Below, piece by piece: positions 1-64,000 of a DNA stretch of 64,000 bases. Numbering within the stretch: position 1 is the stretch's first letter; each line of letters opens with the position of its first letter. The translations under genes and the position numbers were made by a program. Source of the stretch: an uncultured Pelagibacteraceae bacterium (GTDB taxonomy: Bacteria; Pseudomonadota; Alphaproteobacteria; Pelagibacterales; Pelagibacteraceae); the NCBI GenBank assembly GCA_902582315.1, contig CACHRP010000005.1, positions 62,001 through 126,000 on the forward strand, written 5' to 3'. The notes beneath the pieces were generated by a model that saw only the letters and a program-made list of their open reading frames with translations, was not told the DNA's origin and did no database searches.

Positions 1-718
1 CAGAGGAAAATATACTAGGTATCAATTTTTTAAAAAAAAACTTTAGTCTTTGGTCGAAAATTATTTTTAAATTAAATTTTGGAAAAAAGTATTTTCTTGT
101 AAAAAAAATTAGAAATATTAGCTGAACAAAACCTGCTATAGTAACAGCATAAGATAAATAAAAAACTAGAGTATCATTTAAGTAATTTGCAAAAAGTAGG
201 GTTAAGATTAAAAATATATTTAATATTATAGGGGCCGCTGATGCGATAGCAAATTTGTTATATGAATTTAATATTGCTCCAAAAAAAGATGATAAACTTA
301 CAAACAAAAGAAATGGAAAGGTAATTCTTGTTAAATTAATAGTCAAACCCAACTTATCTGAACTCTCTGTGAAACCTGGAGCAATTAAAAAAACGAATAT
401 CGGCATGAAAATTTCTACAATCACAATAATAAAAAGAAGACACAAAATTAAAGAGTTAAATATATTGTTCGCAAACTTCCCTGCATTCTCTTTTCCTTTA
501 TCTAATTCGGTCATATAGCTTGGCACAAATGCAGAATTAAATGTTCCCTCGGAAAAAAGTCTTCTAAATGTGTTTGGAATTCTAAAAGCAACAAAGAAAG
601 CATCTGCTATAGGTCCTGAGCCTAAGAAAATAGCAATTAAAACGTCTCTCACATATCCTAGAACTCGGCTAATTATAACAAAGAAGCTATATGTGCTTGT
701 TGACTTAATCAGATTCAT
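1..718 (-). CDS. murJ: MurJ lipid II flippase (partial, C-terminus beyond window)
   Basis: Integral inner-membrane flippase that moves lipid II to the periplasmic face for peptidoglycan synthesis (MviN/MurJ, MOP superfamily). About 239 N-terminal residues are visible; the reading frame stays open to the window edge, so the gene is cut off here. The start MNLIKSTSTYSFF is followed by the family signature FRIPNTFRRLFSEGTFNSAF at roughly residues 43-62 and a series of hydrophobic helices (for example near residues 75-95, 115-135 and 150-190). The ATG at 716-718 is 53 bases from the divergent malic enzyme start, so both promoters must lie in that gap. The family call is firm because the signature loop is very characteristic. 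Confidence 0.9.
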   Translation of the reverse strand, partial: MNLIKSTSTYSFFVIISRVLGYVRDVLIAIFLGSGPIADAFFVAFRIPNTFRRLFSEGTFNSAFVPSYMTELDKGKENAGKFANNIFNSLILCLLFIIVIVEIFMPIFVFLIAPGFTESSDKLGLTINLTRITFPFLLFVSLSSFFGAILNSYNKFAIASAAPIILNIFLILTLLFANYLNDTLVFYLSYAVTIAGFVQLIFLIFFTRKYFFPKFNLKIIFDQRLKFFFKKLIPSIFSS

Positions 719-771
719 AAATCATATTAGTCTTATAAATTAGTTCTATTTTTATATCTATTTAATAAACA

Positions 772-3060
772 ATGAAAAAAAATAAAATTGAACATTACTC
801 AGAAAAAGAGGCCTTAGAGTTCCATCATAAAAAAAAATCTGGCAAGATTGAGATTATTTCATCTAAACCTATGACAACTAAAAGAGATCTTGCACTTGCT
901 TATTCGCCAGGAGTAGCTGCTCCGGTTAAGGCAATATCAAAAAATCCTGAAGCAGCGTATGATTATACTAGTAAAGGAAATTTGGTGGCTGTAATAAGTA
1001 ATGGTTCAGCAATTCTAGGTATGGGCAATCTTGGGGCACTTGCTTCTAAACCTGTAATGGAAGGTAAGGCAGTTTTGTTCAAACGTTTTGCGGATATAAA
1101 TTCTATAGATATAGAAATTGACTCATCCAATCCAGAAGAAATAATTAAAAGTATAAAAAGTATTTCTGGAAGTTTCGGAGGAATAAATTTAGAAGATATA
1201 GCTGCTCCAGATTGTTTTATTATAGAGGAAAAATTAAAAAAATTATTAGATATACCCGTTTTTCATGACGATCAACACGGCACAGCTATAATAACCACGG
1301 CTGCACTTATAAATGCATTAGACATATCAAAAAAATCAATTAAAAAAATTAAAGTAGTTGTTAATGGTGCAGGAGCATCTGCTATTGCATGTACGAACTT
1401 ACTTAAAAAAACAGGCGTACCATCAAAAAATATTGTAATGCTAGATAGTAAAGGTGTTATTTATAGAGGTAGAGATAACGTAAACCAGTGGAAAATTTCT
1501 CATGCGATAGATACAAAAAAAAGAACTCTTGAGGATGTAATCGTAGGAGCAGATGTTTTTTTGGGATTATCTTCAAAAAGTATATTGTCAAAAGAAATGG
1601 TTAAGAAGATGTCAAAAAATCCTATAATTTTTGCATGTGCAAATCCCGATCCAGAGATTACTCCAGAAGAAGTAGAAGAAGTGAGAAAAGATGCAATTAT
1701 AGCAACAGGAAGATCTGATTATCCTAACCAAGTGAATAACTTAATAGGATTTCCATATATATTCAGAGGTGCTCTAGATGTAAGAGCTAAAACTATAAAT
1801 GAAGAAATGAAAATAGCTGCTGCTAATGCTATCGCATCATTGGCAAGAGAAAGGGTACCCGATGAAGTGGTTGCTGCAATGGGAGGAGATAGACCTTCTT
1901 ACGGCAAGGATTATATTATTCCGTCAACTTTTGATCCAAGATTAATTAGCGTAATACCTGTTGCAGTTGCAAAAGCAGCAATGAAGACAGGTGTAGCTAG
2001 AAAAAAAATTGAGAACTTTGAAACTTATTCTGAACAACTTAAACAAAGACTAGACCCTTCAGTTACAATTATGCAAGGTATTAATAATCAAATAAAAAAG
2101 AATCAGAAAAGAGTTGTTTTTGCAGATGGAGAGGATGAGGAGACATTAAAGGCTGCTATTGCATTTAAAAAAGGTGGTTTAGGAATTCCTATAATAGTAG
2201 CTAAAGAAGAAATTATAAAAAGAAAACTAAAAGAAATTGGGTATAGCGAAAATCTTGATATTGAAATCATTAATTCAAAAAGTAAAATTTTACGTGAAAA
2301 ATATGTGAAATATTTATTTGAAAAATTACATAGAAAAGAAGGTCTCCTAGAAAGAGATTGTGACAAGTTAGTAAGAAATGACAGGGTAGTTTGGTCTTCT
2401 TGTATGGTAGAGTGTGGTGATGCAGATGCAATGATTACAGGTAATACTAGAAGATATTCATCATCTCTTAAGAAAGTTATTAAAGTAGTTGATGCAAGAC
2501 CTGGTGAAATAATGTTTGGTTTAAATATGATTGTAAACAAAGGTAAAACTGTATTCATTGCAGATACAACAGTTCATGAATATCCAACTTCTAAACAAAT
2601 GGCTGAAATTGCAATCTCTGCGTCTAGAGTAGTAAGATTGTTTGGATTTGATCCTAAAGTAGCATTTTTATCTCATTCAACTTTTGGACAACCTATTACA
2701 AGTAGAACTAAACATATTAGAGATGCTGTAGATATATTAAAATCAATGAAAGTAGACTTTAAATTTGATGGGGATATGCAGCCCGATGTTGCTTTAAGTG
2801 AGGAATATAAAGATTTATATCCATTTTCAGAAATAGTAGGGAAAGCAAATGTTCTAGTTATGCCTGGACAGCATAGTGCTGCGATAGCCTATAAAATAAT
2901 GAAAACTCTTGGAGGTGCAAAAGTAATTGGCCCTCTGCTTATTGGACTTGGAAGAGCAATAGAAATTGTTCCGTTAAGATCCTCTACATCAGAAATACTA
3001 AATCTTGCCTCTGTTGCTGCTTATTCTGCAGGTGTTATAAATTACGGAAAAGCAAACTAA
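772..3060 (+). CDS. maeB: NADP-dependent malic enzyme with phosphotransacetylase-like domain
   Basis: Oxidatively decarboxylates malate to pyruvate, making NAD(P)H. The 762 residues match the large multidomain bacterial MaeB type. The malic domain holds the probable catalytic Tyr44 (in AYSPGVA) and Lys99 (in MEGKAVLFK) and metal ligands around FGGINLEDI (135-143) and FHDDQHGTA (164-172). The nucleotide-binding fold has NGAGASA near 198-204. From about residue 430 to the end lies a phosphotransacetylase-like domain (VVFADGEDEETL, VMPGQHSAAIAYK), thought in this family to be regulatory rather than catalytic. It links the malate pool to pyruvate, relevant to the malyl-CoA genes at 43.4-46.4 kb. 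A small membrane-protein gene follows after five bases. Cofactor preference cannot be read from the sequence with certainty. Confidence 0.93.
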   Translation: MKKNKIEHYSEKEALEFHHKKKSGKIEIISSKPMTTKRDLALAYSPGVAAPVKAISKNPEAAYDYTSKGNLVAVISNGSAILGMGNLGALASKPVMEGKAVLFKRFADINSIDIEIDSSNPEEIIKSIKSISGSFGGINLEDIAAPDCFIIEEKLKKLLDIPVFHDDQHGTAIITTAALINALDISKKSIKKIKVVVNGAGASAIACTNLLKKTGVPSKNIVMLDSKGVIYRGRDNVNQWKISHAIDTKKRTLEDVIVGADVFLGLSSKSILSKEMVKKMSKNPIIFACANPDPEITPEEVEEVRKDAIIATGRSDYPNQVNNLIGFPYIFRGALDVRAKTINEEMKIAAANAIASLARERVPDEVVAAMGGDRPSYGKDYIIPSTFDPRLISVIPVAVAKAAMKTGVARKKIENFETYSEQLKQRLDPSVTIMQGINNQIKKNQKRVVFADGEDEETLKAAIAFKKGGLGIPIIVAKEEIIKRKLKEIGYSENLDIEIINSKSKILREKYVKYLFEKLHRKEGLLERDCDKLVRNDRVVWSSCMVECGDADAMITGNTRRYSSSLKKVIKVVDARPGEIMFGLNMIVNKGKTVFIADTTVHEYPTSKQMAEIAISASRVVRLFGFDPKVAFLSHSTFGQPITSRTKHIRDAVDILKSMKVDFKFDGDMQPDVALSEEYKDLYPFSEIVGKANVLVMPGQHSAAIAYKIMKTLGGAKVIGPLLIGLGRAIEIVPLRSSTSEILNLASVAAYSAGVINYGKAN

Positions 3061-3065
3061 TAAAT

Positions 3066-3359
3066 ATGCTGACTGAGATAATTTTATTATCAATTTTATA
3101 TTTTATTTTTTTGTGGTCTACGGCGTGGATAAGGTATTTTAATAAAATGGATAAACGGTTTGGTAACTCACTGTGGAGATGGAGCTACGATTATCCGGTA
3201 AAAGGTAAAAGAGATGTATCATTTTTAGATGATAAAGATTTTGTTTTGCTTAGAAGAAAAAGGAATAAAGCTGTAACAGTTATGTATTCGATAATTTTTT
3301 TAGGTTTTATAATTTTAATGTCTTTTGTTAGTCAAATACTATTGATAATATTAACTTAA
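3066..3359 (+). CDS. Small two-helix membrane protein, unknown function
   Basis: A 97-residue protein I do not recognise. It has one hydrophobic N-terminal helix (residues about 4-20), a charged and aromatic middle segment (WRWSYDYPVKGKRDV), and a second hydrophobic helix near 72-96. It begins five bases after the malic enzyme stop and is probably co-transcribed with it. Its end overlaps the convergent BON lipoprotein gene by four bases. Codon use is like its neighbours and the packing suggests a real gene. No catalytic motif is visible. Confidence 0.65.
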   Translation: MLTEIILLSILYFIFLWSTAWIRYFNKMDKRFGNSLWRWSYDYPVKGKRDVSFLDDKDFVLLRRKRNKAVTVMYSIIFLGFIILMSFVSQILLIILT

Positions 3360-3949
3360 TCTTTTTGAATTCTTAAGTCTTCAACAAGTAAAATACTTGC
3401 AATCACTCTTTCTACGTCTGGTATAGCTTTTCCTTCTTTGATTACTTCTTTTTGTTCATCTTTAGTCTGTGCTATTCCGTAAATGTAAATTTTTTTTTTA
3501 TATGTGTCGATATTATAATTTGTTGATTTAATGTTCTTATTTATAACTAGAGCTGTTCTAAGTTGAGATGTTATTAGAAGATCAGTTGCTGATTGTTTAA
3601 AGTTAAATTCTTCTTTTATAATCACATTATTTCTTACTGACCTTACTCCTTTTGTTTCCCAAGCCATTTTAGTAATTTTCAATTTTTCTTCTGGATCTTC
3701 AACTTTCCCTGTTAAAAATATTCTACCATCTAAAACTTTTGTATTTATTGATAAAAGATATTTTTTATCGTTTAATATTAATCTTGCGGTTAAGTTCTTT
3801 TGCATCAAATTATCGTCAATTTGAGTGCCGAGTGACCTTGGGTCAATAGCAACGCTTACTCCTGTGCCGAACAGACCTTGCGAGGATGTTCCTATACAAC
3901 CATTAAGTAACACAAAAGCTAATAAAAATAATAAGCACTTATTTTTCAT
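3356..3949 (-). CDS. BON-domain outer-membrane lipoprotein (DolP/YraP-like)
   Basis: The N-terminus MKNKCLLFLLAFVLLNGC is a lipoprotein signal peptide with lipobox LNGC and Cys18 as the likely lipidated residue. Two BON-type repeats follow (about 55-115, with VLDGRIFLTGKVEDPEEK, and about 125-190, with IDTYKKKIYIYGIAQTKDE); these bind phospholipid or peptidoglycan in known relatives. In enterobacteria rsmI, the LpoA gene and yraP/dolP lie together; here rsmI lies directly upstream, overlapping by 11 bases, and a LpoA-like gene diverges from it, so the envelope neighbourhood is conserved. A role in outer-membrane integrity is inferred from that family. Confidence 0.82.
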   Translation of the reverse strand: MKNKCLLFLLAFVLLNGCIGTSSQGLFGTGVSVAIDPRSLGTQIDDNLMQKNLTARLILNDKKYLLSINTKVLDGRIFLTGKVEDPEEKLKITKMAWETKGVRSVRNNVIIKEEFNFKQSATDLLITSQLRTALVINKNIKSTNYNIDTYKKKIYIYGIAQTKDEQKEVIKEGKAIPDVERVIASILLVEDLRIQKD

Positions 3950-4799
3950 TTTTTACTTGAAGACAATAGTTATAAATTTCTTTCTTAGCTATATCTTTAT
4001 TTTTTTTTATTTCTGTTACAATGTCTTTAATACTTAATTTTTTCATAAGTTTTTTAATTTTTTTTTTATCCTGATCGTTTAATTTATTTTCTGATTCGTT
4101 TTGGAACTTTTGAGAAATTACTAAAGTAATTTCTCCACGCAATTCTGTATTAAATTCATTTATTTTTGAAATATTTAACCTAAAATGTTGTTCATACATT
4201 TTTGTTAACTCTTTACAAATTAATATTTTTCTATCTGAAAAGTATTTTTCAAGATAGATTGAGTTTTTTTTAAATTTTTTTGCTGAAATAAAAAAAACTA
4301 ACGTTAAGTTTAATTTTGACAGGATCTCTAAATCTTTTTTGATGTCTTTAGTTTTCTCTGGAAAAAAACCATAAAAGATAAATTTATCTGAGAATCCACT
4401 TATGGAGACTGCAGAAACTACAGATGATGGGCCAGGTATTGAATAAATATTAATATCTCTATCAACACATTCGTTTATTAAAATATTACCCGGATCTGAT
4501 ATACAGGGTGTTCCTGCATCAGAAATGATTGATATTTTTTTTTTATTTTCTAGTAATTGAATAATTTTACTTAAATTTTTTTTTTCACTAAATTTATGAT
4601 AAGCGATTAGGCTTTTGTTATTAATATTATACCTTTCTAACACTTTTTTCGATATTCTTGTGTCTTCACACAAAATAAGGTCAGAGTTTTTAAGGATTTC
4701 AATCGCATTTAAAGTTATATCCATCAAGTTTCCTATTGGCGTAGAAACCACATATAAACCACTTTTAAAGTTTAATTTGTTTTGATCTAATGGAATCAT
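3939..4799 (-). CDS. rsmI: 16S rRNA (cytidine1402-2'-O)-methyltransferase RsmI
   Basis: SAM-dependent methyltransferase adding the 2'-O-methyl of C1402 in the decoding centre of 16S rRNA. The 286 residues match the family length. The N-terminal tetrapyrrole-methylase-type fold is clear: GLYVVSTPIGNLMDIT (residues 15-30), LCEDTRISKKVL, ISDAGTPCISDPG and SIPGPSSVVSAVSISG. The C-terminal portion is lysine-rich and diverged, ending in a YNYCLQVKNEK tail. The ATG start lies 31 bases from the divergent LpoA-like gene and the 3' end overlaps the BON lipoprotein gene by 11 bases, suggesting one transcript. Confidence 0.95.
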   Translation of the reverse strand: MIPLDQNKLNFKSGLYVVSTPIGNLMDITLNAIEILKNSDLILCEDTRISKKVLERYNINNKSLIAYHKFSEKKNLSKIIQLLENKKKISIISDAGTPCISDPGNILINECVDRDINIYSIPGPSSVVSAVSISGFSDKFIFYGFFPEKTKDIKKDLEILSKLNLTLVFFISAKKFKKNSIYLEKYFSDRKILICKELTKMYEQHFRLNISKINEFNTELRGEITLVISQKFQNESENKLNDQDKKKIKKLMKKLSIKDIVTEIKKNKDIAKKEIYNYCLQVKNEK

Positions 4800-4830
4800 T
4801 AATGAATATAATTATAATAAAGATTTATAA

Positions 4831-5979
4831 ATGAAAGCAGATATTAGATATTTTTTGATAGCTATTCTTTTAGTAGCTTTTCCGAAAATAGCATATGGGG
4901 ATGATCAAACCAAAATTGGATTATTGGCACCATTTACTGGTGAATTTCAAAATATAGGAAAATCAGTGTTAAGTTCTGCGAGGATTGCTCTTAATAAAAT
5001 AAATAATGATAATATTAGCATTCTGCCAAGAGATACAAATGGGAAAAATAATGAAACACTAAGACAGGTTGAAGAGCTTTACGCTCAAGGTGTAAGAATT
5101 TTTATAGGACCAGTATTTAATAAGAATTTAAATGGATTGGATAAATATAAAGATGCTTATTTTTTGTCTTTAACAAATAAGATTTTAAACAATCCTAGTA
5201 ATGTTATAAGCGCAGGTATAAATGCAAGGTCCCAATTCAATGCGATCAAAAAATATCAAAAATTAAATAATCTAGAAAAAACGTTAATCTTAATACCTAA
5301 AAAAGATTATAAGGAAGAAATTGAATTAGCAATTAAAGAAACTAAATTTAAGGCAAAAAAAGTTTTTTATTACGATATTGAACCTACTAAGCTGACAAAA
5401 CAAATAGAGGAAATAACAAAATATCAAATAAGAAAACAAAATTTAAATGATGAAATTAAACGAATTGAAAATTCAGATGATGAAAATAAAGAAAAAAAGT
5501 TAGAAATTTTAAACAAAAGAGATACTCTTGGAAAGATAGGTTACGATTCTGTTGTTATAGCAGACTTTGATGAAAGTCTAAAAAGTGTTACAACCTCATT
5601 GTTATATACTGATGTTTCTCCAAAAAAAATTAAATTTATATCTCTTAATCAATGGTTTGATGAAACTCTTTTTAAAGAAACCGCTTCTCAGCCAATCAGC
5701 TTTCCGTCAATTAATAAAAAGAATTTTGATCAATTTAAAAAAGATTATAAAAAATTTTATAAAACCGATCCAAATCAACTTTCTTTAATAACATATGATT
5801 TAGTTGGTTTAGTTTATTATCTTCTTGTTCAAAATAACTTTGAAGTTAATGAGAATATTTTTAAAGAAGAGAATAAAATCAAAGGGAAATCTGGAATTTT
5901 TGAAATTAAGAATAATAAGATTAATCACGAATTAAATTTTTATAGCGTGGAGTCTGACGCTTTTATAAAAATTTTCTAA
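4831..5979 (+). CDS. Penicillin-binding protein activator-like periplasmic protein (LpoA/LivK fold)
   Basis: A 382-residue protein with a cleavable-looking signal peptide (hydrophobic residues 7-20, then AYGDD) followed by a type I periplasmic-binding fold: IGLLAPFTGEFQNIGKSVLSSA (about 28-49), RIFIGPVFNK, YDSVVIADFDES. These are typical of the LpoA/YraM group next to rsmI in many proteobacteria, which stimulates peptidoglycan synthases. There is no lipobox cysteine, so unlike enterobacterial LpoA it is probably soluble in the periplasm. An amino-acid-binding (LivK) role is the alternative; gene context with rsmI favours the envelope role. Its 3' end overlaps rdgB by 17 bases on the opposite strand. 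Confidence 0.78.
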   Translation: MKADIRYFLIAILLVAFPKIAYGDDQTKIGLLAPFTGEFQNIGKSVLSSARIALNKINNDNISILPRDTNGKNNETLRQVEELYAQGVRIFIGPVFNKNLNGLDKYKDAYFLSLTNKILNNPSNVISAGINARSQFNAIKKYQKLNNLEKTLILIPKKDYKEEIELAIKETKFKAKKVFYYDIEPTKLTKQIEEITKYQIRKQNLNDEIKRIENSDDENKEKKLEILNKRDTLGKIGYDSVVIADFDESLKSVTTSLLYTDVSPKKIKFISLNQWFDETLFKETASQPISFPSINKKNFDQFKKDYKKFYKTDPNQLSLITYDLVGLVYYLLVQNNFEVNENIFKEENKIKGKSGIFEIKNNKINHELNFYSVESDAFIKIF

Positions 5980-6565
5980 TTTTTCTAAAAGCTTTAGCCC
6001 TGTGATCAATTTTAAATTTATTTTTAAATTTCATCTGTCCAAAAGTTACTTTTTTTCCTTTTGGAATAAATATGGGATCATATCCAAAACCATTATTTCC
6101 AATTTTTTTATTTGATATTCTGCCTTCGACTATACCGATAGAGTAAACTCTTTTTAAATTAGGTCCATAAATAGTAAGGGCACAAACAAATCTTGCCTTA
6201 ATTTTTTTTTTTCTCCAGTTTTTATCGACTTTATCTAATTCTTTAAAAACTTTTTTTATAGCTAAATTAAAATTATTTTTTTTTCCACCCCACCTTGCTG
6301 AAAAGATTCCTGGTTTCTTATTTAAAACATCAATCTCTAATCCAGAGTCGTCAGCTAAACAAATTTTACCTGTTTTTTTTGAAAAATATTTTGATTTTAT
6401 ATAAGAGTTTTGCAAGAAAGTTTTGCCGTTCTCTTTTGGGCTTCTTAGTTTATAATCAATTGTTGAATGGACATTAATATACTTTGGTAATAATTGCTTA
6501 ATTTCTCTCACTTTTCCATGGTTATTTGAACCTATAAATAAATCTTTAATTTTTTTAATTTTCAT
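5963..6565 (-). CDS. rdgB: XTP/dITP diphosphohydrolase RdgB
   Basis: House-cleaning pyrophosphatase that hydrolyses non-canonical purine nucleoside triphosphates (ITP, XTP, dITP). The family signature GSNNHGKVREI begins near residue 13; CLADDSGLEIDVLNKKPGIFSARW and NGFGYDPIFIP carry the metal and base-recognition residues. I chose the ATG at 6563-6565 (200 residues) because the signature normally begins within 10-15 residues of the start. An ATG 33 bases upstream would add MLYGKKFKNFQ and leave three bases before the divergent grpE. The 3' end overlaps the convergent LpoA-like gene. Confidence 0.92.
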   Translation of the reverse strand: MKIKKIKDLFIGSNNHGKVREIKQLLPKYINVHSTIDYKLRSPKENGKTFLQNSYIKSKYFSKKTGKICLADDSGLEIDVLNKKPGIFSARWGGKKNNFNLAIKKVFKELDKVDKNWRKKKIKARFVCALTIYGPNLKRVYSIGIVEGRISNKKIGNNGFGYDPIFIPKGKKVTFGQMKFKNKFKIDHRAKAFRKIRKFL

Positions 6566-6601
6566 CTGGAAATTTTTAAATTTCTTACCATATAGCATTG
6601 T

Positions 6602-7222
6602 ATGGATAAAAAAAATATTAATAAAGATAATGAAGATAAAGTATCAAATCCTAACGAAAGTAATCTAAATGAAAATACTGAAAAAGGTGATGAAAAAAAA
6701 TTAGTTGCTCCAGAGGAAAAAATCAAAGAATTAGAGGACAAAGTAACAAGAGCTTTTGCTGAAATGGAAAACCAGAGACGAAGGTATGAAAAGGAAAAAG
6801 ATGATGCTTTCGAGTACGGTGGTTTCGCTTTTGCTAGAGAAACACTTAACCTTCTGGATAATCTCGATAGATCTAAAATTTCACTTGAGAATGATGAGAA
6901 ATTAAAAAATTCTGACTCATTAAAAAAAATTTTTGAGCACTTAGATATCATTAAAAAAGATATGGTCTCAATTTTCAAAAAAAATAATATTGAACAAATT
7001 GAAACAATAAATAAAAAATTAGATCCTAATTTTCATCAAGCTATGATGGAGGTTGAAGATGCCTCAAAAGATCCTGGAACCATTGTTCAAGAAATTCAAA
7101 CAGGATTTATGATGAAAGATAGGCTTTTAAGACCTGCCTTAGTTGCAGTATCAAAAAAACCAAGTAATTCAGAAAAAAAAGATGAAATTGATAAAAATGA
7201 AGCGAAAAAAGACAAAAATTAG
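6602..7222 (+). CDS. grpE: Nucleotide exchange factor GrpE
   Basis: Co-chaperone that releases ADP from DnaK. At 206 residues it has the expected build: an acidic/lysine-rich disordered N-terminus (about 1-40), a long coiled coil (EEKIKELEDKVTRAFAEMEN), and a C-terminal beta domain with the signature NFHQAMMEVED near 142-152 followed by GTIVQEIQTGFMMKDRLLRPALV. It is followed by dnaK (53-base gap) and dnaJ in the same direction, the usual heat-shock set. The start lies 36 bases from rdgB on the other strand, and no Shine-Dalgarno sequence is apparent. Confidence 0.96.
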   Translation: MDKKNINKDNEDKVSNPNESNLNENTEKGDEKKLVAPEEKIKELEDKVTRAFAEMENQRRRYEKEKDDAFEYGGFAFARETLNLLDNLDRSKISLENDEKLKNSDSLKKIFEHLDIIKKDMVSIFKKNNIEQIETINKKLDPNFHQAMMEVEDASKDPGTIVQEIQTGFMMKDRLLRPALVAVSKKPSNSEKKDEIDKNEAKKDKN

Positions 7223-7233
7223 GAAAAAACAAG

Positions 7234-7264
7234 CTTGTAGACAAGAAAATCGCACTTATATGAG
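7234..7264 (+). promoter_or_regulatory. Putative RpoH (sigma-32) promoter for dnaK
   Basis: In the 53-base gap before dnaK, CTTG at 7234-7237 is followed after 17 bases by CTTATAT at 7255-7261 and a G at 7264. As I recall it, the alphaproteobacterial heat-shock consensus is CTTG-N17/18-CYTATnTnnG, and every defined position fits. Transcription would start about eight bases before the dnaK ATG, giving a very short leader. The match was made by eye and no expression data support it. Confidence 0.6.
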
Positions 7265-7275
7265 ACTTTATTAAT

Positions 7276-9198
7276 ATGAGTAAAGTAATAGGAATAGATT
7301 TAGGAACAACCAATTCTTGTGTAGCTATTATGGATGGTACGCAAGCAAAAGTATTAGAAAATGCAGAAGGTGCAAGAACAACTCCTTCAGTAGTAGCTTT
7401 TACTGATAATGATGAGAAACTAATTGGTCAGCCAGCTAAAAGACAAGCTGTCACTAATCCTGAAAATACTATATTTGCAGTGAAAAGGTTAATTGGTAGA
7501 AATTTTAATGATGCTACAGTTAAGAAAGATATTGAAACTGCACCGTTTAAAATAATAAATTCTGATAAAGGTGATGCTTGGATAGAGGCTAAAGGTCAAA
7601 AGTATTCTCCTTCTCAAATTTCAGCTTTTGTACTTCAGAAAATGAAAGAAACAGCTGAAAAATATTTAGGTCAAGAAGTATCAAAAGCAGTGATTACGGT
7701 CCCAGCATATTTTAATGATGCACAGAGACAAGCAACAAAAGATGCTGGTAAAATTGCTGGCCTGGAAGTTTTAAGAATTATAAATGAGCCAACTGCCGCT
7801 TCTTTAGCTTACGGATTAGATAAAAAAGCTAATAAAAAAATTGCAGTATACGATTTAGGTGGTGGTACTTTTGATGTATCAATTTTAGAACTAGGTGATG
7901 GTGTATTTGAAGTTAAATCTACAAATGGTGATACTTTTTTAGGTGGAGAAGATTTTGACAATACAATTGTAGATTATCTTTTAAATGAATTTAAAAAAGA
8001 AAATGGAATTGATTTAAAGTCAGATAAATTAGCTTTACAAAGATTGAAAGAGGCAGCTGAGAAAGCTAAAATAGAACTCTCTTCGGCTACTCAAACAGAA
8101 ATAAATCTCCCATTTATTACTGCAGATAAAACTGGTCCAAAACATATTAATTTAAAAATGACAAGAGCAAAACTAGAAGCATTAGTTGAAGACTTAATTT
8201 CTAGAACAATACCACCATGTCAAACAGCACTAAAAGATGCAGGATTATCAGCGGGAGAAGTCGATGAAATTGTTTTAGTAGGTGGGATGACTAGAATGCC
8301 AAAAGTAATACAAGAAGTAAAAAACTTTTTTGGTAAGGATCCAAATAAATCAGTTAATCCAGATGAGGTTGTTGCTATGGGCGCAGCAATTCAAGCTGGT
8401 GTTTTACAGGGTGATGTTAAAGATGTTTTACTACTTGATGTAACCCCACTTTCACTTGGAATTGAAACACTGGGTGGAGTTTCAACAAAATTAATCGATA
8501 AAAATACAACGATTCCTACAAAAAAAAGTCAGGTCTTTTCTACAGCTGAAGATAACCAACCTGCTGTATCTATCAGGGTTCTTCAAGGAGAAAGAGAAAT
8601 GGCGGCTGATAACAAGGTTTTAGGAAACTTTGAATTAGTCGGTATTGCTCCAGCTCCAAGAGGTGTGCCACAAATAGAAGTCACATTTGATATAGATGCT
8701 AATGGAATTGTTAATGTTTCTGCTAAAGATAAAGGAACTGGTAAAGAGCAAAAAATTCAGATTCAGGCATCTGGAGGTTTAAGCGAAGACGAAATTAACA
8801 AAATGGTAAAAGAAGCAGAGGCAAATAAAGAAGCTGACAAAAAAAAGCGAGAGTCTGTAGACGCAAGAAATCAGGCAGATACTCTTTTACACTCTACAGA
8901 AAAAAATTTAAAAGAACACGGATCTAAAGTTTCAGAAGCAGATAAAAAAACAATTGAGACAGCATCCGCAAATCTAAGAAATGCCCTAAAAGGAACTGAT
9001 ATAGAGGATATTAAAAAGAAAACTCAAGATTTAGTTCAGTCTTCAATGAAGTTAGGTGAAGCAATATATAAATCCCAACAGAGTGCTAAACCTGGAGATG
9101 CACCAAAAGATAAAAAAGAAGAAGGTAAAAAGGACGATAACGTTGTTGATGCAGACTTTGAAGAAGTAAAAGACGAGAATAAAGAGAAGAGCGCCTAA
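7276..9198 (+). CDS. dnaK: Molecular chaperone DnaK (Hsp70)
   Basis: ATP-driven Hsp70 chaperone. The 640 residues are the normal full length. The ATPase domain shows [16 protein letters not shown] (5-20), the [13 protein letters not shown] and [13 protein letters not shown] signatures, and [12 protein letters not shown]. The interdomain linker [15 protein letters not shown] is near 388-402, followed by the substrate-binding beta domain and helical lid. The tail ends with the acidic [15 protein letters not shown] motif found in proteobacterial DnaK. It lies between grpE and dnaJ and probably has its own heat-shock promoter at 7234-7264. Confidence 0.99.
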
Positions 9199-9225
9199 AT
9201 AACAACAGATTGTCTCTAAATTGTT

Positions 9226-10350
9226 ATGGCAAAAAGAGATTATTACGATGTTTTAGGTGTTAGTAAAGCCGCAACCCCTGATCAGATTAAATCAGCCTAC
9301 AGAAAATTAGCCGTAAAGTATCATCCTGACAAAAACAAAGGAGATAAAGCATCAGAAGATAAATTTAAAGAGGCGTCAGAAGCGTACCATGTGCTCTCAA
9401 ATGCAGAAAGAAAACAAAATTATGACAATTTTGGACATGCTGCTTTTGAAAATGGTGGAGGTGGAAGAGGAGGTTTTAGTAATTTTGATTTCTCTGGCCA
9501 TTTTTCAGATATATTTGAAGATTTTTTTGGTGAGGGTTTTGGTGGTGGAAGAAGGTCTAGAAGATCGAACAATAGAGGTTCTGACCTAAGATACGATTTA
9601 TCTATTACTCTTGAGGAAGCTTACTCTGGAAAAAAACAGGATATAAAATTTTCTTCTTCGGAAAAATGTGAAACTTGTAAAGGAAGTGGCTCTAAACCTG
9701 GACATAATGTTGGTTCTTGCTCGATGTGTGGTGGTCATGGTCAAGTTAGGTCAAGCCAGGGGTTTTTTACAGTTCAACAGACTTGTCCGCAATGCTCAGG
9801 ATCAGGTGAAGAAATCACTAACCCGTGTTCTAGTTGTGGAGGTCAAGGTAAGAAACAAACCTCTAAAAGGCTGTCTGTAACTATTCCAAAAGGTGTTGAT
9901 GATGGAACTAGAATAAGATTATCTGGCAAAGGTGAAGCTGGCACTAGAGGAGGAAGTAATGGAGATTTATATTTATTTGTAAATGTATATTCCCATGAAT
10001 TATTTAAAAGATCTGACGAAAATTTATTTTTTGAATGTCCAATTTCAATCGCAGATGCAGCCTTGGGAACCTTTATAGAAATTCCGACGATAGATGGTGG
10101 TAAAGCAAAAATTAAAATTCCACCTGGAACACAAAGTGGTAAACAATTTAGGCTCAGAGCTAAAGGAATGCCTTATATGAGAGGAAATGGAATGGGTGAT
10201 CTTTATATTCAAGTTAATACCGAGGTTCCAATTTCATTAAATAAAGAGCAGAAAGAGTTACTTGAAAAATTTCGAGAAATTGAGAATGAAAAGTCGAATC
10301 CAAGTATAAAAAAGTTCTTTCAAAAAGCTAAAAGTTTTTGGAAAAATTAG
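9226..10350 (+). CDS. dnaJ: Chaperone DnaJ (Hsp40)
   Basis: Co-chaperone that stimulates DnaK ATPase and delivers substrates. Type I DnaJ of 374 residues: J domain at 1-70 with HPD at 33-35; glycine/phenylalanine-rich linker (GGGGRGGFSNFDF...); four CxxCxGxG zinc-binding repeats from about 148 (CETCKGSG, CSMCGGHG, CPQCSGSG, CSSCGGQG); C-terminal substrate-binding domains (TIPKGVDDGTRIRLSGKG, IKIPPGTQSGKQFRLRAKGM). It follows dnaK by 27 bases, so co-transcription is likely. Confidence 0.98.
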   Translation: MAKRDYYDVLGVSKAATPDQIKSAYRKLAVKYHPDKNKGDKASEDKFKEASEAYHVLSNAERKQNYDNFGHAAFENGGGGRGGFSNFDFSGHFSDIFEDFFGEGFGGGRRSRRSNNRGSDLRYDLSITLEEAYSGKKQDIKFSSSEKCETCKGSGSKPGHNVGSCSMCGGHGQVRSSQGFFTVQQTCPQCSGSGEEITNPCSSCGGQGKKQTSKRLSVTIPKGVDDGTRIRLSGKGEAGTRGGSNGDLYLFVNVYSHELFKRSDENLFFECPISIADAALGTFIEIPTIDGGKAKIKIPPGTQSGKQFRLRAKGMPYMRGNGMGDLYIQVNTEVPISLNKEQKELLEKFREIENEKSNPSIKKFFQKAKSFWKN

Positions 10351-10377
10351 AATATTAAAAATACAAAAATTTAATTT

Positions 10378-10542
10378 ATGAACTTTGAACAGATAATGCC
10401 TGCTATAGCTCTAATTTTAGTTTTAATATTAGTTCTTCCTGGTTTTATTTCATCAAACTCAAATTTAAAAGTATTACTAAAAAATATATCTATTTGGGCT
10501 ATAATTGTTTTAGTTGTTGTGATAGTTCTATATTTCATTTAA
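10378..10542 (+). CDS. 54-residue two-helix membrane micro-protein
   Basis: A short open frame I translated by hand, beginning MNFEQIMPAIALILVLIL and ending WAIIVLVVVIVLYFI. It has two hydrophobic helices (about 7-22 and 40-54) separated by a short polar loop with SSNSNLKVLLKN. It begins 27 bases after dnaJ and stops three bases before the dapB ATG on the same strand, a spacing that would be unlikely for a chance frame. I do not recognise the family. A small membrane-anchored modulator is possible but there is no direct evidence for function. Confidence 0.6.
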   Translation: MNFEQIMPAIALILVLILVLPGFISSNSNLKVLLKNISIWAIIVLVVVIVLYFI

Positions 10543-10545
10543 CAA

Positions 10546-11322
10546 ATGAAAAAAATAAATTTAGCTATTTCTGGGTGCATGGGACGTATGGGGCAGCAGA
10601 TAATAAAATCTGCAAAGTCTAACAAAAGCTTTAAAATAGTTACACTTACAGAAAATAAAAAAATAAAAAAAAAAATTAATGGTATTGATTTAAGTTTAAA
10701 TACTGAAAATTCTATTAAAAAAGCTGATTTAATAATAGATTTCACAACACCAAGATGTACTTTTGAAATTCTAAAGATTGCGGCAAAATTAAAAAAAAGG
10801 GTAGTTATTGGCACTACTGGATTTTCAAAGAAGGAAGAAGTTTTAATAAAGCAATTTTCTAGAAAAATACCTATTTTGAAAGCAGGAAATATGAGCCTAG
10901 GAATAAACTTATTAATGTACTTAACAGAAATTACATCTAAATCTTTGGGGAATAATTTTTTAAGTAAAGTTTTTGAGATACATCACAAACATAAAAAAGA
11001 TCATCCATCCGGAACAGCTCTGATGCTTGGAAAAGGAATAGCCACAGGTAAGAAAAAAGATTTTTATAAATTAATGGGAAAAGCATATTTAAATAAAACA
11101 TCATTTCCTTATGGAAAAAAAATTAATTTTAATTCTCTTAGAAAAGGGGAAATTATTGGAGAACATGAAGTTTCTTTTTCAAGCGGTAAAGAAATTATTT
11201 CTTTAAATCATGAGGCATTCGATAGAGCGCTATATTCTGAGGGTGCTCTAACGGCGGCAAAATGGTTAAAAAATAAAGGGCCAGGTCTTTATACAATGAG
11301 AGATCTTTTGAATTTTAAGTAA
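10546..11322 (+). CDS. dapB: 4-hydroxy-tetrahydrodipicolinate reductase
   Basis: NAD(P)H-dependent reductase of the diaminopimelate/lysine pathway. The Rossmann motif GCMGRMGQQI is at 10-19, followed by DLIIDFTTP, VIGTTGF and the catalytic signature EIHHKHKKDHPSGTAL. At 258 residues it is slightly shorter than typical. It follows the 54-residue membrane gene by three bases, and its TAA overlaps the nth ATG by one base, indicating a dapB-nth unit. Confidence 0.96.
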   Translation: MKKINLAISGCMGRMGQQIIKSAKSNKSFKIVTLTENKKIKKKINGIDLSLNTENSIKKADLIIDFTTPRCTFEILKIAAKLKKRVVIGTTGFSKKEEVLIKQFSRKIPILKAGNMSLGINLLMYLTEITSKSLGNNFLSKVFEIHHKHKKDHPSGTALMLGKGIATGKKKDFYKLMGKAYLNKTSFPYGKKINFNSLRKGEIIGEHEVSFSSGKEIISLNHEAFDRALYSEGALTAAKWLKNKGPGLYTMRDLLNFK

Positions 11323-11975
11323 TGAACGAAAAAGATCGTGCTAAACTAATTATAAAAATATTAAATCAGACATATCCAAAAATTTCGGTTCCTTTGAAAA
11401 GTAGGAATGTTTTTACACTTTTAATTTCGGTTCTATTATCTGCTCAATGCACAGATGTTAATGTGAATAATGTTACAAAAAATATTTATCCTAAATATTA
11501 TAAGCCTATTCATTTTTTAAAATTAGGAAGAAAAAAAATTGAAAATTTAATTAAAAAAATTGGAATATTTAGAATTAAATCAAAAAGTATTTATAATTTA
11601 TCAAAAATTTTACAGAATAAGTATAATGGTAATGTACCAAAAACTTTTGAAGAACTAGAGGCACTCCCAGGAGTAGGTCACAAGACAGCAAGTGTAGTCA
11701 TGTCTCAAGGCTTTGGTCATCCTGCTTTTCCTGTTGATACACATATTCACAGATTAGCTCAAAGATGGGGGCTAACTAATGGCAAAAATGTTGTTCAAAC
11801 AGAGAAAGATTTAAAAAGAATTTTTCCTAAAAAATATTGGAATAAGTTACATCTTCAAATAATTTTTTATGGTAGAGAGTTCTGTAAAGCTCGAGAATGC
11901 TACGGAAAAACTTGTAAAATTTGTACTAGTTGTTATCCTAATAGAAAAAAACCAATTCAAACAAAGAAAGCTTAA
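11322..11975 (+). CDS. nth: Endonuclease III (DNA glycosylase/AP lyase)
   Basis: Base-excision repair enzyme for oxidised pyrimidines. Helix-hairpin-helix LEALPGVGHKTASVVM contains the catalytic lysine (HKTA), and the catalytic aspartate lies in FPVDTHIHRLAQRWGL. The C-terminal iron-sulphur region reads FCKARECYGKTCKICTSC: five cysteines spaced C-x4-C-x4-C-x2-C-x2-C, differing from the classical C-x6-C-x2-C-x5-C cluster loop. The fold and catalytic residues still make Nth the best call. Start overlaps the dapB stop by one base; the PfkB kinase gene follows after one base. Confidence 0.94.
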   Translation: MNEKDRAKLIIKILNQTYPKISVPLKSRNVFTLLISVLLSAQCTDVNVNNVTKNIYPKYYKPIHFLKLGRKKIENLIKKIGIFRIKSKSIYNLSKILQNKYNGNVPKTFEELEALPGVGHKTASVVMSQGFGHPAFPVDTHIHRLAQRWGLTNGKNVVQTEKDLKRIFPKKYWNKLHLQIIFYGREFCKARECYGKTCKICTSCYPNRKKPIQTKKA

Positions 11976-11976
11976 C

Positions 11977-12906
11977 ATGAAAATTTTAGGGATAGGAAAT
12001 GCAATTGTAGACGTCATTTGTAAAGTAGAGGATGATTTTTTGGAGAAAAATAATTTAACTAAGAGCACAATGAAACTAATTTTTGATGACAAAGAGTTCA
12101 AGAATTTACTATCCAGTCTTAAAATAGAAAAGACTGTTTCTGGCGGTTCAGTTGCTAATTCAATCGTTGGCTTATCTCAATTAGGCAATGACGTTGGTTT
12201 TATTGGTAAAGTTTCTGATGATGAGCTAGGTGGAAAATATGAAGAAGGACTAAAACAAGAAAATGTTAAATATTTTTATTCAAAAAAAAAGGAGGAACTT
12301 CCAACAGGAACTTGTTTAATACTAGTAACTCCGGACTCCGAAAGGACCATGTGTACTTTTTTAGGTACAGCAGGAAAAATAAATGAAAATGATGTTAGCG
12401 CAGATGCAATCAAACAAAGTGAAATTATTCTTTTAGAGGGGTATTTATGGGATGAAGGCGATCCTAAAAAAGCATTTGATAAAGCAATACAAAATGCTAA
12501 CAGAGTCGCTATGTCTTTATCAGATCAATTTTGTGTTGATAGACATAAAACTCATTTTCTAGATCTTGTAAAAAATAAACTGGATATAACTTTTGCAAAC
12601 GAACAAGAAATAATGTCATTAATAGACGCAAAATCTTTCGATGAAGTAATTAATTTTTCTAAGTCTCTTGGCAAAACAATAGTTTTAACCCGGGGTGAAA
12701 AAGGGGCAGTTGCAATTGATAAAGATCAAGTTGCGGAATGTGGAATAAAGCAAGGACTTAAAATTGTAGACTTAACTGGCGCTGGTGATCTTTTTGCAGC
12801 AGGTTTTTTACACAGCTATGTAAATAATATGTCTCTTAAAGAAAGCCTAGATAAAGGTACTGAAATGTCATCAAAGGTTATACAGCAGATAGGTGCTAGG
12901 CTTTAG
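11977..12906 (+). CDS. PfkB-family carbohydrate kinase (adenosine kinase-like)
   Basis: ATP-dependent kinase of the ribokinase superfamily. The start MKILGIGNAIVDVICKVED is typical, so I use the ATG at 11977 (309 residues), one base after the nth stop; an in-frame extension reaching into nth is not needed. The glycine motif SGGSVANSIVGLSQLG is near residue 45 and the catalytic signature DLTGAGDLFAAGF, with the base Asp, is near 262. The AIVDV start and insertion pattern resemble the alphaproteobacterial adenosine-kinase/sugar-kinase subgroup, but the substrate (adenosine, inosine or a sugar) cannot be settled from sequence alone. Confidence 0.88.
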   Translation: MKILGIGNAIVDVICKVEDDFLEKNNLTKSTMKLIFDDKEFKNLLSSLKIEKTVSGGSVANSIVGLSQLGNDVGFIGKVSDDELGGKYEEGLKQENVKYFYSKKKEELPTGTCLILVTPDSERTMCTFLGTAGKINENDVSADAIKQSEIILLEGYLWDEGDPKKAFDKAIQNANRVAMSLSDQFCVDRHKTHFLDLVKNKLDITFANEQEIMSLIDAKSFDEVINFSKSLGKTIVLTRGEKGAVAIDKDQVAECGIKQGLKIVDLTGAGDLFAAGFLHSYVNNMSLKESLDKGTEMSSKVIQQIGARL

Positions 12907-12915
12907 TGTAATTTT

Positions 12916-13023
12916 TTATTTTTTTTTTCTTTTAAAACTTCCTTTACCTTTTTTTGGTTTGATCACCCTAGGCTTATATTTAGGTGTCATTAAATCTTTA
13001 GCTATAGAATTTTTTTTTTTCAT
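12916..13023 (-). CDS. arfA: ArfA-like alternative ribosome-rescue factor (35 residues)
   Basis: Hand-translated micro-gene of 35 codons. The segment RVIKPKKGKGSFKRKKK matches the core of enterobacterial ArfA (RVEKNKKGKGSYMRKGK), and the upstream NSIAKDLMTPKYKP aligns with NAIEALLHDPLFRQ. ArfA recruits RF2 to ribosomes stalled on stop-less mRNA, backing up tmRNA. The ATG at 13021-13023 overlaps the TGA of the upstream winged-helix gene (TGATG), so translation is probably coupled. It lacks the N-terminal residues before the conserved NAI and the non-essential hydrophobic C-terminus of the E. coli protein. I rate the family match as strong for so short a peptide; function is inferred. Confidence 0.75.
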   Translation of the reverse strand: MKKKNSIAKDLMTPKYKPRVIKPKKGKGSFKRKKK

Positions 13024-13601
13024 CAAATAAAGTAACCTTTCTTATCGCTCTTTATAAAGTTTTGATCATTAAAGCTTTTTTTTATTTTTTTTCTAAGCCT
13101 ATACACATGGGTTTCAACCGTATGCGTCTCTAGTTCTTGCGTGTGACCCCATACCTCTTTTTGCAAAATATCAATATTAATTGGTTTATTTTGATCTTTT
13201 AAAAATAAGATTATTTGAATTTCTCTTTCTGTGAGTTTTAATTTGCCTACTTTTGAAGATATAATTCTAGAATTTATATCTAATTTATAACTTTCTATAT
13301 TTATATTTGACTGAAAATCATATTGTTGCATCAACAAAGTTGAATTAATTTTTTCAACTAAACTGAAAAAATTTAATGGAAGAGTGTCTGTAGTGATAAT
13401 TTGTTTATTATTTATATAATCTTCGTTAAATTTTTTTTTTGTCACTACTATGAAATTTTTATCAGGTCTTTTTTTTTGATTATCTATTATCCATTTTACA
13501 TCTTCAGAATTAAATAAATCAAAATTAAAAAAGTTTTTAATCTCATAAATAATATTATATAAATCTTCGAAGTTTAAAATATAAACAGCAGATTTATTCA
13601 T
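13023..13601 (-). CDS. OmpR-type winged-helix regulator with degenerate N-terminal domain
   Basis: A 192-residue protein. The C-terminal third (about 105-192) is a clear OmpR/PhoB winged-helix DNA-binding domain: KLTEREIQIILFLKD, LQKEVWG, and the recognition-helix region ETHTVETHVYRLRKKI followed by the wing (FIKSDKKGYFI). The N-terminal region occupies the place of a receiver domain but has no recognisable acidic pocket, phospho-acceptor Asp or conserved Lys, so it is probably not phosphorylated. It ends in a TGATG overlap with the ArfA-like gene and diverges from the YkuD gene across only 11 bases. Targets are unknown; self-regulation or control of the adjacent cell-wall enzyme is possible. 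Confidence 0.8.
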   Translation of the reverse strand: MNKSAVYILNFEDLYNIIYEIKNFFNFDLFNSEDVKWIIDNQKKRPDKNFIVVTKKKFNEDYINNKQIITTDTLPLNFFSLVEKINSTLLMQQYDFQSNINIESYKLDINSRIISSKVGKLKLTEREIQIILFLKDQNKPINIDILQKEVWGHTQELETHTVETHVYRLRKKIKKSFNDQNFIKSDKKGYFI

Positions 13602-13612
13602 TTGATTAATTT

Positions 13613-14104
13613 ATGCTAATAAAAGTTAAAAATAAAGATACTTTGCTTTTTGATGACTTTATTTTTCGTTGTGTTGTTGGAAAAAAGGGAGTTTCTAAGA
13701 AAAAAAAAGAGGGGGATTTTTGTACACCCAAAGGATCCTTTAAGTTGAAAACAGTTTATTATAGACCCGATAGAGTAAAAAAAATTCAAACAAAGTTAAA
13801 TACTAAAAAAATTAATCCAAATATGGGTTGGTGCAATGATCCACTAAATGAAAAATATAATTCTTTGATTAAAATCAATGGAAAAATTAGACATGAAAAA
13901 CTTTACAGAAGAGATAATAAGTATGACATTCTTTTAGTAATTGATTATAATTTAAGAAAACCTATACCATTTAAGGGAAGTGCAATATTCATTCACTTAA
14001 CAAAAAATTTTAAAAGCACAGCAGGGTGTATAGCTCTAAATAAAAAAGACTTTTTAATACTGTTAAAATTAGTGAATAAAAAAACTAGGATTAAAATTTT
14101 TTAA
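13613..14104 (+). CDS. YkuD-fold L,D-transpeptidase family protein
   Basis: Probable peptidoglycan-modifying enzyme of 163 residues. The active-site region FIHLTKNFKSTAGCIALNKKDF fits the YkuD pattern (His, then S-x-GC-x-x-L with catalytic Cys near residue 141). KKEGDFCTPKGSFKLKTVYYRP corresponds to the family's GDxxTPxGxF segment. There is no signal peptide, so export is unclear; short unprocessed members of this group are known. It diverges from the winged-helix regulator after 11 bases and converges with the YggS gene with a four-base overlap. Confidence 0.82.
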   Translation: MLIKVKNKDTLLFDDFIFRCVVGKKGVSKKKKEGDFCTPKGSFKLKTVYYRPDRVKKIQTKLNTKKINPNMGWCNDPLNEKYNSLIKINGKIRHEKLYRRDNKYDILLVIDYNLRKPIPFKGSAIFIHLTKNFKSTAGCIALNKKDFLILLKLVNKKTRIKIF

Positions 14105-14742
14105 GCTCTCACTCCAAATATTTTAGAGCCTATTCTTACATAAGTTGCAGAATTTTTTGCAGCTACAATATAATCATTCGACATGCCCATGCTTAATTCA
14201 CGGAGATTTGTTTCATTCTTGATTTTAACCATTTTCTCAAAATAAATTTTTGTATCGTCTACAAAAGGCGGTATGCACATTAAACCTATTATGTCTAAAT
14301 TAAAATCTTCAATTTTCTTGTAGAAAGTTTCAAATTCATTTATTGAAATTCCATTTTTTTGGTCTTCTTCACCTATATTAATTTGTATAAAAAGCTTTGG
14401 TTTAAAGTTTTTTTTTTCTTGTTCATTTGCAATTTTTTCAGCTAACTTTAAGTTATCCAAAGAGTGTATAAAATCAAACAAAGGCAAAGAAAACTTAACT
14501 TTGTTGGTTTGTAATTTTCCAATTAGGTGAAGTTTTATAGAATCGTTTTTTTCTTTAATTTCTGTCCATTTTTCTGCTGCTTCTTGAACTTTATTTTCTC
14601 CAAAGTGTATGTGACCGTGATCAATCGCTGGCTTTATGTATTCTATTGGAAATGTTTTGGATACTGCAATAACTTTTGTATTAGTATTGATTGCGCTAAG
14701 TTCTTTATTGATTAAAATTAAGTTATTAACAATATTATGCAT
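14101..14742 (-). CDS. YggS/PLPBP-family pyridoxal phosphate homeostasis protein
   Basis: PLP-binding protein with an alanine-racemase-like barrel but no known enzymatic activity; it buffers PLP and affects amino-acid balance. The PLP lysine lies in VIAVSKTFPIEYI (near residue 29), followed by IHFGENKVQEAAEKW, IHSLDN and the phosphate-binding end LSMGMSNDYIVAAKN...VRIGSKIFG. The 213 residues are slightly shorter than the 230 usual. Its ATG and that of the divergent ThiE-like gene share the six-base palindrome ATGCAT at 14737-14742. Confidence 0.93.
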   Translation of the reverse strand: MHNIVNNLILINKELSAINTNTKVIAVSKTFPIEYIKPAIDHGHIHFGENKVQEAAEKWTEIKEKNDSIKLHLIGKLQTNKVKFSLPLFDFIHSLDNLKLAEKIANEQEKKNFKPKLFIQINIGEEDQKNGISINEFETFYKKIEDFNLDIIGLMCIPPFVDDTKIYFEKMVKIKNETNLRELSMGMSNDYIVAAKNSATYVRIGSKIFGVRA

Positions 14743-15282
14743 AAAGATTTAAAAATTTATTATTTCATAGAAAATTTTAATTTTAAAGAATTATCAAACA
14801 TAAATAAATCTATAAATATTGTATTTAGAAACTATAGTAAAATTAACTATTTAGATGATCTTTTAAAAGTTAAAGAATTCTGCAAAAAAAAAAGAATTGG
14901 CTTATATTTATCTAACAATATAAAGCTTGCTAAAAGTCTACTTTTAGATGGTGTTTATCTACCTGCTTTTAATAAAAAGCTTTCTTATAACAATTTAAAC
15001 TTACCACAAAATTTTAAAATAATTGGCTCTGCACATAATGTTTCGGAAATCAAGATTAAAGAAAAACAGAATTGCGATGAAATATTTTTAAGCCCTATTT
15101 TTAAGACAGATAAACATAAAAGTTATTTAGGTGCAGTTAAATTTAATCTGCAAGCAATAGAGACAAAAAAGAAGATAGTTGCCCTAGGAGGTATTAATCA
15201 AGATAATTTAAAAAAGGTTAGGTTAACAAGGTCTATTGGAATAGCTTCAATATCGTGGATAAAAAAAAACGGCCTAAAATAA
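14737..15282 (+). CDS. ThiE/TenI-like thiamine phosphate synthase family protein
   Basis: A 181-residue TIM-barrel protein with several ThiE/TenI landmarks: LLLDGVYLP (compare adGvHlg), IIGSAHN, CDEIFLSPIFKTDKHKSYLG, IVALGGIN and IGIASISWI. The N-terminal pyrophosphate/pyrimidine-binding part (normally containing QxRxK) is weak here, with only VFRNYSK. It may be a real thiamine phosphate synthase, TenI-like, or a diverged relative. The start codon overlaps that of yggS on the opposite strand, leaving no intergenic leader. The stop codon lies in the loop of the terminator hairpin at 15266-15297. Confidence 0.72.
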   Translation: MHKDLKIYYFIENFNFKELSNINKSINIVFRNYSKINYLDDLLKVKEFCKKKRIGLYLSNNIKLAKSLLLDGVYLPAFNKKLSYNNLNLPQNFKIIGSAHNVSEIKIKEKQNCDEIFLSPIFKTDKHKSYLGAVKFNLQAIETKKKIVALGGINQDNLKKVRLTRSIGIASISWIKKNGLK

Positions 15283-15297
15283 ATTTTAGGCCGTTTT
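15266..15297. terminator. Bidirectional Rho-independent terminator
   Basis: A perfect 14-base-pair stem (15266-15279 with 15284-15297) around a four-base TAAA loop; the core is ACGGCCTAAAA/TTTTAGGCCGT. A-runs precede the plus-strand stem and T-rich sequence follows (TTTTAAATTTT), so it can work for both the ThiE-like gene from the left and the porin gene from the right. The ThiE-like stop codon (15280-15282) is in the loop. Confidence 0.88.
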
Positions 15298-15319
15298 AAA
15301 TTTTAAGTCTTAGAAATAA

Positions 15320-16399
15320 TTAGAACGCAAAGTTAACTGCTAATTCTGTTACTTCGTCAGATTTTGCATTTGAGTCCCAACCTGGATTATCAGTATCTGT
15401 TTGATAACCTTTGATTGACATTGAACCCATTGTGTATGCGAACTGGATTGAAGTAGAAGACATTTCAACATCAGCGATTTCAGTTCCACCTTTTACGTTA
15501 GACTGAGCATCGTATGTTTCATCTAATTCACCCCATGAAATTGATAAATTTTCATTTACGTTAAACGCAATTGACATTTTTTCAAATTCAAAGAAACCAC
15601 CAGCAGCTGCAACAGTTTTAGCAGCAGTAGCAGCTTCAGCAGCTGTATTTTTACCGTAGTCCAAACCACCAGTTTGGTAACCAATTGAAACTGGTCCAAA
15701 TGAGTAGTTAGCATACCAAGTAGCTGACATAGCGTTTTGTTCTTCTACACCAGCAGCAGCTTTACCTCTGTCATTTTTAACTTCTTCACCGAAAGCACCA
15801 GCTGTTAAACCAGCGAATGATACGTTAACACCAGCTGTTGTTGATGAACCGTAACTTGATGATTGAGCTGAAACTCCACCTTCACCAGTAGCTGCATCAC
15901 CTGCTTCTGGAGTGTATCCAAGCATAAATGATACTGAACCGCCACCTAAGTCAAATGATGGTGATGAATACATTACTTGGTTTCCGTCTGATAATGCACC
16001 CAGGTTGTCAATTGCTGTTGAAGTTTTCATACCATCGTGGTTTTCTTCGTAAGCTCTTGGAGTTACATCGTCAAATGCACCACCAACACCAGCTAAACCA
16101 TTACCGATAGTAATTGTTCCAAGTCCACCCATTCCCAAAGCAACGTTTGAAGATGAAAGAGCTGAACTTTCTACTAAGATCATAGTTGTAGAAACTGTGA
16201 AACCGTTGTCTAGTTCACCTGAACCAGTAAACGTAATGTCATGATTAAAACCATAACCTTCATCTGTTCTTACACCTACTTCTTCATTCGAGTATGTATA
16301 ACCAGCATCTCCTGATGCAGTTATTTCACCTGCGAAAGCTGAACCAGCAACTAAAGAAGTTCCTAAAGCTGTTAGTCCGATTTTTTTTAGTGTATTCAT
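15320..16399 (-). CDS. Major outer-membrane porin
   Basis: A 359-residue secreted beta-barrel protein. The signal peptide MNTLKKIGLTALGTSLVAGSAFA would be cleaved before GEITASGDAGY. The mature part has alternating amphipathic strands, GLGTITIGNGLAG (the typical porin fold-back segment), YSSPSFDLGGGSVSF, WYANYSFGPVSIGYQ and a C-terminal VNFAF with terminal Phe recognised by BAM. It is richer in Gly/Ala/Thr and G+C than neighbours, as expected for an abundant protein, and has a textbook Shine-Dalgarno sequence. It is followed by the bidirectional terminator at 15266-15297, so is likely monocistronic. Confidence 0.9.
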   Translation of the reverse strand: MNTLKKIGLTALGTSLVAGSAFAGEITASGDAGYTYSNEEVGVRTDEGYGFNHDITFTGSGELDNGFTVSTTMILVESSALSSSNVALGMGGLGTITIGNGLAGVGGAFDDVTPRAYEENHDGMKTSTAIDNLGALSDGNQVMYSSPSFDLGGGSVSFMLGYTPEAGDAATGEGGVSAQSSSYGSSTTAGVNVSFAGLTAGAFGEEVKNDRGKAAAGVEEQNAMSATWYANYSFGPVSIGYQTGGLDYGKNTAAEAATAAKTVAAAGGFFEFEKMSIAFNVNENLSISWGELDETYDAQSNVKGGTEIADVEMSSTSIQFAYTMGSMSIKGYQTDTDNPGWDSNAKSDEVTELAVNFAF

Positions 16400-16407
16400 A
16401 ATAAATA

Positions 16408-16415
16408 CTCCTTTT
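16408..16415 (-). promoter_or_regulatory. Strong Shine-Dalgarno site of the porin gene
   Basis: On the minus strand AAAAGGAG lies eight bases before the porin ATG. Most genes in the window have no visible Shine-Dalgarno sequence, so this full match suggests high translation and supports the chosen start. Confidence 0.7.
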
Positions 16416-16425
16416 GTTATTAATT

Positions 16426-16437
16426 ATTCATATGAAT
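16426..16437. promoter_or_regulatory. 12-base perfect palindrome in porin leader (possible operator)
   Basis: ATTCATATGAAT reads the same on both strands, 27 bases upstream of the porin start and just before its Shine-Dalgarno sequence. It could be a dimeric repressor site or part of the transcript leader. The rest of the 249-base region 16400-16648 is AT-rich with no other site I can defend; it must also contain the promoter of the divergent lipoprotein gene. Confidence 0.3.
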
Positions 16438-16648
16438 GGAAGTTTTATATAGAAATTTAATCTCTAAGTTTATGTTTCGACCCATAAAATCAACAATAAA
16501 TTCAAATATGTTGCATTAATATCACTCTAAAAATCGTTGATTTTAGACAATTCTAGATTTTATGTGTCATTTTGGTGCTTTTAAACAATTTACAAACTTT
16601 TCAGTGTGTTTTTTTCAATAATATCATTAAAAACTGTAATATCTAACA

Positions 16649-17191
16649 ATGAAAACCAAATACTTTTTATTAATATTTTCACTAATTTCTTTGCTAATTT
16701 TATCTGCGTGTAAAAATCCTTTTAGGTATACAGACGCACGAGAAATTCCAGTTGATGGTAGAGAGAGGGTAAAGAAAAATATTGAAGAGGGAAGAGGTAT
16801 TACTATTTTTTCAGATAAACCAAAGGGTGGAGTTTTCGACTTTGCTTCTTCCAACGAATTATGGAGAGCTTCTATTGAAGTATTAGATTTTGTGAGTTTT
16901 ACAAACGCAAGTTATTCTGGGGGAATTCTTATAACTGATTGGTTTTCTGGAAATACCGAGTCAAATGAAAACAACCAAAGAGAAATAAAAATAACTGTTA
17001 GATTTTTGAGCAATGAAATTAGAGCCGATGGTATCCAAGTTGTTATTCACGAAAAAGTTTGTTCTGACAAAACTAAATTAGACTGCAAAATAAATAAAAT
17101 AAAATCTAGTATTGGAAATGATGTGAAATTAGCAATTTTAAAAAAAGCAGCCCTCTTAAAAAAAGAGTCAGAGAAGAAAACAAAAAAATAG
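16649..17191 (+). CDS. DUF3576-type lipoprotein
   Basis: A 180-residue lipoprotein: MKTKYFLLIFSLISLLILSAC is a lipoprotein signal with lipobox LSAC and Cys21. The mature part has NELWRASIEVLDFVSFTNASY, GGILITDWFSG and ITVRFLSNEIRADGIQV, matching the DUF3576 family that typically precedes leuS in alphaproteobacteria. Function is unknown; with leuS and lptE downstream it forms an apparent DUF3576-leuS-lptE-holA unit in which an outer-membrane location would suit. Confidence 0.85.
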   Translation: MKTKYFLLIFSLISLLILSACKNPFRYTDAREIPVDGRERVKKNIEEGRGITIFSDKPKGGVFDFASSNELWRASIEVLDFVSFTNASYSGGILITDWFSGNTESNENNQREIKITVRFLSNEIRADGIQVVIHEKVCSDKTKLDCKINKIKSSIGNDVKLAILKKAALLKKESEKKTKK

Positions 17192-17216
17192 TTAACTCAA
17201 TTCATCTTTGAAACTT

Positions 17217-19772
17217 ATGGAGAGATATAATTTTAAAAAAACAGAAAAAAAATGGCAGGATTTTTGGGTAAAGAATAAGACCTTTAAATCAAAAATGGAT
17301 CCAAATCAAAAAAAATTTTATTGTCTTGAAATGTTTCCATATCCATCTGGAAAAATTCACATGGGACATGTAAGAAATTATACTATAGGTGACGTATTAT
17401 CCAGATATAAAGCAATGAATGGTTTTAATGTGCTTCACCCTATGGGTTGGGACTCGTTCGGAATGCCTGCAGAAAATGCTGCAAGAGAAAATGATTTACA
17501 CCCAAAAGAATGGACAGAAAAAAATATATCAGTTATGAAAACCCAGTTAAAAAGTCTTGGACTTTCAATTGATTGGGATAGAGAAATTTCTACATGTGAT
17601 GAGGAGTATTACAAACACCAACAACTTTTTTTTATAGAAATGTATGAAAAAGGCTTAATCTATAGAAAAGAAAATTATGTAAATTGGGATCCTGTAGATC
17701 AAACCGTATTAGCAAATGAGCAGGTAATTGATGGTAAGGGATGGAGATCAGGTGCTATTGTAGAAAGAAAAAAACTTAATCAATGGTTTTTCAATATTTC
17801 AAAATTTTCTGAAACTCTTTTAGAAAATTTAAATGATTTAGACAATTGGCCTAAAAAAGTCAAAATTATGCAAGCTAATTGGATTGGAAAATCATTTGGC
17901 TGCGAAATCAATTTTAAAATAGATGGAGATTTCCCTGTTAATAAAATTAAATGTTTTACAACACGTCCTGATACTTTATTTGGTTTTTCGTTTTTAGCTG
18001 TATCCGTTGATCATCCAATATCAAAGTTTTATGAAAAAGATCCAAATTTTAAAAAATTTAAACTTGCGTGTTCGAAAACAGGTACGACTGAAGAGTCTAT
18101 AGCCCAAGGAGAAAAAATTGGATTTAAAACTAATTTGTTTGCAACTAATCCTCTAAACGAAAGTGAAAGAGTTCCAGTTTATTTTGCAAATTTTGTTTTA
18201 ATGGATTACGGTTTTGGGGCGGTATTTGGATGTCCGGGTCATGATCAAAGAGACATGGATTTCGCAATTAAATATAATTTACCCATTAAAACTGTTGTAA
18301 AACCTATTGAGGAGAATGATAACTTTAAAGTGAAAAACGAGGCATATACTGGTTCAGGTATAATTATTAATTCAAAATTTTTGAATGGTTTAAAAGTTCC
18401 TGAAGAGTCGATTATTGAAACAATAAAAGTTGTGGAGGAGAAAAAAATTGGAAAAAAAACTATAAATTTTAGATTAAAAGACTGGGGTGTTTCACGTCAA
18501 AGATATTGGGGATGTCCTATACCAATGGCCTATGACAAAGAAGGAAAAGTTTATCCAATTCCAAAAGAAAATCTTCCAATAAAATTACCTGAAAAAATTA
18601 ATTTAAAAGCAAAAGGAAATCCACTTGATCATGAGAGTGAGTGGAGAAAGATTAAAATTAATGGAATTGATTGTCTTAAAGAGACTGATACACTTGACAC
18701 ATTTGTGGACTCATCATGGTATTTTTTAAGATTTTGTTCGCCAACAGATAAAAAATACGGTTTTGATTACGATGCTGTAAAATACTGGATGCCTGTTGAC
18801 CAATATATTGGAGGTGTCGAACACGCTATTTTACATTTACTTTATTCAAGATTTTTTATGCAGGCTATAACTTATAAAAACGAAAATTTTTCACTCAAAG
18901 AACCTTTCGAAAGTCTTTTCACGCAAGGAATGGTATGCCATGAGACTTATAAAGATAATAACAATAATTGGCTAAGTCCAGATGAAATTGACACAAAAGA
19001 TGGAAAAAATTATTTTGTCAAAAGTAATCCAAATAAAAAAGTAATCGTGGGTCCACCTGAATCTATGTCCAAATCAAAAAAAAATACTATAGATCCGGCT
19101 AAAATGATTGAAAATTATGGTGCCGATGCAGTAAGATTATTTATTTTGTCAGATAGCCCCCCTGAAAAGGATGTTCAATGGTCAGAACAAGGGATGTTAG
19201 CATCTTTTAAATTTATACAAAAATTTTGGATGATTAACAGTCAAATTAAAGAAAAAATTCAAAATTCTACAACTGATAGTAATGAAGAAGAAGATATAAA
19301 GCTAGCAAAATTTACAAATCAACTTATTGATAAAATGAATAATAATCTAGAAAAATTCAATTACAATGTAATCATTGCAAATATGCATGAGACATACAAT
19401 TTTTTAATCAAGATTATTGATAAAAAAATTAATAAAAAAGCTTTAATCGAAAACTACAAAAAAATTCTAATAATTATGTCTCCTATTATACCGCATATCA
19501 TAAATGAATGTTTTGAAGTAAATAAATTTGATATTAATCAAAATTGGCCTTCTATAGATAAAAGTCAGCTGGTAGAGGAAATCTCTAATATTGTGGTTCA
19601 AATTGGCGGAAAAAAGAAGGGTGTAATTAAAGCTAAAATAGACTCTGATGAAAAAACTATTATGGAACTTATCTCAAAAGCAGATAAAATAAATAAATAT
19701 TTGATTAACAAAGATATAAATAAAATATTTTTTGTTAAAAATAGATTAATAAATATTGTACTAAATGATTAA
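17217..19772 (+). CDS. leuS: Leucyl-tRNA synthetase
   Basis: Class I synthetase charging tRNA-Leu. I use the ATG at 17217 (851 residues, [17 protein letters not shown]), which fits the family N-terminus, rather than a TTG nine bases upstream. HMGH (HIGH motif) is at 48-51 and MSKSK (KMSKS) near 616-620. The CP1 editing domain carries [20 protein letters not shown], and the C-terminal anticodon-binding part ends [15 protein letters not shown]. The 3' end overlaps lptE by eight bases. Confidence 0.98.
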
Positions 19773-20226
19773 AAAATTAAGTCTTTTATGTTTCCTAATT
19801 ATATTTATAAATAACTGTGGTTTCACACCTATTTATTCAAATAAAGATAAAAATTTTGTTATTAATAAAATTGACCTTGTTGGAGACATTGAAGTGAATA
19901 AAATATTATCCAGCAGGTTAAACATTTATAAAAATAATACAGATGCTAAAAGATTTTTTGATATAGTTATTAGTTCTAAATCTACAAAAGCAACCTTAAC
20001 AAAAGATAAAAAGGGTAACCCTGCTCAATTTTCACAAAGCGTTTCTGTAAATTTAATAATTACCGATATTATTAACAATACTGAGATTCAACAAAATTTC
20101 ACCGAAAACAGTACATACGATAGTAGTGATAATAAATTTGATTTAAAAAAATATGAAAATAATTTAATTAAAAATATGTCAGAAAAAATATACTCAGATT
20201 TAATTTTATTTATACAAACAAAATAA
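19765..20226 (+). CDS. lptE: LPS-assembly lipoprotein LptE
   Basis: Outer-membrane lipoprotein partner of the LptD translocon. The 153 residues begin with a lipoprotein signal ([25 protein letters not shown]; lipobox INNC, Cys18) and the CGFTPIY sequence characteristic of alphaproteobacterial LptE. The body has the expected short mixed alpha/beta pattern. Position between leuS and holA is the classical lptE location across proteobacteria, which carries much of the assignment since the family is poorly conserved. Confidence 0.9.
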
Positions 20227-20229
20227 ATT

Positions 20230-21222
20230 GTGATTTTAAAACCTTATCAGCTATCAAATTTAAAAGAAGATAAATTCAGCTTTTTTTTACTTTATGGTCA
20301 AAACGAAGGTCAAAAAAGTGATGCAATACATCAAATTCTTAAATCTGAAAATAATGAAAACGTTTACAGATATGACGAAGATGAATTATTAAATAATTAT
20401 GCTAATTTTGTTTCAGAAATATCCAATAAGTCCTTTTTTGAGAACAAAAAAATTGTTGTTATTTCGAGGGTCACTGAGAAAATATTAACTTTATTCAAAG
20501 ATGTAGAGAAAAGAAAAATTGAAGATATTAAAATAATTATAAATTCTAAACAATTAGATAAAAAATCAAAACTAAGGTTATATTTTGAAAAAGAGAAAAA
20601 CTTAGTTTGTATTGCTTTTTATAATGATGACAATACTACACTTGTTAATATTGCTGGAAAGTTTTTTGCTAAAAATAAAATACTAATTTCCAGAGAAATG
20701 TTAAATCTTTTAGTAGAAAGATGTAGAGGTGATAGAATTAATTTAAATAATGAACTTTCTAAAATAGAAAGTTTCATGATAGGAAAAAATAAAATTTCTA
20801 CTGATGAAATTCTTAATTTAACCAATCTAGCTGAAAACTATAGTTTCTCTGAGCTAGCAGATTCTTGCCTTAGTAATAACAGAAAGAAAACTTTGTTAAT
20901 TATTAATGAAAACAATTTTTCGTCAGAAGACTGTGTTGCAATCATTAGAATTTTTTTAAGTAAAGCAAAGAGAATATTTGCTTTAAAAACAATGGAAAAG
21001 GAAAATAAAAACATAGATGAATGCATAACAAGCTACAGACCTCCAATATTCTGGAAGGATAAAGAGGTTGTGAGACAACAAGTCAAATACTGGAGCTTAG
21101 AGAGTATTCAAAAGCTAATTTTTTCATTTAACGATTTAGAGCTTTTAATCAAAAAAAACACATCAATCTCTGTAAATTTATTAAATAATTTTATATTAGA
21201 TCAAGTAAGAATTAATAATTAG
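20230..21222 (+). CDS. holA: DNA polymerase III delta subunit
   Basis: Clamp-loader subunit that opens the beta clamp. At 330 residues with FFLLYGQNEGQKSDAIHQI (near 19-37; the nucleotide-binding-like segment), SFFENKKIVVISRV, VERCRGDRINLNNELSKIESF and SFSELADSCLSNN, all typical of HolA. The start is GTG at 20230, three bases after the lptE stop; no ATG fits better. The 3' end overlaps the convergent parB by 11 bases. Confidence 0.92.
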   Translation: MILKPYQLSNLKEDKFSFFLLYGQNEGQKSDAIHQILKSENNENVYRYDEDELLNNYANFVSEISNKSFFENKKIVVISRVTEKILTLFKDVEKRKIEDIKIIINSKQLDKKSKLRLYFEKEKNLVCIAFYNDDNTTLVNIAGKFFAKNKILISREMLNLLVERCRGDRINLNNELSKIESFMIGKNKISTDEILNLTNLAENYSFSELADSCLSNNRKKTLLIINENNFSSEDCVAIIRIFLSKAKRIFALKTMEKENKNIDECITSYRPPIFWKDKEVVRQQVKYWSLESIQKLIFSFNDLELLIKKNTSISVNLLNNFILDQVRINN

Positions 21223-22057
21223 CTTTTATAATATATATCAATTTATTGAGCTGGTCTAAATCTTTGTAATTAAAAGATATAGAACCAGAATTATTTTTTT
21301 TATTTTTTATAGAAACTCTTATACCTAATTTATTAATTAATACATTTTCAAGCTCTCTTAAATTTGAGTCTTTGGAAATTAATCTTATTTTTTTTGGTTT
21401 TTTGAATAAATTAACTAAATTTTCTGCCTGTCTTACCGATAATTTTTTTTCAACAATTTTTTTTGCTAAAAGACTTGCATTCTCCAGTCCAACTAATACT
21501 TTAGCGTGTCCTTGGGTAATTTTTCCTATTTCAATTAAATTAATTACTTCCTTTGGCAATGACAATAATCTTAAACAATTTGCAATATGTGCTCTACTCT
21601 TTCCAATAAATTTTCCAACTTTTTCTTGATCATATCCAAAATCGTCCATTAACCTTTTGTATCCAGCTGCCTCTTCTATGGGATTTAGGTCGCTTCTTTG
21701 GACGTTTTCAACAATTGCAAATTCTAAAGCTTTTATATCATCAGCCTCAATAACTACAGCAGGTATCTCGTTTAATCCTGCATTTTGAGAAGCTAACCAT
21801 CTTCTTTCACCAGCAACAATTTCATATTTGCCAACAAATTCTTTTGACTTCCTAACTATTATTGGTTGGACCACACCTCTCTCCCTTATAGAATTGCTTA
21901 ATTCCTCTAGACCTTCCTTACTAAATATTTTTCTAGGCTGAAATTTTCCTCTTACAATTTCACTTATAGAAATTTTATTTTTAACCGAAGAACTTTTTGT
22001 ATCACCAATTAGTGAGGATAGACCTCTTCCCAGACCCTTTTTTTTTAAAATACTCAA
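21212..22057 (-). CDS. parB: Chromosome-partitioning protein ParB
   Basis: CTP-dependent DNA clamp that loads at parS and spreads to form the partition complex. A 281-residue chromosomal ParB: N-terminal GLGRGLSSLIGD (the ParA-interacting segment), CTP-binding part with VVQPIIVRK and IVAGERRWLASQNAG, helix-turn-helix region with YDQEKVGKFIGKSRAHIANCLRLL, C-terminal dimerisation region. It is directly downstream of parA (four-base overlap), and its target parS lies 1.4 kb away inside rsmG. Confidence 0.97.
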   Translation of the reverse strand: MSILKKKGLGRGLSSLIGDTKSSSVKNKISISEIVRGKFQPRKIFSKEGLEELSNSIRERGVVQPIIVRKSKEFVGKYEIVAGERRWLASQNAGLNEIPAVVIEADDIKALEFAIVENVQRSDLNPIEEAAGYKRLMDDFGYDQEKVGKFIGKSRAHIANCLRLLSLPKEVINLIEIGKITQGHAKVLVGLENASLLAKKIVEKKLSVRQAENLVNLFKKPKKIRLISKDSNLRELENVLINKLGIRVSIKNKKNNSGSISFNYKDLDQLNKLIYIIKANY

Positions 22058-22854
22058 GCGGCACTCTCCATTATTTTTTCTTGACTCAAAAATTCCTCTG
22101 TTAAATTCAAGTACGATTTGCTACCCGGACAAGACTTGTCATATATCAAGACAGGTATTCCATGGGAAGGCGCTTCGGACAGTCTTACATTTCTTGGTAT
22201 TACGGTATTATAAACTTTGTCTTTAAAATAATCCCTTGCTTCTTTTTCAACTTGACTAGAAAGTTTATTTCTTTTGTCATACATTGTGAGAATTATACCT
22301 CTTATAGTCAGTTCTGAATTTAGGTTATCCTTTACTCTTTCAATAGTTTTGACTAGTTGAGTTAATCCCTCCAAAGCAAAAAATTCAGTTTGCAGAGGAA
22401 CAATTAAAGAATTTGAAGCAACAAGCGCCATGACCGTTAATAAGCTTAGTGATGGTGGGCAATCAATAAATACATGGGTATAATTTGGGCTATTTTCTCT
22501 TAAAAATAGGGATAATTTGTCTCTTAAAATAAAGGCTCTACCATTATCCCCTGCCGTTTCTACTTCTAGACCCGATAAATCAACGTTAGAAGTTATAATA
22601 TCTAAATTGTCGATTTGAGTAGTTTGTATAATATTAGAAATGGACTCTGAACCATTTAGAGCGTTATAAATATTCTTCTGAGATCCATCAATGTTGGAAT
22701 GCCCTAATCCAGTTGTGGCATTTCCTTGGGGATCAAGATCTATAACCAGTATTTTTTTATCAAGATTTGCTAATCCTGCGGCCAAATTAATCACAGTAGT
22801 TGTTTTTCCAACACCTCCTTTTTGATTGATAACCGAAATTATTTTTGTTTTCAT
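22054..22854 (-). CDS. parA: Chromosome-partitioning ATPase ParA
   Basis: Deviant Walker-type ATPase that moves ParB-parS complexes. The 266 residues include Walker A QKGGVGKTTTVINLAAGLA (11-29, with the signature lysine at the start of KGGVGKT), DLDPQGNATTGLG, Walker B-like VFIDCPPSLSLLTVMAL and YDKRNKLSSQVEKEAR. It overlaps rsmG upstream and parB downstream by four bases each: an mnmG-rsmG-parA-parB operon. Confidence 0.98.
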   Translation of the reverse strand: MKTKIISVINQKGGVGKTTTVINLAAGLANLDKKILVIDLDPQGNATTGLGHSNIDGSQKNIYNALNGSESISNIIQTTQIDNLDIITSNVDLSGLEVETAGDNGRAFILRDKLSLFLRENSPNYTHVFIDCPPSLSLLTVMALVASNSLIVPLQTEFFALEGLTQLVKTIERVKDNLNSELTIRGIILTMYDKRNKLSSQVEKEARDYFKDKVYNTVIPRNVRLSEAPSHGIPVLIYDKSCPGSKSYLNLTEEFLSQEKIMESAA

Positions 22855-23486
22855 TTTTTTTTTAAATTACAAATTTTTATTATTTTAGATTCTGAGCTTG
22901 TTAAGCTTATTTTTTCTTTATAGTCAAAGCTCCAATTTGTTAGAGCTTTATCTAAAATTTTTTTTCTATTTTTACCTAAAAAAAGTATTACGCTCTTAAA
23001 TTTTTTAAAATTTCTGTTTGCTAGATCCAGAACAATTGGCAAAGGTTTAAAGGCTCTAGCAATTATTAAATCTGTTTCTATATTTTTTTCTTTAAATATA
23101 TCTTTTTGGATAACCTCTGCGTTTAAATTTAATTTTTTTTTAACTGCAGAGAGAAATTGACATTTTCTAATACTCTTTTCATAAAGATGGAATTTCATAT
23201 CTGGTTTTTGAAACTTCATGATTATTGCTAGAACTATTCCTGGCAGGCCTGACCCAGATCCTATATCTGTACAAATTTTGTAATTTTCATTAATAAATTC
23301 AACTGTTTGCGCACAGTCTATAATGTGTCTTTGTCTTATATCTTTCTCTGTTGATTTGCTTATCAGATTAATTTTATTGTTTTCTTTTTTCAATAAATCA
23401 CAGTAGGCCTCAAACTGTGGAAATGTTTCACGTGAAACATTTAGAGGCTCTAGATTTTTATATTCTGAAATATTCGAATCAATCAA
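22851..23486 (-). CDS. rsmG: 16S rRNA (guanine527-N7)-methyltransferase RsmG
   Basis: SAM-dependent methyltransferase (GidB) modifying G527 of 16S rRNA. The 211 residues have NLISKSTEKDIRQRHIIDCAQ, the SAM motif CTDIGSGSGLPGIVLAI and LIIARAFKPLPIVLDL. The codons for NVSRETF near residues 17-23 form the perfect parS site, so this coding sequence doubles as a centromere. Start and end each overlap neighbours by four bases. Confidence 0.96.
   Translation of the reverse strand: MIDSNISEYKNLEPLNVSRETFPQFEAYCDLLKKENNKINLISKSTEKDIRQRHIIDCAQTVEFINENYKICTDIGSGSGLPGIVLAIIMKFQKPDMKFHLYEKSIRKCQFLSAVKKKLNLNAEVIQKDIFKEKNIETDLIIARAFKPLPIVLDLANRNFKKFKSVILFLGKNRKKILDKALTNWSFDYKEKISLTSSESKIIKICNLKKK
23424..23439. 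other. parS centromere site
   Basis: TGTTTCACGTGAAACA, the full 16-base consensus for bacterial chromosomal parS, inside the 5' part of rsmG. The palindrome extends three more bases each side (23421-23442, 22 bases in all). It lies 1.4 kb upstream of parB and about 9 kb from the probable origin, as expected for the ParABS centromere. I noticed no second copy in the window, though the scan was by eye. Confidence 0.95.
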
Positions 23487-25354
23487 GCTATATTCTTAAT
23501 AGACTTTCTTTTGACATGAGACAACAAAATATATACAGCAGCAGGAGTTATCCCATCTATTCTTAAAGCTTGACCCATCGTTTTTGGTCTTATTTTCTTA
23601 AATTTTGACTTAACTTCATTAGAAAGACCGCTTAAAATGTCATAATTTACACCTTCCGGAATTTTCAGATTTTCATCCTTTTTAAAAGCTAATATATCAG
23701 CTTTCTGCTTATTCAAATAACCCCTATAATGCGCTTTAATTTCTAGTTGTTCATCAATTTCCTTAGATTTAAATGGTATTTCAGGCCATATTTCTCTTAT
23801 TTTGCTCATTTTAACATCTTTTTGACTAAGTATTTGCTCTGCATTTCTTGATATTCCGTCCTTAGCAATATTTACACCAAATTTTTCTACTTTTGAGGGG
23901 GAAATATTCAAATTTGTCAAAATTTTTGTCATTTTTTCTAAACTATTGAACTTTTCAATGTATATTTTTAATCTTTGGTCAGTTATTAAACCTATATCGA
24001 TTCCTTTCTGGGTAAGCCGTAAATCAGCATTATCTGCTCTTAGCGATAATCTATACTCAGCCCTGGATGTAAACATTCTATAAGGTTCAGCAACACCCTT
24101 TGTGACAAGGTCATCGATCATTACACCAATGTAAGCTTCTGATCTATCCAAGATGAATGGTTCAGATTTTTTTATAGACTGAGCAGCGTTAATTCCTGCA
24201 ATAAGTCCCTGAGCAGCTGCCTCCTCGTATCCGGTTGTCCCATTTATCTGACCTGCAAGAAATAGATTCTTAATTTTTTTTGTCTCTAACGTTAAAAAGA
24301 GTTCCCTAGGATCTACATAATCATATTCGATTGCATACCCCGGCCTTAATATTTTAACATTCTCTAAACCTGTGATATTATTGCATATTTCAGCCTGTAT
24401 TTCAGCTGGAAGCGATGTTGATATACCATTTGGATAAACAGTTCTATCGTTAAGGCCCTCTGGTTCTAGAAAGATTTGATGTCTTTTTTTATCAGAAAAC
24501 TTAATCACTTTATCTTCTATTGAAGGACAATATCTTGGGCCTATACCTTTTATGTCACCTGAGTAGATTGCGCTAAGTTTTATATTCTTTGAAATAATAC
24601 TATGTACTTTTTCATTTGTGTAAGTCATTCTGCAAGATACTTGAGCGTTAGTAATTTTATCAGTTAGAAATGAGAAGAAATAGGGATCAACATCTGCATG
24701 CTGTTCCTCCAGATTTGCAAAGTTTATAGTGTCTCTATCCAATCTTGGAGGCGTACCAGTTTTTAGTCTACCGATACTAAAATTAAACTTTTCTAACTGT
24801 TCACTTAAACCTGTTGTCGGCTTTTCATTAAACCTACCTGCTGGTGTCTTATTTTCACCGATATGTATAAGACCGTTTAAAAATGTACCAGTAGTAAGTA
24901 TAAGCTTATTGCAAGAAATTTTTTTACCTGATTGTGTAATAATACCTTTTACAACATTTTTATAAAAAATAAATTCAATTACGGGGTCTGAAAAAACGCT
25001 TAAATTACAGTAGTTTAGCAATTTTCTTTGCATATATTTTTTGTATAATGATCTATCACTTTGTGTTCTTGGGCCTCTGACTGCTGGTCCTCTACTTCTG
25101 TTTAAAAGCCTAAACTGTATACCTGATTTATCAGCCACCTCTCCCATTACTCCATCTAAGGCGTCTATCTCCCTGACTAAATGTCCTTTGCCTAAACCAC
25201 CAATTGCAGGATTACAAGACATTTCACCTATAGTTTCAATTTTATGTGTGTACAAGGCAGTACTCACACCTAGCCTTGCAGATGCAGCAGCTGCTTCACA
25301 TCCTGCATGACCCCCACCAATTACCACCACATCAAAAAAAACATCTTTTGTCAT
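23483..25354 (-). CDS. mnmG: tRNA uridine 5-carboxymethylaminomethyl modification enzyme MnmG
   Basis: FAD enzyme (GidA) that with MnmE makes the cmnm5 modification at wobble uridine 34. The 623 residues are full length: VVVIGGGHAGCEAAAASAR (about 9-27), EMSCNPAIGGLGKGHLVREIDALDG, RGPAVRGPRTQ, GYEEAAAQGLIAGINAA and a C-terminal helical domain ending GITPAAVYILLSHVKRK. MnmE, its partner, is 24 bases upstream on the same strand. Confidence 0.98.
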   Translation of the reverse strand: MTKDVFFDVVVIGGGHAGCEAAAASARLGVSTALYTHKIETIGEMSCNPAIGGLGKGHLVREIDALDGVMGEVADKSGIQFRLLNRSRGPAVRGPRTQSDRSLYKKYMQRKLLNYCNLSVFSDPVIEFIFYKNVVKGIITQSGKKISCNKLILTTGTFLNGLIHIGENKTPAGRFNEKPTTGLSEQLEKFNFSIGRLKTGTPPRLDRDTINFANLEEQHADVDPYFFSFLTDKITNAQVSCRMTYTNEKVHSIISKNIKLSAIYSGDIKGIGPRYCPSIEDKVIKFSDKKRHQIFLEPEGLNDRTVYPNGISTSLPAEIQAEICNNITGLENVKILRPGYAIEYDYVDPRELFLTLETKKIKNLFLAGQINGTTGYEEAAAQGLIAGINAAQSIKKSEPFILDRSEAYIGVMIDDLVTKGVAEPYRMFTSRAEYRLSLRADNADLRLTQKGIDIGLITDQRLKIYIEKFNSLEKMTKILTNLNISPSKVEKFGVNIAKDGISRNAEQILSQKDVKMSKIREIWPEIPFKSKEIDEQLEIKAHYRGYLNKQKADILAFKKDENLKIPEGVNYDILSGLSNEVKSKFKKIRPKTMGQALRIDGITPAAVYILLSHVKRKSIKNIA

Positions 25355-25378
25355 ATTAAAAATATAGTTATTTTTTTA

Positions 25379-26707
25379 TTATTTGCCAATACAGAAGTCA
25401 TTGAAAATACTACCAAGTATTTCCTCGACATCAACTTTTCCAACCAACATACCGAGGTGTCTAGTAGCTAATCTGAGATCCTCAGCTGCTTTATCAAAAT
25501 CATTTTCACTTTCTTTTTTAAAGAAGTCGTCAAGATAAGAAGCGCATTGCATAAGTTGTTGTCTATGTCTTTCGCGAGTAATTGTTGTATCCTCTATGTT
25601 AACAAATTTAATTTTCAAATTTTTTTTAATTTGGGATATTAGCTGATCAATATTAATCTCATTTTTGACAGAAATAGATATAGGATTATATTGTTCCAAC
25701 TCTTCTGGTTTTTTTAAATCAAGATCTGATTTATTTACAACAAATATTGATTTTTTTAGATCCAAATCTTTAAAAAAATGACTAAAATCAACACTTTTTG
25801 GCTCGAAAACTAGTATATTTAAATCGGCATCCTGTGCTTTTTTTAAAGCTAACTTTATACCTTTTTTTTCTATTTCATCTTCAGATTTTCTAATTCCAGC
25901 TGTGTCAAACATCACAACCGGAAAGCCATCTATATTTAAATGTACCTCAATTACGTCTCTTGTGGTTCCAGCGATCTCTGAGACAATTGCTACCTCTCTG
26001 TTAGAAAAATAATTCAGCAGACTCGATTTACCAACGTTTGTGGGTCCTAAAATTGCAATTTTAAAACCTTCTCTTATTCTTTCACCCACTTTGCTATCAT
26101 TTAAAGTTTTTTTAATTTCTGACCTTACTACATCTATGTCTTTTTTAGTATTTTTCAAAATATCAATAGGTAAATCTTCATCAGGAAAGTCTATTTTTGC
26201 TTCGAAATTAGCTAAGTTTTTTAATAAAATTTCACGCCACGAATTAAACTTATAAGAATTTTTCCCGCTTATAATTTTTAACGCTTGCTTTCGTTGTATC
26301 TCTGTCTCGGAGGCAATAAGATCACCAATTCCCTCTGCTTTTAATAAATTTATTTTCTCGTTGTATAATGCTGTTTTAGTGAATTCTCCTGCTTCTGCGA
26401 GTCTACAATTTTCTATTTTAGAGAGATTATCTAAAATAGCTTGAATTACAGCTTTACTTCCATGAATATGAAATTCTGCCATATCTTCACCGGTGTAACT
26501 ATTTGGTCCTGGAAACCATATAATTATTCCCTCATCAATCAAATCATTTGATTTACAACTAAAAATCTTTCTTAATGTTGCAACTCTAGGAGTTGGCAAA
26601 ACCTTTTTGGTAAGAGTTAATATTACTTTCTCAGTTTCAGAACCTGATATTCTTATTACAGCAATTCCTGACAAACCAGCACCGGAAGATAAAGCATATA
26701 TGGTCAT
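25379..26707 (-). CDS. mnmE: tRNA modification GTPase MnmE
   Basis: GTPase partner of MnmG (TrmE). The N-terminal tetrahydrofolate-binding domain has SSGAGLSGIAVIRISG, and the inserted G domain GPTNVGKSSLLNYFSN (near 220-235), VSEIAGTTRDVIE and FDTAGIRKSEDEIEKKG. The C-terminal FCIGK motif with the catalytic cysteine is intact at the extreme end. At 442 residues the length is normal. It starts the mnmE-mnmG-rsmG-parA-parB run; the 111 bases upstream, before the glycosyltransferase gene, hold no other feature I can support. Confidence 0.98.
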   Translation of the reverse strand: MTIYALSSGAGLSGIAVIRISGSETEKVILTLTKKVLPTPRVATLRKIFSCKSNDLIDEGIIIWFPGPNSYTGEDMAEFHIHGSKAVIQAILDNLSKIENCRLAEAGEFTKTALYNEKINLLKAEGIGDLIASETEIQRKQALKIISGKNSYKFNSWREILLKNLANFEAKIDFPDEDLPIDILKNTKKDIDVVRSEIKKTLNDSKVGERIREGFKIAILGPTNVGKSSLLNYFSNREVAIVSEIAGTTRDVIEVHLNIDGFPVVMFDTAGIRKSEDEIEKKGIKLALKKAQDADLNILVFEPKSVDFSHFFKDLDLKKSIFVVNKSDLDLKKPEELEQYNPISISVKNEINIDQLISQIKKNLKIKFVNIEDTTITRERHRQQLMQCASYLDDFFKKESENDFDKAAEDLRLATRHLGMLVGKVDVEEILGSIFNDFCIGK

Positions 26708-26818
26708 AATATTAGATATTATATATTTATTTTTTGATGAATATAGTTAAATAAAATTCTGCGATTTTAGTTACTGTAATAATAGAAAAATGGAAATACT
26801 TGATTATTTAAAATAATT

Positions 26819-28444
26819 TTATAATTTATTTAATTTATCTACAAAGTTATCACTAAAATTCTGAACGTCAAAAAGTGGAGAATTAATAATTTTAGATCTT
26901 AAATTTTTCCTATAATTTTTAAGTTCATCTACTCCATGTTCAGTGCAACTATTCAAAGCAATTGAAATATAATCCTCTTTAGTGTCTGCAGTAAAATCCT
27001 TTAAACCTGCATTTTTATTTATACTATATCCACATCTTGATATAAATCTATCTCCTTTTAAAGTTATTACAGGTACACCCATCCATAAAGACTCGAAAGT
27101 TGTTGTAACACCATTGTATGGAAAAGTATCCAAACTTAAATCTATATTTAAATAGTGCTCCAAATGTTTTTTTTTTTCTTTTTCGTAATTTAGAATGAAA
27201 ATTCTATTTTCATCTATCTTATTTTCAAATTTTTTAATTAAATATTTTTTATAATTTTTATCTGCACTCACTGAATTTTTTAAAACTAGTCTTGAATTGC
27301 TAAATTTACTTAAAATTTTAGCCCATATTTCTATGGTTTCATCTGATATTTTTAAAAAGTTGTTGAAACATCCAAACGTAAAAATTTTATTTTTTATAAA
27401 AGGTAATTCGTTATTTTTAACATCGTTAAGCTTTGAAAGAGAATTCCAAATTTTTGGCATTTTAATAATCTTGCTGTCATCATCGTAATTTTTTTCTTTA
27501 ACAACATTTTCATCAGCAATAATATAATCTATTTCATCGATGTGAGTATCATTGCAATAACCTAACCATGAAATTTGCACTGGGACGGGTTTATTTTTAA
27601 AAACTTGAAGTCTGTTACCAGTTGAGTATCCAGCAAGATCAATTAAATAGTATATCTTCTTAGAGTATATGAGATCGCTCAGATCTTTATCGGTATGTTC
27701 TGAAACATCGTACCATTCGGTAAAGGAATTTTTAAGATCTAAAGTAAATAAATCATCTTTATCAGATTTAAATAAATTAAATGCAATTGTTTTCAAGTTT
27801 TTTTCATTTAGCTTTTTAATGAAATCTTTTAAAAAATATCCTACAGAATGATCTCTAAGATCGTAGGATAAAAAACCAATTCTACCCTTATCATGCTCGC
27901 TATTAGAAATGTTATAATTGATTTTATTTTTTATAAGAATTTCATCATAAGTTTTGCAATATTTTTTATATTCTTCATCAGAATATTTATCTGAATAATT
28001 AAGAAGAAAAATTAGTGCAGATAAATCTTTCGTTTGATATTTTCCAATTTCAATAAGTTTCTTATGAAAGTAAATTGTTTCCTGAACCATACCTGCACTA
28101 AAACATAAATCTGCCAAGCTTAAAATTACTCTATCATTATCAGGGTATTTTGAATGATACTTTTTAAGCAACGCTATAATACTTTGGAAATCTTTATCTA
28201 TGTAAGAAAGATTTGATAAATTTATTAAGCTTTGAAGATAATAGTTGTCAAGTTCTAGAGCTAAATTAAAATATTTTTTAGCACCATCTTTATTTTTGTT
28301 AGTGGCCTCAATAATTCCTAAAATATTGTAAATAAAAGGATTTCTTTTATCCTCTTCTTCGAGTAAATCTATTTCAAATTTTATTGTTTCAAATTGTTTT
28401 TTTTTAAAGAGTTCTTCAATTTTTTTATAAAAAGTATTTTCCAA
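26819..28444 (-). CDS. TPR / SPINDLY-type O-GlcNAc transferase-like protein
   Basis: A 541-residue protein: tetratricopeptide-like helical repeats at about 1-130 (YNILGIIEATNKNKDGAKKYF, LINLSNLSYIDKDF, VILSLADLCFSAG) followed by a glycosyltransferase family 41-like catalytic region. Landmarks are GFLSYDLRDHSVGYFL, PVQISWLGYCNDT, FTFGCFNNFLKISDETI and DTFPYNGVTTTFESLWMGVP. Such proteins add sugars to Ser/Thr of proteins or act in surface polysaccharide synthesis; donor and target are unknown. It sits between mnmE and rho, which in other alphaproteobacteria are usually close together, so it may be a lineage-specific insertion. Confidence 0.85.
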   Translation of the reverse strand: MENTFYKKIEELFKKKQFETIKFEIDLLEEEDKRNPFIYNILGIIEATNKNKDGAKKYFNLALELDNYYLQSLINLSNLSYIDKDFQSIIALLKKYHSKYPDNDRVILSLADLCFSAGMVQETIYFHKKLIEIGKYQTKDLSALIFLLNYSDKYSDEEYKKYCKTYDEILIKNKINYNISNSEHDKGRIGFLSYDLRDHSVGYFLKDFIKKLNEKNLKTIAFNLFKSDKDDLFTLDLKNSFTEWYDVSEHTDKDLSDLIYSKKIYYLIDLAGYSTGNRLQVFKNKPVPVQISWLGYCNDTHIDEIDYIIADENVVKEKNYDDDSKIIKMPKIWNSLSKLNDVKNNELPFIKNKIFTFGCFNNFLKISDETIEIWAKILSKFSNSRLVLKNSVSADKNYKKYLIKKFENKIDENRIFILNYEKEKKKHLEHYLNIDLSLDTFPYNGVTTTFESLWMGVPVITLKGDRFISRCGYSINKNAGLKDFTADTKEDYISIALNSCTEHGVDELKNYRKNLRSKIINSPLFDVQNFSDNFVDKLNKL

Positions 28445-28462
28445 ATTTAATTATAAATTTTT

Positions 28463-29734
28463 TCAAGAGGGTTTATTCATAGAATTGAAAAATTCTGAAT
28501 TACTTTTAGTATTCTTTAATTTTGAATTAATAAATTCTATAGCGTCCATCGACCCCATTGGTGCTATAATTCTTCGTAAAACGTTCATCTTCTGAAGATC
28601 TGCTTTTTCAAAAATTAGTTCTTCACGTCTAGTTCCAGATTTTGTGATATCAATAGCTGGGAATATTCTTTTTTCTGATATTTTTCTATCTAATATTGTT
28701 TCACTATTTCCAGTTCCTTTAAATTCCTCAAAGATGACTTCATCCATTCTACTTCCCGTATCAATTAGTGCAGTTGCGATAATAGTAAGTGAACCACCCT
28801 CTTCAATATTTCTCGCAGCCCCAAAAAATCTTTTTGGCCTTTGAAGTGCATTTGCATCAACACCTCCAGTTAAAACTTTTCCTGAACTAGGCACTACTGC
28901 ATTGTAAGCTCTGCCAAGTCTGGTAATTGAGTCTAATAATATCACAACATCTTTTTTATGTTCAGTTAGTCTTTTTGCTTTCTCTATAACCATTTCTGCA
29001 ACAGCCACATGTCTTTGTGCAGGTTCATCAAAAGTTGAACTTATTACCTCCCCCTTTACAGTTCTTTGCATGTCTGTAACCTCTTCTGGCCTCTCATCAA
29101 TTAATAAAACCATCAAATAGCACTCTGGGTGATTAGCAGTAATTGAGTTTGCAATACTTTGCAAAATCATTGTTTTCCCTGCTTTAGGTGGTGATATAAT
29201 TAATGATCTTTGTCCTTTACCGATTGGACTTACTAAATCAATTAATCTAGGAGTAAGATCTGGTTTTTTTTCTATTTTTGTGTTTTCAACCTCCATCATT
29301 AACTGCTTATTTGGATACAGCGGAGTTAAATTATCAAATGCAATCTTGTGGCGAGATTTGTCTGCGTCCTCTAAATTAATTTTTGTAACTTGAAGCAAAG
29401 CAAAATATCTTTCCCCATCTCTAGGAGCTCTGACTGGACCCTCAACAGTATCTCCTGTTCTTAATCCAAATCTTCTAATTTGACTTGGACTTATGTAAAT
29501 GTCATCTGGACCAGGTAAATAATTTGACTCCATTGCTCTCAGAAAACCGAAGCCATCTTGCAACATTTGCAAGACTCCTCCACCAGTGATTTCTTCACCT
29601 TTTTCCGCTAATTTCTTTAAAATTGAAAAAAGTATTTCCTGCTTTCTTAGTGTGCTGGCATTTTCAATGCCCAATTCTTCTGCCTGTGTAATAAGATTTT
29701 CCGATGATTTAGTTTTTAGTTCTTGAATATCCAT
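28463..29734 (-). CDS. rho: Transcription termination factor Rho
   Basis: Hexameric RNA helicase. The 423 residues include the RNA-binding domain ([20 protein letters not shown]), P-loop [15 protein letters not shown], Walker [17 protein letters not shown], and the Q- and R-loop regions ([29 protein letters not shown]). Its length and core are standard, without the extra N-terminal insertions of some phyla. It lies between the glycosyltransferase gene and hemJ on the minus strand. The start is preceded by an unusual C-run, with no Shine-Dalgarno. Confidence 0.98.
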
Positions 29735-29798
29735 AGTTTAAGGGGGGTTTGTTTGTTAGATAACATTAATATATATATCTTTTATAATTATTCAATAG

Positions 29799-30233
29799 CT
29801 ACAAAGGCTTAAAAACAACAATAAATACAATTAATATTAATAATATTGTTGGAATTTCATTAAATATTCTAAAAAATCTTGATGAATATTTATTTTCATC
29901 ATTTTTAAATTTGTTCAGACAATTGCCCAAAAAAAAATGATATATTGTTAGAACTACCACTAATGTAAGCTTTATAATTAGCCAAGTGCTATGGAGTTGT
30001 TCAAAACCAATGCTTCCTATCAATATTAAACCAAAAATCCAAGACAAGATCATTGCTGGCATCATTATGTAATTATAAAGTTTAAATTCCATAATTTTAA
30101 AAACTTTGTTTATTTGTTTCTCATCTTGATTTTCAGTATGATATACAAATATACGGGGTAAATATAATAGACCTGCCATCCAAGATATTACAGCAATTAA
30201 ATGTAAGGCTTTAAAAGTTAGATAAATATTCAT
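29799..30233 (-). CDS. hemJ: Protoporphyrinogen oxidase HemJ
   Basis: A 144-residue membrane protein of the HemJ (UPF0093) family, the penultimate haem-synthesis step in many alphaproteobacteria. It has about four transmembrane helices; FKALHLIAVISWMAGLLYLPRIFVYH contains the conserved His and the LYLPR motif, and KLTLVVVLTIYHFFLG a second conserved His. Overlaps the hemH stop by four bases, giving a hemE-hemH-hemJ unit that supports the assignment. Confidence 0.94.
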   Translation of the reverse strand: MNIYLTFKALHLIAVISWMAGLLYLPRIFVYHTENQDEKQINKVFKIMEFKLYNYIMMPAMILSWIFGLILIGSIGFEQLHSTWLIIKLTLVVVLTIYHFFLGNCLNKFKNDENKYSSRFFRIFNEIPTILLILIVFIVVFKPL

Positions 30234-31228
30234 TTTCTTATAATGTATCTATCGACCAAAGTACTAATTAGTTTCAGATGATCTTCGTTATCATTTAAAC
30301 ATGGTATAACATCAAAATTATTTCCTCCTGACTTTAAAAAACTCTCTTTACCTTGAATAGAGATCTCTTCAAGAGTTTCGACGCAATCGGAGGAAAATCC
30401 AGGACAAATGACTAAAATATTTTTTTTTCCTGATTTTGGTAGTGCTTCTAATGTTTTATCTGTATAGGGTTGCAGCCATTGTTGAGGACCAAACCTGGAC
30501 TGAAAAGTTGTTTCTATAGGAATTTTATCAAATTTTTCTTTTATTAGTCTGGTAGTCTTCTGACAATAACAATGGTATGGATCACCTTTTTCAAAATATT
30601 TTTTAGGAATGCCATGATAGGAGGCAATAATTAAATCTGGTTTCCAATTTATCTCTGAGATTTTCTTATTAATACTGTTCACTAAAGCATCGATATACAA
30701 GGGTTCAGACTCGTAATGTGGAATAATTTGCAAACTTGGTTGCCATCTTGCTTTTATTAAAGTTCTATAAACTTCATCACAAACTGTAGCTGTTGTTGCT
30801 GCAGCATATTGCGGGTAAAGTGGAAGTACAATTAAATTTTCACAGCCATCTTTTTGCATTTTTTCCATAACACTTTTAATACTAGGATTCCCATATCTCA
30901 TAGCAAAGTCTACAATAATATTACTGGTCGATATTTTCTCTCTTAACTTTGATGTCTGCCTTTGTGTATAATATCTTAATGGGGACATATTCTCTTTTTC
31001 CATCCATATTTCCTTGTAAGCTTTGGCTGTTTTGGATGGCCTGAAAGTTAGAATAAAAACATTCAAAATTATTTGCCAAATTACTGGATTAACTTCTATA
31101 ACCCTTTTGTCTGAAAGAAACTCTTTTAAATATTTTCTAATATCTAGCCAGCTTGTTGAGTCAGGCGTGCCAAGATTAACTAGCAATATTCCAGTTTTAC
31201 CAAAATTAATTTTAGGATGATCTTTCAT
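30230..31228 (-). CDS. hemH: Ferrochelatase
   Basis: Inserts ferrous iron into protoporphyrin IX. The 332 residues show GILLVNLGTPDSTSWLDIRKYLKEFLSD, VVDFAMRYGNPS, the catalytic histidine motif IASYHGIPKKYFEKGDPY near residue 200, and FQSRFGPQQWLQPYT. Overlaps hemE upstream by 17 bases and hemJ downstream by four. Confidence 0.97.
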   Translation of the reverse strand: MKDHPKINFGKTGILLVNLGTPDSTSWLDIRKYLKEFLSDKRVIEVNPVIWQIILNVFILTFRPSKTAKAYKEIWMEKENMSPLRYYTQRQTSKLREKISTSNIIVDFAMRYGNPSIKSVMEKMQKDGCENLIVLPLYPQYAAATTATVCDEVYRTLIKARWQPSLQIIPHYESEPLYIDALVNSINKKISEINWKPDLIIASYHGIPKKYFEKGDPYHCYCQKTTRLIKEKFDKIPIETTFQSRFGPQQWLQPYTDKTLEALPKSGKKNILVICPGFSSDCVETLEEISIQGKESFLKSGGNNFDVIPCLNDNEDHLKLISTLVDRYIIRK

Positions 31229-32225
31229 TAAACTTTCTCACCAACTTAATTAAATATTGTACCATACTCGGGTCTGTTTGAGGAAGAACTCCATGTCCTA
31301 AGTTGAAAATGTATGGATGAGCTTCAAAAATACGCAGATAAGTGTTAGTATGTTTTTCTAAGTTCTTTTTATTTGATAATAGAATCTTTGGATTCATGCC
31401 TCCTTGTATTGGTATGTTGATATTTTTTGCTATTTCATTAGGATTTACATTGTAATCAATACTAATTACATCTGGCTTTACATTGTTTGTATACTGCGTG
31501 TAATTTTTGATATTTCTAGGAAAGCAGATACATGGTGTTTTTAAGGATTTTGTGAACTCAACTAGTTTTCTAGTTGGCTTATAAATATATTCATGTAAAT
31601 TTTTATCCTCCACCAGGCCGGCCCAGCTATCAAAAATTTGTATAGTGTTAACTCCGCTTTTGATTTGACTCTGGATATGTAAAGTTAAATAATTGCTAAT
31701 ATATTTTAATAAATCTTTTATTAGTAACTTATCGGAAAAAATTTTTCCTAACTTTACTTTTGGTGAAGATTTGTTAAGCATATAAACAAGCGTAGTCCAA
31801 GGACCGCCAACAAAACCTATTAAATCTTTATTTTTTAAAAGTTTATCCCTTTTAACATTTCTAATGGATTTATAGACTGGGTCTAATTTTTTTTTAAAAA
31901 GCCTATTATCATAATTTTTAATACCATCTATACTCACAGGTCCTAAGAAAGGACCGAAGTTTTTTTTAAATTCAACTGATTGACCCAAGCCTAATGGAAC
32001 CATTAAAATATCTGAAAAGATAATGGCTGCATCTAGATCATACCTTTTTAAGGGTTGTAGTGTGATATTTTTAACGTTTTTAACGTTTAGGCATAATTTC
32101 ACAAAGTTAGTGTTTTTTTTTCTTATCTTTCTAAATTCTGGTAAATATCTCCCTGCTTGCCTCATCAACCATATAGGTTTTGCAAATTTATCTTTTTTAT
32201 AAATAACTTTTCTTAATGGAGTCAT
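31212..32225 (-). CDS. hemE: Uroporphyrinogen decarboxylase
   Basis: Converts uroporphyrinogen III to coproporphyrinogen III. 337 residues with the signature WLMRQAGRYLPEFR (19-32), IIFSDILMVPLGLG and FDSWAGLVED; C-terminal FNLGHGVLPQTDPS. It is the gene immediately left of the probable replication origin, as in Caulobacter and other alphaproteobacteria, and is transcribed away from it. Probably the first gene of hemE-hemH-hemJ. Confidence 0.97.
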   Translation of the reverse strand: MTPLRKVIYKKDKFAKPIWLMRQAGRYLPEFRKIRKKNTNFVKLCLNVKNVKNITLQPLKRYDLDAAIIFSDILMVPLGLGQSVEFKKNFGPFLGPVSIDGIKNYDNRLFKKKLDPVYKSIRNVKRDKLLKNKDLIGFVGGPWTTLVYMLNKSSPKVKLGKIFSDKLLIKDLLKYISNYLTLHIQSQIKSGVNTIQIFDSWAGLVEDKNLHEYIYKPTRKLVEFTKSLKTPCICFPRNIKNYTQYTNNVKPDVISIDYNVNPNEIAKNINIPIQGGMNPKILLSNKKNLEKHTNTYLRIFEAHPYIFNLGHGVLPQTDPSMVQYLIKLVRKFNERSS

Positions 32226-32509
32226 ATAAAAATATATAATTTAGTTTATATTAGTAGTATTTTAGTCTGTTAATAATGGTGATAATTTTTTATCAACACT
32301 TTTTAAGTATATTTTCCACAAGTTTAAATAAAAAAATATTTATTTTACCTATATAAAAATATTCATATTAAAATAATTATATATTGTTAATAATAAATAT
32401 ACATGTGGCTAAAAATGTTGATTAAAAGGGTTTTTTTTAACTAAAAGACATAAATATTCAATTTCTAATAAAATAAGTTTATTATTAACTTTTAATATAC
32501 AAATTATAC
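32226..32509. other. Probable chromosomal replication origin (oriC)
   Basis: A 284-base, extremely AT-rich gap between divergent hemE and the PPDK regulatory protein gene. I see DnaA-box-like sequences: TTATCAACA at 32290-32298, TTTTCCACA at 32312-32320, and on the minus strand TTAGCCACA at 32404-32412, each one mismatch from TTATCCACA. A weaker one, TAATCAACA, is at 32416-32424 (minus). AT-only tracts at 32321-32400 could unwind. Gene order on both sides (parAB-rsmG-mnmGE-rho-hem on the left, regulatory protein-maf-aroE-coaE-dnaQ-secB on the right) is that of the Caulobacter origin region, as I recall it. No boxes match perfectly, so context carries much of the call. Confidence 0.8.
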
Positions 32510-33334
32510 ATGAGTAACTTATATCAAATATACTTAATATCTGACTCTACAGGAGAAACTCTAGACAGAATTTTTTTAGCTTTAAAGGCTCAATTTAATA
32601 ACTTCAATTATAAAACTAGTCATTTTTCTTTTACTAGAACTGAAAATCAAATCTTGAAAATTTTAGAAACTTGTAAAAAACAAAAGAGAACAATAATTCT
32701 TTATACTATAGTTGACAACAAACTCAGCGAATTTTTAAATAAAGAAACTAGAAAAAATAATATCCCATGTTTTGGCGTTTTAGGAGATCTAATAGATAGT
32801 TTTTCTAAATTATTAAAACAAGACTCTTTAAATGTACCTAGTAGACAACACATTATGAATGATGAGTACTATAAAAAAATAGATGCAATCCAATTCACTA
32901 TGAACCATGATGATGGAAATTCAATACAAGATATAGAAAAGTCTGATATAATCTTAATTGGAGTTAGTAGAACCAGCAAAACCCCAACCTCAATTTATTT
33001 AGCTAATAAAGGATACAAAGTTTCAAATATCCCTATTGTGAATAAAAATTCAATACCCGAAAATGTTAAAAAAAACAAATTAAATAAATGTATAATCGGA
33101 TTAATAGCTGAACCGGAAAGACTTGCTGAAATTAGAAAAAATAGAATGACTAGCCTTAAGGAAACTGGAAACCAAAAATATACAAACCTACAAAGAATTC
33201 AAAACGAAGTGGAAAGCTCAAAAAGTACATTTACAAAATTTAAGTGGCCAACCATTGACGTAAGTAGAAAATCTGTTGAAGAAACAGCTGCTTCAGTGAT
33301 TAAAATTTATGAAATAAGTTTAAAAAATGCCTGA
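32510..33334 (+). CDS. Pyruvate, phosphate dikinase/PEP synthase regulatory protein (DUF299)
   Basis: Bifunctional ADP-dependent kinase and Pi-dependent pyrophosphorylase that switches PPDK or PEP synthase off and on. The 274 residues have YLISDSTGETLDRIFLALK at the N-terminus and the P-loop-like GVSRTSKTPTSIYLA near 151-165, then GLIAEPERLAEIRKNRM and the C-terminal DVSRKSVEETAASVI. First gene right of the probable oriC, matching the Caulobacter arrangement. It overlaps maf by eight bases and heads a five-gene run. Which enzyme it regulates is not visible here. Confidence 0.94.
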   Translation: MSNLYQIYLISDSTGETLDRIFLALKAQFNNFNYKTSHFSFTRTENQILKILETCKKQKRTIILYTIVDNKLSEFLNKETRKNNIPCFGVLGDLIDSFSKLLKQDSLNVPSRQHIMNDEYYKKIDAIQFTMNHDDGNSIQDIEKSDIILIGVSRTSKTPTSIYLANKGYKVSNIPIVNKNSIPENVKKNKLNKCIIGLIAEPERLAEIRKNRMTSLKETGNQKYTNLQRIQNEVESSKSTFTKFKWPTIDVSRKSVEETAASVIKIYEISLKNA

Positions 33335-33905
33335 TATTATTTTGGCTTCTAAAAGCAAAGTAAGAAAAACTATACTTGAAAAAAATGAAATTAGTTGCAC
33401 TGTTAAACCATCCAATGTTGATGAAGACCCAGTTAAAAAGAGTCTTTTAAAAGAAGGTGCTTCTCCAGAAATAATATCTAAAAATTTAGCTGAGTTAAAG
33501 GCTAATAAGGTCAGTCAAAAAATGGTTCAGAATTTAGTCTTAGGAGCCGACAGCGTAATAGACCTAAATGGAGAGTTAATATCTAAACCAGAAAGTAGAG
33601 ATGATGCTTTAAAAATACTAAAAAAACTTAATGGAAAAAAACACCAATTAATTAGCTCTGTGTGTATATCTAAAAATGGTTCAATGATTTGGAATTATAC
33701 AGATAAAGCGAAATTAACAATGAAAAAAATGTCAGAAAAAGATCTTATAGAATATCTTTCAAAAATTACTGATGAGGCCCTCTATTCTTATAATGTGTAT
33801 CAAATTGAAGGAGAAGGTAGAAACTTGTTTACGAATATAGATGGAGACGAAGATACCATAATGGGTTTGCCAATTAAAAAAATAAAAGATTTTTTAAAAA
33901 AATGA
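33327..33905 (+). CDS. maf: Maf-family nucleoside triphosphate pyrophosphatase
   Basis: House-cleaning pyrophosphatase acting on non-canonical or modified nucleotides. N-terminal ILASKSKVRKTILEKN (the usual SxSxxR signature), catalytic acidic motif VLGADSVIDLNGELISKP near 73-90, LNGKKHQLISSVCI, and a C-terminal DEDTIMGLPI. The 192 residues are normal. Which Maf subfamily (dTTP/UTP or m7GTP type) is unclear. Overlaps both neighbours. Confidence 0.94.
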   Translation: MPDIILASKSKVRKTILEKNEISCTVKPSNVDEDPVKKSLLKEGASPEIISKNLAELKANKVSQKMVQNLVLGADSVIDLNGELISKPESRDDALKILKKLNGKKHQLISSVCISKNGSMIWNYTDKAKLTMKKMSEKDLIEYLSKITDEALYSYNVYQIEGEGRNLFTNIDGDEDTIMGLPIKKIKDFLKK

Positions 33906-34702
33906 AAAAATATTTAGTAATAGGAAATCCAATTGAGCATTCGCTTTCTCCAAAACTGCATAATTATTGGCTTAAGAAGAATAAAATAAATGCAGTATAT
34001 GAAAAAAAAATGATTAATAATAATGAAATTGAAAAAATAATTTTAAAAATAAGATCTAATGAATTACATGGCGTTAATGTAACAGTTCCGTATAAAAATG
34101 TTGTTGTAAAATACATGGACATTTTAACAAAAGAGGCAAATGAAACAAAATCTGTTAACACAATTTATTTAAAGGACCAAAAAATTATTGGCCACAACAC
34201 AGATATAGCCGGATTCGAGCTAGGTTTGCGGTCATATGGATATGATGCAAAAAAAAAAAATATTTTTATATTTGGAGCCGGCGGTGTAGTACCTTCGATA
34301 ATTGTAGCTCTTAAAAAAATGGGAGCATCTAAGATTTTATTATACAATAGAACTGTATCAAAATCTAAAAATATTAAGAAATTATTCAATGATATTGAAA
34401 TTATAGACAAAAAAAATATTCCAAACGATATTGATATGTTAATAAATGCATCAAGTCTTGGGATAAATTTTAGCGATAAAATTGATTTAAATTATGAAAA
34501 GATTGGTTCAAATAAATTTTATTACGATGTAATTTATAATCCATCAGAAACCTTTTTTCTAAAAGAAGCTAAAAGACTTGGTAACAGAGCCGAGAATGGT
34601 AAAAAAATGTTCATTTATCAGGCACACCAAGCATTTGCGATATGGCACAACGTGCTTCCAAAAATAGATGAAGAAGTTGAAAGGCTACTTGATGAATTAT
34701 GA
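33902..34702 (+). CDS. aroE: Shikimate dehydrogenase
   Basis: NADP-dependent reduction of 3-dehydroshikimate in aromatic amino-acid synthesis. 266 residues: GNPIEHSLSPKLHNYWLK (7-24), GVNVTVPYKNVV with the catalytic lysine near 66, GHNTDIAGFE, Rossmann motif IFGAGGVVPSI, and C-terminal MFIYQAHQAFAIWHN. Four-base overlaps with maf and coaE. Confidence 0.97.
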   Translation: MKKYLVIGNPIEHSLSPKLHNYWLKKNKINAVYEKKMINNNEIEKIILKIRSNELHGVNVTVPYKNVVVKYMDILTKEANETKSVNTIYLKDQKIIGHNTDIAGFELGLRSYGYDAKKKNIFIFGAGGVVPSIIVALKKMGASKILLYNRTVSKSKNIKKLFNDIEIIDKKNIPNDIDMLINASSLGINFSDKIDLNYEKIGSNKFYYDVIYNPSETFFLKEAKRLGNRAENGKKMFIYQAHQAFAIWHNVLPKIDEEVERLLDEL

Positions 34703-35274
34703 TTAGAATTGCTGTAGTTGGTGAGATCGGTTCGGGAAAAACATATATAGCTAGATTATTTGGTTTACCAGTTTTTAATGCCGATAATGAGGTAGCTGAT
34801 ATTTATAAAAAGGATAAGACTGTTTATAGAAAACTAAGATTAAAATTACCAAAATATATTTTAACATTTCCAATTAAAAAAAAACAAATAGGTGAAGCTA
34901 TAAAAAAAAATCCAAATAATATTAAAATAATAACTAAAATAATTCATCCAATTGTCAGAAAAAGAATGAGTAAATTTTTAAAAAAAAATAACAAAAAAAA
35001 GGGAGTAGTTTTAGACATACCATTATATTTTGAAAATAATTTACATAAAAAAAGAGATATTGTAGTTTTTATAAGTTCTAAAAGACGATTAATAAACTTA
35101 GCTTTAAAAAAAAGGAAGAAGTCAAACTTAAAACTTTTAAAAAAATTAAGGAAGCTACAACATTCTCTTGCTATTAAAAAAAAGAGATCTAATTATGTTA
35201 TCTATAACAATTTTAAAAGTCACTTTATTAGAAAAAAAGTTAATATTATTAGAAAAGAAATTTTTAAAAAATGA
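34699..35274 (+). CDS. coaE: Dephospho-CoA kinase
   Basis: Last step of coenzyme A synthesis. P-loop VGEIGSGKTYIARLFG (7-22; serine-less variant GEIGSGKT), FNADNEVADIYK with the substrate-binding Asp, IIHPIVRKRM, and VVLDIPLYFE, all in the family order. The 191 residues are exceptionally lysine-rich in the second half (KKKRSNYVIYNN...), reflecting the AT bias. It overlaps aroE and dnaQ by four bases. Confidence 0.93.
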   Translation: MIRIAVVGEIGSGKTYIARLFGLPVFNADNEVADIYKKDKTVYRKLRLKLPKYILTFPIKKKQIGEAIKKNPNNIKIITKIIHPIVRKRMSKFLKKNNKKKGVVLDIPLYFENNLHKKRDIVVFISSKRRLINLALKKRKKSNLKLLKKLRKLQHSLAIKKKRSNYVIYNNFKSHFIRKKVNIIRKEIFKK

Positions 35275-35942
35275 AAGAAATAATACTAGATACAGAGACA
35301 ACAGGGCTAGACGTAAAAGATGGTCACCGTATTGTGGAAATAGGGTGTTTAGAATTAGATAACTTTGTTTTAACGACGAAAAAATTCCATTGTTATCTTA
35401 ACCCTGAACGAAAAGTATCAGACCAAGCATTAAAAGTTCACGGCTACACTAATTCATTTTTAGCGACTAAAAAAAAATTTTCTCAAATTGTTGATGAATT
35501 TTTAGAATTCATCAGAGATAAAAAACTTGTTATACACAATGCTGCTTTTGACTTGTCGCATTTAAATAATGAACTAGCAATATTGGGTAAAAATAAAATT
35601 AGTCCACAAAACGTTGTAGATACTCTTGAACTAGCAAGAAAAAAATTTCCAGGTTCGCAAAATAGCCTAGATGCATTGTGTAAGAGATATAAAATAGATA
35701 ATTCTAGAAGGGTAAAACACACTGCTCTTATAGACTGTGAGCTACTTTCAAAAGTTTATGTTAATTTAGCTGGTCAGAAAGAACCAACTTTTGATCTTAA
35801 AATTGGTGATGGCAGCACATTTGCTGAGACTACTAATGGGAAAATTAAATATTGCAAAAAAGTAATAAAACCAACTCAAGAAGAAATTAAATTGCATAAA
35901 GATTTCTTAAAAAGTAGTCTTAAAAAAAATTTCTTTAATTAA
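35271..35942 (+). CDS. dnaQ: DNA polymerase III epsilon subunit (proofreading exonuclease)
   Basis: 3'-5' proofreading exonuclease of the replicative polymerase. DEDDh motifs are intact: ExoI ILDTETTGLD (4-13), ExoII LVIHNAAFDLSHLN near 83-96, and ExoIII VKHTALIDCELLSKVY near 146-161. The 223 residues, with a C-terminal tail that in DnaQ binds the alpha subunit. End of the origin-proximal plus-strand operon; it converges with secB with an eight-base overlap. Confidence 0.95.
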   Translation: MKEIILDTETTGLDVKDGHRIVEIGCLELDNFVLTTKKFHCYLNPERKVSDQALKVHGYTNSFLATKKKFSQIVDEFLEFIRDKKLVIHNAAFDLSHLNNELAILGKNKISPQNVVDTLELARKKFPGSQNSLDALCKRYKIDNSRRVKHTALIDCELLSKVYVNLAGQKEPTFDLKIGDGSTFAETTNGKIKYCKKVIKPTQEEIKLHKDFLKSSLKKNFFN

Positions 35943-36357
35943 ATTTCTCGTTAAATAACTTAGTGAAGTCGACTTTTTTTTCAAATTTTATACCTGGATA
36001 ACCAGATTCTGAAATCATGTTAATTAATATTTTTTCAAGTTTTGGAAATATTTCATTTTGAACATCACAAAGTATTATTTTTTGTAAATCTTTTTTTTCT
36101 TTGATATCGTCCCCTATTTTTACTATTGAGCTATATATTAGTTCAAAATAGGATTTTTTTTCAACTTGTTTTTTATCTTGAAATTTTAGAGTTGTGTTTA
36201 CCTCAATTAATTTATTCTTTAATGGCTTTGAATTAATATCAATATCTAGTTCGTACTTTGATATGTTATCTTTGGTGTATAAATAACTTTCCACATTGGG
36301 AGTTTCGCTAGAAAGATCCTTTATATATCCAGACAGTATTTTAAATTTTTCACTCAT
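35935..36357 (-). CDS. secB: Protein-export chaperone SecB
   Basis: Tetrameric chaperone that keeps secretory precursors unfolded and hands them to SecA. 140 residues with LSGYIKDLSSETPNVESY near the start, LDIDINSKPL and VNTTLKFQDKK strands, and an IILCDVQNEIFPKLEKILINMISESGYPGIKFEKKVDF segment near the C-terminus that corresponds to the conserved SecB helix-loop. Lies beside fxsA (four-base overlap) and dnaQ, as at other alphaproteobacterial origins. Confidence 0.93.
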   Translation of the reverse strand: MSEKFKILSGYIKDLSSETPNVESYLYTKDNISKYELDIDINSKPLKNKLIEVNTTLKFQDKKQVEKKSYFELIYSSIVKIGDDIKEKKDLQKIILCDVQNEIFPKLEKILINMISESGYPGIKFEKKVDFTKLFNEKFN

Positions 36358-36767
36358 TTCTTATCATCTATATCTTCCGATTCACCTTCTATAAAGTCCT
36401 CATTTATCTTTTTTTCTTTAGACATTTTCTTTGTAAGTTTGCTAAATATAAGTTTACGAGTTGGAGGAAATATCATCAAAAAACCAACCATGTCAGTTGC
36501 GAAACCTGGAATAATTAATAATAAAGACGCTAGTGCAAGAGCTGCACCAGAAACTATTTCATAAACCGGCATCTCATTTTTCATTAACTGGCCCATACCA
36601 GACTTTAGAGTATTAAAACCCTCATATCTTGCATAATAGATTCCAACCACCGCTGTGATAAATATCAGAGAAATTGTATATAAAGCTCCAATTTTTCCAC
36701 CAATCTCGATAAATAGATAAATTTCTATTAAAGGAACTAAAATTATAGTTAATAAAATCGCGTTCAT
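36354..36767 (-). CDS. fxsA: FxsA-family membrane protein
   Basis: A 137-residue integral membrane protein with about three hydrophobic segments (residues 1-20, 27-45, 75-100). The family pattern is clear: LVPLIEIYLFIEIGGKIGALYTI, ITAVVGIYYARYEGFNTL, IVSGAALALASLLLIIPGFATDMVGFLMIFPPTRKL. Overexpressed FxsA relieves phage exclusion in E. coli; its normal role is unknown. The C-terminus is cytoplasmic and charged. Start diverges from the Tim44-like gene with a 58-base gap. Confidence 0.92.
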   Translation of the reverse strand: MNAILLTIILVPLIEIYLFIEIGGKIGALYTISLIFITAVVGIYYARYEGFNTLKSGMGQLMKNEMPVYEIVSGAALALASLLLIIPGFATDMVGFLMIFPPTRKLIFSKLTKKMSKEKKINEDFIEGESEDIDDKK

Positions 36768-36825
36768 TTGTCTTTTAATTAATTTGCTAGTTGAAATTAA
36801 ATAACATAGTAAATATTATTGTACT

Positions 36826-37413
36826 ATGAATTACAGTTTTGAGTATATAGATATAATACTTTTAGCAATGATTGCAGGATTTATTTTTTTGCGATTAAGA
36901 GGTATTCTAGGTAAAAAATCAGGTTTTGAGGACAAAATGTCCGCAAGTTTTGCTCATGACTTTCCGACTGATACACCAAAAAAACCTTTAAATGAAAAAA
37001 CTTTCGATGAGAATGCAAAGAAAGATTTTCTATCTGGAGCTAAAATTGCATACGAAACAATTATAACAAGCTTTTCATCAGGTAATTTAAAAGGAGTAAA
37101 ACAGCTTTTAGATAAAAAAGTATATGAGCAATTTGACGAGGCAATAAAAGCTCGTAACTCAAGTGGCCAAGTATCAGAGACTACATTCATAGGAATTAGT
37201 TCAGCAGAGATTAAAAATCATGAAAATAAAAAAGGCTTCCTAGAAGTAACAGTAAGTTTTGTAAGCGAGATTATTTCATGTGTGAAAGATAAGGATAACA
37301 AGATATTATCGGGAGATCCAAAAAAAATTAAGAAAGTATTTGATACATGGACATTCTCTAAAGAAATTAATTCGACGAATCCAAATTGGTTACTAGTTAG
37401 CACTGAAGCTTGA
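36826..37413 (+). CDS. Tim44-like domain membrane-anchored protein
   Basis: A 195-residue protein with an N-terminal transmembrane helix (about 7-24: YIDIILLAMIAGFIFLRL), a short linker, then a Tim44-like domain from about 65 (AKKDFLSGAKIAYETIITSFSSGNL...). This pattern matches the alphaproteobacterial Tim44/TimA family related to the mitochondrial import subunit. It ends in a TTGA overlap with the Smr-domain gene. Role in the membrane protein-export context with fxsA and secB opposite is suggestive but unproven. Confidence 0.85.
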   Translation: MNYSFEYIDIILLAMIAGFIFLRLRGILGKKSGFEDKMSASFAHDFPTDTPKKPLNEKTFDENAKKDFLSGAKIAYETIITSFSSGNLKGVKQLLDKKVYEQFDEAIKARNSSGQVSETTFIGISSAEIKNHENKKGFLEVTVSFVSEIISCVKDKDNKILSGDPKKIKKVFDTWTFSKEINSTNPNWLLVSTEA

Positions 37414-37823
37414 AAAATAAAATTTCTGAAAAAGATAAAAAGGACTGGGAAGATTTTATAACCAAAAAAGATAAAGTTGAAGATAAAGATAATTTGTCAA
37501 AGCAAAAAACTAGTTATAAGGATCATATGGAAATAGATTTACATGGTTATTCTCTGGAAGAAGCTAATAAAAAGATATTTAGGTTTATCAACGACTGTTA
37601 TGAAAAGAATATTAAATCTATTAATGTTATTACAGGCAAAGGTCTAAGATCTAAGAATATTGAAGATCCCTATTCCTCTTCTGATCTAGGAATGTTAAAA
37701 AGTTCTGTTCCAGATTTTATCAAAAATAATTCAGATTTAATGAATAAAATTAAATACATAAATTTAGATGAGGTTGCATCAAAAAATAAAGGTAATTTTT
37801 ATATTTATTTAAAAAAAAATTAA
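37410..37823 (+). CDS. Smr-domain protein (MutS2 C-terminal-like)
   Basis: 137 residues; lysine/aspartate-rich N-terminus (1-40) then an Smr domain: MEIDLHGYSLEEANKKIF (LDLHG motif), INVITGKGLRS (the conserved GKG), and C-terminal GNFYIYLKK. Smr domains are endonucleases acting on RNA or DNA in some proteins. The start is TTG at 37410, whose last two bases begin the upstream TGA, implying translational coupling with the Tim44-like gene. Confidence 0.88.
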   Translation: MKNKISEKDKKDWEDFITKKDKVEDKDNLSKQKTSYKDHMEIDLHGYSLEEANKKIFRFINDCYEKNIKSINVITGKGLRSKNIEDPYSSSDLGMLKSSVPDFIKNNSDLMNKIKYINLDEVASKNKGNFYIYLKKN

Positions 37824-37827
37824 TTTT

Positions 37828-38433
37828 ATGAAAAAATTTAATCCAAGGATTAAAGCAAGAATCCGAAAAAGCAAAATAGATATTAAAAAAAAACTTTCAG
37901 CAGTGTCTCTAAAAGCTAAGATTGTCAAAAGTCAAGCAAACATAAAAAATTTCTTTGATTGGGTCAAAGGTGCTGAGCTCGTAGAACTAGAGAAATGTGA
38001 TATTTCTGAGGACCCCGTTAGACCAGAACTAGATAATATATTCAGAACTAATTATGGGAGAAAAATATTTGGAGTAAAATTTAAAGATGAAATTCATGCT
38101 GTAATGTGTTTTGCGTTCACAGATCAGATTCCAAAATCTGTTGAAGAACTCGATCTATTTAGCCAAGACGCCTTTTTAAAAAATGTTCAAAGAGACCCAA
38201 ATAAAGTTGGCAGAATAGCGATTGCGTATACAGTTTGGTCTAAGAAAAAAGGGGGCGGTAAACTTATTGTAAAAGAGGTTTACAAAATGATAAAAAAATC
38301 AAATCATCTTAATAGATTAGTGACTCTGTCGCCTTTAACTGATATGGCGAGAAAATTCCACCTCAGAAATGGTGCTGTAGAACTACAAGTTAATGAAACA
38401 ACCCAAAATTTTGAATATAAAGTTATAAAATAA
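37828..38433 (+). CDS. GNAT-like acetyltransferase-fold protein
   Basis: 201 residues with a very basic N-terminus ([15 protein letters not shown]). Residues about 95-190 look like a GNAT fold: the strand [30 protein letters not shown] resembles the acetyl-CoA-binding strand-loop-helix, and [20 protein letters not shown] resembles the family's C-terminal xFYxkNGF motif. Substrate unknown. It follows the Smr gene by four bases and converges with hslU with an 11-base overlap. Confidence 0.6.
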
Positions 38434-39790
38434 ACTTCGATAAGTCCGTATCTTTAACTAACTCACCTAGATTTTTCTTAATATAATCAGAGTCTACTAC
38501 AATTTTTTCACCAGATCTGTCAGTAGCGGTAAAACTTATTTCATCCAGAACTCTTTCTATGATTGTATGAAGTCTTCTTGCACCTATATTTTCTACTGTA
38601 GAATTTACCTCTGTAGCAATGTTAGCTATAGTATCAATTCCATCATCAGAAAATTCTAAATCAACATTTTCTGTTTTAAGTAGTGCTTTGTATTGTTTAA
38701 TTAAACTGTTATCTGGCTCCTTTAAAATTTTTTTAAAATCTTCACTTGTTAAAGCTTCAAGCTCGACTCTTATTGGTAAACGACCCTGTAATTCTGGTAA
38801 AAGATCTGAGGGTTTTGCTAGTTGGAACGCGCCTGATGCTATAAAAAGTATATGATCAGTTTTAATAGGTCCATACTTTGTGCTTACCGTTGTTCCTTCT
38901 ATCAAAGGCAATAAATCTCTTTGAACTCCCTCCCTAGATACGTCACCACCAACTCTATCAGTTCTCGCTGATATTTTATCAATTTCATCGAGAAACACGA
39001 TACCGTTATTTTCAGTAGAATTTTTTGCAGATTTAATAATCTTATCTTGCTCAATAAGTTTATCAGATTCTTCATTGATCAATATTTCATGAGATTCTTT
39101 TACAGTCATTTTTTTCTTTTTGGCTTTATTACCCATGCCTTTACCAAGCATCTCACCAATATTTATCATCCCAACATTAGCACCTGGCATTCCAGGTATT
39201 TCAAATGAGGGCATAGTGTTTGCTTCGTTTACTGCAATCTCAATTTCATTATCATCCAAGTCACCATTTCTTAGTCTTTTTCTGAAGCTTTCCCTTGTTG
39301 CAACACTTGCTTTATTTCCAACTATTGCATCTAGTACCTTTTCCTCAGCTTGTTTTTGAGCTTGTGCATAAACTTCTTTTCTCTTTTTTACTTTTTCCAT
39401 AGCTATAGCTATTTCAAGTAAATCTCTTACGATTTGTTCAACGTCTCTTCCAACATATCCAACTTCAGTAAATCTTGTTGCCTCAACTTTTACAAATGGT
39501 GCTTCCGCAAGTTTTGATAATCGTCTTGATATTTCAGTTTTACCCACTCCTGTAGGACCAATCATTAAAATATTTTTTGGTAAGACTTCATCTTTCATGT
39601 CACCTTTTAAAGCCTGTCTCCTCCACCTATTTCTTAGTGCAATAGCCACAGCTCTTTTAGCCTTATTTTGTCCAACAACAAATCTGTCTAACTCTGATAC
39701 TATTTCTCTCGGAGAAAGAGAATTTACAAAAGATTCATCCTGACTATTTTTATCTTTAGGGACTAAGGGTGTAACGTTGTTTTTTTCCAT
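38423..39790 (-). CDS. hslU: ATP-dependent protease ATPase subunit HslU
   Basis: AAA+ unfoldase of the HslUV (ClpYQ) protease. 455 residues: [32 protein letters not shown], Walker [19 protein letters not shown], the pore motif GYVGRDVEQ, an intermediate domain with [17 protein letters not shown], Walker [12 protein letters not shown], and a C-terminal tail that inserts into HslV. It overlaps the hslV stop by one base. Confidence 0.98.
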
Positions 39791-40305
39791 TATATCTTTT
39801 CCATGTTAACATTGTCATTTGTGAATACACATATTTCAGAAGCAACTTTGATTGCTTTTTTTGCAATTTCCTCTGCTGACATGTCAGTATCCATTAATAC
39901 TTTTGCTGATGCTAAAGCATAATTTCCACCTGATCCGATACCAATTACATCACCTTCAGGCTCTAGAACATCACCCGTTCCTGAAATAATAAAACTTTTT
40001 TCTTTATCACCAATAGCCATTAATGCTTCTAATCTTCTTAAGTATTTGTCTGTTCTCCAATCTTTTGCAAGTTCAACGGCAGCTCTTGTTAAATTCCCAG
40101 CATGTTTTTCTAATTTAGACTCTAATCTTTCAAATAATGTTAGTGCATCTGCTGTTGATCCAGCAAATCCTGCGATCACATTTCTTTTCTCAATTTTTCT
40201 AACTTTGTTTGCTGTTCTCTTGATGACAGTATTTCCCATACTAACTTGTCCATCGCTAGCAACCACAACGTCTTTATTTTTTCTAACTAATACTATTGTT
40301 GTCAT
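39790..40305 (-). CDS. hslV: ATP-dependent protease peptidase subunit HslV
   Basis: Proteasome-like threonine peptidase. After removal of Met1 the N-terminus [23 protein letters not shown] exposes the catalytic Thr, which fixes this ATG. Other landmarks: [29 protein letters not shown] and [19 protein letters not shown]. 171 residues. Divergent from hisB across 90 bases, where I see no defensible heat-shock promoter. Confidence 0.98.
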
Positions 40306-40395
40306 ACATGTTAGATGGACATTAATTTCTATAATTCAAGTTCTTGATTACTTTTATTGATATAAGCAAATAATGAATATATACGTATTAAAATA

Positions 40396-40986
40396 ATGAA
40401 GAGAAAAGCTGATATTACTAGAAAAACAAAAGAAACATCGATTAAGGTGGAACTTAATATCGATGGCAAAGGTCAATACAAAATTGACACAGGAATAGGT
40501 TTTCTTGATCACATGCTTGAGCAACTATCGAAACATTCTTCAATTGATCTTAAAGTTAAAGCAAAAGGAGACACTCATATTGATTTACATCACACAACTG
40601 AAGACACAGGAATTGCTATTGGCGAATGTTTGAAAAAAGCTTCAAAAAATTTTGTTGGAATAAAAAGATATGCACACGCCTTGTTACCAATGGATGAAAC
40701 ATTAACGAGGGTAGCAATTGACATGTCCAATAGACCATATCTTATTTGGAACGTTAAATTAAAGGTTGAAAAATTAGGTGAAATGGACACCGAGTTATTT
40801 AAAGAATGGTTCCAGGCATTTGCTCAATCCGCTGGGATAACTATGCACATTGAAAATATTTATGGTGATAACAGTCACCACATAATCGAATCTTGTTATA
40901 AAGGACTAGCCAGATCACTAAGAGCAGCGCTTGAATTAGATCCTAAAAATAAAAATACAGTGCCCTCTACAAAAGGTTCTTTATAA
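40396..40986 (+). CDS. hisB: Imidazoleglycerol-phosphate dehydratase
   Basis: Sixth step of histidine synthesis. Monofunctional HisB of 196 residues: [40 protein letters not shown] (metal-binding), and [20 protein letters not shown], the two signature repeats. First gene of a tight hisB-H-A-F-E run beside hslVU, a common alphaproteobacterial arrangement. Confidence 0.97.
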
Positions 40987-40998
40987 AAAAAAGAATTA

Positions 40999-41625
40999 AT
41001 GAAAGTCACAATTGTTGATTATAGCTCGGGCAATATAAGCTCTGTAATAAATTCATTTAAAGAGGTTGCACAAAACAAAGCAACGATAGAGGTAACATCA
41101 GATTTAAATAAAATTAAATCTTCAGATAAAATTGTTTTACCAGGACAAGGATCATTTAAAAGCTGTGTAGATGCTTTAAACAAAATTAGCGGTTTAAACG
41201 ATACTTTAAATGAATTTGTTATAGTAAATAAAAAACCACTTCTAGGTATTTGTGTAGGGTTACAAATGTTTGCTGATGTTGGTTATGAAGAAACTGAAAC
41301 AAAAGGTCTAGGATGGATTTCTGGAAAAGTCTCAAAAATAGATAATCAAAATGGAAAGTATAAACTTCCTCACATTGGTTGGAATCAAATCAACATTGTT
41401 AAAGAAAGTAAAATTTTTAAGGATATAAAAAATAATTCTCATATGTATTTTGTTCACAGTTATGAATTTATTCCAGGGGATAAAAATGTGATATCAGCAA
41501 CAACTGATTATTCTTCAAATATTGTTTGCTCCGTTGAAAAAGAAAATATTTTTGGTACGCAATTCCACCCTGAAAAAAGCGATAAATTAGGACTAAAAAT
41601 TTTGGAAAATTTTATAAAAATTTGA
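40999..41625 (+). CDS. hisH: Imidazole glycerol phosphate synthase, glutaminase subunit HisH
   Basis: Class I glutamine amidotransferase feeding ammonia to HisF. DYSSGNISSVINSF at the N-terminus, oxyanion-region VLPGQGSFKSCVDAL, nucleophile PLLGICVGLQMF with Cys near 85, and the His/Glu pair in GTQFHPEKSDKLG. 208 residues. The downstream hisF partner is separated by hisA. Confidence 0.97.
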   Translation: MKVTIVDYSSGNISSVINSFKEVAQNKATIEVTSDLNKIKSSDKIVLPGQGSFKSCVDALNKISGLNDTLNEFVIVNKKPLLGICVGLQMFADVGYEETETKGLGWISGKVSKIDNQNGKYKLPHIGWNQINIVKESKIFKDIKNNSHMYFVHSYEFIPGDKNVISATTDYSSNIVCSVEKENIFGTQFHPEKSDKLGLKILENFIKI

Positions 41626-41627
41626 AA

Positions 41628-42344
41628 ATGAAGATATTTCCAGCCATAGATATTAAAGATAAAAAATGCGTAAGACTAATCAAAGGGGATTTTGATAATA
41701 AAACTGAATATGAAATGTCTCCTGTTGAACAAGCAGGAAAATATAAGGATCATGGATTTAAAAATTTACATATAGTTGATTTAGATGGTGCTTTAACTGG
41801 CGAAACAGTAAATTTAGATATTATTCAAGATATAGTTGGTAAATTTAATTTAAAGATCGAGGTAGGTGGTGGTATCAGAAATCCTGAAAGTATTCAAAAA
41901 TATATTGATGTTGGAGTTGAGAAAGTAATTTTAGGAAGTGCTGCTATTAAAGATAAGAATTTTTTAAAAGAAACATGTGAAAAATTTCCAAATAAAATTG
42001 CTTTAGGTTTGGATGCTAAAGATGGTTATCTATCGGTATCTGGATGGACAGAAAAATCTAATCAATTGACTTTAGATTATTTAAAAGAAGTTAATGATTA
42101 TGGAGTTAGTAGATTGATTTATACTGATATTAATAAAGATGGCATGAAACAAAGTCCAAATTTCGATGAAACAGCAAAGGTTGCTGAGATATCAAATTGT
42201 CCTGTGATTATATCTGGTGGAGTTTCATCAATAGATGACATTAAAAAAGCGAAGAATTTAAAAAATGTTGAAGGTATAATAGTTGGTAAAGCTATTTATG
42301 ATGGAGATATTAAATTAGATGACCTTGTGAAAGAAGATGCTTAA
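41628..42344 (+). CDS. hisA: ProFAR isomerase HisA
   Basis: Amadori isomerase, fourth step of histidine synthesis. TIM barrel of 238 residues starting [22 protein letters not shown], which fits the family start; a TTG six bases upstream overlapping the hisH stop is the alternative. Catalytic acidic residues lie in PAIDIKD and [10 protein letters not shown]; phosphate loops are IEVGGGIRN and [12 protein letters not shown]. The stop overlaps hisF by eight bases. Confidence 0.96.
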
Positions 42345-43092
42345 AAATAGAATAATTCCTTGTTTAGATGTAAAGAACGGTCGCGTTGTAAAAGGCATTA
42401 ACTTTATTGATTTAAAAGATGCAGGAGATCCTGTTGAACAAGCTAAAATTTATAGCGAGGGTGGCGCTGATGAAATTTGTTTTTTAGATATTACGGCCTC
42501 AAATGAAAATAGAGATACCATTTATGACGTTGTAGAAAAAACTTCAAAGAAATGTTTTGTCCCTTTAACAGTGGGTGGAGGAGTAAGAAGTGTTGAAGAT
42601 ATAAGTAAACTACTTAACTGTGGTGCTGATAAAGTTTCAATAAACACAGCTGCGGTAAATGATAAGCAGGTTGTTATTAATAGCTCAAAAAAATTTGGTT
42701 CTCAATGTATCGTTGTTGCAATAGATGCAAAAAAAAATGAAGATGTATGGGAGATTTATACTCATGGTGGTAGAAATAAAACTGGTATTGATGCAATAAA
42801 ATTTGCAAAAGAAATGGAAAAAAGTGGTGCAGGGGAATTACTCGTAACATCAATGGATAGAGATGGTACACAGGTCGGATATGATATTGATCTCATGTCC
42901 AAGATTACATCTGCTGTAAATATTCCTGTTATTGCTTCTGGTGGAGTTGGTACTTTAGATCATTTAGTGGATGGTATTAAATTAGGAAATGCGAGTGCAG
43001 TGCTAGCAGCCTCAATCTTTCACTACGGTAAATATTCAGTAAAACAGGCAAAGGAATATTTGGATTCAAAGGGAATTCCAGTTAGAATTTAA
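42337..43092 (+). CDS. hisF: Imidazole glycerol phosphate synthase, cyclase subunit HisF
   Basis: Makes imidazole glycerol phosphate and AICAR with HisH. 251 residues: [19 protein letters not shown] with the catalytic Asp, [20 protein letters not shown] with the second Asp, [15 protein letters not shown] and [12 protein letters not shown]. It is two bases before hisE. The AICAR by-product re-enters purine synthesis through PurH, encoded at 53.4-55.0 kb. Confidence 0.98.
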
Positions 43093-43093
43093 T

Positions 43094-43378
43094 ATGCTTA
43101 AAACATTAGAAGATTTAATAAAAATAATAAGAGAGAGAAAATCATCATTAGATGATAGTTCTTACACATCAAAATTACTTAAAGATAAATCTTTGTCTTT
43201 AGAAAAAGTCAAAGAGGAGATTAGTGAACTTATAGAAGCTGTAGAAAATAATTCAAATAAAGTTCATGAGGCAGCAGACGTTCTTTATCATTTATTAGTT
43301 TATCTAGAAGGAAATGGCGTCCGTATTGAGGATATCATGGATGAATTAGAAAAAAGGAAGAAAAAAAAAGAGTCTTAA
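43094..43378 (+). CDS. hisE: Phosphoribosyl-ATP pyrophosphatase
   Basis: Second histidine step. Monofunctional, 94 residues: LEDLIKIIRERK, SYTSKLLKDKSLSLEKVKEEISELIEAV, and EAADVLYHLLVYLEGNGV, typical of the all-alpha MazG-like fold with its E-E...E-x-x-D metal sites. Last gene of hisBHAFE; 44 bases separate it from the malyl-CoA lyase gene. Confidence 0.95.
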   Translation: MLKTLEDLIKIIRERKSSLDDSSYTSKLLKDKSLSLEKVKEEISELIEAVENNSNKVHEAADVLYHLLVYLEGNGVRIEDIMDELEKRKKKKES

Positions 43379-43422
43379 AAAGACAAAATTAGTGTTAGCC
43401 TTCTAAAAATTTATATTCATTT

Positions 43423-44361
43423 ATGAGTCACAAATACTATAAACCTGCGAGGTCTAGACTTCAGAGAAGTGAATTAGCAGTCCCAGGTTCGTCGCCGAAA
43501 ATGTTTGAAAAGGCTTTAAATTCAGACGCAGATTATGTTTTCTTAGATTTGGAAGATGCAGTTTCTCCAAATGATAAAGTTGCTGCGAGAGCAAATGTTA
43601 TTAAAGCATTAAATGAAATTAATTGGAGAGATAAAGGAAAAACTATTTCTGTTAGAATTAATAGTTTAGATACTCATTACATGTACAGCGATTTAGTTGA
43701 GCTTGTAGAGCAAGCAGGTAAAAATATTGATACTATACTTGTTCCAAAAGCTGGAACAGCAAGTGATGTTTACATGGTAGATTGTTTGCTTTCTCAAATA
43801 GAAACAAATAAAAAAATTAAAAATAAAATTGGAATTGAGTGTTTAATTGAAACTGCTTTAGGCATGTCCAATATTAAGGAAATTGCAAAATCAAGTGAAA
43901 GATTAGAGGCATTACACTTCGGTGTAGCTGATTACGCCGCAAGTCTTAGAGCAAGAACTGTTGTGATAGGCGGATTAAATCCAGATTATCCAGGAGATCA
44001 GTGGCATCACGGATTATCAGAATTAGTTATGACGTGTAGAGCATATGGTCTAAGAGCTATAGACGGACCATTTGGAGACTTTAATGATCCAGATGCATAT
44101 ATTGCTTCAGCAAAAAGAGCTGCTGCAATTGGTATTGAGGGTAAATGGGCAATACATCCATCGCAAATAGATTTAGCAAATAAAGTTTTTTCACCACCTG
44201 ATGATGAAGTCAAAAAAGCAAAAAGGATTTTAGAAGAACTAGAGAAAGCAGCAAAAGAAGGCAAAGGTGCAGCTCAATTAGATGGAAGAATGATCGATGC
44301 AGCATCTGCACGAATGGCTGAAAATATTGTAAATATAAATAAAAAAATAGAGGAAAAATAA
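43423..44361 (+). CDS. mcl: L-malyl-CoA/beta-methylmalyl-CoA lyase
   Basis: HpcH/HpaI-citrate lyase beta superfamily enzyme that splits malyl-CoA into acetyl-CoA and glyoxylate. 312 residues; close in pattern to the serine-cycle lyase: SRLQRSELAVPGSSPKMFEKA, the acidic motif YVFLDLEDAVSPNDK, DTHYMYSDLVELVE, LIETALGMSNIKEIAKSSERLEAL, FGVADYAASLRAR, AIDGPFGDFNDPDAY, GKWAIHPSQIDLANKVFSP. The next two genes encode malate thiokinase subunits (one-base gap), which fixes malyl-CoA rather than citryl-CoA or citramalyl-CoA as the likely substrate. Confidence 0.9.
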   Translation: MSHKYYKPARSRLQRSELAVPGSSPKMFEKALNSDADYVFLDLEDAVSPNDKVAARANVIKALNEINWRDKGKTISVRINSLDTHYMYSDLVELVEQAGKNIDTILVPKAGTASDVYMVDCLLSQIETNKKIKNKIGIECLIETALGMSNIKEIAKSSERLEALHFGVADYAASLRARTVVIGGLNPDYPGDQWHHGLSELVMTCRAYGLRAIDGPFGDFNDPDAYIASAKRAAAIGIEGKWAIHPSQIDLANKVFSPPDDEVKKAKRILEELEKAAKEGKGAAQLDGRMIDAASARMAENIVNINKKIEEK

Positions 44362-44362
44362 A

Positions 44363-45526
44363 ATGGATATTCACGAGTACCAAGCAAAAAAAATTCTTGC
44401 AGGATTTGGTGTTACAGTACCAAGAGGTGGAATAGTCTATAGTCCAGAAAATGCAGAGAATAAAGCTAGAGAACTTGGAGGATCTAAGTGGGTTGTAAAA
44501 GCACAAATCCACTCAGGAGCAAGAGGCAAGGCTGGTGGAATTATTGTTTGTAATAGCGAGTTAGAGGTTGCTCAAGCAACTGATAAACTTTTAGGAAAAA
44601 AACTAGTAACTAATCAAACTGGACCTGAAGGAAAGATTGTTAATAGAGTTTATATTGAGGAGGCAACCGATATTAAAAAAGAGCTTTATCTTGGACTTGT
44701 GTTTGATAGAAGCTCAGAATCAATTATGGTAGTAGCTTCGACAGAGGGAGGCATGAGTGTTGAGGAAATTTCCAAACAAAAACCAGAGACAATTATCAGA
44801 TCAAAAATTGAGGTGGCCGTTGGCATGCAACAATTTCAGGCAAGAGAAATTGCTTTTGGACTTGGAATTGAACCTAAGCTGATATCTAGAATGGCTGAAG
44901 CAATAACTGGTTGTTATCGTGCATTTAGCGAATTAGACGCAACTATGGTTGAGGTAAATCCACTCGTAATTTCAAATCAAGAACAAATTTTAGCTTTAGA
45001 CTGTAAAATGAGTTTTGACAATAACGCACTATTTAGGAGAAACCAAATTTCCGAGCTGAGAGATAAATCTCAAGAAAATGCAAGTGAAGTTTACGCGTCT
45101 GATAGAGGTCTTAATTATGTAAGCTTAGATGGCAATATTGGAAATATTATAAATGGTGCTGGTTTAGCAATGGCTTCAATGGACATGATAAAACTTGCAG
45201 GTGGAGAACCAGCTAACTTCTTAGATGTTGGTGGTGGTGCAACACCTGAGAAAATTGTTAAAGCATTTAAGCTAATATCAATGGATAAAAAAGTAAAAGT
45301 TATTTTGGTAAATATTTTTGCTGGAATAAATCGATGTGACTGGGTGGCAGAGGGAATAGTTCAAGCACTTCAAAAAATCGAAATAAAAGTACCATTAGTA
45401 ATTCGGCTAGCAGGTACAAATGTAGAAAAGGGCAATCAAATATTAAAAGAAAGTAAAATTAATTATATTGAAGCCAATACATTAGAGGATGCAGCAAACA
45501 AAGCTGTAAAAGCGCTAGGAAAATAG
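44363..45526 (+). CDS. mtkA: Malate thiokinase (malate-CoA ligase) beta subunit
   Basis: ATP-grasp subunit forming malyl-CoA from malate, CoA and ATP. 387 residues: MDIHEYQAKKILAGFGV, KAQIHSGARGKAGGI, QQFQAREIAFGLGI, NGAGLAMASMDMIKLAGGEPANFLDVGGGA, and VNIFAGINRCDWVAEGIV. The INRCDWVAEG sequence is the malate-thiokinase variant; succinyl-CoA synthetase SucC has FGGIVRCD there. The preceding lyase gene supports this; succinyl-CoA synthetase is the less likely alternative. Confidence 0.88.
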   Translation: MDIHEYQAKKILAGFGVTVPRGGIVYSPENAENKARELGGSKWVVKAQIHSGARGKAGGIIVCNSELEVAQATDKLLGKKLVTNQTGPEGKIVNRVYIEEATDIKKELYLGLVFDRSSESIMVVASTEGGMSVEEISKQKPETIIRSKIEVAVGMQQFQAREIAFGLGIEPKLISRMAEAITGCYRAFSELDATMVEVNPLVISNQEQILALDCKMSFDNNALFRRNQISELRDKSQENASEVYASDRGLNYVSLDGNIGNIINGAGLAMASMDMIKLAGGEPANFLDVGGGATPEKIVKAFKLISMDKKVKVILVNIFAGINRCDWVAEGIVQALQKIEIKVPLVIRLAGTNVEKGNQILKESKINYIEANTLEDAANKAVKALGK

Positions 45527-46414
45527 ATGTCAGTGTTAATTGATAAAAGTTCAAAAATATTAATTCAAGGATTTACCGGTAAGATGGGCACTTTTCATGC
45601 AGAGGAAATGATAAAGTACGGTTCAAACGTGGTTGGTGGAGTAACTCCGGGCAAAGGAGGATCAAAGCATTTAAATTTACCAGTATTTAACACAGTCAAA
45701 GAAGCTGTAGAAACAACAGGAGCATCTGCTTCAATATTATTTGTTCCGCCAGCATTTGCTGCGGATTCAGCTATGGAGGCAGCTGACGCTGGCATAAAAA
45801 CCTGTGTCGCAATAGTAGACGGGATACCCTCACACGACATGATAAGAATTAAAAGATATATGAGAAGATATTCAAGAGTTCAAAAAATGACATTGATCGG
45901 ACCTAATTGTGCTGGAGTGATTAGTCCGGGTAAAGCTATGCTTGGTATAATGCCTGGACATATTTATAAAGAGGGAAAAGTTGGAATTATTGGCAGATCA
46001 GGGACTCTTGGATACGAAGCAGCTCAGCAAATGAAAAATTTAGGAATTGGTGTTTCTACAAGTGTTGGAATCGGAGGAGATCCTATAAATGGTAGTTCAT
46101 TCAAAGATATTTTAGAAAAATTTGAAGAAGATAAGGAAACAGATGCAGTTTTGATGATAGGAGAAATTGGTGGACCGCAAGAAGTTGCAGCTGGAAAGTT
46201 TGCAAAAGAAAATATGAAAAAACCTGTTATTGCATATATTGCAGGTTTAACAGCTCCTAAGGGCAGGGTCATGGGACATGCTGGAGCAATTGTTTCAGCA
46301 TATGGAGAAAGTGCTGTAGAAAAAGTCGAACTTTTACAAGAGTGTGGAGTAACCATCTCTAAAAATCCCTCTGTAATGGGAGAAACTGTAAAATCGGTAT
46401 TAGGAAAAAAATAA
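45527..46414 (+). CDS. mtkB: Malate thiokinase (malate-CoA ligase) alpha subunit
   Basis: CoA-binding and phospho-histidine subunit paired with MtkA. 295 residues: ILIQGFTGKMGTFHAEEMIKYG, VGGVTPGKGGSKHLNLPVF, FVPPAFAADSAMEA, IGPNCAGVISPGKAMLGIMPG, GRSGTLGYEAAQQM, and the phosphorylated-His motif GRVMGHAGAIVS near 242-253. The start codon follows the mtkA stop directly. SucD is the close relative, so specificity is inferred from the operon. Confidence 0.88.
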   Translation: MSVLIDKSSKILIQGFTGKMGTFHAEEMIKYGSNVVGGVTPGKGGSKHLNLPVFNTVKEAVETTGASASILFVPPAFAADSAMEAADAGIKTCVAIVDGIPSHDMIRIKRYMRRYSRVQKMTLIGPNCAGVISPGKAMLGIMPGHIYKEGKVGIIGRSGTLGYEAAQQMKNLGIGVSTSVGIGGDPINGSSFKDILEKFEEDKETDAVLMIGEIGGPQEVAAGKFAKENMKKPVIAYIAGLTAPKGRVMGHAGAIVSAYGESAVEKVELLQECGVTISKNPSVMGETVKSVLGKK

Positions 46415-46415
46415 G

Positions 46416-46760
46416 ATGGGAAAAATTAAAATAATTGCTTTTATTGTTTTGGCTTTCATCATTTATAAAGTTTTCGTTGCTGTAAAAAATTTTGAAGTTG
46501 GATTAGATAAACAAGTTGCAGAAATAGAAAAAATGGGTTTTGAGAAAGAGGATGAAGTAATTGGATTAATGATGTATTTAGGTGATAATGATAATTTGGA
46601 ATTGGTGGAACATTTATTGGTTAAAAATAGATCAAAATGCTTTCAAATGAAAGAAATAGCAGAGGAATCATCGAACGCGTATTATGAATGTGCAAGAATT
46701 AAAGCAATGGTAAAGGAAGGAAAAATTTTAAGTGTTGTAGAGGAGCTTGAAGTTTTATGA
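46416..46760 (+). CDS. Small protein with N-terminal membrane anchor, unknown
   Basis: A 114-residue protein I do not recognise: one transmembrane helix (about 4-22: IKIIAFIVLAFIIYKVFVAV) followed by an acidic, probably helical cytoplasmic or periplasmic domain with two cysteines (SKCFQMKE and YYECARIK). It begins one base after mtkB and its stop overlaps the HIT gene by four bases, so it belongs to the same transcript; a direct link with malyl-CoA metabolism is not shown. Confidence 0.6.
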   Translation: MGKIKIIAFIVLAFIIYKVFVAVKNFEVGLDKQVAEIEKMGFEKEDEVIGLMMYLGDNDNLELVEHLLVKNRSKCFQMKEIAEESSNAYYECARIKAMVKEGKILSVVEELEVL

Positions 46761-47125
46761 TAAGTTATGATGATCATAATATTTTTGCGAAAATTTTAAG
46801 GGGAGAGATACCTTGTAAGAAAATATACGAGGACGAATTTGTTCTGTCTTTCTATGATATAAATCCACAAAAAAAAATACATGCACTTGTTATCCCAAAG
46901 GGTAAGTACGTTGATCTGGATGACTTTTGTAAAAATGCTTCACCAAATGAAATGGTTGGGATGTTTAAAGGAATTGAAATAGTCTCAAATAAACTTGGTA
47001 TTTCATTGAAAAGTGGCAAAGGCTATAGAGCTCTAACAAATGTCGGTAATGATGGAGGCCAAGAAGTGCCACATTTACATTTTCATTTATTTGGAGGTGA
47101 AAAAATTGGAAAGATGGTTTCATGA
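46757..47125 (+). CDS. HIT-family (histidine triad) nucleotide hydrolase
   Basis: HINT-type phosphoramidase of 122 residues. IFAKILRGEIPCKKIYEDEFVLSFYDINPQ at the N-terminus, HALVIPKGKYVDLDD, and the histidine triad VPHLHFHLFGGEKIG near 106-120. Substrates of bacterial HINT proteins are AMP-lysine-type phosphoramidates. Four-base overlaps with both neighbours. Confidence 0.95.
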   Translation: MISYDDHNIFAKILRGEIPCKKIYEDEFVLSFYDINPQKKIHALVIPKGKYVDLDDFCKNASPNEMVGMFKGIEIVSNKLGISLKSGKGYRALTNVGNDGGQEVPHLHFHLFGGEKIGKMVS

Positions 47126-47625
47126 TTGAAAAAATTGAAAGATTTTATTTGGAAATAAATACTATTAATGACTTAAAAAATAAACCAATCTCATCTGATT
47201 GTTTTTCTATAAAAGAGGCAAGTAAAGATAATTTTGATTTAAACAAATTTTTTTATAAACAAATTGGAAAAAGACATCAGTGGGTCGATAGACTTATCTG
47301 GCAAGATAAGGATTGGTTAAAGTACATTTCAAACGAAAATTTAAGGACCTATATTTTTAAAATGGAGAATGATCTTGTTGGTTACTTTGAGCTTATTTTT
47401 AATAATTATGATTGTGAAATAGCTTATTTTGGAATTTTAGAGGAATTTATTGGAAAAGGCTATGGAGGCTTTCTTCTCTCAGAAGCATTGAAAATTGGTT
47501 TTAAAAGAGCAAATAGAATATGGGTGCATACATGCTCGTTAGACCATCCAAATGCGATAGAAAATTATAAGTCTAGAGGAATGAAAATTTTTAAAACAGA
47601 AATTTTGAAAAGAACAGCTATTTAG
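47122..47625 (+). CDS. GNAT-family N-acetyltransferase
   Basis: 167 residues. The acetyl-CoA-binding strand-turn-helix is recognisable in YFGILEEFIGKGYGGFLLSEALKIGF (the Q/RxxGxG/A motif as IGKGYGG), and the C-terminal CSLDHPNAIENYKSRGMKIFK is the usual helix/strand with YxxxGF variant. N-terminal half has WVDRLIWQDKDWLKY, typical of a plant/bacterial GNAT subgroup that modifies small amines. Substrate unknown. Confidence 0.87.
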   Translation: MIEKIERFYLEINTINDLKNKPISSDCFSIKEASKDNFDLNKFFYKQIGKRHQWVDRLIWQDKDWLKYISNENLRTYIFKMENDLVGYFELIFNNYDCEIAYFGILEEFIGKGYGGFLLSEALKIGFKRANRIWVHTCSLDHPNAIENYKSRGMKIFKTEILKRTAI

Positions 47626-47634
47626 GAGAGCTAT

Positions 47635-48468
47635 TTGATTATTTGGATTGCTTCATATCCTAAAAGTGGAAACACTTGGGTAAGGTCAATAATTTCCTCT
47701 TATTTTTTTTCAGAAAATGGAGATTTTGATTTTTCGTTATTAAAAAAAATATCTCTTTATCCAGGACCAAAATATTTTAAAAATAAAATCACTAAGCCAG
47801 GTGAAGTTAGTTTATTTTGGGAATCATCGCAAAAAAAAGTTATTAAAAACCAAAAACGAATTTTTCTTAAGACCCATAATGCTTTAATTTCTTTAAATAA
47901 TAGAAACTTTACTTCTGAAAAAACCACTCTAGGCGCAATTTATATAGTTAGGGATCCTAGAAATATACTTTCATCATTAAAAAATCATTACGACCTTAAG
48001 GATTATGAAGAAACATTTGAATTTATGAAAAACAAAAAAAAATATATTTGGGATATTAGAAATCAAAATGATTTTAGTGGATTTCAATTCTTAGGATCGT
48101 GGTCAGACCATTATAAATCATGGATAAAAAATACAAAATTTAAAACTCTTATAATTAAGTACGAAGATCTTGAAAAAGATTGTTATACAACTTCGCATAA
48201 ATTGATTGAATATATTTTACTTTTAAATGGGCAAAACAATAAGGTAAATGAAAAAAAACTTTTTCAATCTATTGAAACAACAAAATTCGACATTTTACAA
48301 AGTAGAGAAAAGGAAACAGGTTTTGATGAAAGCATTAAAATTAACGAAAAAAATAAATCTTTCTTTTACTTAGGTCCAGAAAATAAGTGGCAAAAAACAC
48401 TGCCAAAAGAAATCTTATCGAAAGCTGAAAAAGAGTTTAGGGATGATTTAAATTTTTTTAATTATTAG
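47635..48468 (+). CDS. PAPS-dependent sulfotransferase-like protein
   Basis: 277 residues. The 5'-phosphosulfate-binding loop IASYPKSGNTWVRSI (4-18) and 3'-phosphate site YIVRDPRNILSSLKNHY near 104-120 match cytosolic-type sulfotransferases; the C-terminal GPENKWQKTLPKEILSKAEKEF resembles the RKGxxGDWK-like segment. Acceptor is unknown (glycan, lipid or small molecule). The start is TTG at 47635, supported by an AGGAGAG ribosome-binding site four bases upstream at 47624-47630. The 3' end overlaps lolA by 11 bases. Confidence 0.88.
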   Translation: MIIWIASYPKSGNTWVRSIISSYFFSENGDFDFSLLKKISLYPGPKYFKNKITKPGEVSLFWESSQKKVIKNQKRIFLKTHNALISLNNRNFTSEKTTLGAIYIVRDPRNILSSLKNHYDLKDYEETFEFMKNKKKYIWDIRNQNDFSGFQFLGSWSDHYKSWIKNTKFKTLIIKYEDLEKDCYTTSHKLIEYILLLNGQNNKVNEKKLFQSIETTKFDILQSREKETGFDESIKINEKNKSFFYLGPENKWQKTLPKEILSKAEKEFRDDLNFFNY

Positions 48469-49024
48469 TCGGATTTGGCAGTCTAAATTGATTTTTTGTT
48501 ACGTTAATATTTTTTTTTAAATCAAATAAATATGTAATTACCAAATTTTGGTAGATATCAATATTTTGCCATCCAATAATATTATAAGAAAAAATGTCAA
48601 AAAAAATGTTTATTTGATAGTCACCTTCAACAAATTTAAATCTTAAATACTTTTCATCTATAATATCACCGTCACTTTTTTTTATTTTTTCTAGTAAGAA
48701 ATTTTTATCTAAAATTAAATTTAAAGCGGTTTTTTCTATTGGGTAGATATAATATTGATTATTTTTAAAATTCTGTATAACCAATTTCTTACCATTCGAG
48801 ACTAATATTTTTTTACTTTTTTCATATTTACAATAAATTTTTTTTGGATACTCAATTATGCAATTACCTTCTTGGGTTTTATCACTTATATGTTGTTTGA
48901 ACTTAAATGAGAGATTTTCTGTATTATTTAAATTCTCTATAATATTGCTTTTTGTAGAAGCAAGTAAATTATACGGGGAAAAAACAAATACAAAAAAAAA
49001 AAATGTTGTTACATATCGCATCAT
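48458..49024 (-). CDS. lolA: Outer-membrane lipoprotein carrier LolA
   Basis: Periplasmic carrier that shuttles lipoproteins from LolCDE to the outer membrane. 188 residues with a signal peptide (MRYVTTFFFFVFVFSPYNLLAS), then NLSFKFKQHISDKTQEGNCIIEYPKKIYCKYEK, the characteristic LolA strand pattern, and FDIFSYNIIGWQNIDIYQN. The start overlaps the ftsK TGA (ATGA). LolA beside ftsK is the usual proteobacterial order, which strengthens the call. Confidence 0.9.
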   Translation of the reverse strand: MMRYVTTFFFFVFVFSPYNLLASTKSNIIENLNNTENLSFKFKQHISDKTQEGNCIIEYPKKIYCKYEKSKKILVSNGKKLVIQNFKNNQYYIYPIEKTALNLILDKNFLLEKIKKSDGDIIDEKYLRFKFVEGDYQINIFFDIFSYNIIGWQNIDIYQNLVITYLFDLKKNINVTKNQFRLPNPTNN

Positions 49025-51096
49025 TTAATTACTTCTCTTTTTCCCACATGGTTTGCTTTACTTACAATGCCATCTGCTTCCATAGCATCAATAATTCTAG
49101 CAGCTCTATTATAACCAATTTGAAGTTTTCTCTGTAAAAATGATGTTGAAGCTTTACCTTCTGTCCTTATTATTTCAACAGCTGTGTGGTATAACTCGTC
49201 CTTCTCATCTACTTTATTTAAATCTTCTGATTTTTTTTGATCTCCAAAACTTAAAATTTCGTCAAAATACTCTGCTTCACCTTGAGATCTTAAGTAATCA
49301 TTTACCTTCTTAATTTCTTTTTCAGATACAAAAGGCCCATGTATCCTAACAATTCTGTTAGCAGAAGTCATATAAAGCATATCTCCTTTTCCAAGAAGTT
49401 GTTCTGCGCCTTGTTCACCCAATATTGTTCTACTGTCAATTTTTGAAGTTACCTGAAAAGATATTCGTGTAGGAAAATTAGCTTTAATAGTCCCTGTAAT
49501 AACATCAACACTTGGTCTTTGAGTTGCCATTATAATGTGAATTCCAGCTGCTCTTGCCATCTGAGATAATTTTTGAATATAATTTTCGATTTGTTTTCCA
49601 GCGACTAACATTAAATCTGACATTTCATCCACAATTACCACTATGTACGGCATAGGCAGAGAATGTTTTTCATTATATCCATCAATATTCCTTACACCTT
49701 CTTTTGTCATTAGCCTATATCTACTTTCCATCTCTTTAACTACCCATCCTAATACCGATGCAGCTCTTTTAGGTTCAGTAATTACTGGACATAAAAGATG
49801 TGGAATTCTCTCATAAGTCGATAACTCTAGCATCTTAGGATCAATTAAAATAAACTTACATTTATTTGGTGTTAGTTTGTAAAGTAAAGATAAAATAATT
49901 GTATTAATACAAACAGATTTTCCAGATCCGGTAGTTCCAGCAATAAGCAAATGAGGCATTGAGGCTAGATCCCCAATTATTGGAGTTCCTGAAATACTTT
50001 TACCTAATGCAATTGGTAATTTGATATCTTTTTTTCTAAATTCTTTGCTTGAAATTATTTCACTTAAATAGACGTTCTCTCTAATATTATTGGGTAGCTC
50101 AATACCAATCGTGCTTCTTCCTGGTATTGTTGATATCCTTGCTGATTCAGAACTGGTATTTCTCGCTATATCCTCAGAAAGATTGATAACTTTTGAAACC
50201 TTTATTCCAGCCGCAGGCTCGAATTCATTGAGAGTTACTACAGGTCCATGGCTCACTTTAGTTATATTCCCTTCGACGCCAAAATCTAGCAATATTTTTT
50301 CTAAACTTTTTTGATCGTAATTACTTTTTAACATACTTTTTTGGATACTATTTTTTTGCTGAGTTTGAAGAAAATCTATAGCAGGTAATTTAATAATATT
50401 TTTTTCTTGATTTTTAGACTGAGAAAAATTGTCAAATGTAAAATTTTCTTGCGTATCAATTTCGTTTTGGGGTAATTTAATTTCATTATTTTTATTATTA
50501 ACCACTGTTTCATTTTTCAATTTTTTTTTAAAAAGAAAATTCTTAATAGTTACAAGATGATGTAATTTAAAATTAATACTCAATAAAAATAAAAGTATTA
50601 ATATAAAAATGAAACTTAAATCAAAAATTATCTCATTGGAGTTTACTATCTCACTGATGAAACTATCTACTAAATAATTTCCAATAAAACCCCCATTACC
50701 TCCAATTGATAAAAAAAAAGATTCTTTGTAAAAAAGAGATAAATATAGAGATCCTACTATAGAATATAAAACTATAAAAAATAAATTTTCAAATAAAATT
50801 AAAAGCTTCTTACTAAAAAAAACATTCACACCTGCAATGACTATAGATAAAGGGATTAAAAAAGAAACCAAGCCTATTGCTTGAAAAAAAAAATCAGAAA
50901 CTAAACTCCCTTTGAAACCTAATAAATTTTTAATTTCTTTATTTTCAGAAAATATAAAATTTGGATCGTTTGGTGAATAGGTAATTAAAGATAAAAAAAA
51001 TAATAAACCTAAAATAATTATACCTATACCAATTGTTTCAATAATTTTGTATAAAACTATATTTCTTGCATTTATTAATAAATTTTTAAAATCCAT
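49021..51096 (-). CDS. ftsK: DNA translocase FtsK
   Basis: Divisome-anchored DNA pump that clears and dimer-resolves chromosome termini. 691 residues: about four transmembrane helices in the first 185 residues, a linker to about 240, alpha domain from DFGVEGNITKVSHGPVVTLNEFEP, motor with Walker A IAGTTGSGKSVCINTI near 388-403 and Walker B PYIVVIVDEMSDLM, and the gamma winged helix TSFLQRKLQIGYNRAARIID...MEADGIVSK at the C-terminus that reads KOPS sites. The linker is short compared with E. coli. Confidence 0.97.
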   Translation of the reverse strand: MDFKNLLINARNIVLYKIIETIGIGIIILGLLFFLSLITYSPNDPNFIFSENKEIKNLLGFKGSLVSDFFFQAIGLVSFLIPLSIVIAGVNVFFSKKLLILFENLFFIVLYSIVGSLYLSLFYKESFFLSIGGNGGFIGNYLVDSFISEIVNSNEIIFDLSFIFILILLFLLSINFKLHHLVTIKNFLFKKKLKNETVVNNKNNEIKLPQNEIDTQENFTFDNFSQSKNQEKNIIKLPAIDFLQTQQKNSIQKSMLKSNYDQKSLEKILLDFGVEGNITKVSHGPVVTLNEFEPAAGIKVSKVINLSEDIARNTSSESARISTIPGRSTIGIELPNNIRENVYLSEIISSKEFRKKDIKLPIALGKSISGTPIIGDLASMPHLLIAGTTGSGKSVCINTIILSLLYKLTPNKCKFILIDPKMLELSTYERIPHLLCPVITEPKRAASVLGWVVKEMESRYRLMTKEGVRNIDGYNEKHSLPMPYIVVIVDEMSDLMLVAGKQIENYIQKLSQMARAAGIHIIMATQRPSVDVITGTIKANFPTRISFQVTSKIDSRTILGEQGAEQLLGKGDMLYMTSANRIVRIHGPFVSEKEIKKVNDYLRSQGEAEYFDEILSFGDQKKSEDLNKVDEKDELYHTAVEIIRTEGKASTSFLQRKLQIGYNRAARIIDAMEADGIVSKANHVGKREVIK

Positions 51097-51163
51097 AAAT
51101 TTAAAAAACTATATTTATCACTTTGTATCATTTAAAATTTGTTGTTAAAATTAAAAATTAAAT

Positions 51164-52252
51164 ATGAAAATTTGTATTATAGGTATGAACCTGACGAGTC
51201 TAATTTTAGCAAAGGCTATGATAAATAATGGATTTACCGTCGATGTTATTGCTTCCACCCAAAAAAAAAGGAATCTTTCAACCAGAACAATAGGGGTTAG
51301 CAAAAGTAATATAGATTTTATAAACAATCATATTATTAATATAAAACCTAAACAATTCCACAATATCAAAAAAATTCGTATTCTATCAGAAAAAAAGAGA
51401 GAGCTAATAAATTTCTATAATAAGGGTGAAAATTTATTTTCCTTAATTGAAGTAGATAAATTTTTTAAGATAATTTTTGAAAGTCTAAAATTTAATAAAC
51501 TTTTTAAATTAAAAAAATTCAATAACCAAAATTTTAAAATTAATACTTTAAAAAACGATTATAATCTGATCATTAACTGCGAGAAGAATAATTTTATTTC
51601 TAAAAAATATTTTAGCAAAAAAATTCAAAAAAGTTATAATAGCACTGCCTATACATCGCTTCTATATCATAAAACAATTAAAAATAACGAAGCAAAGCAA
51701 TATTTTACAAATTTAGGCCCACTTGCATTTTTACCAATATCACCAAAAATAACCTCTGTAGTATTGTCTGCGTATAAAAATAAAAAATTAAATCAAGATA
51801 AATTCAAAAATTTTGTAAATAATTTTAAAGATAATTTAAATGTAGTAAAATTTTCTGAGTTGCAACTAACAGAGTTAAATTTTTCAATACCAAGAAACTA
51901 TTACCAGGATAACATTCTATTATTTGGTGATGGTTTGCATCAAATACACCCACTAGCAGGTCAAGGTTTCAATATGACATTAAGAGATTTGAAAATATTT
52001 TTAAATATTATTAAAAATAAAATTGAAAACGGTTTAGAAGTAAATACATTTTGTCTTAAAGAATTTGAAAAATTAACAAAATCAAAAAATTTTATTTTTT
52101 CAGAGGGAATAAATATTATTCAAGATATATTCAGGTTAAAAAATATTTTTGGAGAAAATAAAGTAAATAATATGATCGAAAAATTTGGAAAAAATAAGAT
52201 ATTGAAAAGTTTTTTTATAAAAACAGCTGATGAAGGTATATTTGTTTTTTGA
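51164..52252 (+). CDS. UbiH-family FAD-dependent hydroxylase, diverged
   Basis: 362 residues, most like ubiquinone-biosynthesis monooxygenases of the UbiH/UbiF group. The second FAD motif is well kept: ILLFGDGLHQIHPLAGQGFNMTLRDL near 246-271. RTIGVSKSNIDFIN near 46-59 resembles the R-x-x-x-L-s segment. The first FAD loop, normally GxGxxG, reads IIGMNLTSLILAK at 5-17, keeping only the first glycine. It may be a working but diverged ring hydroxylase of ubiquinone synthesis, or a degenerate paralogue. It diverges from ftsK across 67 bases. Confidence 0.78.
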   Translation: MKICIIGMNLTSLILAKAMINNGFTVDVIASTQKKRNLSTRTIGVSKSNIDFINNHIINIKPKQFHNIKKIRILSEKKRELINFYNKGENLFSLIEVDKFFKIIFESLKFNKLFKLKKFNNQNFKINTLKNDYNLIINCEKNNFISKKYFSKKIQKSYNSTAYTSLLYHKTIKNNEAKQYFTNLGPLAFLPISPKITSVVLSAYKNKKLNQDKFKNFVNNFKDNLNVVKFSELQLTELNFSIPRNYYQDNILLFGDGLHQIHPLAGQGFNMTLRDLKIFLNIIKNKIENGLEVNTFCLKEFEKLTKSKNFIFSEGINIIQDIFRLKNIFGENKVNNMIEKFGKNKILKSFFIKTADEGIFVF

Positions 52253-52897
52253 TTATTGAAGAGTTTTGTTGCTAAAATCGTCAAGAGTATAAGTTTTTAA
52301 TATTTGCTCTAATCTCAATTTTCTAGTGCTTAAATCTTTTGTTTCTAATAAGGCTTGTTTCTCCTCTAAGGAAAAAGGAGATGCCATGGATAAAGTATTT
52401 AACGTATTCGAAAAGTTTTGTTTTTTCAAGCTCGACCAATCGACCATGAAACCTTTTTTTTCAAAAAGGTTCTGCAAGTCTTTGAATATTCTATCTAAAT
52501 CTTTAATAGGAAATTCTTCAATTTTATCTTCTAAATCTTTAATATAGTTTTGATAATTCACCTTACATGACCTGTAAAGGTTTTCAGATTTTATCTCCTC
52601 TTCAATTTTAAATCTACTAACACCATTTATAATTATTAAATATCGACCATCATCAGTTTCATTAAAACTTGTAATTTTCCCTATGCAGCCAACTTCATAT
52701 AAATCAGGTTTTTTTAGTTCTCCACTTTTTTTTGGTTGAATCATACCAATCATTCTATGTGACTTCATACTATCATTTATCATTTGTATATATCTAGGCT
52801 CAAATATATTTAATGGTACTGTGGTATTTGGAAATATAATAAAGTTTGATAATGGAAATATAGGAATTATCGAAGGAAGTTTATTTTGCTTTTGCAT
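52253..52897 (-). CDS. Lon N-terminal (LonN) substrate-binding domain protein
   Basis: 214 residues, a stand-alone Lon/ASB domain with no ATPase or protease part. IPIFPLSNFIIFPNTTVPLNIFEPRY is the typical opening, then YEVGCIGKITSFNETDDGRYLIIINGVSRFKI, and a helical C-terminal part. Common in alphaproteobacteria; function not established (adaptor or substrate-recognition module suspected). Converges directly with the UbiH-like gene, no gap. Confidence 0.92.
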   Translation of the reverse strand: MQKQNKLPSIIPIFPLSNFIIFPNTTVPLNIFEPRYIQMINDSMKSHRMIGMIQPKKSGELKKPDLYEVGCIGKITSFNETDDGRYLIIINGVSRFKIEEEIKSENLYRSCKVNYQNYIKDLEDKIEEFPIKDLDRIFKDLQNLFEKKGFMVDWSSLKKQNFSNTLNTLSMASPFSLEEKQALLETKDLSTRKLRLEQILKTYTLDDFSNKTLQ

Positions 52898-53019
52898 AAT
52901 TAATTAACAATAAAAATCATAATTTTATTTTAGTATAATACAATTAATTAAATATAAAATTTCTATTTTGTCACTTGCTAAATTTTCAAAAAGCCTCTAA
53001 TTTTATAAATTATAAACAT

Positions 53020-53094
53020 GCGGGCATAGCTCAGTGGTAGAGCGTCTCGTTGCCAACGAGAAGGTCGTGGGTTCAAGTCCCATTGCCCGCTCCA
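53020..53094 (+). tRNA. tRNA-Gly (GCC)
   Basis: Full cloverleaf with genome-encoded CCA: acceptor GCGGGCA pairing with TGCCCGC, D arm GCTC...GAGC, anticodon stem TCTCG/CGAGA around loop TTGCCAA with anticodon GCC at 53052-53054, and T arm GTGGG-TTCAAGT-CCCAT. The CCA end at 53092-53094 directly abuts the phhB ribosome-binding site. The preceding 122 bases (52898-53019) are AT-rich and must hold its promoter, but no clear -35/-10 pair stands out. Confidence 0.98.
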
Positions 53095-53104
53095 AGGAGA
53101 TATT

Positions 53105-53443
53105 ATGAGTGAACTAGCGGATAAAAAATGTGTTCCCTGCGAAGGCGGAATACCAAGTTTTGATTTAAAAGAGATACATAAATATTTAAAAAAAGTAGAT
53201 GGTTGGGACGTTAAAACTGATGACGATAAAACTTACTATCTAATTAAAGAGTTTCGATTTAAAAATTTTTTAGAAAGTCAAAAGTTTGTGAATAAAGTGG
53301 GAAATATAGCAGAGGATGAAGCTCATCATCCAGATATCTGGTTTGGATGGGGTTATGCAAAAATAAAGATTTTTACTCATGCTATCAATGGACTGCACGA
53401 GAGTGATTTTGTTCTAGCTGCAAAAATTGATAAACTGTCTTAG
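53105..53443 (+). CDS. phhB: 4a-hydroxytetrahydrobiopterin dehydratase
   Basis: Pterin-4a-carbinolamine dehydratase, recycling the pterin cofactor of aromatic amino-acid hydroxylases, or moonlighting in folate/molybdopterin metabolism. 112 residues with CVPCEGGIPSF at the start, the signature EDEAHHPDIWFGWGYAKIKIFTHAINGLHESDFVLA near 80-110 (catalytic HH and DxxWGY-like motifs). An AGGAGA ribosome-binding site at 53095-53100 lies directly after the tRNA CCA, so the mRNA may be a tRNA-processing product. Converges with purH (four-base overlap). Confidence 0.95.
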   Translation: MSELADKKCVPCEGGIPSFDLKEIHKYLKKVDGWDVKTDDDKTYYLIKEFRFKNFLESQKFVNKVGNIAEDEAHHPDIWFGWGYAKIKIFTHAINGLHESDFVLAAKIDKLS

Positions 53444-54978
53444 TGTTTAAAGTGTCTTGTTTTGGAAAAAACAAGTATTGTTCCAGTTCTATTTGCAAAA
53501 TTAATTATCTCTTTATCTCTTATGGACCCGCTTGGCTGAATTATACCTGATACTCCGTTTTGCACTAGTTTTTCTACACCATCAATAAATGGAAAAAAAG
53601 CATCAGAGGCTGCTAAAATTTCTTTATGTGAAATATCCTGAAATTCATTCATTTTTTTAATTGCAATTTCACAACTATCTAATCTGCTTGGTTGTCCTGA
53701 CCCAATCCCCACAGTTGACTTTCCATTAGTTAATACAATTGCATTAGATTTTACAAATCTACAAACATTGAAAGCAAAAATTAAATTTTCAAATGTTTTT
53801 CTGCTTGGTCTTGCTTTAGAAACAATTTTAAAGTCACTAATTGTAAATTTTTTATCATCTGGTGTCTGAGCTAAAGCAAAATGCATATTTGAAATCAAGT
53901 TATTTTTACTGAAAACTTCATAATTTTTGCTATTAATTATACGAACATTTTTTTTTGTCTTAAGAATTGACAATGCATCATTCTCAAAACCATTACCTAT
54001 TATTACCTCAAAAAATAACTTATTAATTTTTAACGCTAAACTTCGATTAATCTTGAAGTTACATGAGACAATGCCGCCAAAAGAACTTGTAGGGTCACAT
54101 TTGTGAGCCATTGAAAAACTTTCATTATTATTTTTATGTATTGAAGCACCACAAGGATTACCATGTTTAACAATCACTGTTCCTTTATTATTTGGGAAAG
54201 ATTTTGATATTTGTAATGCAGAAAAAATATCAGCATAGTTATTATAGCTTAATTGTTTACCATTTAATTTTTCAAGGCCCAAATTTTTAGACGTAGTATA
54301 AATAGCTCCATTTTGATGTGGATTTTCGCCATATCTTAGTTTTTCAAATTTATTTAAACCTAAAATAATTTTTTTTGAATCTTCTTTTGGCGAAATATCC
54401 TTAAAATAGTTAAAGATTAATGATTCATAATATGCTGTTTCTCCGAATGCCTCTAAAGCAGCTTTTTTTCTAAATTCTAAAGATGTAGCACCTTTGTTTT
54501 CATTCAAATTTTTTATTAATTCCTCATATTGTGAAATACTTGTTACTATAGTTACATAATTATAATTTTTTGCAGCTGCACGGACTAAAGTTGGTCCACC
54601 TATGTCAATATTTTCTAAAATTTTTTCATGATTTTTACTTTGTTTTAAAGTTTTTTCAAAAGGATAAAAATTTACTATTACTAAATCAATTTCATTATAA
54701 TTATTTTTTTTTAAATCATTTTTGTGTGCTTTTAATTTTCTTTTAGATAATATTCCCGCATGTATCTTTGGATGTAGTGTCTTTACTCTCCCTGATAAAA
54801 TTTCAGGGCTACTTGTATACTTTGAGACCTCTTCGCAGCTAAAACCCATTTTTTTGATCTCTTTATAAGTACCACCCGAGCTAATCAACTTAATTTGGTA
54901 TTTATTTAAATTTTTTAATAAAAATTTCAAATTATCTTTGTCCGATACAGATATTAAAGCTCGTTTAATTTTTTTCAT
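53440..54978 (-). CDS. purH: Bifunctional AICAR transformylase / IMP cyclohydrolase
   Basis: Last two steps of IMP synthesis. 512 residues: the N-terminal MGS-like IMP cyclohydrolase domain (ALISVSDKDNLKFLLKNL, ISSGGTYKEIKKMG, GRVKTLHPKIHAGIL) and C-terminal transformylase with GLNKFEKLRYGENPHQ, VKHGNPCGASIH and IGSGQPSRLDSCEIA, ending DGVEKLVQNGVSGIIQPSGSIRDKEII. Overlaps the heparinase-like gene by four bases. Confidence 0.98.
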   Translation of the reverse strand: MKKIKRALISVSDKDNLKFLLKNLNKYQIKLISSGGTYKEIKKMGFSCEEVSKYTSSPEILSGRVKTLHPKIHAGILSKRKLKAHKNDLKKNNYNEIDLVIVNFYPFEKTLKQSKNHEKILENIDIGGPTLVRAAAKNYNYVTIVTSISQYEELIKNLNENKGATSLEFRKKAALEAFGETAYYESLIFNYFKDISPKEDSKKIILGLNKFEKLRYGENPHQNGAIYTTSKNLGLEKLNGKQLSYNNYADIFSALQISKSFPNNKGTVIVKHGNPCGASIHKNNNESFSMAHKCDPTSSFGGIVSCNFKINRSLALKINKLFFEVIIGNGFENDALSILKTKKNVRIINSKNYEVFSKNNLISNMHFALAQTPDDKKFTISDFKIVSKARPSRKTFENLIFAFNVCRFVKSNAIVLTNGKSTVGIGSGQPSRLDSCEIAIKKMNEFQDISHKEILAASDAFFPFIDGVEKLVQNGVSGIIQPSGSIRDKEIINFANRTGTILVFSKTRHFKH

Positions 54979-56606
54979 TTTATTTTTTCAATTTCCCACC
55001 TTATTAATATTTCTTCTTTCGAAATATTTCCTGAAATCAATATATTTTGGTTTTCAACAAAGTTATTTTTATTTCCAAAGTATAACCCAGTTTCAAAGGA
55101 AATATTATTGTTAAAAGATGAAAACTTCCATCCTTCATTTTTTAAACCTATAAAAATTGACTTGCCATCTAGAGTTTTCATTACTTTGGCATCTGGGTCT
55201 AAGTGGAAACGAATTTCATAATTGGAACCTTTAAAATTATTTTTTTTAAAAATTTTATCTTCACCTAAAAGTTTTGAAACATCATGAAAAAATTCAACTT
55301 TTCTATGATGTGTAATCCCAAATTTTTTAATATATCCATTATGAGACGCTTCAAAACACCAGTAGTTATTTTTGTTTACAATATTTTTGTTAAATATTTT
55401 TAAAGGACTATTAATTTTATTCATGCCAGATGGATGCTTTAAAAAACTTACAGATGAAGTATTTTCTATATTTAAACAGCTATGACACGCGGTAGATTTT
55501 GATATTAGATTAAGTTGATGTTTGTAGTTTTGGAAATATCCAGAATTACAAATTATTTTATTATTATTACTAACAAATTCAAATGATAAAGCACCTGATT
55601 GATAATCTTTAGAAAATTCCTTTTCTGGAGGTATACCTAAATCTGCAGCAAGACAGTACTTTTTATCTTTAAGAAAAATATATCCTCCAGCTTCAAAGCT
55701 TTCATTTTTAAAATTATAACCTAATCTTTTAAGATAGTTATCAAAGCTTGAATTTTCATTTATGTGGTTTCCATTAAATAAAAAATTATGTTCTAGATTT
55801 TTATGCACCAAGACATATGACTGACCTAAATAAAAAATAATTTCGTTTAAATATTCAGGAATTTCATTTTGAGATTCTTTTAACCATTCTCTTATCAGCA
55901 CGAAATATTTTATATAAAAAACAAGTTGTCTGATATTTCTTGATTTTGGAAATCCTTCTTTATCAAAGGACATTTTTATAATTCTTTGTAATAGCTTAAA
56001 ACCATACTCTAGAAAGTTTTTGTCATTATAAGAAATACCAGCCAAAACTATGGCAGAACATCCTATCATTTTGTCGTCAACCCATGTTGATCTGTTTATC
56101 TCATTAATGAGATGGTTTATTTGTTTTTTAATAATTTCGTCAAATCTATTTTTATATTCCTCATCACTGTTTTCATATGTTATTTTAGAGTTTGATATCC
56201 ATGAAATAATTCTCTTTGAAAGAATATCTATATCCCAACTTGAAATATTGTAATCATTATATTTTTCAATCCATTTAAGGATTACAGATTGAACATCCTG
56301 CTTTGAGGATTTTAAATCTAAAGAGAATAACCAAAAAAAACTATGAAGATTTTTATAGTTCTTTAAAGAAATATTTTCTTTTTTCCAAATATCATTAAAT
56401 AAAAAATCATTTATATTTTTTTTCTCCTTTTTGTACTTAATTAAGCATTCCAACAAACTTGGGCTAGGTTTATATTGTAAATTATTGAAACTAACTTTAG
56501 AAATTTTCTTATTATATAAACTTGAATTTAAATAATATTGTCTTATGCGGTCGTTTAAGAAAGTAAAAAATTCATTTAGATAGTTGAATGAGTTTTTTAA
56601 AATCAT
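54975..56606 (-). CDS. Heparinase II/III-family protein
   Basis: 543 residues. The N-terminal half is an all-alpha toroid-like domain (WLFSLDLKSSKQDVQSVILKWIEKY, GCSAIVLAGISYND), and the C-terminal half has beta-sandwich character: FEAGGYIFLKDKKYCLAADLG, QSGALSFEFVSNN, TACHSCLNIENTSS, EFFHDVSKLLGEDK. This is the polysaccharide-lyase-related family found beside purH and rpe in many alphaproteobacteria. No signal peptide is evident, so a cytoplasmic or periplasmic oligosaccharide role is uncertain. Rpe ends six bases upstream. Confidence 0.85.
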   Translation of the reverse strand: MILKNSFNYLNEFFTFLNDRIRQYYLNSSLYNKKISKVSFNNLQYKPSPSLLECLIKYKKEKKNINDFLFNDIWKKENISLKNYKNLHSFFWLFSLDLKSSKQDVQSVILKWIEKYNDYNISSWDIDILSKRIISWISNSKITYENSDEEYKNRFDEIIKKQINHLINEINRSTWVDDKMIGCSAIVLAGISYNDKNFLEYGFKLLQRIIKMSFDKEGFPKSRNIRQLVFYIKYFVLIREWLKESQNEIPEYLNEIIFYLGQSYVLVHKNLEHNFLFNGNHINENSSFDNYLKRLGYNFKNESFEAGGYIFLKDKKYCLAADLGIPPEKEFSKDYQSGALSFEFVSNNNKIICNSGYFQNYKHQLNLISKSTACHSCLNIENTSSVSFLKHPSGMNKINSPLKIFNKNIVNKNNYWCFEASHNGYIKKFGITHHRKVEFFHDVSKLLGEDKIFKKNNFKGSNYEIRFHLDPDAKVMKTLDGKSIFIGLKNEGWKFSSFNNNISFETGLYFGNKNNFVENQNILISGNISKEEILIRWEIEKIK

Positions 56607-56611
56607 TTAAA

Positions 56612-57268
56612 TTACTTTCTAAGTAATTGAATATTTTTTTTTATATCTCCATTATTGTCTTTAAAAATAGTAGTTCCGGATACAAGAATATTAGCTCCTG
56701 CATTTATTACCATATTGTTATTTTCAAAATTAATTCCCCCATCTACCTCGATGTCAAATTTAAATTTTTTTTCATCTTTTATTTTTTTAAGATTTTTAAT
56801 TTTTTCTAATATTTTGGATATAAATTTTTGTCCTCCAAATCCAGGATATACCGTCATTACGAGAACAAGATTTATCTCTTCAAAATAATTTTCTATTATC
56901 TCAATTGGAGTATCAGGGTTAAGAGATAATCCAACTTTTTTACCTAAGCTTTTGATTAGATCAATTGAATCTTTTACATCTTCTGTTGCCTCTGGGTGAA
57001 TTGTAATAATGTCAGATCCCGCGTCTGAAAAATTCTTAATGTATTTATGAACCGGCGATATCATAAGATGCACATCAAAAGGCAAATTTGTGTATTTACG
57101 TAAAGATTTAATCACTGGAGGCCCAATCGTTAAATTTGGAACAAAATGGCCATCCATTACATCAACATGAATCATGTCCGCTCCACCTTGTTCTAATCTT
57201 TTAATCTCCGATCCAAGATTACTAAAATCCCCTGCTAGTATTGACGGTGAAATTTGTATTTTTTTCAT
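56612..57268 (-). CDS. rpe: Ribulose-phosphate 3-epimerase
   Basis: Interconverts ribulose 5-phosphate and xylulose 5-phosphate. TIM barrel of 218 residues: ISPSILAGDFSNLGSEI, MIHVDVMDGHFVPNLTIGP, HLMISP, VMTVYPGFGGQKFI, IEVDGGINFENN and the phosphate loop NILVSGTTIFKD. It precedes the heparinase-like gene and purH on the same strand. Confidence 0.97.
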   Translation of the reverse strand: MKKIQISPSILAGDFSNLGSEIKRLEQGGADMIHVDVMDGHFVPNLTIGPPVIKSLRKYTNLPFDVHLMISPVHKYIKNFSDAGSDIITIHPEATEDVKDSIDLIKSLGKKVGLSLNPDTPIEIIENYFEEINLVLVMTVYPGFGGQKFISKILEKIKNLKKIKDEKKFKFDIEVDGGINFENNNMVINAGANILVSGTTIFKDNNGDIKKNIQLLRK

Positions 57269-57312
57269 CGGATGTGTTTACTAAGTAGTATCAATTTTAT
57301 TAAAAAATAAAA

Positions 57313-57657
57313 TTATTTTTTACCAAATATGTCGTAAATCAGTCTAGAAATTTCACTATCGAGTGGAAATGACAACATCCCCATTTCCCCATACCCAAGC
57401 ATTACTGGTAATAAATAGAATCTAACCATAAAAATGAACCATGCAATATACAGAGGTACAACAGCTCTAATAAGGAAGCTTGGAGTCATAAATTTAAATA
57501 AATCTAAAATAGGATTTGTTAATTTAACAAATGCTTTCATAAAAAAAAACTCAGAATCTTCTTTTTGGAAGATATTCATCGCTGATCTGCCAATTAAAGT
57601 ATACATAACAACTCCAAGTATGTAATCGATGATATACACGTAAATTGGTATTTCCAT
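57313..57657 (-). CDS. Small membrane protein, YggT-like
   Basis: 114 residues with two or three hydrophobic segments (about 5-22, 63-90) and the central FVKLTNPILDLFKFMTPSFLIRAVV, which resembles the P-x-L-x-P-x-R-x-x-x-P loop of YggT-family proteins. The match is weak and function is unknown. It lies between rpe (44-base gap) and the symporter terminator hairpin; no Shine-Dalgarno is evident. Confidence 0.55.
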   Translation of the reverse strand: MEIPIYVYIIDYILGVVMYTLIGRSAMNIFQKEDSEFFFMKAFVKLTNPILDLFKFMTPSFLIRAVVPLYIAWFIFMVRFYLLPVMLGYGEMGMLSFPLDSEISRLIYDIFGKK

Positions 57658-57683
57658 AATTTCAGATGGGATTTAAATTATTA

Positions 57684-57708
57684 GAAGGGGCGATAGTTTC
57701 GCCCCTTC
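57684..57708 (-). terminator. Hairpin terminator after the sodium symporter operon
   Basis: Perfect ten-base-pair stem GAAGGGGCGA/TCGCCCCTTC with a five-base loop, starting 13 bases after the symporter stop on the minus strand. The sequence beyond is AT-rich but only weakly T-rich on the minus strand, so it may be a processing or stability hairpin instead of a canonical terminator. Confidence 0.7.
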
Positions 57709-57720
57709 AAAATTAATTAC

Positions 57721-59559
57721 TTAGTGTTGTTTACCAAGTATAGTTTTACCCGTAGGTATACGAACTTCGTCTATCATTTTTTGAGTAGAGCTGTCTGGTG
57801 CTGGTGTCATCAAACTAACAACTACCATTACCACTAGACATACACTAGCCCCTATAATACCGAAACGTAAGTGGTCAATACCTAACCATGCTGGATTACC
57901 CATAAACTTAGGATAAACATAGATTAGATAAGCCGTACCTGACGCTAGACCTGTTATCATACCTGCTATTGCACCTTCTCTTGTTGCTCTCTTCCACCAT
58001 ACACCTAGAACAAGTGGGAAGAACAACCCTGACATTGCAAAGTCAAATGCCCACGCTACAGCACCAAGGATACTTGTAATCCTCATCGATGCAATGTAAG
58101 CACCTGCAGCTCCGATAACTATTAAAAGTCCTCTAGCTACTAGCAATCTTTTTCTTACATCCGCTTTTGGATCAATGATTTTGTAATAAACATCATGTGA
58201 TAAAGCATTTGCAATTGCTAAAATCAATCCGTCAGCTGTTGACATCGCTGCAGCCATTCCTCCAGCAGCAACTAGTCCAGAAATTACATATGGTAATCCT
58301 GCAACTTCAGGAGTTGATAATACAACAACATCACCTCTCATAAACCATTCATTCAACTGAAGAACTCCGTCTCCATTAAAGTCAGCTATGAAAGCTTGTT
58401 TCTGAGCAGTCCATGCTTGTACCCAATCAATTGACATTACAGCAGAAATATCTTTTCCGATAATTCCTGTTGATAAATTTGGATCCATTAATGAAAGCTT
58501 AGATAGTGTTGCTAGCATTGGCGCAGAAGTATAAAGCAATGCAATAAAGAATAGTGACCAAGCCACTGATTTTCTTGCAGCTTTAACGCTAGGCGTTGTG
58601 AAGTATCTCATTAAGATATGTGGTAAAGAAGCTGTTCCAACCATCATACAGATTACTAATGAAATGAACTTCCAAGCAGCCATTCCGCCTGCTGGCACTT
58701 CCGAGTGAGGTAATGAAATTGATTTCAATCCTCCAGGAACGCCCGCAGCTTTAACATCTGCAGCAGCATTTTTGACTAAACCAAATTGAGCTTCTAGTTC
58801 GCCTAATCTTGCAACTTCTTCTCCCAACATTAAATGTGGGAAGAAACCGTAGCCACCTTTATTACTTATCCAGAATATTGGTAGCAAGTAAGCTATGATC
58901 AACACGATGTATTGAGCAACTTGTGTCCAAGTAACCGCTCTCATTCCACCTAACATTGAACATAATAAAATACTTACTAAACCAACCCATACTCCAAGTT
59001 CAAAAGGAATAGAAAGCGCTCTAGCAGCAATTGTTCCAGTTGCGTTAATTTGTGCAGTCACATAAGTGAATGACGCCAAAGTTAAAACAACTACAGCACA
59101 GAACCTTGCGAAGTTTCCGCCGTATCTTGTTCCAATAAAGTCTGGCACTGTGTAACATCCAAATTTTCTTAAGTAAGGTGCAAGCAATGATGATACTAAT
59201 ATGTATCCTCCAGTCCACCCGATCAAGAATGCCATGTATGTATATCCACCGAAGTAAATTCCTCCTGCCATAGCAACAAACGAAGCACCTGACATCCAGT
59301 CAGCTGCAGTCGCCATACCATTAAATACAGTTGGAACTGATCTTCCTGCAACATAGTACGCATCAACTTGTACAGTTCTTGACATCCATCCAATAAATGC
59401 ATAGATGCAAACTGTAAAAGCAACGAACAATATACCTATTGTTTTCGCAGTCATACCAGCTTGTTCTGCAATAGCCATCAGAATGATGAATACTAAAAAA
59501 CCACCAGTATAAGTTCCGTAAATTTTAGGTAAGTTGTCGATAAATTTTCCTTTAAACAT
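57721..59559 (-). CDS. Sodium:solute symporter, acetate-permease-like large subunit
   Basis: Inner-membrane transporter of the SSS family, about 13 transmembrane helices. Start chosen at the ATG 59557-59559 (612 residues, MFKGKFIDNLPKIYG), backed by the strong GGGGAGG ribosome-binding sequence; an ATG 33 bases upstream lies inside the small-subunit gene. Landmarks: DAYYVAGRSVPTVFNGMATAADWMS, GYILVSSLLAPYLRKFG, TVPDFIGTRYGG, GGMAAAMSTADGLILAIANA. With the DUF4212 small subunit it resembles the two-component symporters (VC_2705 type) near acs genes; substrate probably acetate or related short acids, not proven. Confidence 0.9.
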   Translation of the reverse strand: MFKGKFIDNLPKIYGTYTGGFLVFIILMAIAEQAGMTAKTIGILFVAFTVCIYAFIGWMSRTVQVDAYYVAGRSVPTVFNGMATAADWMSGASFVAMAGGIYFGGYTYMAFLIGWTGGYILVSSLLAPYLRKFGCYTVPDFIGTRYGGNFARFCAVVVLTLASFTYVTAQINATGTIAARALSIPFELGVWVGLVSILLCSMLGGMRAVTWTQVAQYIVLIIAYLLPIFWISNKGGYGFFPHLMLGEEVARLGELEAQFGLVKNAAADVKAAGVPGGLKSISLPHSEVPAGGMAAWKFISLVICMMVGTASLPHILMRYFTTPSVKAARKSVAWSLFFIALLYTSAPMLATLSKLSLMDPNLSTGIIGKDISAVMSIDWVQAWTAQKQAFIADFNGDGVLQLNEWFMRGDVVVLSTPEVAGLPYVISGLVAAGGMAAAMSTADGLILAIANALSHDVYYKIIDPKADVRKRLLVARGLLIVIGAAGAYIASMRITSILGAVAWAFDFAMSGLFFPLVLGVWWKRATREGAIAGMITGLASGTAYLIYVYPKFMGNPAWLGIDHLRFGIIGASVCLVVMVVVSLMTPAPDSSTQKMIDEVRIPTGKTILGKQH

Positions 59560-59819
59560 TAATCGTCCTCCCCTCGTTCGGCAAAGCCGCATTCTTCATC
59601 TATTTTTTCTTGTCTATTAGCTGACCAGAATAGGATGATCACGAAAGCCACAATCGATCCTTGTGCACACATATAGTAAGCTAAAGGGTATCCAAGAAAA
59701 CTAGCTGAGTTTAAACTTTCACCAAACATGAAGATTATGTAACCGAAGAAAAACCAAAGTGCTAATGTAAGAAACATATTTCCCTTTGTTTTTTCCCAGT
59801 GTTTTTCTTTGTTTGACAT
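59559..59819 (-). CDS. DUF4212 sodium:solute symporter small subunit
   Basis: 86 residues: two transmembrane helices (about 15-32 and 48-65) with LALWFFFGYIIFMFGESLN and the family hallmark FLGYPLAYYMCAQGSIVAFVIILFW. The charged C-terminus ends in FAERGEDD. Preceded by a strong GGGAGGG ribosome-binding sequence, and its stop overlaps the large-subunit start by one base (TAATG). The 108 bases between it and the divergent gene at 59928 must contain the operon promoter. Confidence 0.9.
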   Translation of the reverse strand: MSNKEKHWEKTKGNMFLTLALWFFFGYIIFMFGESLNSASFLGYPLAYYMCAQGSIVAFVIILFWSANRQEKIDEECGFAERGEDD

Positions 59820-59927
59820 TTTTTTCCCTCCCTATAGGTTAAAAACAGGAATCATACTCATTTACTAGTTGAATGGAACCCCTAAAAATTATCACATCTG
59901 CAACAAATAAGGTGATATAACAGTTTT

Positions 59928-60554
59928 ATGAGCTCTAAATACAAGCTGAAGTTGAAAGACCTTAAGTTAGATTACATAAAGGAATATGTTGCCCCAATAT
60001 TCAATTTCTTAAAGCCAAAAAAAAAGATAACAAATATCAACGATCTAAAAAATTTTGTACAAAGAAAGTCTGCCTGGGTAAGCCAAGAAACTCTCTATGG
60101 ATATTTGAAAACTCGAATGGGAACTAAATATGTTCTTATGTTTGAGGATGAAATATTTTTAGAGTCCATAAACAAGGCTAAATGGAATATTTATTCTGAG
60201 TGTTTACAGGATCTTACCTTGTATTGTCTTTCGTACTTAAAAAATAAATATAACTTTGATCAAGTCAATCAAGCACAAATTATCATTGAGAATATTTTCA
60301 CTGAAGAAAAATCAAATGGAATGCCAGATGAAGTTATAGAAAAATCTAAATCTAACTTTGCAAATAGAATTGATAAAGTGAATTGGTCAGAATATCATAG
60401 CAATTCACCTTTCGAAAACAGTGGTTATGCATTATACAAATGGGCTCCAATCGCAGAGGAATTAAAAAAATTAGATAAAAAAATAGTTTTAAATTCAATA
60501 CATTTAAAATGGGAAAATATTAAAAAAGAATTTTCTAATTTAATAAATCTCTAA
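59928..60554 (+). CDS. Conserved-looking hypothetical protein beside acs
   Basis: 208 residues, soluble, rich in Trp/Tyr/Lys. I do not recognise a domain. Segments that look constrained are [27 protein letters not shown] near 41-67, [30 protein letters not shown] and [16 protein letters not shown]. It lies between the acetate-type symporter and acs, diverging from the former and converging with the latter (four-base overlap), so an association with this transport/activation set is possible but unshown. No membrane helix or signal peptide. Confidence 0.65.
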
Positions 60555-62596
60555 ACATTCTTTCTATTATTTACTAATGAAGAAACAACAGAGGGGTCGG
60601 CTAGGGTAGTTGTATCTCCAAGCTGCTCATGTTCATTGGCTGCAATTTTTCTTAAAATTCTTCTCATTATTTTTCCAGATCTTGTTTTCGGTAATCCAGG
60701 AGCAAACTGAATAAAATCTGGTGTAGCAATTGGCCCTATTTGTTTTCTTACCCATAGCTTAAGATCTCTTTCTAGGTCTCCATCCGGATTCTCTCCTGCG
60801 TTAAGAGTTACATAACAGTATAAACCATTACCCTTTATGTCATGCGGGTAACCAACTACTGCAGCCTCAGCAACTTTTGGATGTGCAACAAACGCACTTT
60901 CTATTTCTGCGGTACCAAGATTATGACCTGAAACAATAATAACATCATCTACTCGACCAGTAATCCAGTAATAACCATCTTTATCCCTTCTGCATCCATC
61001 ACCAGTAAAATATTTTCCGTCAAATTGAGAAAAATATGTATCAATGAATCTTTGATGATCTCCATATACTGTTCGCATTTGACCTGGCCATGATTGAGCA
61101 ATACACAATCTACCTTTTGCCTCACCTTTAAGAACCTTACCTTCTTGATCAACGATCACTGGCCTAATCCCATAAAAAGGTTTAGTTGCTGATCCTGGTT
61201 TAAGATCTATGGCTCCTGTTTGTGGACTAATTAAAATACCACCAGTCTCAGTTTGCCACCAAGTGTCTACTATAGGGCATTTAGACTCCCCGACAGTTTT
61301 ATAATACCATTGCCAAGCTTCAGGATTAATAGGTTCACCAACAGTTCCTAATAATTTTAGAGATTTCCTAGATGTTTTTTTAACAGGTCCATCACCCTCT
61401 CTCATTAGAGCTCTTATTGCAGTTGGAGCAGTATAAAATATGTTTACTTTATATTTATCAACTATTTGCCACCATCTTGATGTGTCAGGATAAGTTGGTA
61501 TTCCTTCAAACATTATTGTTGTAGCACCGTTGGCAAGTGGACCATAAATTATATAGCTATGACCAGTTATCCAACCTATATCGGCAGTACACCAATAGAT
61601 ATCTTTTGGTTTGTAGTTAAAAATATATTGGTGAGTCATTGATGCGTAAACCATGTACCCGCCAGTGGTATGAAGTACGCCTTTTGGTTTTCCGGTTGAC
61701 CCCGAAGTGTATAAGATAAATAAAGGATCTTCAGCGTTCATTTCCTCTGGTTCACAAACTGGAGATGCTTTTTTAATTATTTCGTTATACCAAACATCTC
61801 TACTTTCATCCCAATTAATTCTATTTCCTGTTCTTTTGACAACAATACATTTCTTTACATTTGGACAATGAATCAGGGCTTCATCTGTAATTGATTTTAA
61901 GGGTATAGTTTTGCCACCTCTTAAACCCTCGTCAGCAGTAATAACATAATCTGATTTACAATCATTAATTCTACCCGCAATACTATCAGGAGAAAAACCA
62001 CCAAAAATAATCGAATGTATAGCGCCTATACGTGCGCAGGCCAACATAGTATAAGCTAACTCAGGTATCATAGTTAAATAAATGGTAACCCTATCACCTT
62101 TCTTAATACCTAAATCTTTTAAAGCGTTAGCGGTTTTTGAAACTTCTTGATGTAGCTGCTTATAACTAATTTTTTTCTGGATTTTAGGATCATCCCCCAC
62201 CCATATAATAGCAGTCTTATCTTTATTTTTTTTTAAATGTCGGTCTATACAATTTGCAGAAGCATTTAGAGTTCCATCATAATACCATTTTATATTAACA
62301 TCTGTCTTGCTGTATTTTACATCCTTAATTTTGGTATACGGTTTAATCCAATTAATTCTTTTACCTTCCTTTTTCCAAAAATCTTCATTATGTTTAATTG
62401 AGTCGTTATATTTTTTTTCATATTGTTTTTTATTAACTAAAGCTTTTTTTTGCCAATCGGATTTAATTTTTATTAAATTATTATCTTTAATCTTTTCTTT
62501 AGAATGTATTAATTTTTTTTTCTTCAAAAAAACTTTTTTTGATTTCTTTTTACTTTTTTTTACTTTTTTCTTTTTTTTCTTGGCTCTTTTTTTCAT
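60551..62596 (-). CDS. acs: Acetyl-CoA synthetase (AMP-forming)
   Basis: Activates acetate to acetyl-CoA through acetyl-AMP. 681 residues, about 30 longer than usual owing to a lysine tract (residues 2-28 nearly all Lys) before the canonical core, which begins near 55 ([30 protein letters not shown]). AMP-binding P-loop [21 protein letters not shown] near 295-315, [55 protein letters not shown], and [16 protein letters not shown] with the regulatory Lys near 641. The symporter nearby could supply acetate. No alternative ATG exists downstream of the Lys tract before the core. Confidence 0.97.
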
Positions 62597-62608
62597 AAAA
62601 AATGATAT

Positions 62609-63029
62609 TTATTTTCTAATATTACTAATCTTATTAATAATTTTCCAGCTTTTAGTATCTATAGGCATAACCGATAATCTGCTTTGTTTTACTAGAGAAA
62701 GTTCTTTCAAATAAGGATGTTTTTTGATTGAGTTTAATGAAACTGGTTTGGTAAAAGTTTTTTTTATGCTTTACTCTTACAGCAACAAAATATTTTTTTT
62801 TATCTGTTGGGTCTTGAAATGACTCTTTTATAACTTGAACAATACCTACTATTTCTTTCCCAATGTTTGAGTGATAAAAAAAACATAAATCACCCTTTCG
62901 CATTTTTTTTAAATTGTTTGCAGCTTGATAGTTTCTTACACCATCCCATATCGCACCTTTTTCTCCAGCTTTTTTCTGACTGTTGATAGACCACACATTA
63001 GGCTCAGATTTTAGTAACCAGTACTTCAT
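62609..63029 (-). CDS. EVE-domain protein, C-terminal frame broken by a homopolymer
   Basis: Small EVE (PUA-like) protein, thought to bind modified bases. Residues 1-87 are normal: MKYWLLKSEPNVWSI, WDGVRNYQAANNLKKMRKGDLCFFYHSN, GIVQVIKESFQDPTDKKKYFVAV. After KHKK the frame runs into unrelated sequence and stops at 62652 (125 residues). The +1 frame carries the missing C-terminus (KPVSLNSIKKHP, ELSLVKQSRLSVMPID) to a stop at 62609, giving 139 residues, the family length. The shift falls at eight T (A on the coding strand) at 62758-62765; seven would restore it. A sequencing error, a recent mutation or slippage are all possible. Coordinates give the restored gene. Confidence 0.85.
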
Positions 63030-63144
63030 CTAATTATTATTACCAGGGGCTGTCATTTTGTAAAAATCATATTTTATTTTACGTCACTTTTTATAAAACA
63101 CGTAATACATAATGTACTATACATTTATTAAAGCAGTTGGATAA

Positions 63145-64000
63145 TTAGTTAATTATTTTTTTCAAAACTGTAAACTGAATTTGATTTTCACGATTATTTT
63201 CGCTTGTCATTTCTTCATAGTAATCATAAGAAAATTTTATTTCTAAATTATCATATAAATCAGCTTCGAAACCGATATTTAATTTATAAAAACTAGTATT
63301 GTCATTTTTAATTTTATAAGAAGAAATAGAAGACGAAGTTGTATATGAGCTTTCAGCATCAGAAATATTAGCAATATTTCCTCCTGCTTCAAAATTTACA
63401 AATGGAATAAAAAAACCATTTTTAAAATCCACAACTTTACTAACGTTAGATCCAATTCCTAAAGTAGCTTGTTTTATATATTGTTTATTGTAATAAATTA
63501 ATTCACTTGAACCTGTTTCTGTATAACTGTCAAGCTGTGTAAAACCTAAATCAAATTTAGAATATATAGAAGTATTTTTTTTCAAATTTTTTTTAGGTTT
63601 CTTTGTATATTTAAAACTACTAAATATTTGTTTACCATCTCTAGAACCATTATTAAATGAACTTGAAACTTTTCTATCTATATCAAATTCAATTTTTCCC
63701 AATCCAATTAAAAAGTCTATCCATTCCTTTTCATCCAACATTATACTTGCGTATGAAGCAATATTGAAAGAATTTGCATCTATATATGCTTTATCACTTC
63801 CAATTTTAGAGTCCCTAGAAATTAAAGTCAGAGCTAATCCTAGAGAATTATTTTTTTCTAATTTTGAATCAACTCCAATAGTTAAACTATTACTATTATA
63901 TATATCTTCATTTAATATATCATTGCTAAGCTTAATTTTTCCATTTCCAATGCTTCCCTTGGTCCAAATAGCAAAATTATCAAATAAATTTTTGTCTTTG
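63145..64000 (-). CDS. Autotransporter beta-barrel C-terminal domain (partial, 5' end outside window)
   Basis: The minus-strand frame stays open to the window edge, so the gene extends beyond it; about 284 codons are visible. The sequence has the beta-strand alternation of an autotransporter translocator: WTKGSIGNGKI, LTIGVDSKLEKNNSLGLALTL, DANSFNIASYASI, IDFLIGLGKIEFD, TLGIGSNVSKVVDFKNGFFIPFVNFEAGG, FYKLNIGFEADLYDNLEIKFSYDYYEE. A shorter frame starting at an internal Met (63741) is not the real start. The passenger would be exported across the outer membrane; its nature is not visible. The end, QIQFTVLKKIIN, lacks the terminal aromatic residue expected for barrel insertion. Confidence 0.85.
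   Translation of the reverse strand, partial: KDKNLFDNFAIWTKGSIGNGKIKLSNDILNEDIYNSNSLTIGVDSKLEKNNSLGLALTLISRDSKIGSDKAYIDANSFNIASYASIMLDEKEWIDFLIGLGKIEFDIDRKVSSSFNNGSRDGKQIFSSFKYTKKPKKNLKKNTSIYSKFDLGFTQLDSYTETGSSELIYYNKQYIKQATLGIGSNVSKVVDFKNGFFIPFVNFEAGGNIANISDAESSYTTSSSISSYKIKNDNTSFYKLNIGFEADLYDNLEIKFSYDYYEEMTSENNRENQIQFTVLKKIIN

Follow-up and report, generated by a model that had tools for sequence, protein, structure and literature searches.

The 35-codon gene that begins at the stop codon of an OmpR-type regulator in an uncultured member of the Pelagibacteraceae (SAR11) encodes a peptide that, on good sequence support, belongs to the ArfA ribosome-rescue family and is short by nature, and the way in which the gene joins the regulator is conserved. 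Few bacterial groups on Earth are as abundant as SAR11. The window (the whole stretch of 64,000 nucleotides that was analysed) comes from a genome whose 23 contigs add up to 1.18 Mb. We consider it quite probable that this short ArfA acts like that of E. coli, as the likely sole backup to tmRNA-SmpB, and that its gene is co-transcribed with and coupled to the regulator, for which a divergent ykuD gene is the constant partner. Rescue activity, use of RF2, co-transcription, coupling and any control by the regulator are what we infer from sequence features. The features around arfA are collected in the table.

Features around arfA, numbered from the first nucleotide of the window
Feature	Position	Strand	Basis
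pfkB-family kinase, convergent neighbour	11977..12906	+	PF00294 156.8 bits; synteny
arfA, 35 codons and its own TAA stop	12916..13023	-	PF03889 29.2 bits; order-wide profile matches; purifying selection
TGATG stop/start overlap of regulator and arfA	13021..13025	-	sequence
OmpR-type regulator, degenerate receiver and winged helix (Trans_reg_C), 192 aa	13023..13601	-	PF00486 45 bits; AlphaFold; Foldseek; VIA-align
Head-to-head regulator/ykuD start region, candidate two-way promoter/operator	13512..13642	.	lowered synonymous divergence in the window's own clade
ykuD-type L,D-transpeptidase, divergent from regulator	13613..14104	+	PF03734 59.3 bits; adjacent in 66/66 loci

On the minus strand, arfA runs from an ATG at 13023–13021 to a TAA at 12918–12916, and its product has 35 residues (MKKKNSIAKDLMTPKYKPRVIKPKKGKGSFKRKKK). 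A sequence-only reading of this DNA had proposed a hidden gene, too short for ordinary gene calls, with the ArfA core and an aligned N-terminal segment, and both proposals were confirmed: ordinary gene finding misses the open reading frame, and the peptide passes the curated cut-off of Pfam PF03889 (29.2 bits, E 6.5e-7, against 25.5 bits). In phmmer, 33 residues align with E. coli ArfA as present in solved ribosome structures, the best E value being 0.0016. With E. coli ArfA (YhdL) the peptide shares the core RVxKxKKGKGS(F/Y)xRK and the aligned N-terminal segment, and the basic part of this core, KKGKGS(F/Y)xRK, is conserved in SAR11. In an alignment of 36 of the 55 SAR11 arfA peptides found here (profile A1, first codons read as M), M1, N5, L11, K24, K25, G26, K27, G28 and R32 are invariant. 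The NCBIfam profiles gave no match for the peptide, and a PHROGs search returned one unnamed family (E 0.0042).

The peptide is far shorter than its E. coli counterpart, with 35 codons compared to 72, and three points count against an action like that of E. coli ArfA. Residue 3 pairs with residue 12 of the 72-residue chain 5h5u_3, which leaves about nine N-terminal residues missing; the N-terminus of E. coli ArfA is described as becoming ordered upon the opening of RF2 (PMC5378476). At the other end the alignment stops at residue 44 of the same chain, some three residues short of Asn47, where the shortest functional E. coli truncation in that account ends (PMC5378476). Lastly, the near-invariant Ala8 of the SAR11 peptides falls, in a gapless alignment, one position ahead of E. 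coli Ala18, whose replacement by Thr is given as inactivating (PMC8012679). Under an alternative reading the peptide, which is shorter at both ends and very basic, binds the ribosome or RNA but changed its use after the N-terminal loss and is not an RF2-dependent rescue factor. We hold this to be improbable, as the ArfA core is retained under purifying selection and no ArfB-size gene was found in the SAR11 genomes surveyed below.

Homologues are spread across the order. Of 99 genomes in the family, 69 match the ArfA profile at E ≤ 0.1, and 50 of these lie above the Pfam cut-off; the match in G019 (E 0.034, within a 141-residue frame) is regarded as due to chance. In the order, 119 of 197 genomes have a match at E ≤ 0.001, although only 64 of these 119 exceed the cut-off, and among the more complete genomes the count is 112 of 149. 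In a sample of the class such matches are rare, at 9 of 387 genomes, three of the nine being SAR11. ArfA has been described as limited to some beta- and gamma-proteobacteria (PMC6881298), and the E. coli ArfA family is reported as absent from the Alphaproteobacteria, the class to which SAR11 arfA belongs: Table 1 of a published survey lists ArfA in 0 and ArfB in 2,022 of 2,376 of them (PMC11633108). We did not find a SAR11 host arfA gene in the open-licence PMC literature.

Arrangement and selection were studied in 66 loci: the window, five relatives that are likewise uncultured Pelagibacteraceae of SAR11 (L001–L005), and 60 fetched loci from 59 genomes (G012 occurs twice), picked from a longer set of regulator matches. 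The second G012 locus, G012b, may come from a contaminating contig that is closely related to G026. Among the relatives, L001 has the regulator most like that of the window (84%), and compared with its arfA the window's gene has seven synonymous differences and one non-synonymous difference over 30 codons (pN 0.014, pS 0.40). Over 523 unsaturated pairs of 1,485 the arfA frame has a median pN/pS of 0.33, and the gene is under purifying selection. The possibility that arfA is a chance open reading frame, in AT-rich and lysine-rich sequence where the convergent pfkB gene ends, draws on its being short and A-rich; we give it next to no chance and rejected it on the order-wide conservation (119 of 197 genomes) and on the selection, since the same stretch read in its five other frames has medians of 1.1, 1.5, 1.5, 1.6 and, in one antisense frame, 0.42.

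A survey of the other rescue systems covered 29 SAR11 genomes, 18 with canonical arfA and 11 without. An alpha tmRNA was found in all 29, and SmpB in 27; it was not found in G541 and G015, both of which are in several contigs. Matches to the RF-1 domain number two per genome in 28 of the 29, in frames of 343–374 residues. The exception, G028, has three matches in frames of 346, 259 and 271 residues on separate contigs, which probably reflects one split gene. ArfB has about 140 residues (PMC8012679), and an RF-1-domain frame of that size was seen in none of the 29 genomes; ArfA is therefore probably the sole backup to tmRNA-SmpB in SAR11. BrfA and ArfT are, like ArfA, small recruiters of release factors, BrfA being described as unrelated to ArfA in sequence and ArfT as a distinct group (PMC6881298). 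In the mechanism that we favour, the basic tail of the short ArfA would enter the mRNA channel that is left empty when a ribosome stalls at a broken mRNA end, and the rest of the peptide would recruit and open RF2, upon which the nascent chain would be released.

The ATG of arfA and the TGA of the regulator share base 13023. The sequence-only reading had pointed to this overlap and raised the conservation of the regulator as a neighbour; both hold well beyond the window. Of the 66 loci 55 carry arfA, which starts within the regulator in 43, 0–12 nt past its stop in eight and 1.5–2.4 kb away in four, so that 51 of 55 overlap or lie within 12 nt. The commonest form of the junction is a 4-nt overlap (32 of the 55). 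Start codons are ATG in 22 loci, TTG in 20 and GTG in 13, GTG or TTG thus being used in 33 of 55. The four loci with a remote arfA (L072, L065, L071 and L096) belong to genera g9 and g7.

This geometry fits coupling by termination and reinitiation without proving it. Under the favoured mechanism arfA would be co-transcribed with the upstream regulator, and ribosomes finishing the regulator would go on to translate arfA by termination-reinitiation at the overlapping stop and start codons. In the window's own clade, g2 and g4, the final ten codons of the regulator show no reduction in synonymous divergence (1.03, 0.86 and 1.02), and a conserved ribosome-binding site within these codons is therefore absent there; the lower values in clades g3 and g12 (0.59 and 0.38) count against the favoured mechanism. 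E. coli arfA has no such overlap of its start with a regulator gene. It can, however, overlap the 3′ end of the convergent mscL gene, and SAR11 arfA does likewise with its own convergent neighbour, the 3′ end of pfkB overlapping arfA antisense in several relatives.

Control of the gene also differs from that in E. coli, where the arfA mRNA is cut or ended inside the gene and the truncated ArfA escapes only if trans-translation fails or is overwhelmed (PMC8012679). All 55 SAR11 arfA genes have an in-frame stop. The fold z-score has a median of 0.28 over the 55 SAR11 arfA regions, the window's own value also being 0.28, whereas E. coli arfA scores −2.2 over the whole gene and −3.9 over its last 120 nt. 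Three SAR11 regions fall below −2 (L003 at −3.0, G093 at −2.8 and G066 at −2.2) and count against a uniform picture. No terminator-like site was found in a scan of positions 12700–13900 of the window. On these three lines of evidence the non-stop switch of E. coli, with its hairpin and non-stop mRNA, is not general in SAR11, where arfA has its own stop and no general mRNA hairpin, and the earlier suggestion that control of the E. coli type is lacking here was upheld. For the A-rich 3′ end, slippage and non-stop control were both rejected, as the A run and the stop vary among relatives and there is no general hairpin or terminator. Coupled translation, as judged from the junctions, is the likely substitute, and would give a low and steady expression of ArfA without the E. 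coli non-stop-mRNA switch.

The regulator had been called receiver-less, without a recognisable phospho-acceptor site, and only the second part of this description can be kept. Its AlphaFold model (pLDDT 86.6) has a short beta/alpha N-terminal domain followed by the winged helix, and in Foldseek and VIA-align it aligns end to end with response regulators of the OmpR family. The effector domain alone reaches a VIA-align Z of about 13, with an rmsd of 2–3 Å over 90–100 residues; matches of the whole model span residues 3–192 at 6.6–16 Å, and that of the N-terminal domain is loose. On the predicted model, degenerate would be a better word for the receiver than missing. In an alignment of 47 of the 66 regulators (A2) the phosphorylation residues are not conserved: strands 1 and 3 are not followed by a conserved D/E, nor is the invariant Pro75 preceded by a conserved Lys. 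Orphan OmpR-type regulators of solved structure, namely RitR, CosR and 2hqr (which we take to be HP1043), match the window regulator in fold from end to end. RitR senses redox through a cysteine. The window regulator, unlike RitR, has no cysteine at all, nor have 19 of the 66 regulators in total, and redox sensing of this kind was rejected.

The neighbourhood of the regulator follows the order ThiE-YggS-YkuD-regulator-(arfA)-PfkB-Nth-DapB wherever the fetched stretch reaches, with exceptions around PfkB. In g7 and g9 no PfkB is seen after the regulator, in G040 and G083 it is further off, and in G093 and G051 it was not seen in the fetched stretch. In the 63 loci that could be measured, −9 to +24 bp separate the starts of ykuD and the regulator; the ykuD start was taken as that of the longest frame beginning at most 9 nt within the regulator, which makes −9 the edge of the scan. 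The head-to-head region of the window comprises the first 30 codons of the regulator, an 11-bp gap and the first ten codons of ykuD. Synonymous divergence in the window's own clade is low over these regulator codons (0.37, 0.16 and 0.38) and lowest over those of ykuD (0.09), compared to 0.43–1.03 elsewhere; it is also low in the first ten codons of regulator and ykuD in g12 (0.31 and 0.15), with little of this in g2 and g4. A two-way promoter or operator inside the facing coding ends of the two genes is possible and would explain the low divergence.

The regulator stands without an adjacent arfA in ten of the 66 loci (G003, G017, G026, G035, G074, G097, G012b, G005, G028 and G019), and in these the pfkB match ends 0–39 nt from the regulator stop. 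An eleventh such locus, G042, was set aside, its contig ending 43 nt after the regulator. With G042 excluded, the presence of arfA mapped onto the regulator tree requires five changes, at least three of them forced by well-supported branches. The ten loci and the tree together indicate that the regulator is retained as arfA is gained or lost. The constant partner of the regulator is the divergent ykuD, and arfA often belongs to the operon but can be dispensed with.

This bears on the suggestion, made in the sequence-only reading, that regulator and rescue factor form a unit in this lineage. As a functional unit, the regulator would sense translation stress and, by way of its own operon, determine how much rescue factor is made; the joining in 51 of the 55 arfA loci, across nine of the twelve fetched genera, speaks for it, and the lack of conserved phosphorylation residues makes a signal other than a kinase plausible. 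The conserved joining thus stands, but a regulator that persists without arfA in ten loci and changes its arfA state five times on the tree, together with an arfA 1.5–2.4 kb away in four loci and a ykuD adjacent in 66 of 66, makes a functional unit in this sense rather unlikely in our estimate.

A second type of ArfA-like peptide exists in SAR11. A search with profile A1 of 30 genomes, most of them without canonical arfA, turned up short ArfA-like peptides at other sites in genus g5 and in G616; these keep the N-terminal half of ArfA and end in KxKKxYNRKK, without GKGS. Loci of this type in SAR11 genomes without canonical arfA include L128, L126, L129, L130, L220, L221, L226–L233, L236 and L237. 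A profile built from such SAR11 GKGS-less peptides (A3) finds the second type in g5 and in 13 genomes of the window's own genus, where the peptides of all 13 were inspected. The 95 genomes of the genus that match canonical arfA include none of these 13, and eight of the 13 were confirmed on a repeat search; as the genomes are related, these counts are not independent events. Thirty genomes of the genus with canonical arfA were searched as well, and a separate gene of the second type was seen in none of them. Neither type was found at E ≤ 1, also with a further profile (A4), in eight genomes of the genus (G017, G026, G035, G074, G551, G585, G587 and G595). Matches to A3 are weaker in 40 genomes of a sister family, seven of which were inspected and keep the N-terminal half with a different basic tail, and in the class sample A3 matches 20 of 387 genomes, SAR11 accounting for four.

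The second type leads to the Pfam family DUF7230 (PF23876), on which nothing was found in the open-licence PMC literature. Two of ten second-type peptides pass its threshold (42.8 and 29.6 bits), one equals it (27.0) and seven fall below. DUF7230 peptides have in common with ArfA the segment NPxAKxLRxPxYxxRVV and a Y-x-RK end, and differ from it in lacking the GKGS stretch; the window peptide has no DUF7230 match at E ≤ 1. In hhalign, SAR11 ArfA (A1) and a second-type set, some rows of which match DUF7230 (A4), are related with 97.5% probability (E 5.6e-12, score 53.3), the highest score among 200 column shuffles of the comparison being 15.6. The nine non-SAR11 rows of A4 alone still give 97.3% against SAR11 ArfA; these DUF7230-like rows were found by the SAR11-derived A3, and their likeness to ArfA is in part selected, whereas the Pfam DUF7230 scores are independent of it.

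Phages carry the gene as well. At least 173 ArfA relatives occur on viral contigs among the first 600 pattern matches listed, of which 80 loci were kept (L134–L213, e.g. L144:5001–5090). The pelagiphage HTVC027P, with HTCC1062 as its recorded host, has the ArfA core NPVAKEVRTPKYKSQIIKPKKGRGSFKR in gp30 (L291:15768–15944), which its record labels "hypothetical protein" and which scores 20.6 bits against Pfam ArfA, below the cut-off. Its N-terminus is longer than that of the window ArfA and no regulator is listed beside it. A transcriptome study names gp30 as ArfA, with high early and late expression (PMC12753301), and g10 of the Citromicrobium phage RXM is given as a phage ArfA (PMC8953757). 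In HTVC115P (host HTCC7211), gp18 (L292:264–524) has the DUF7230-like N-terminal segment only (17.0 bits against a cut-off of 27). A tblastn search of phage records gave three matches at E 2–5 with the window peptide and none with a composite marine-virus peptide, although HTVC027P, with the ArfA core in its gp30, was among the records; searches of this kind evidently miss short basic proteins.

A broader reading, which we put forward tentatively and hold to be somewhat less probable than an even chance, is that ArfA and DUF7230 may be two branches of one family of release-factor-recruiting rescue factors, largely unseen in the Alphaproteobacteria because the genes have 35–50 codons. SAR11 would have replaced ArfB by this family and linked it through translational coupling to an orphan regulator; several lineages would have swapped the canonical form for one without GKGS and others would have lost both, with the infecting phage HTVC027P bringing an ArfA of its own. 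If most SAR11 keep ArfA and the group lacks ArfB, the published distribution of ribosome rescue has to be redrawn; the finding would also provide an ArfA without the tmRNA-dependent switch, suggest a function for DUF7230 and supply a reason for the ArfA genes of marine phages.

Two further observations concern the viral loci. L144 reads as a tailed phage in which a GroES-like open reading frame adjoins arfA. In L161, L188, L198 and L202 the ArfA-like open reading frames continue into another conserved segment (GNYTKPGMRKRLF...GQWSARKAQMLA...GGGY) and may be fusions.
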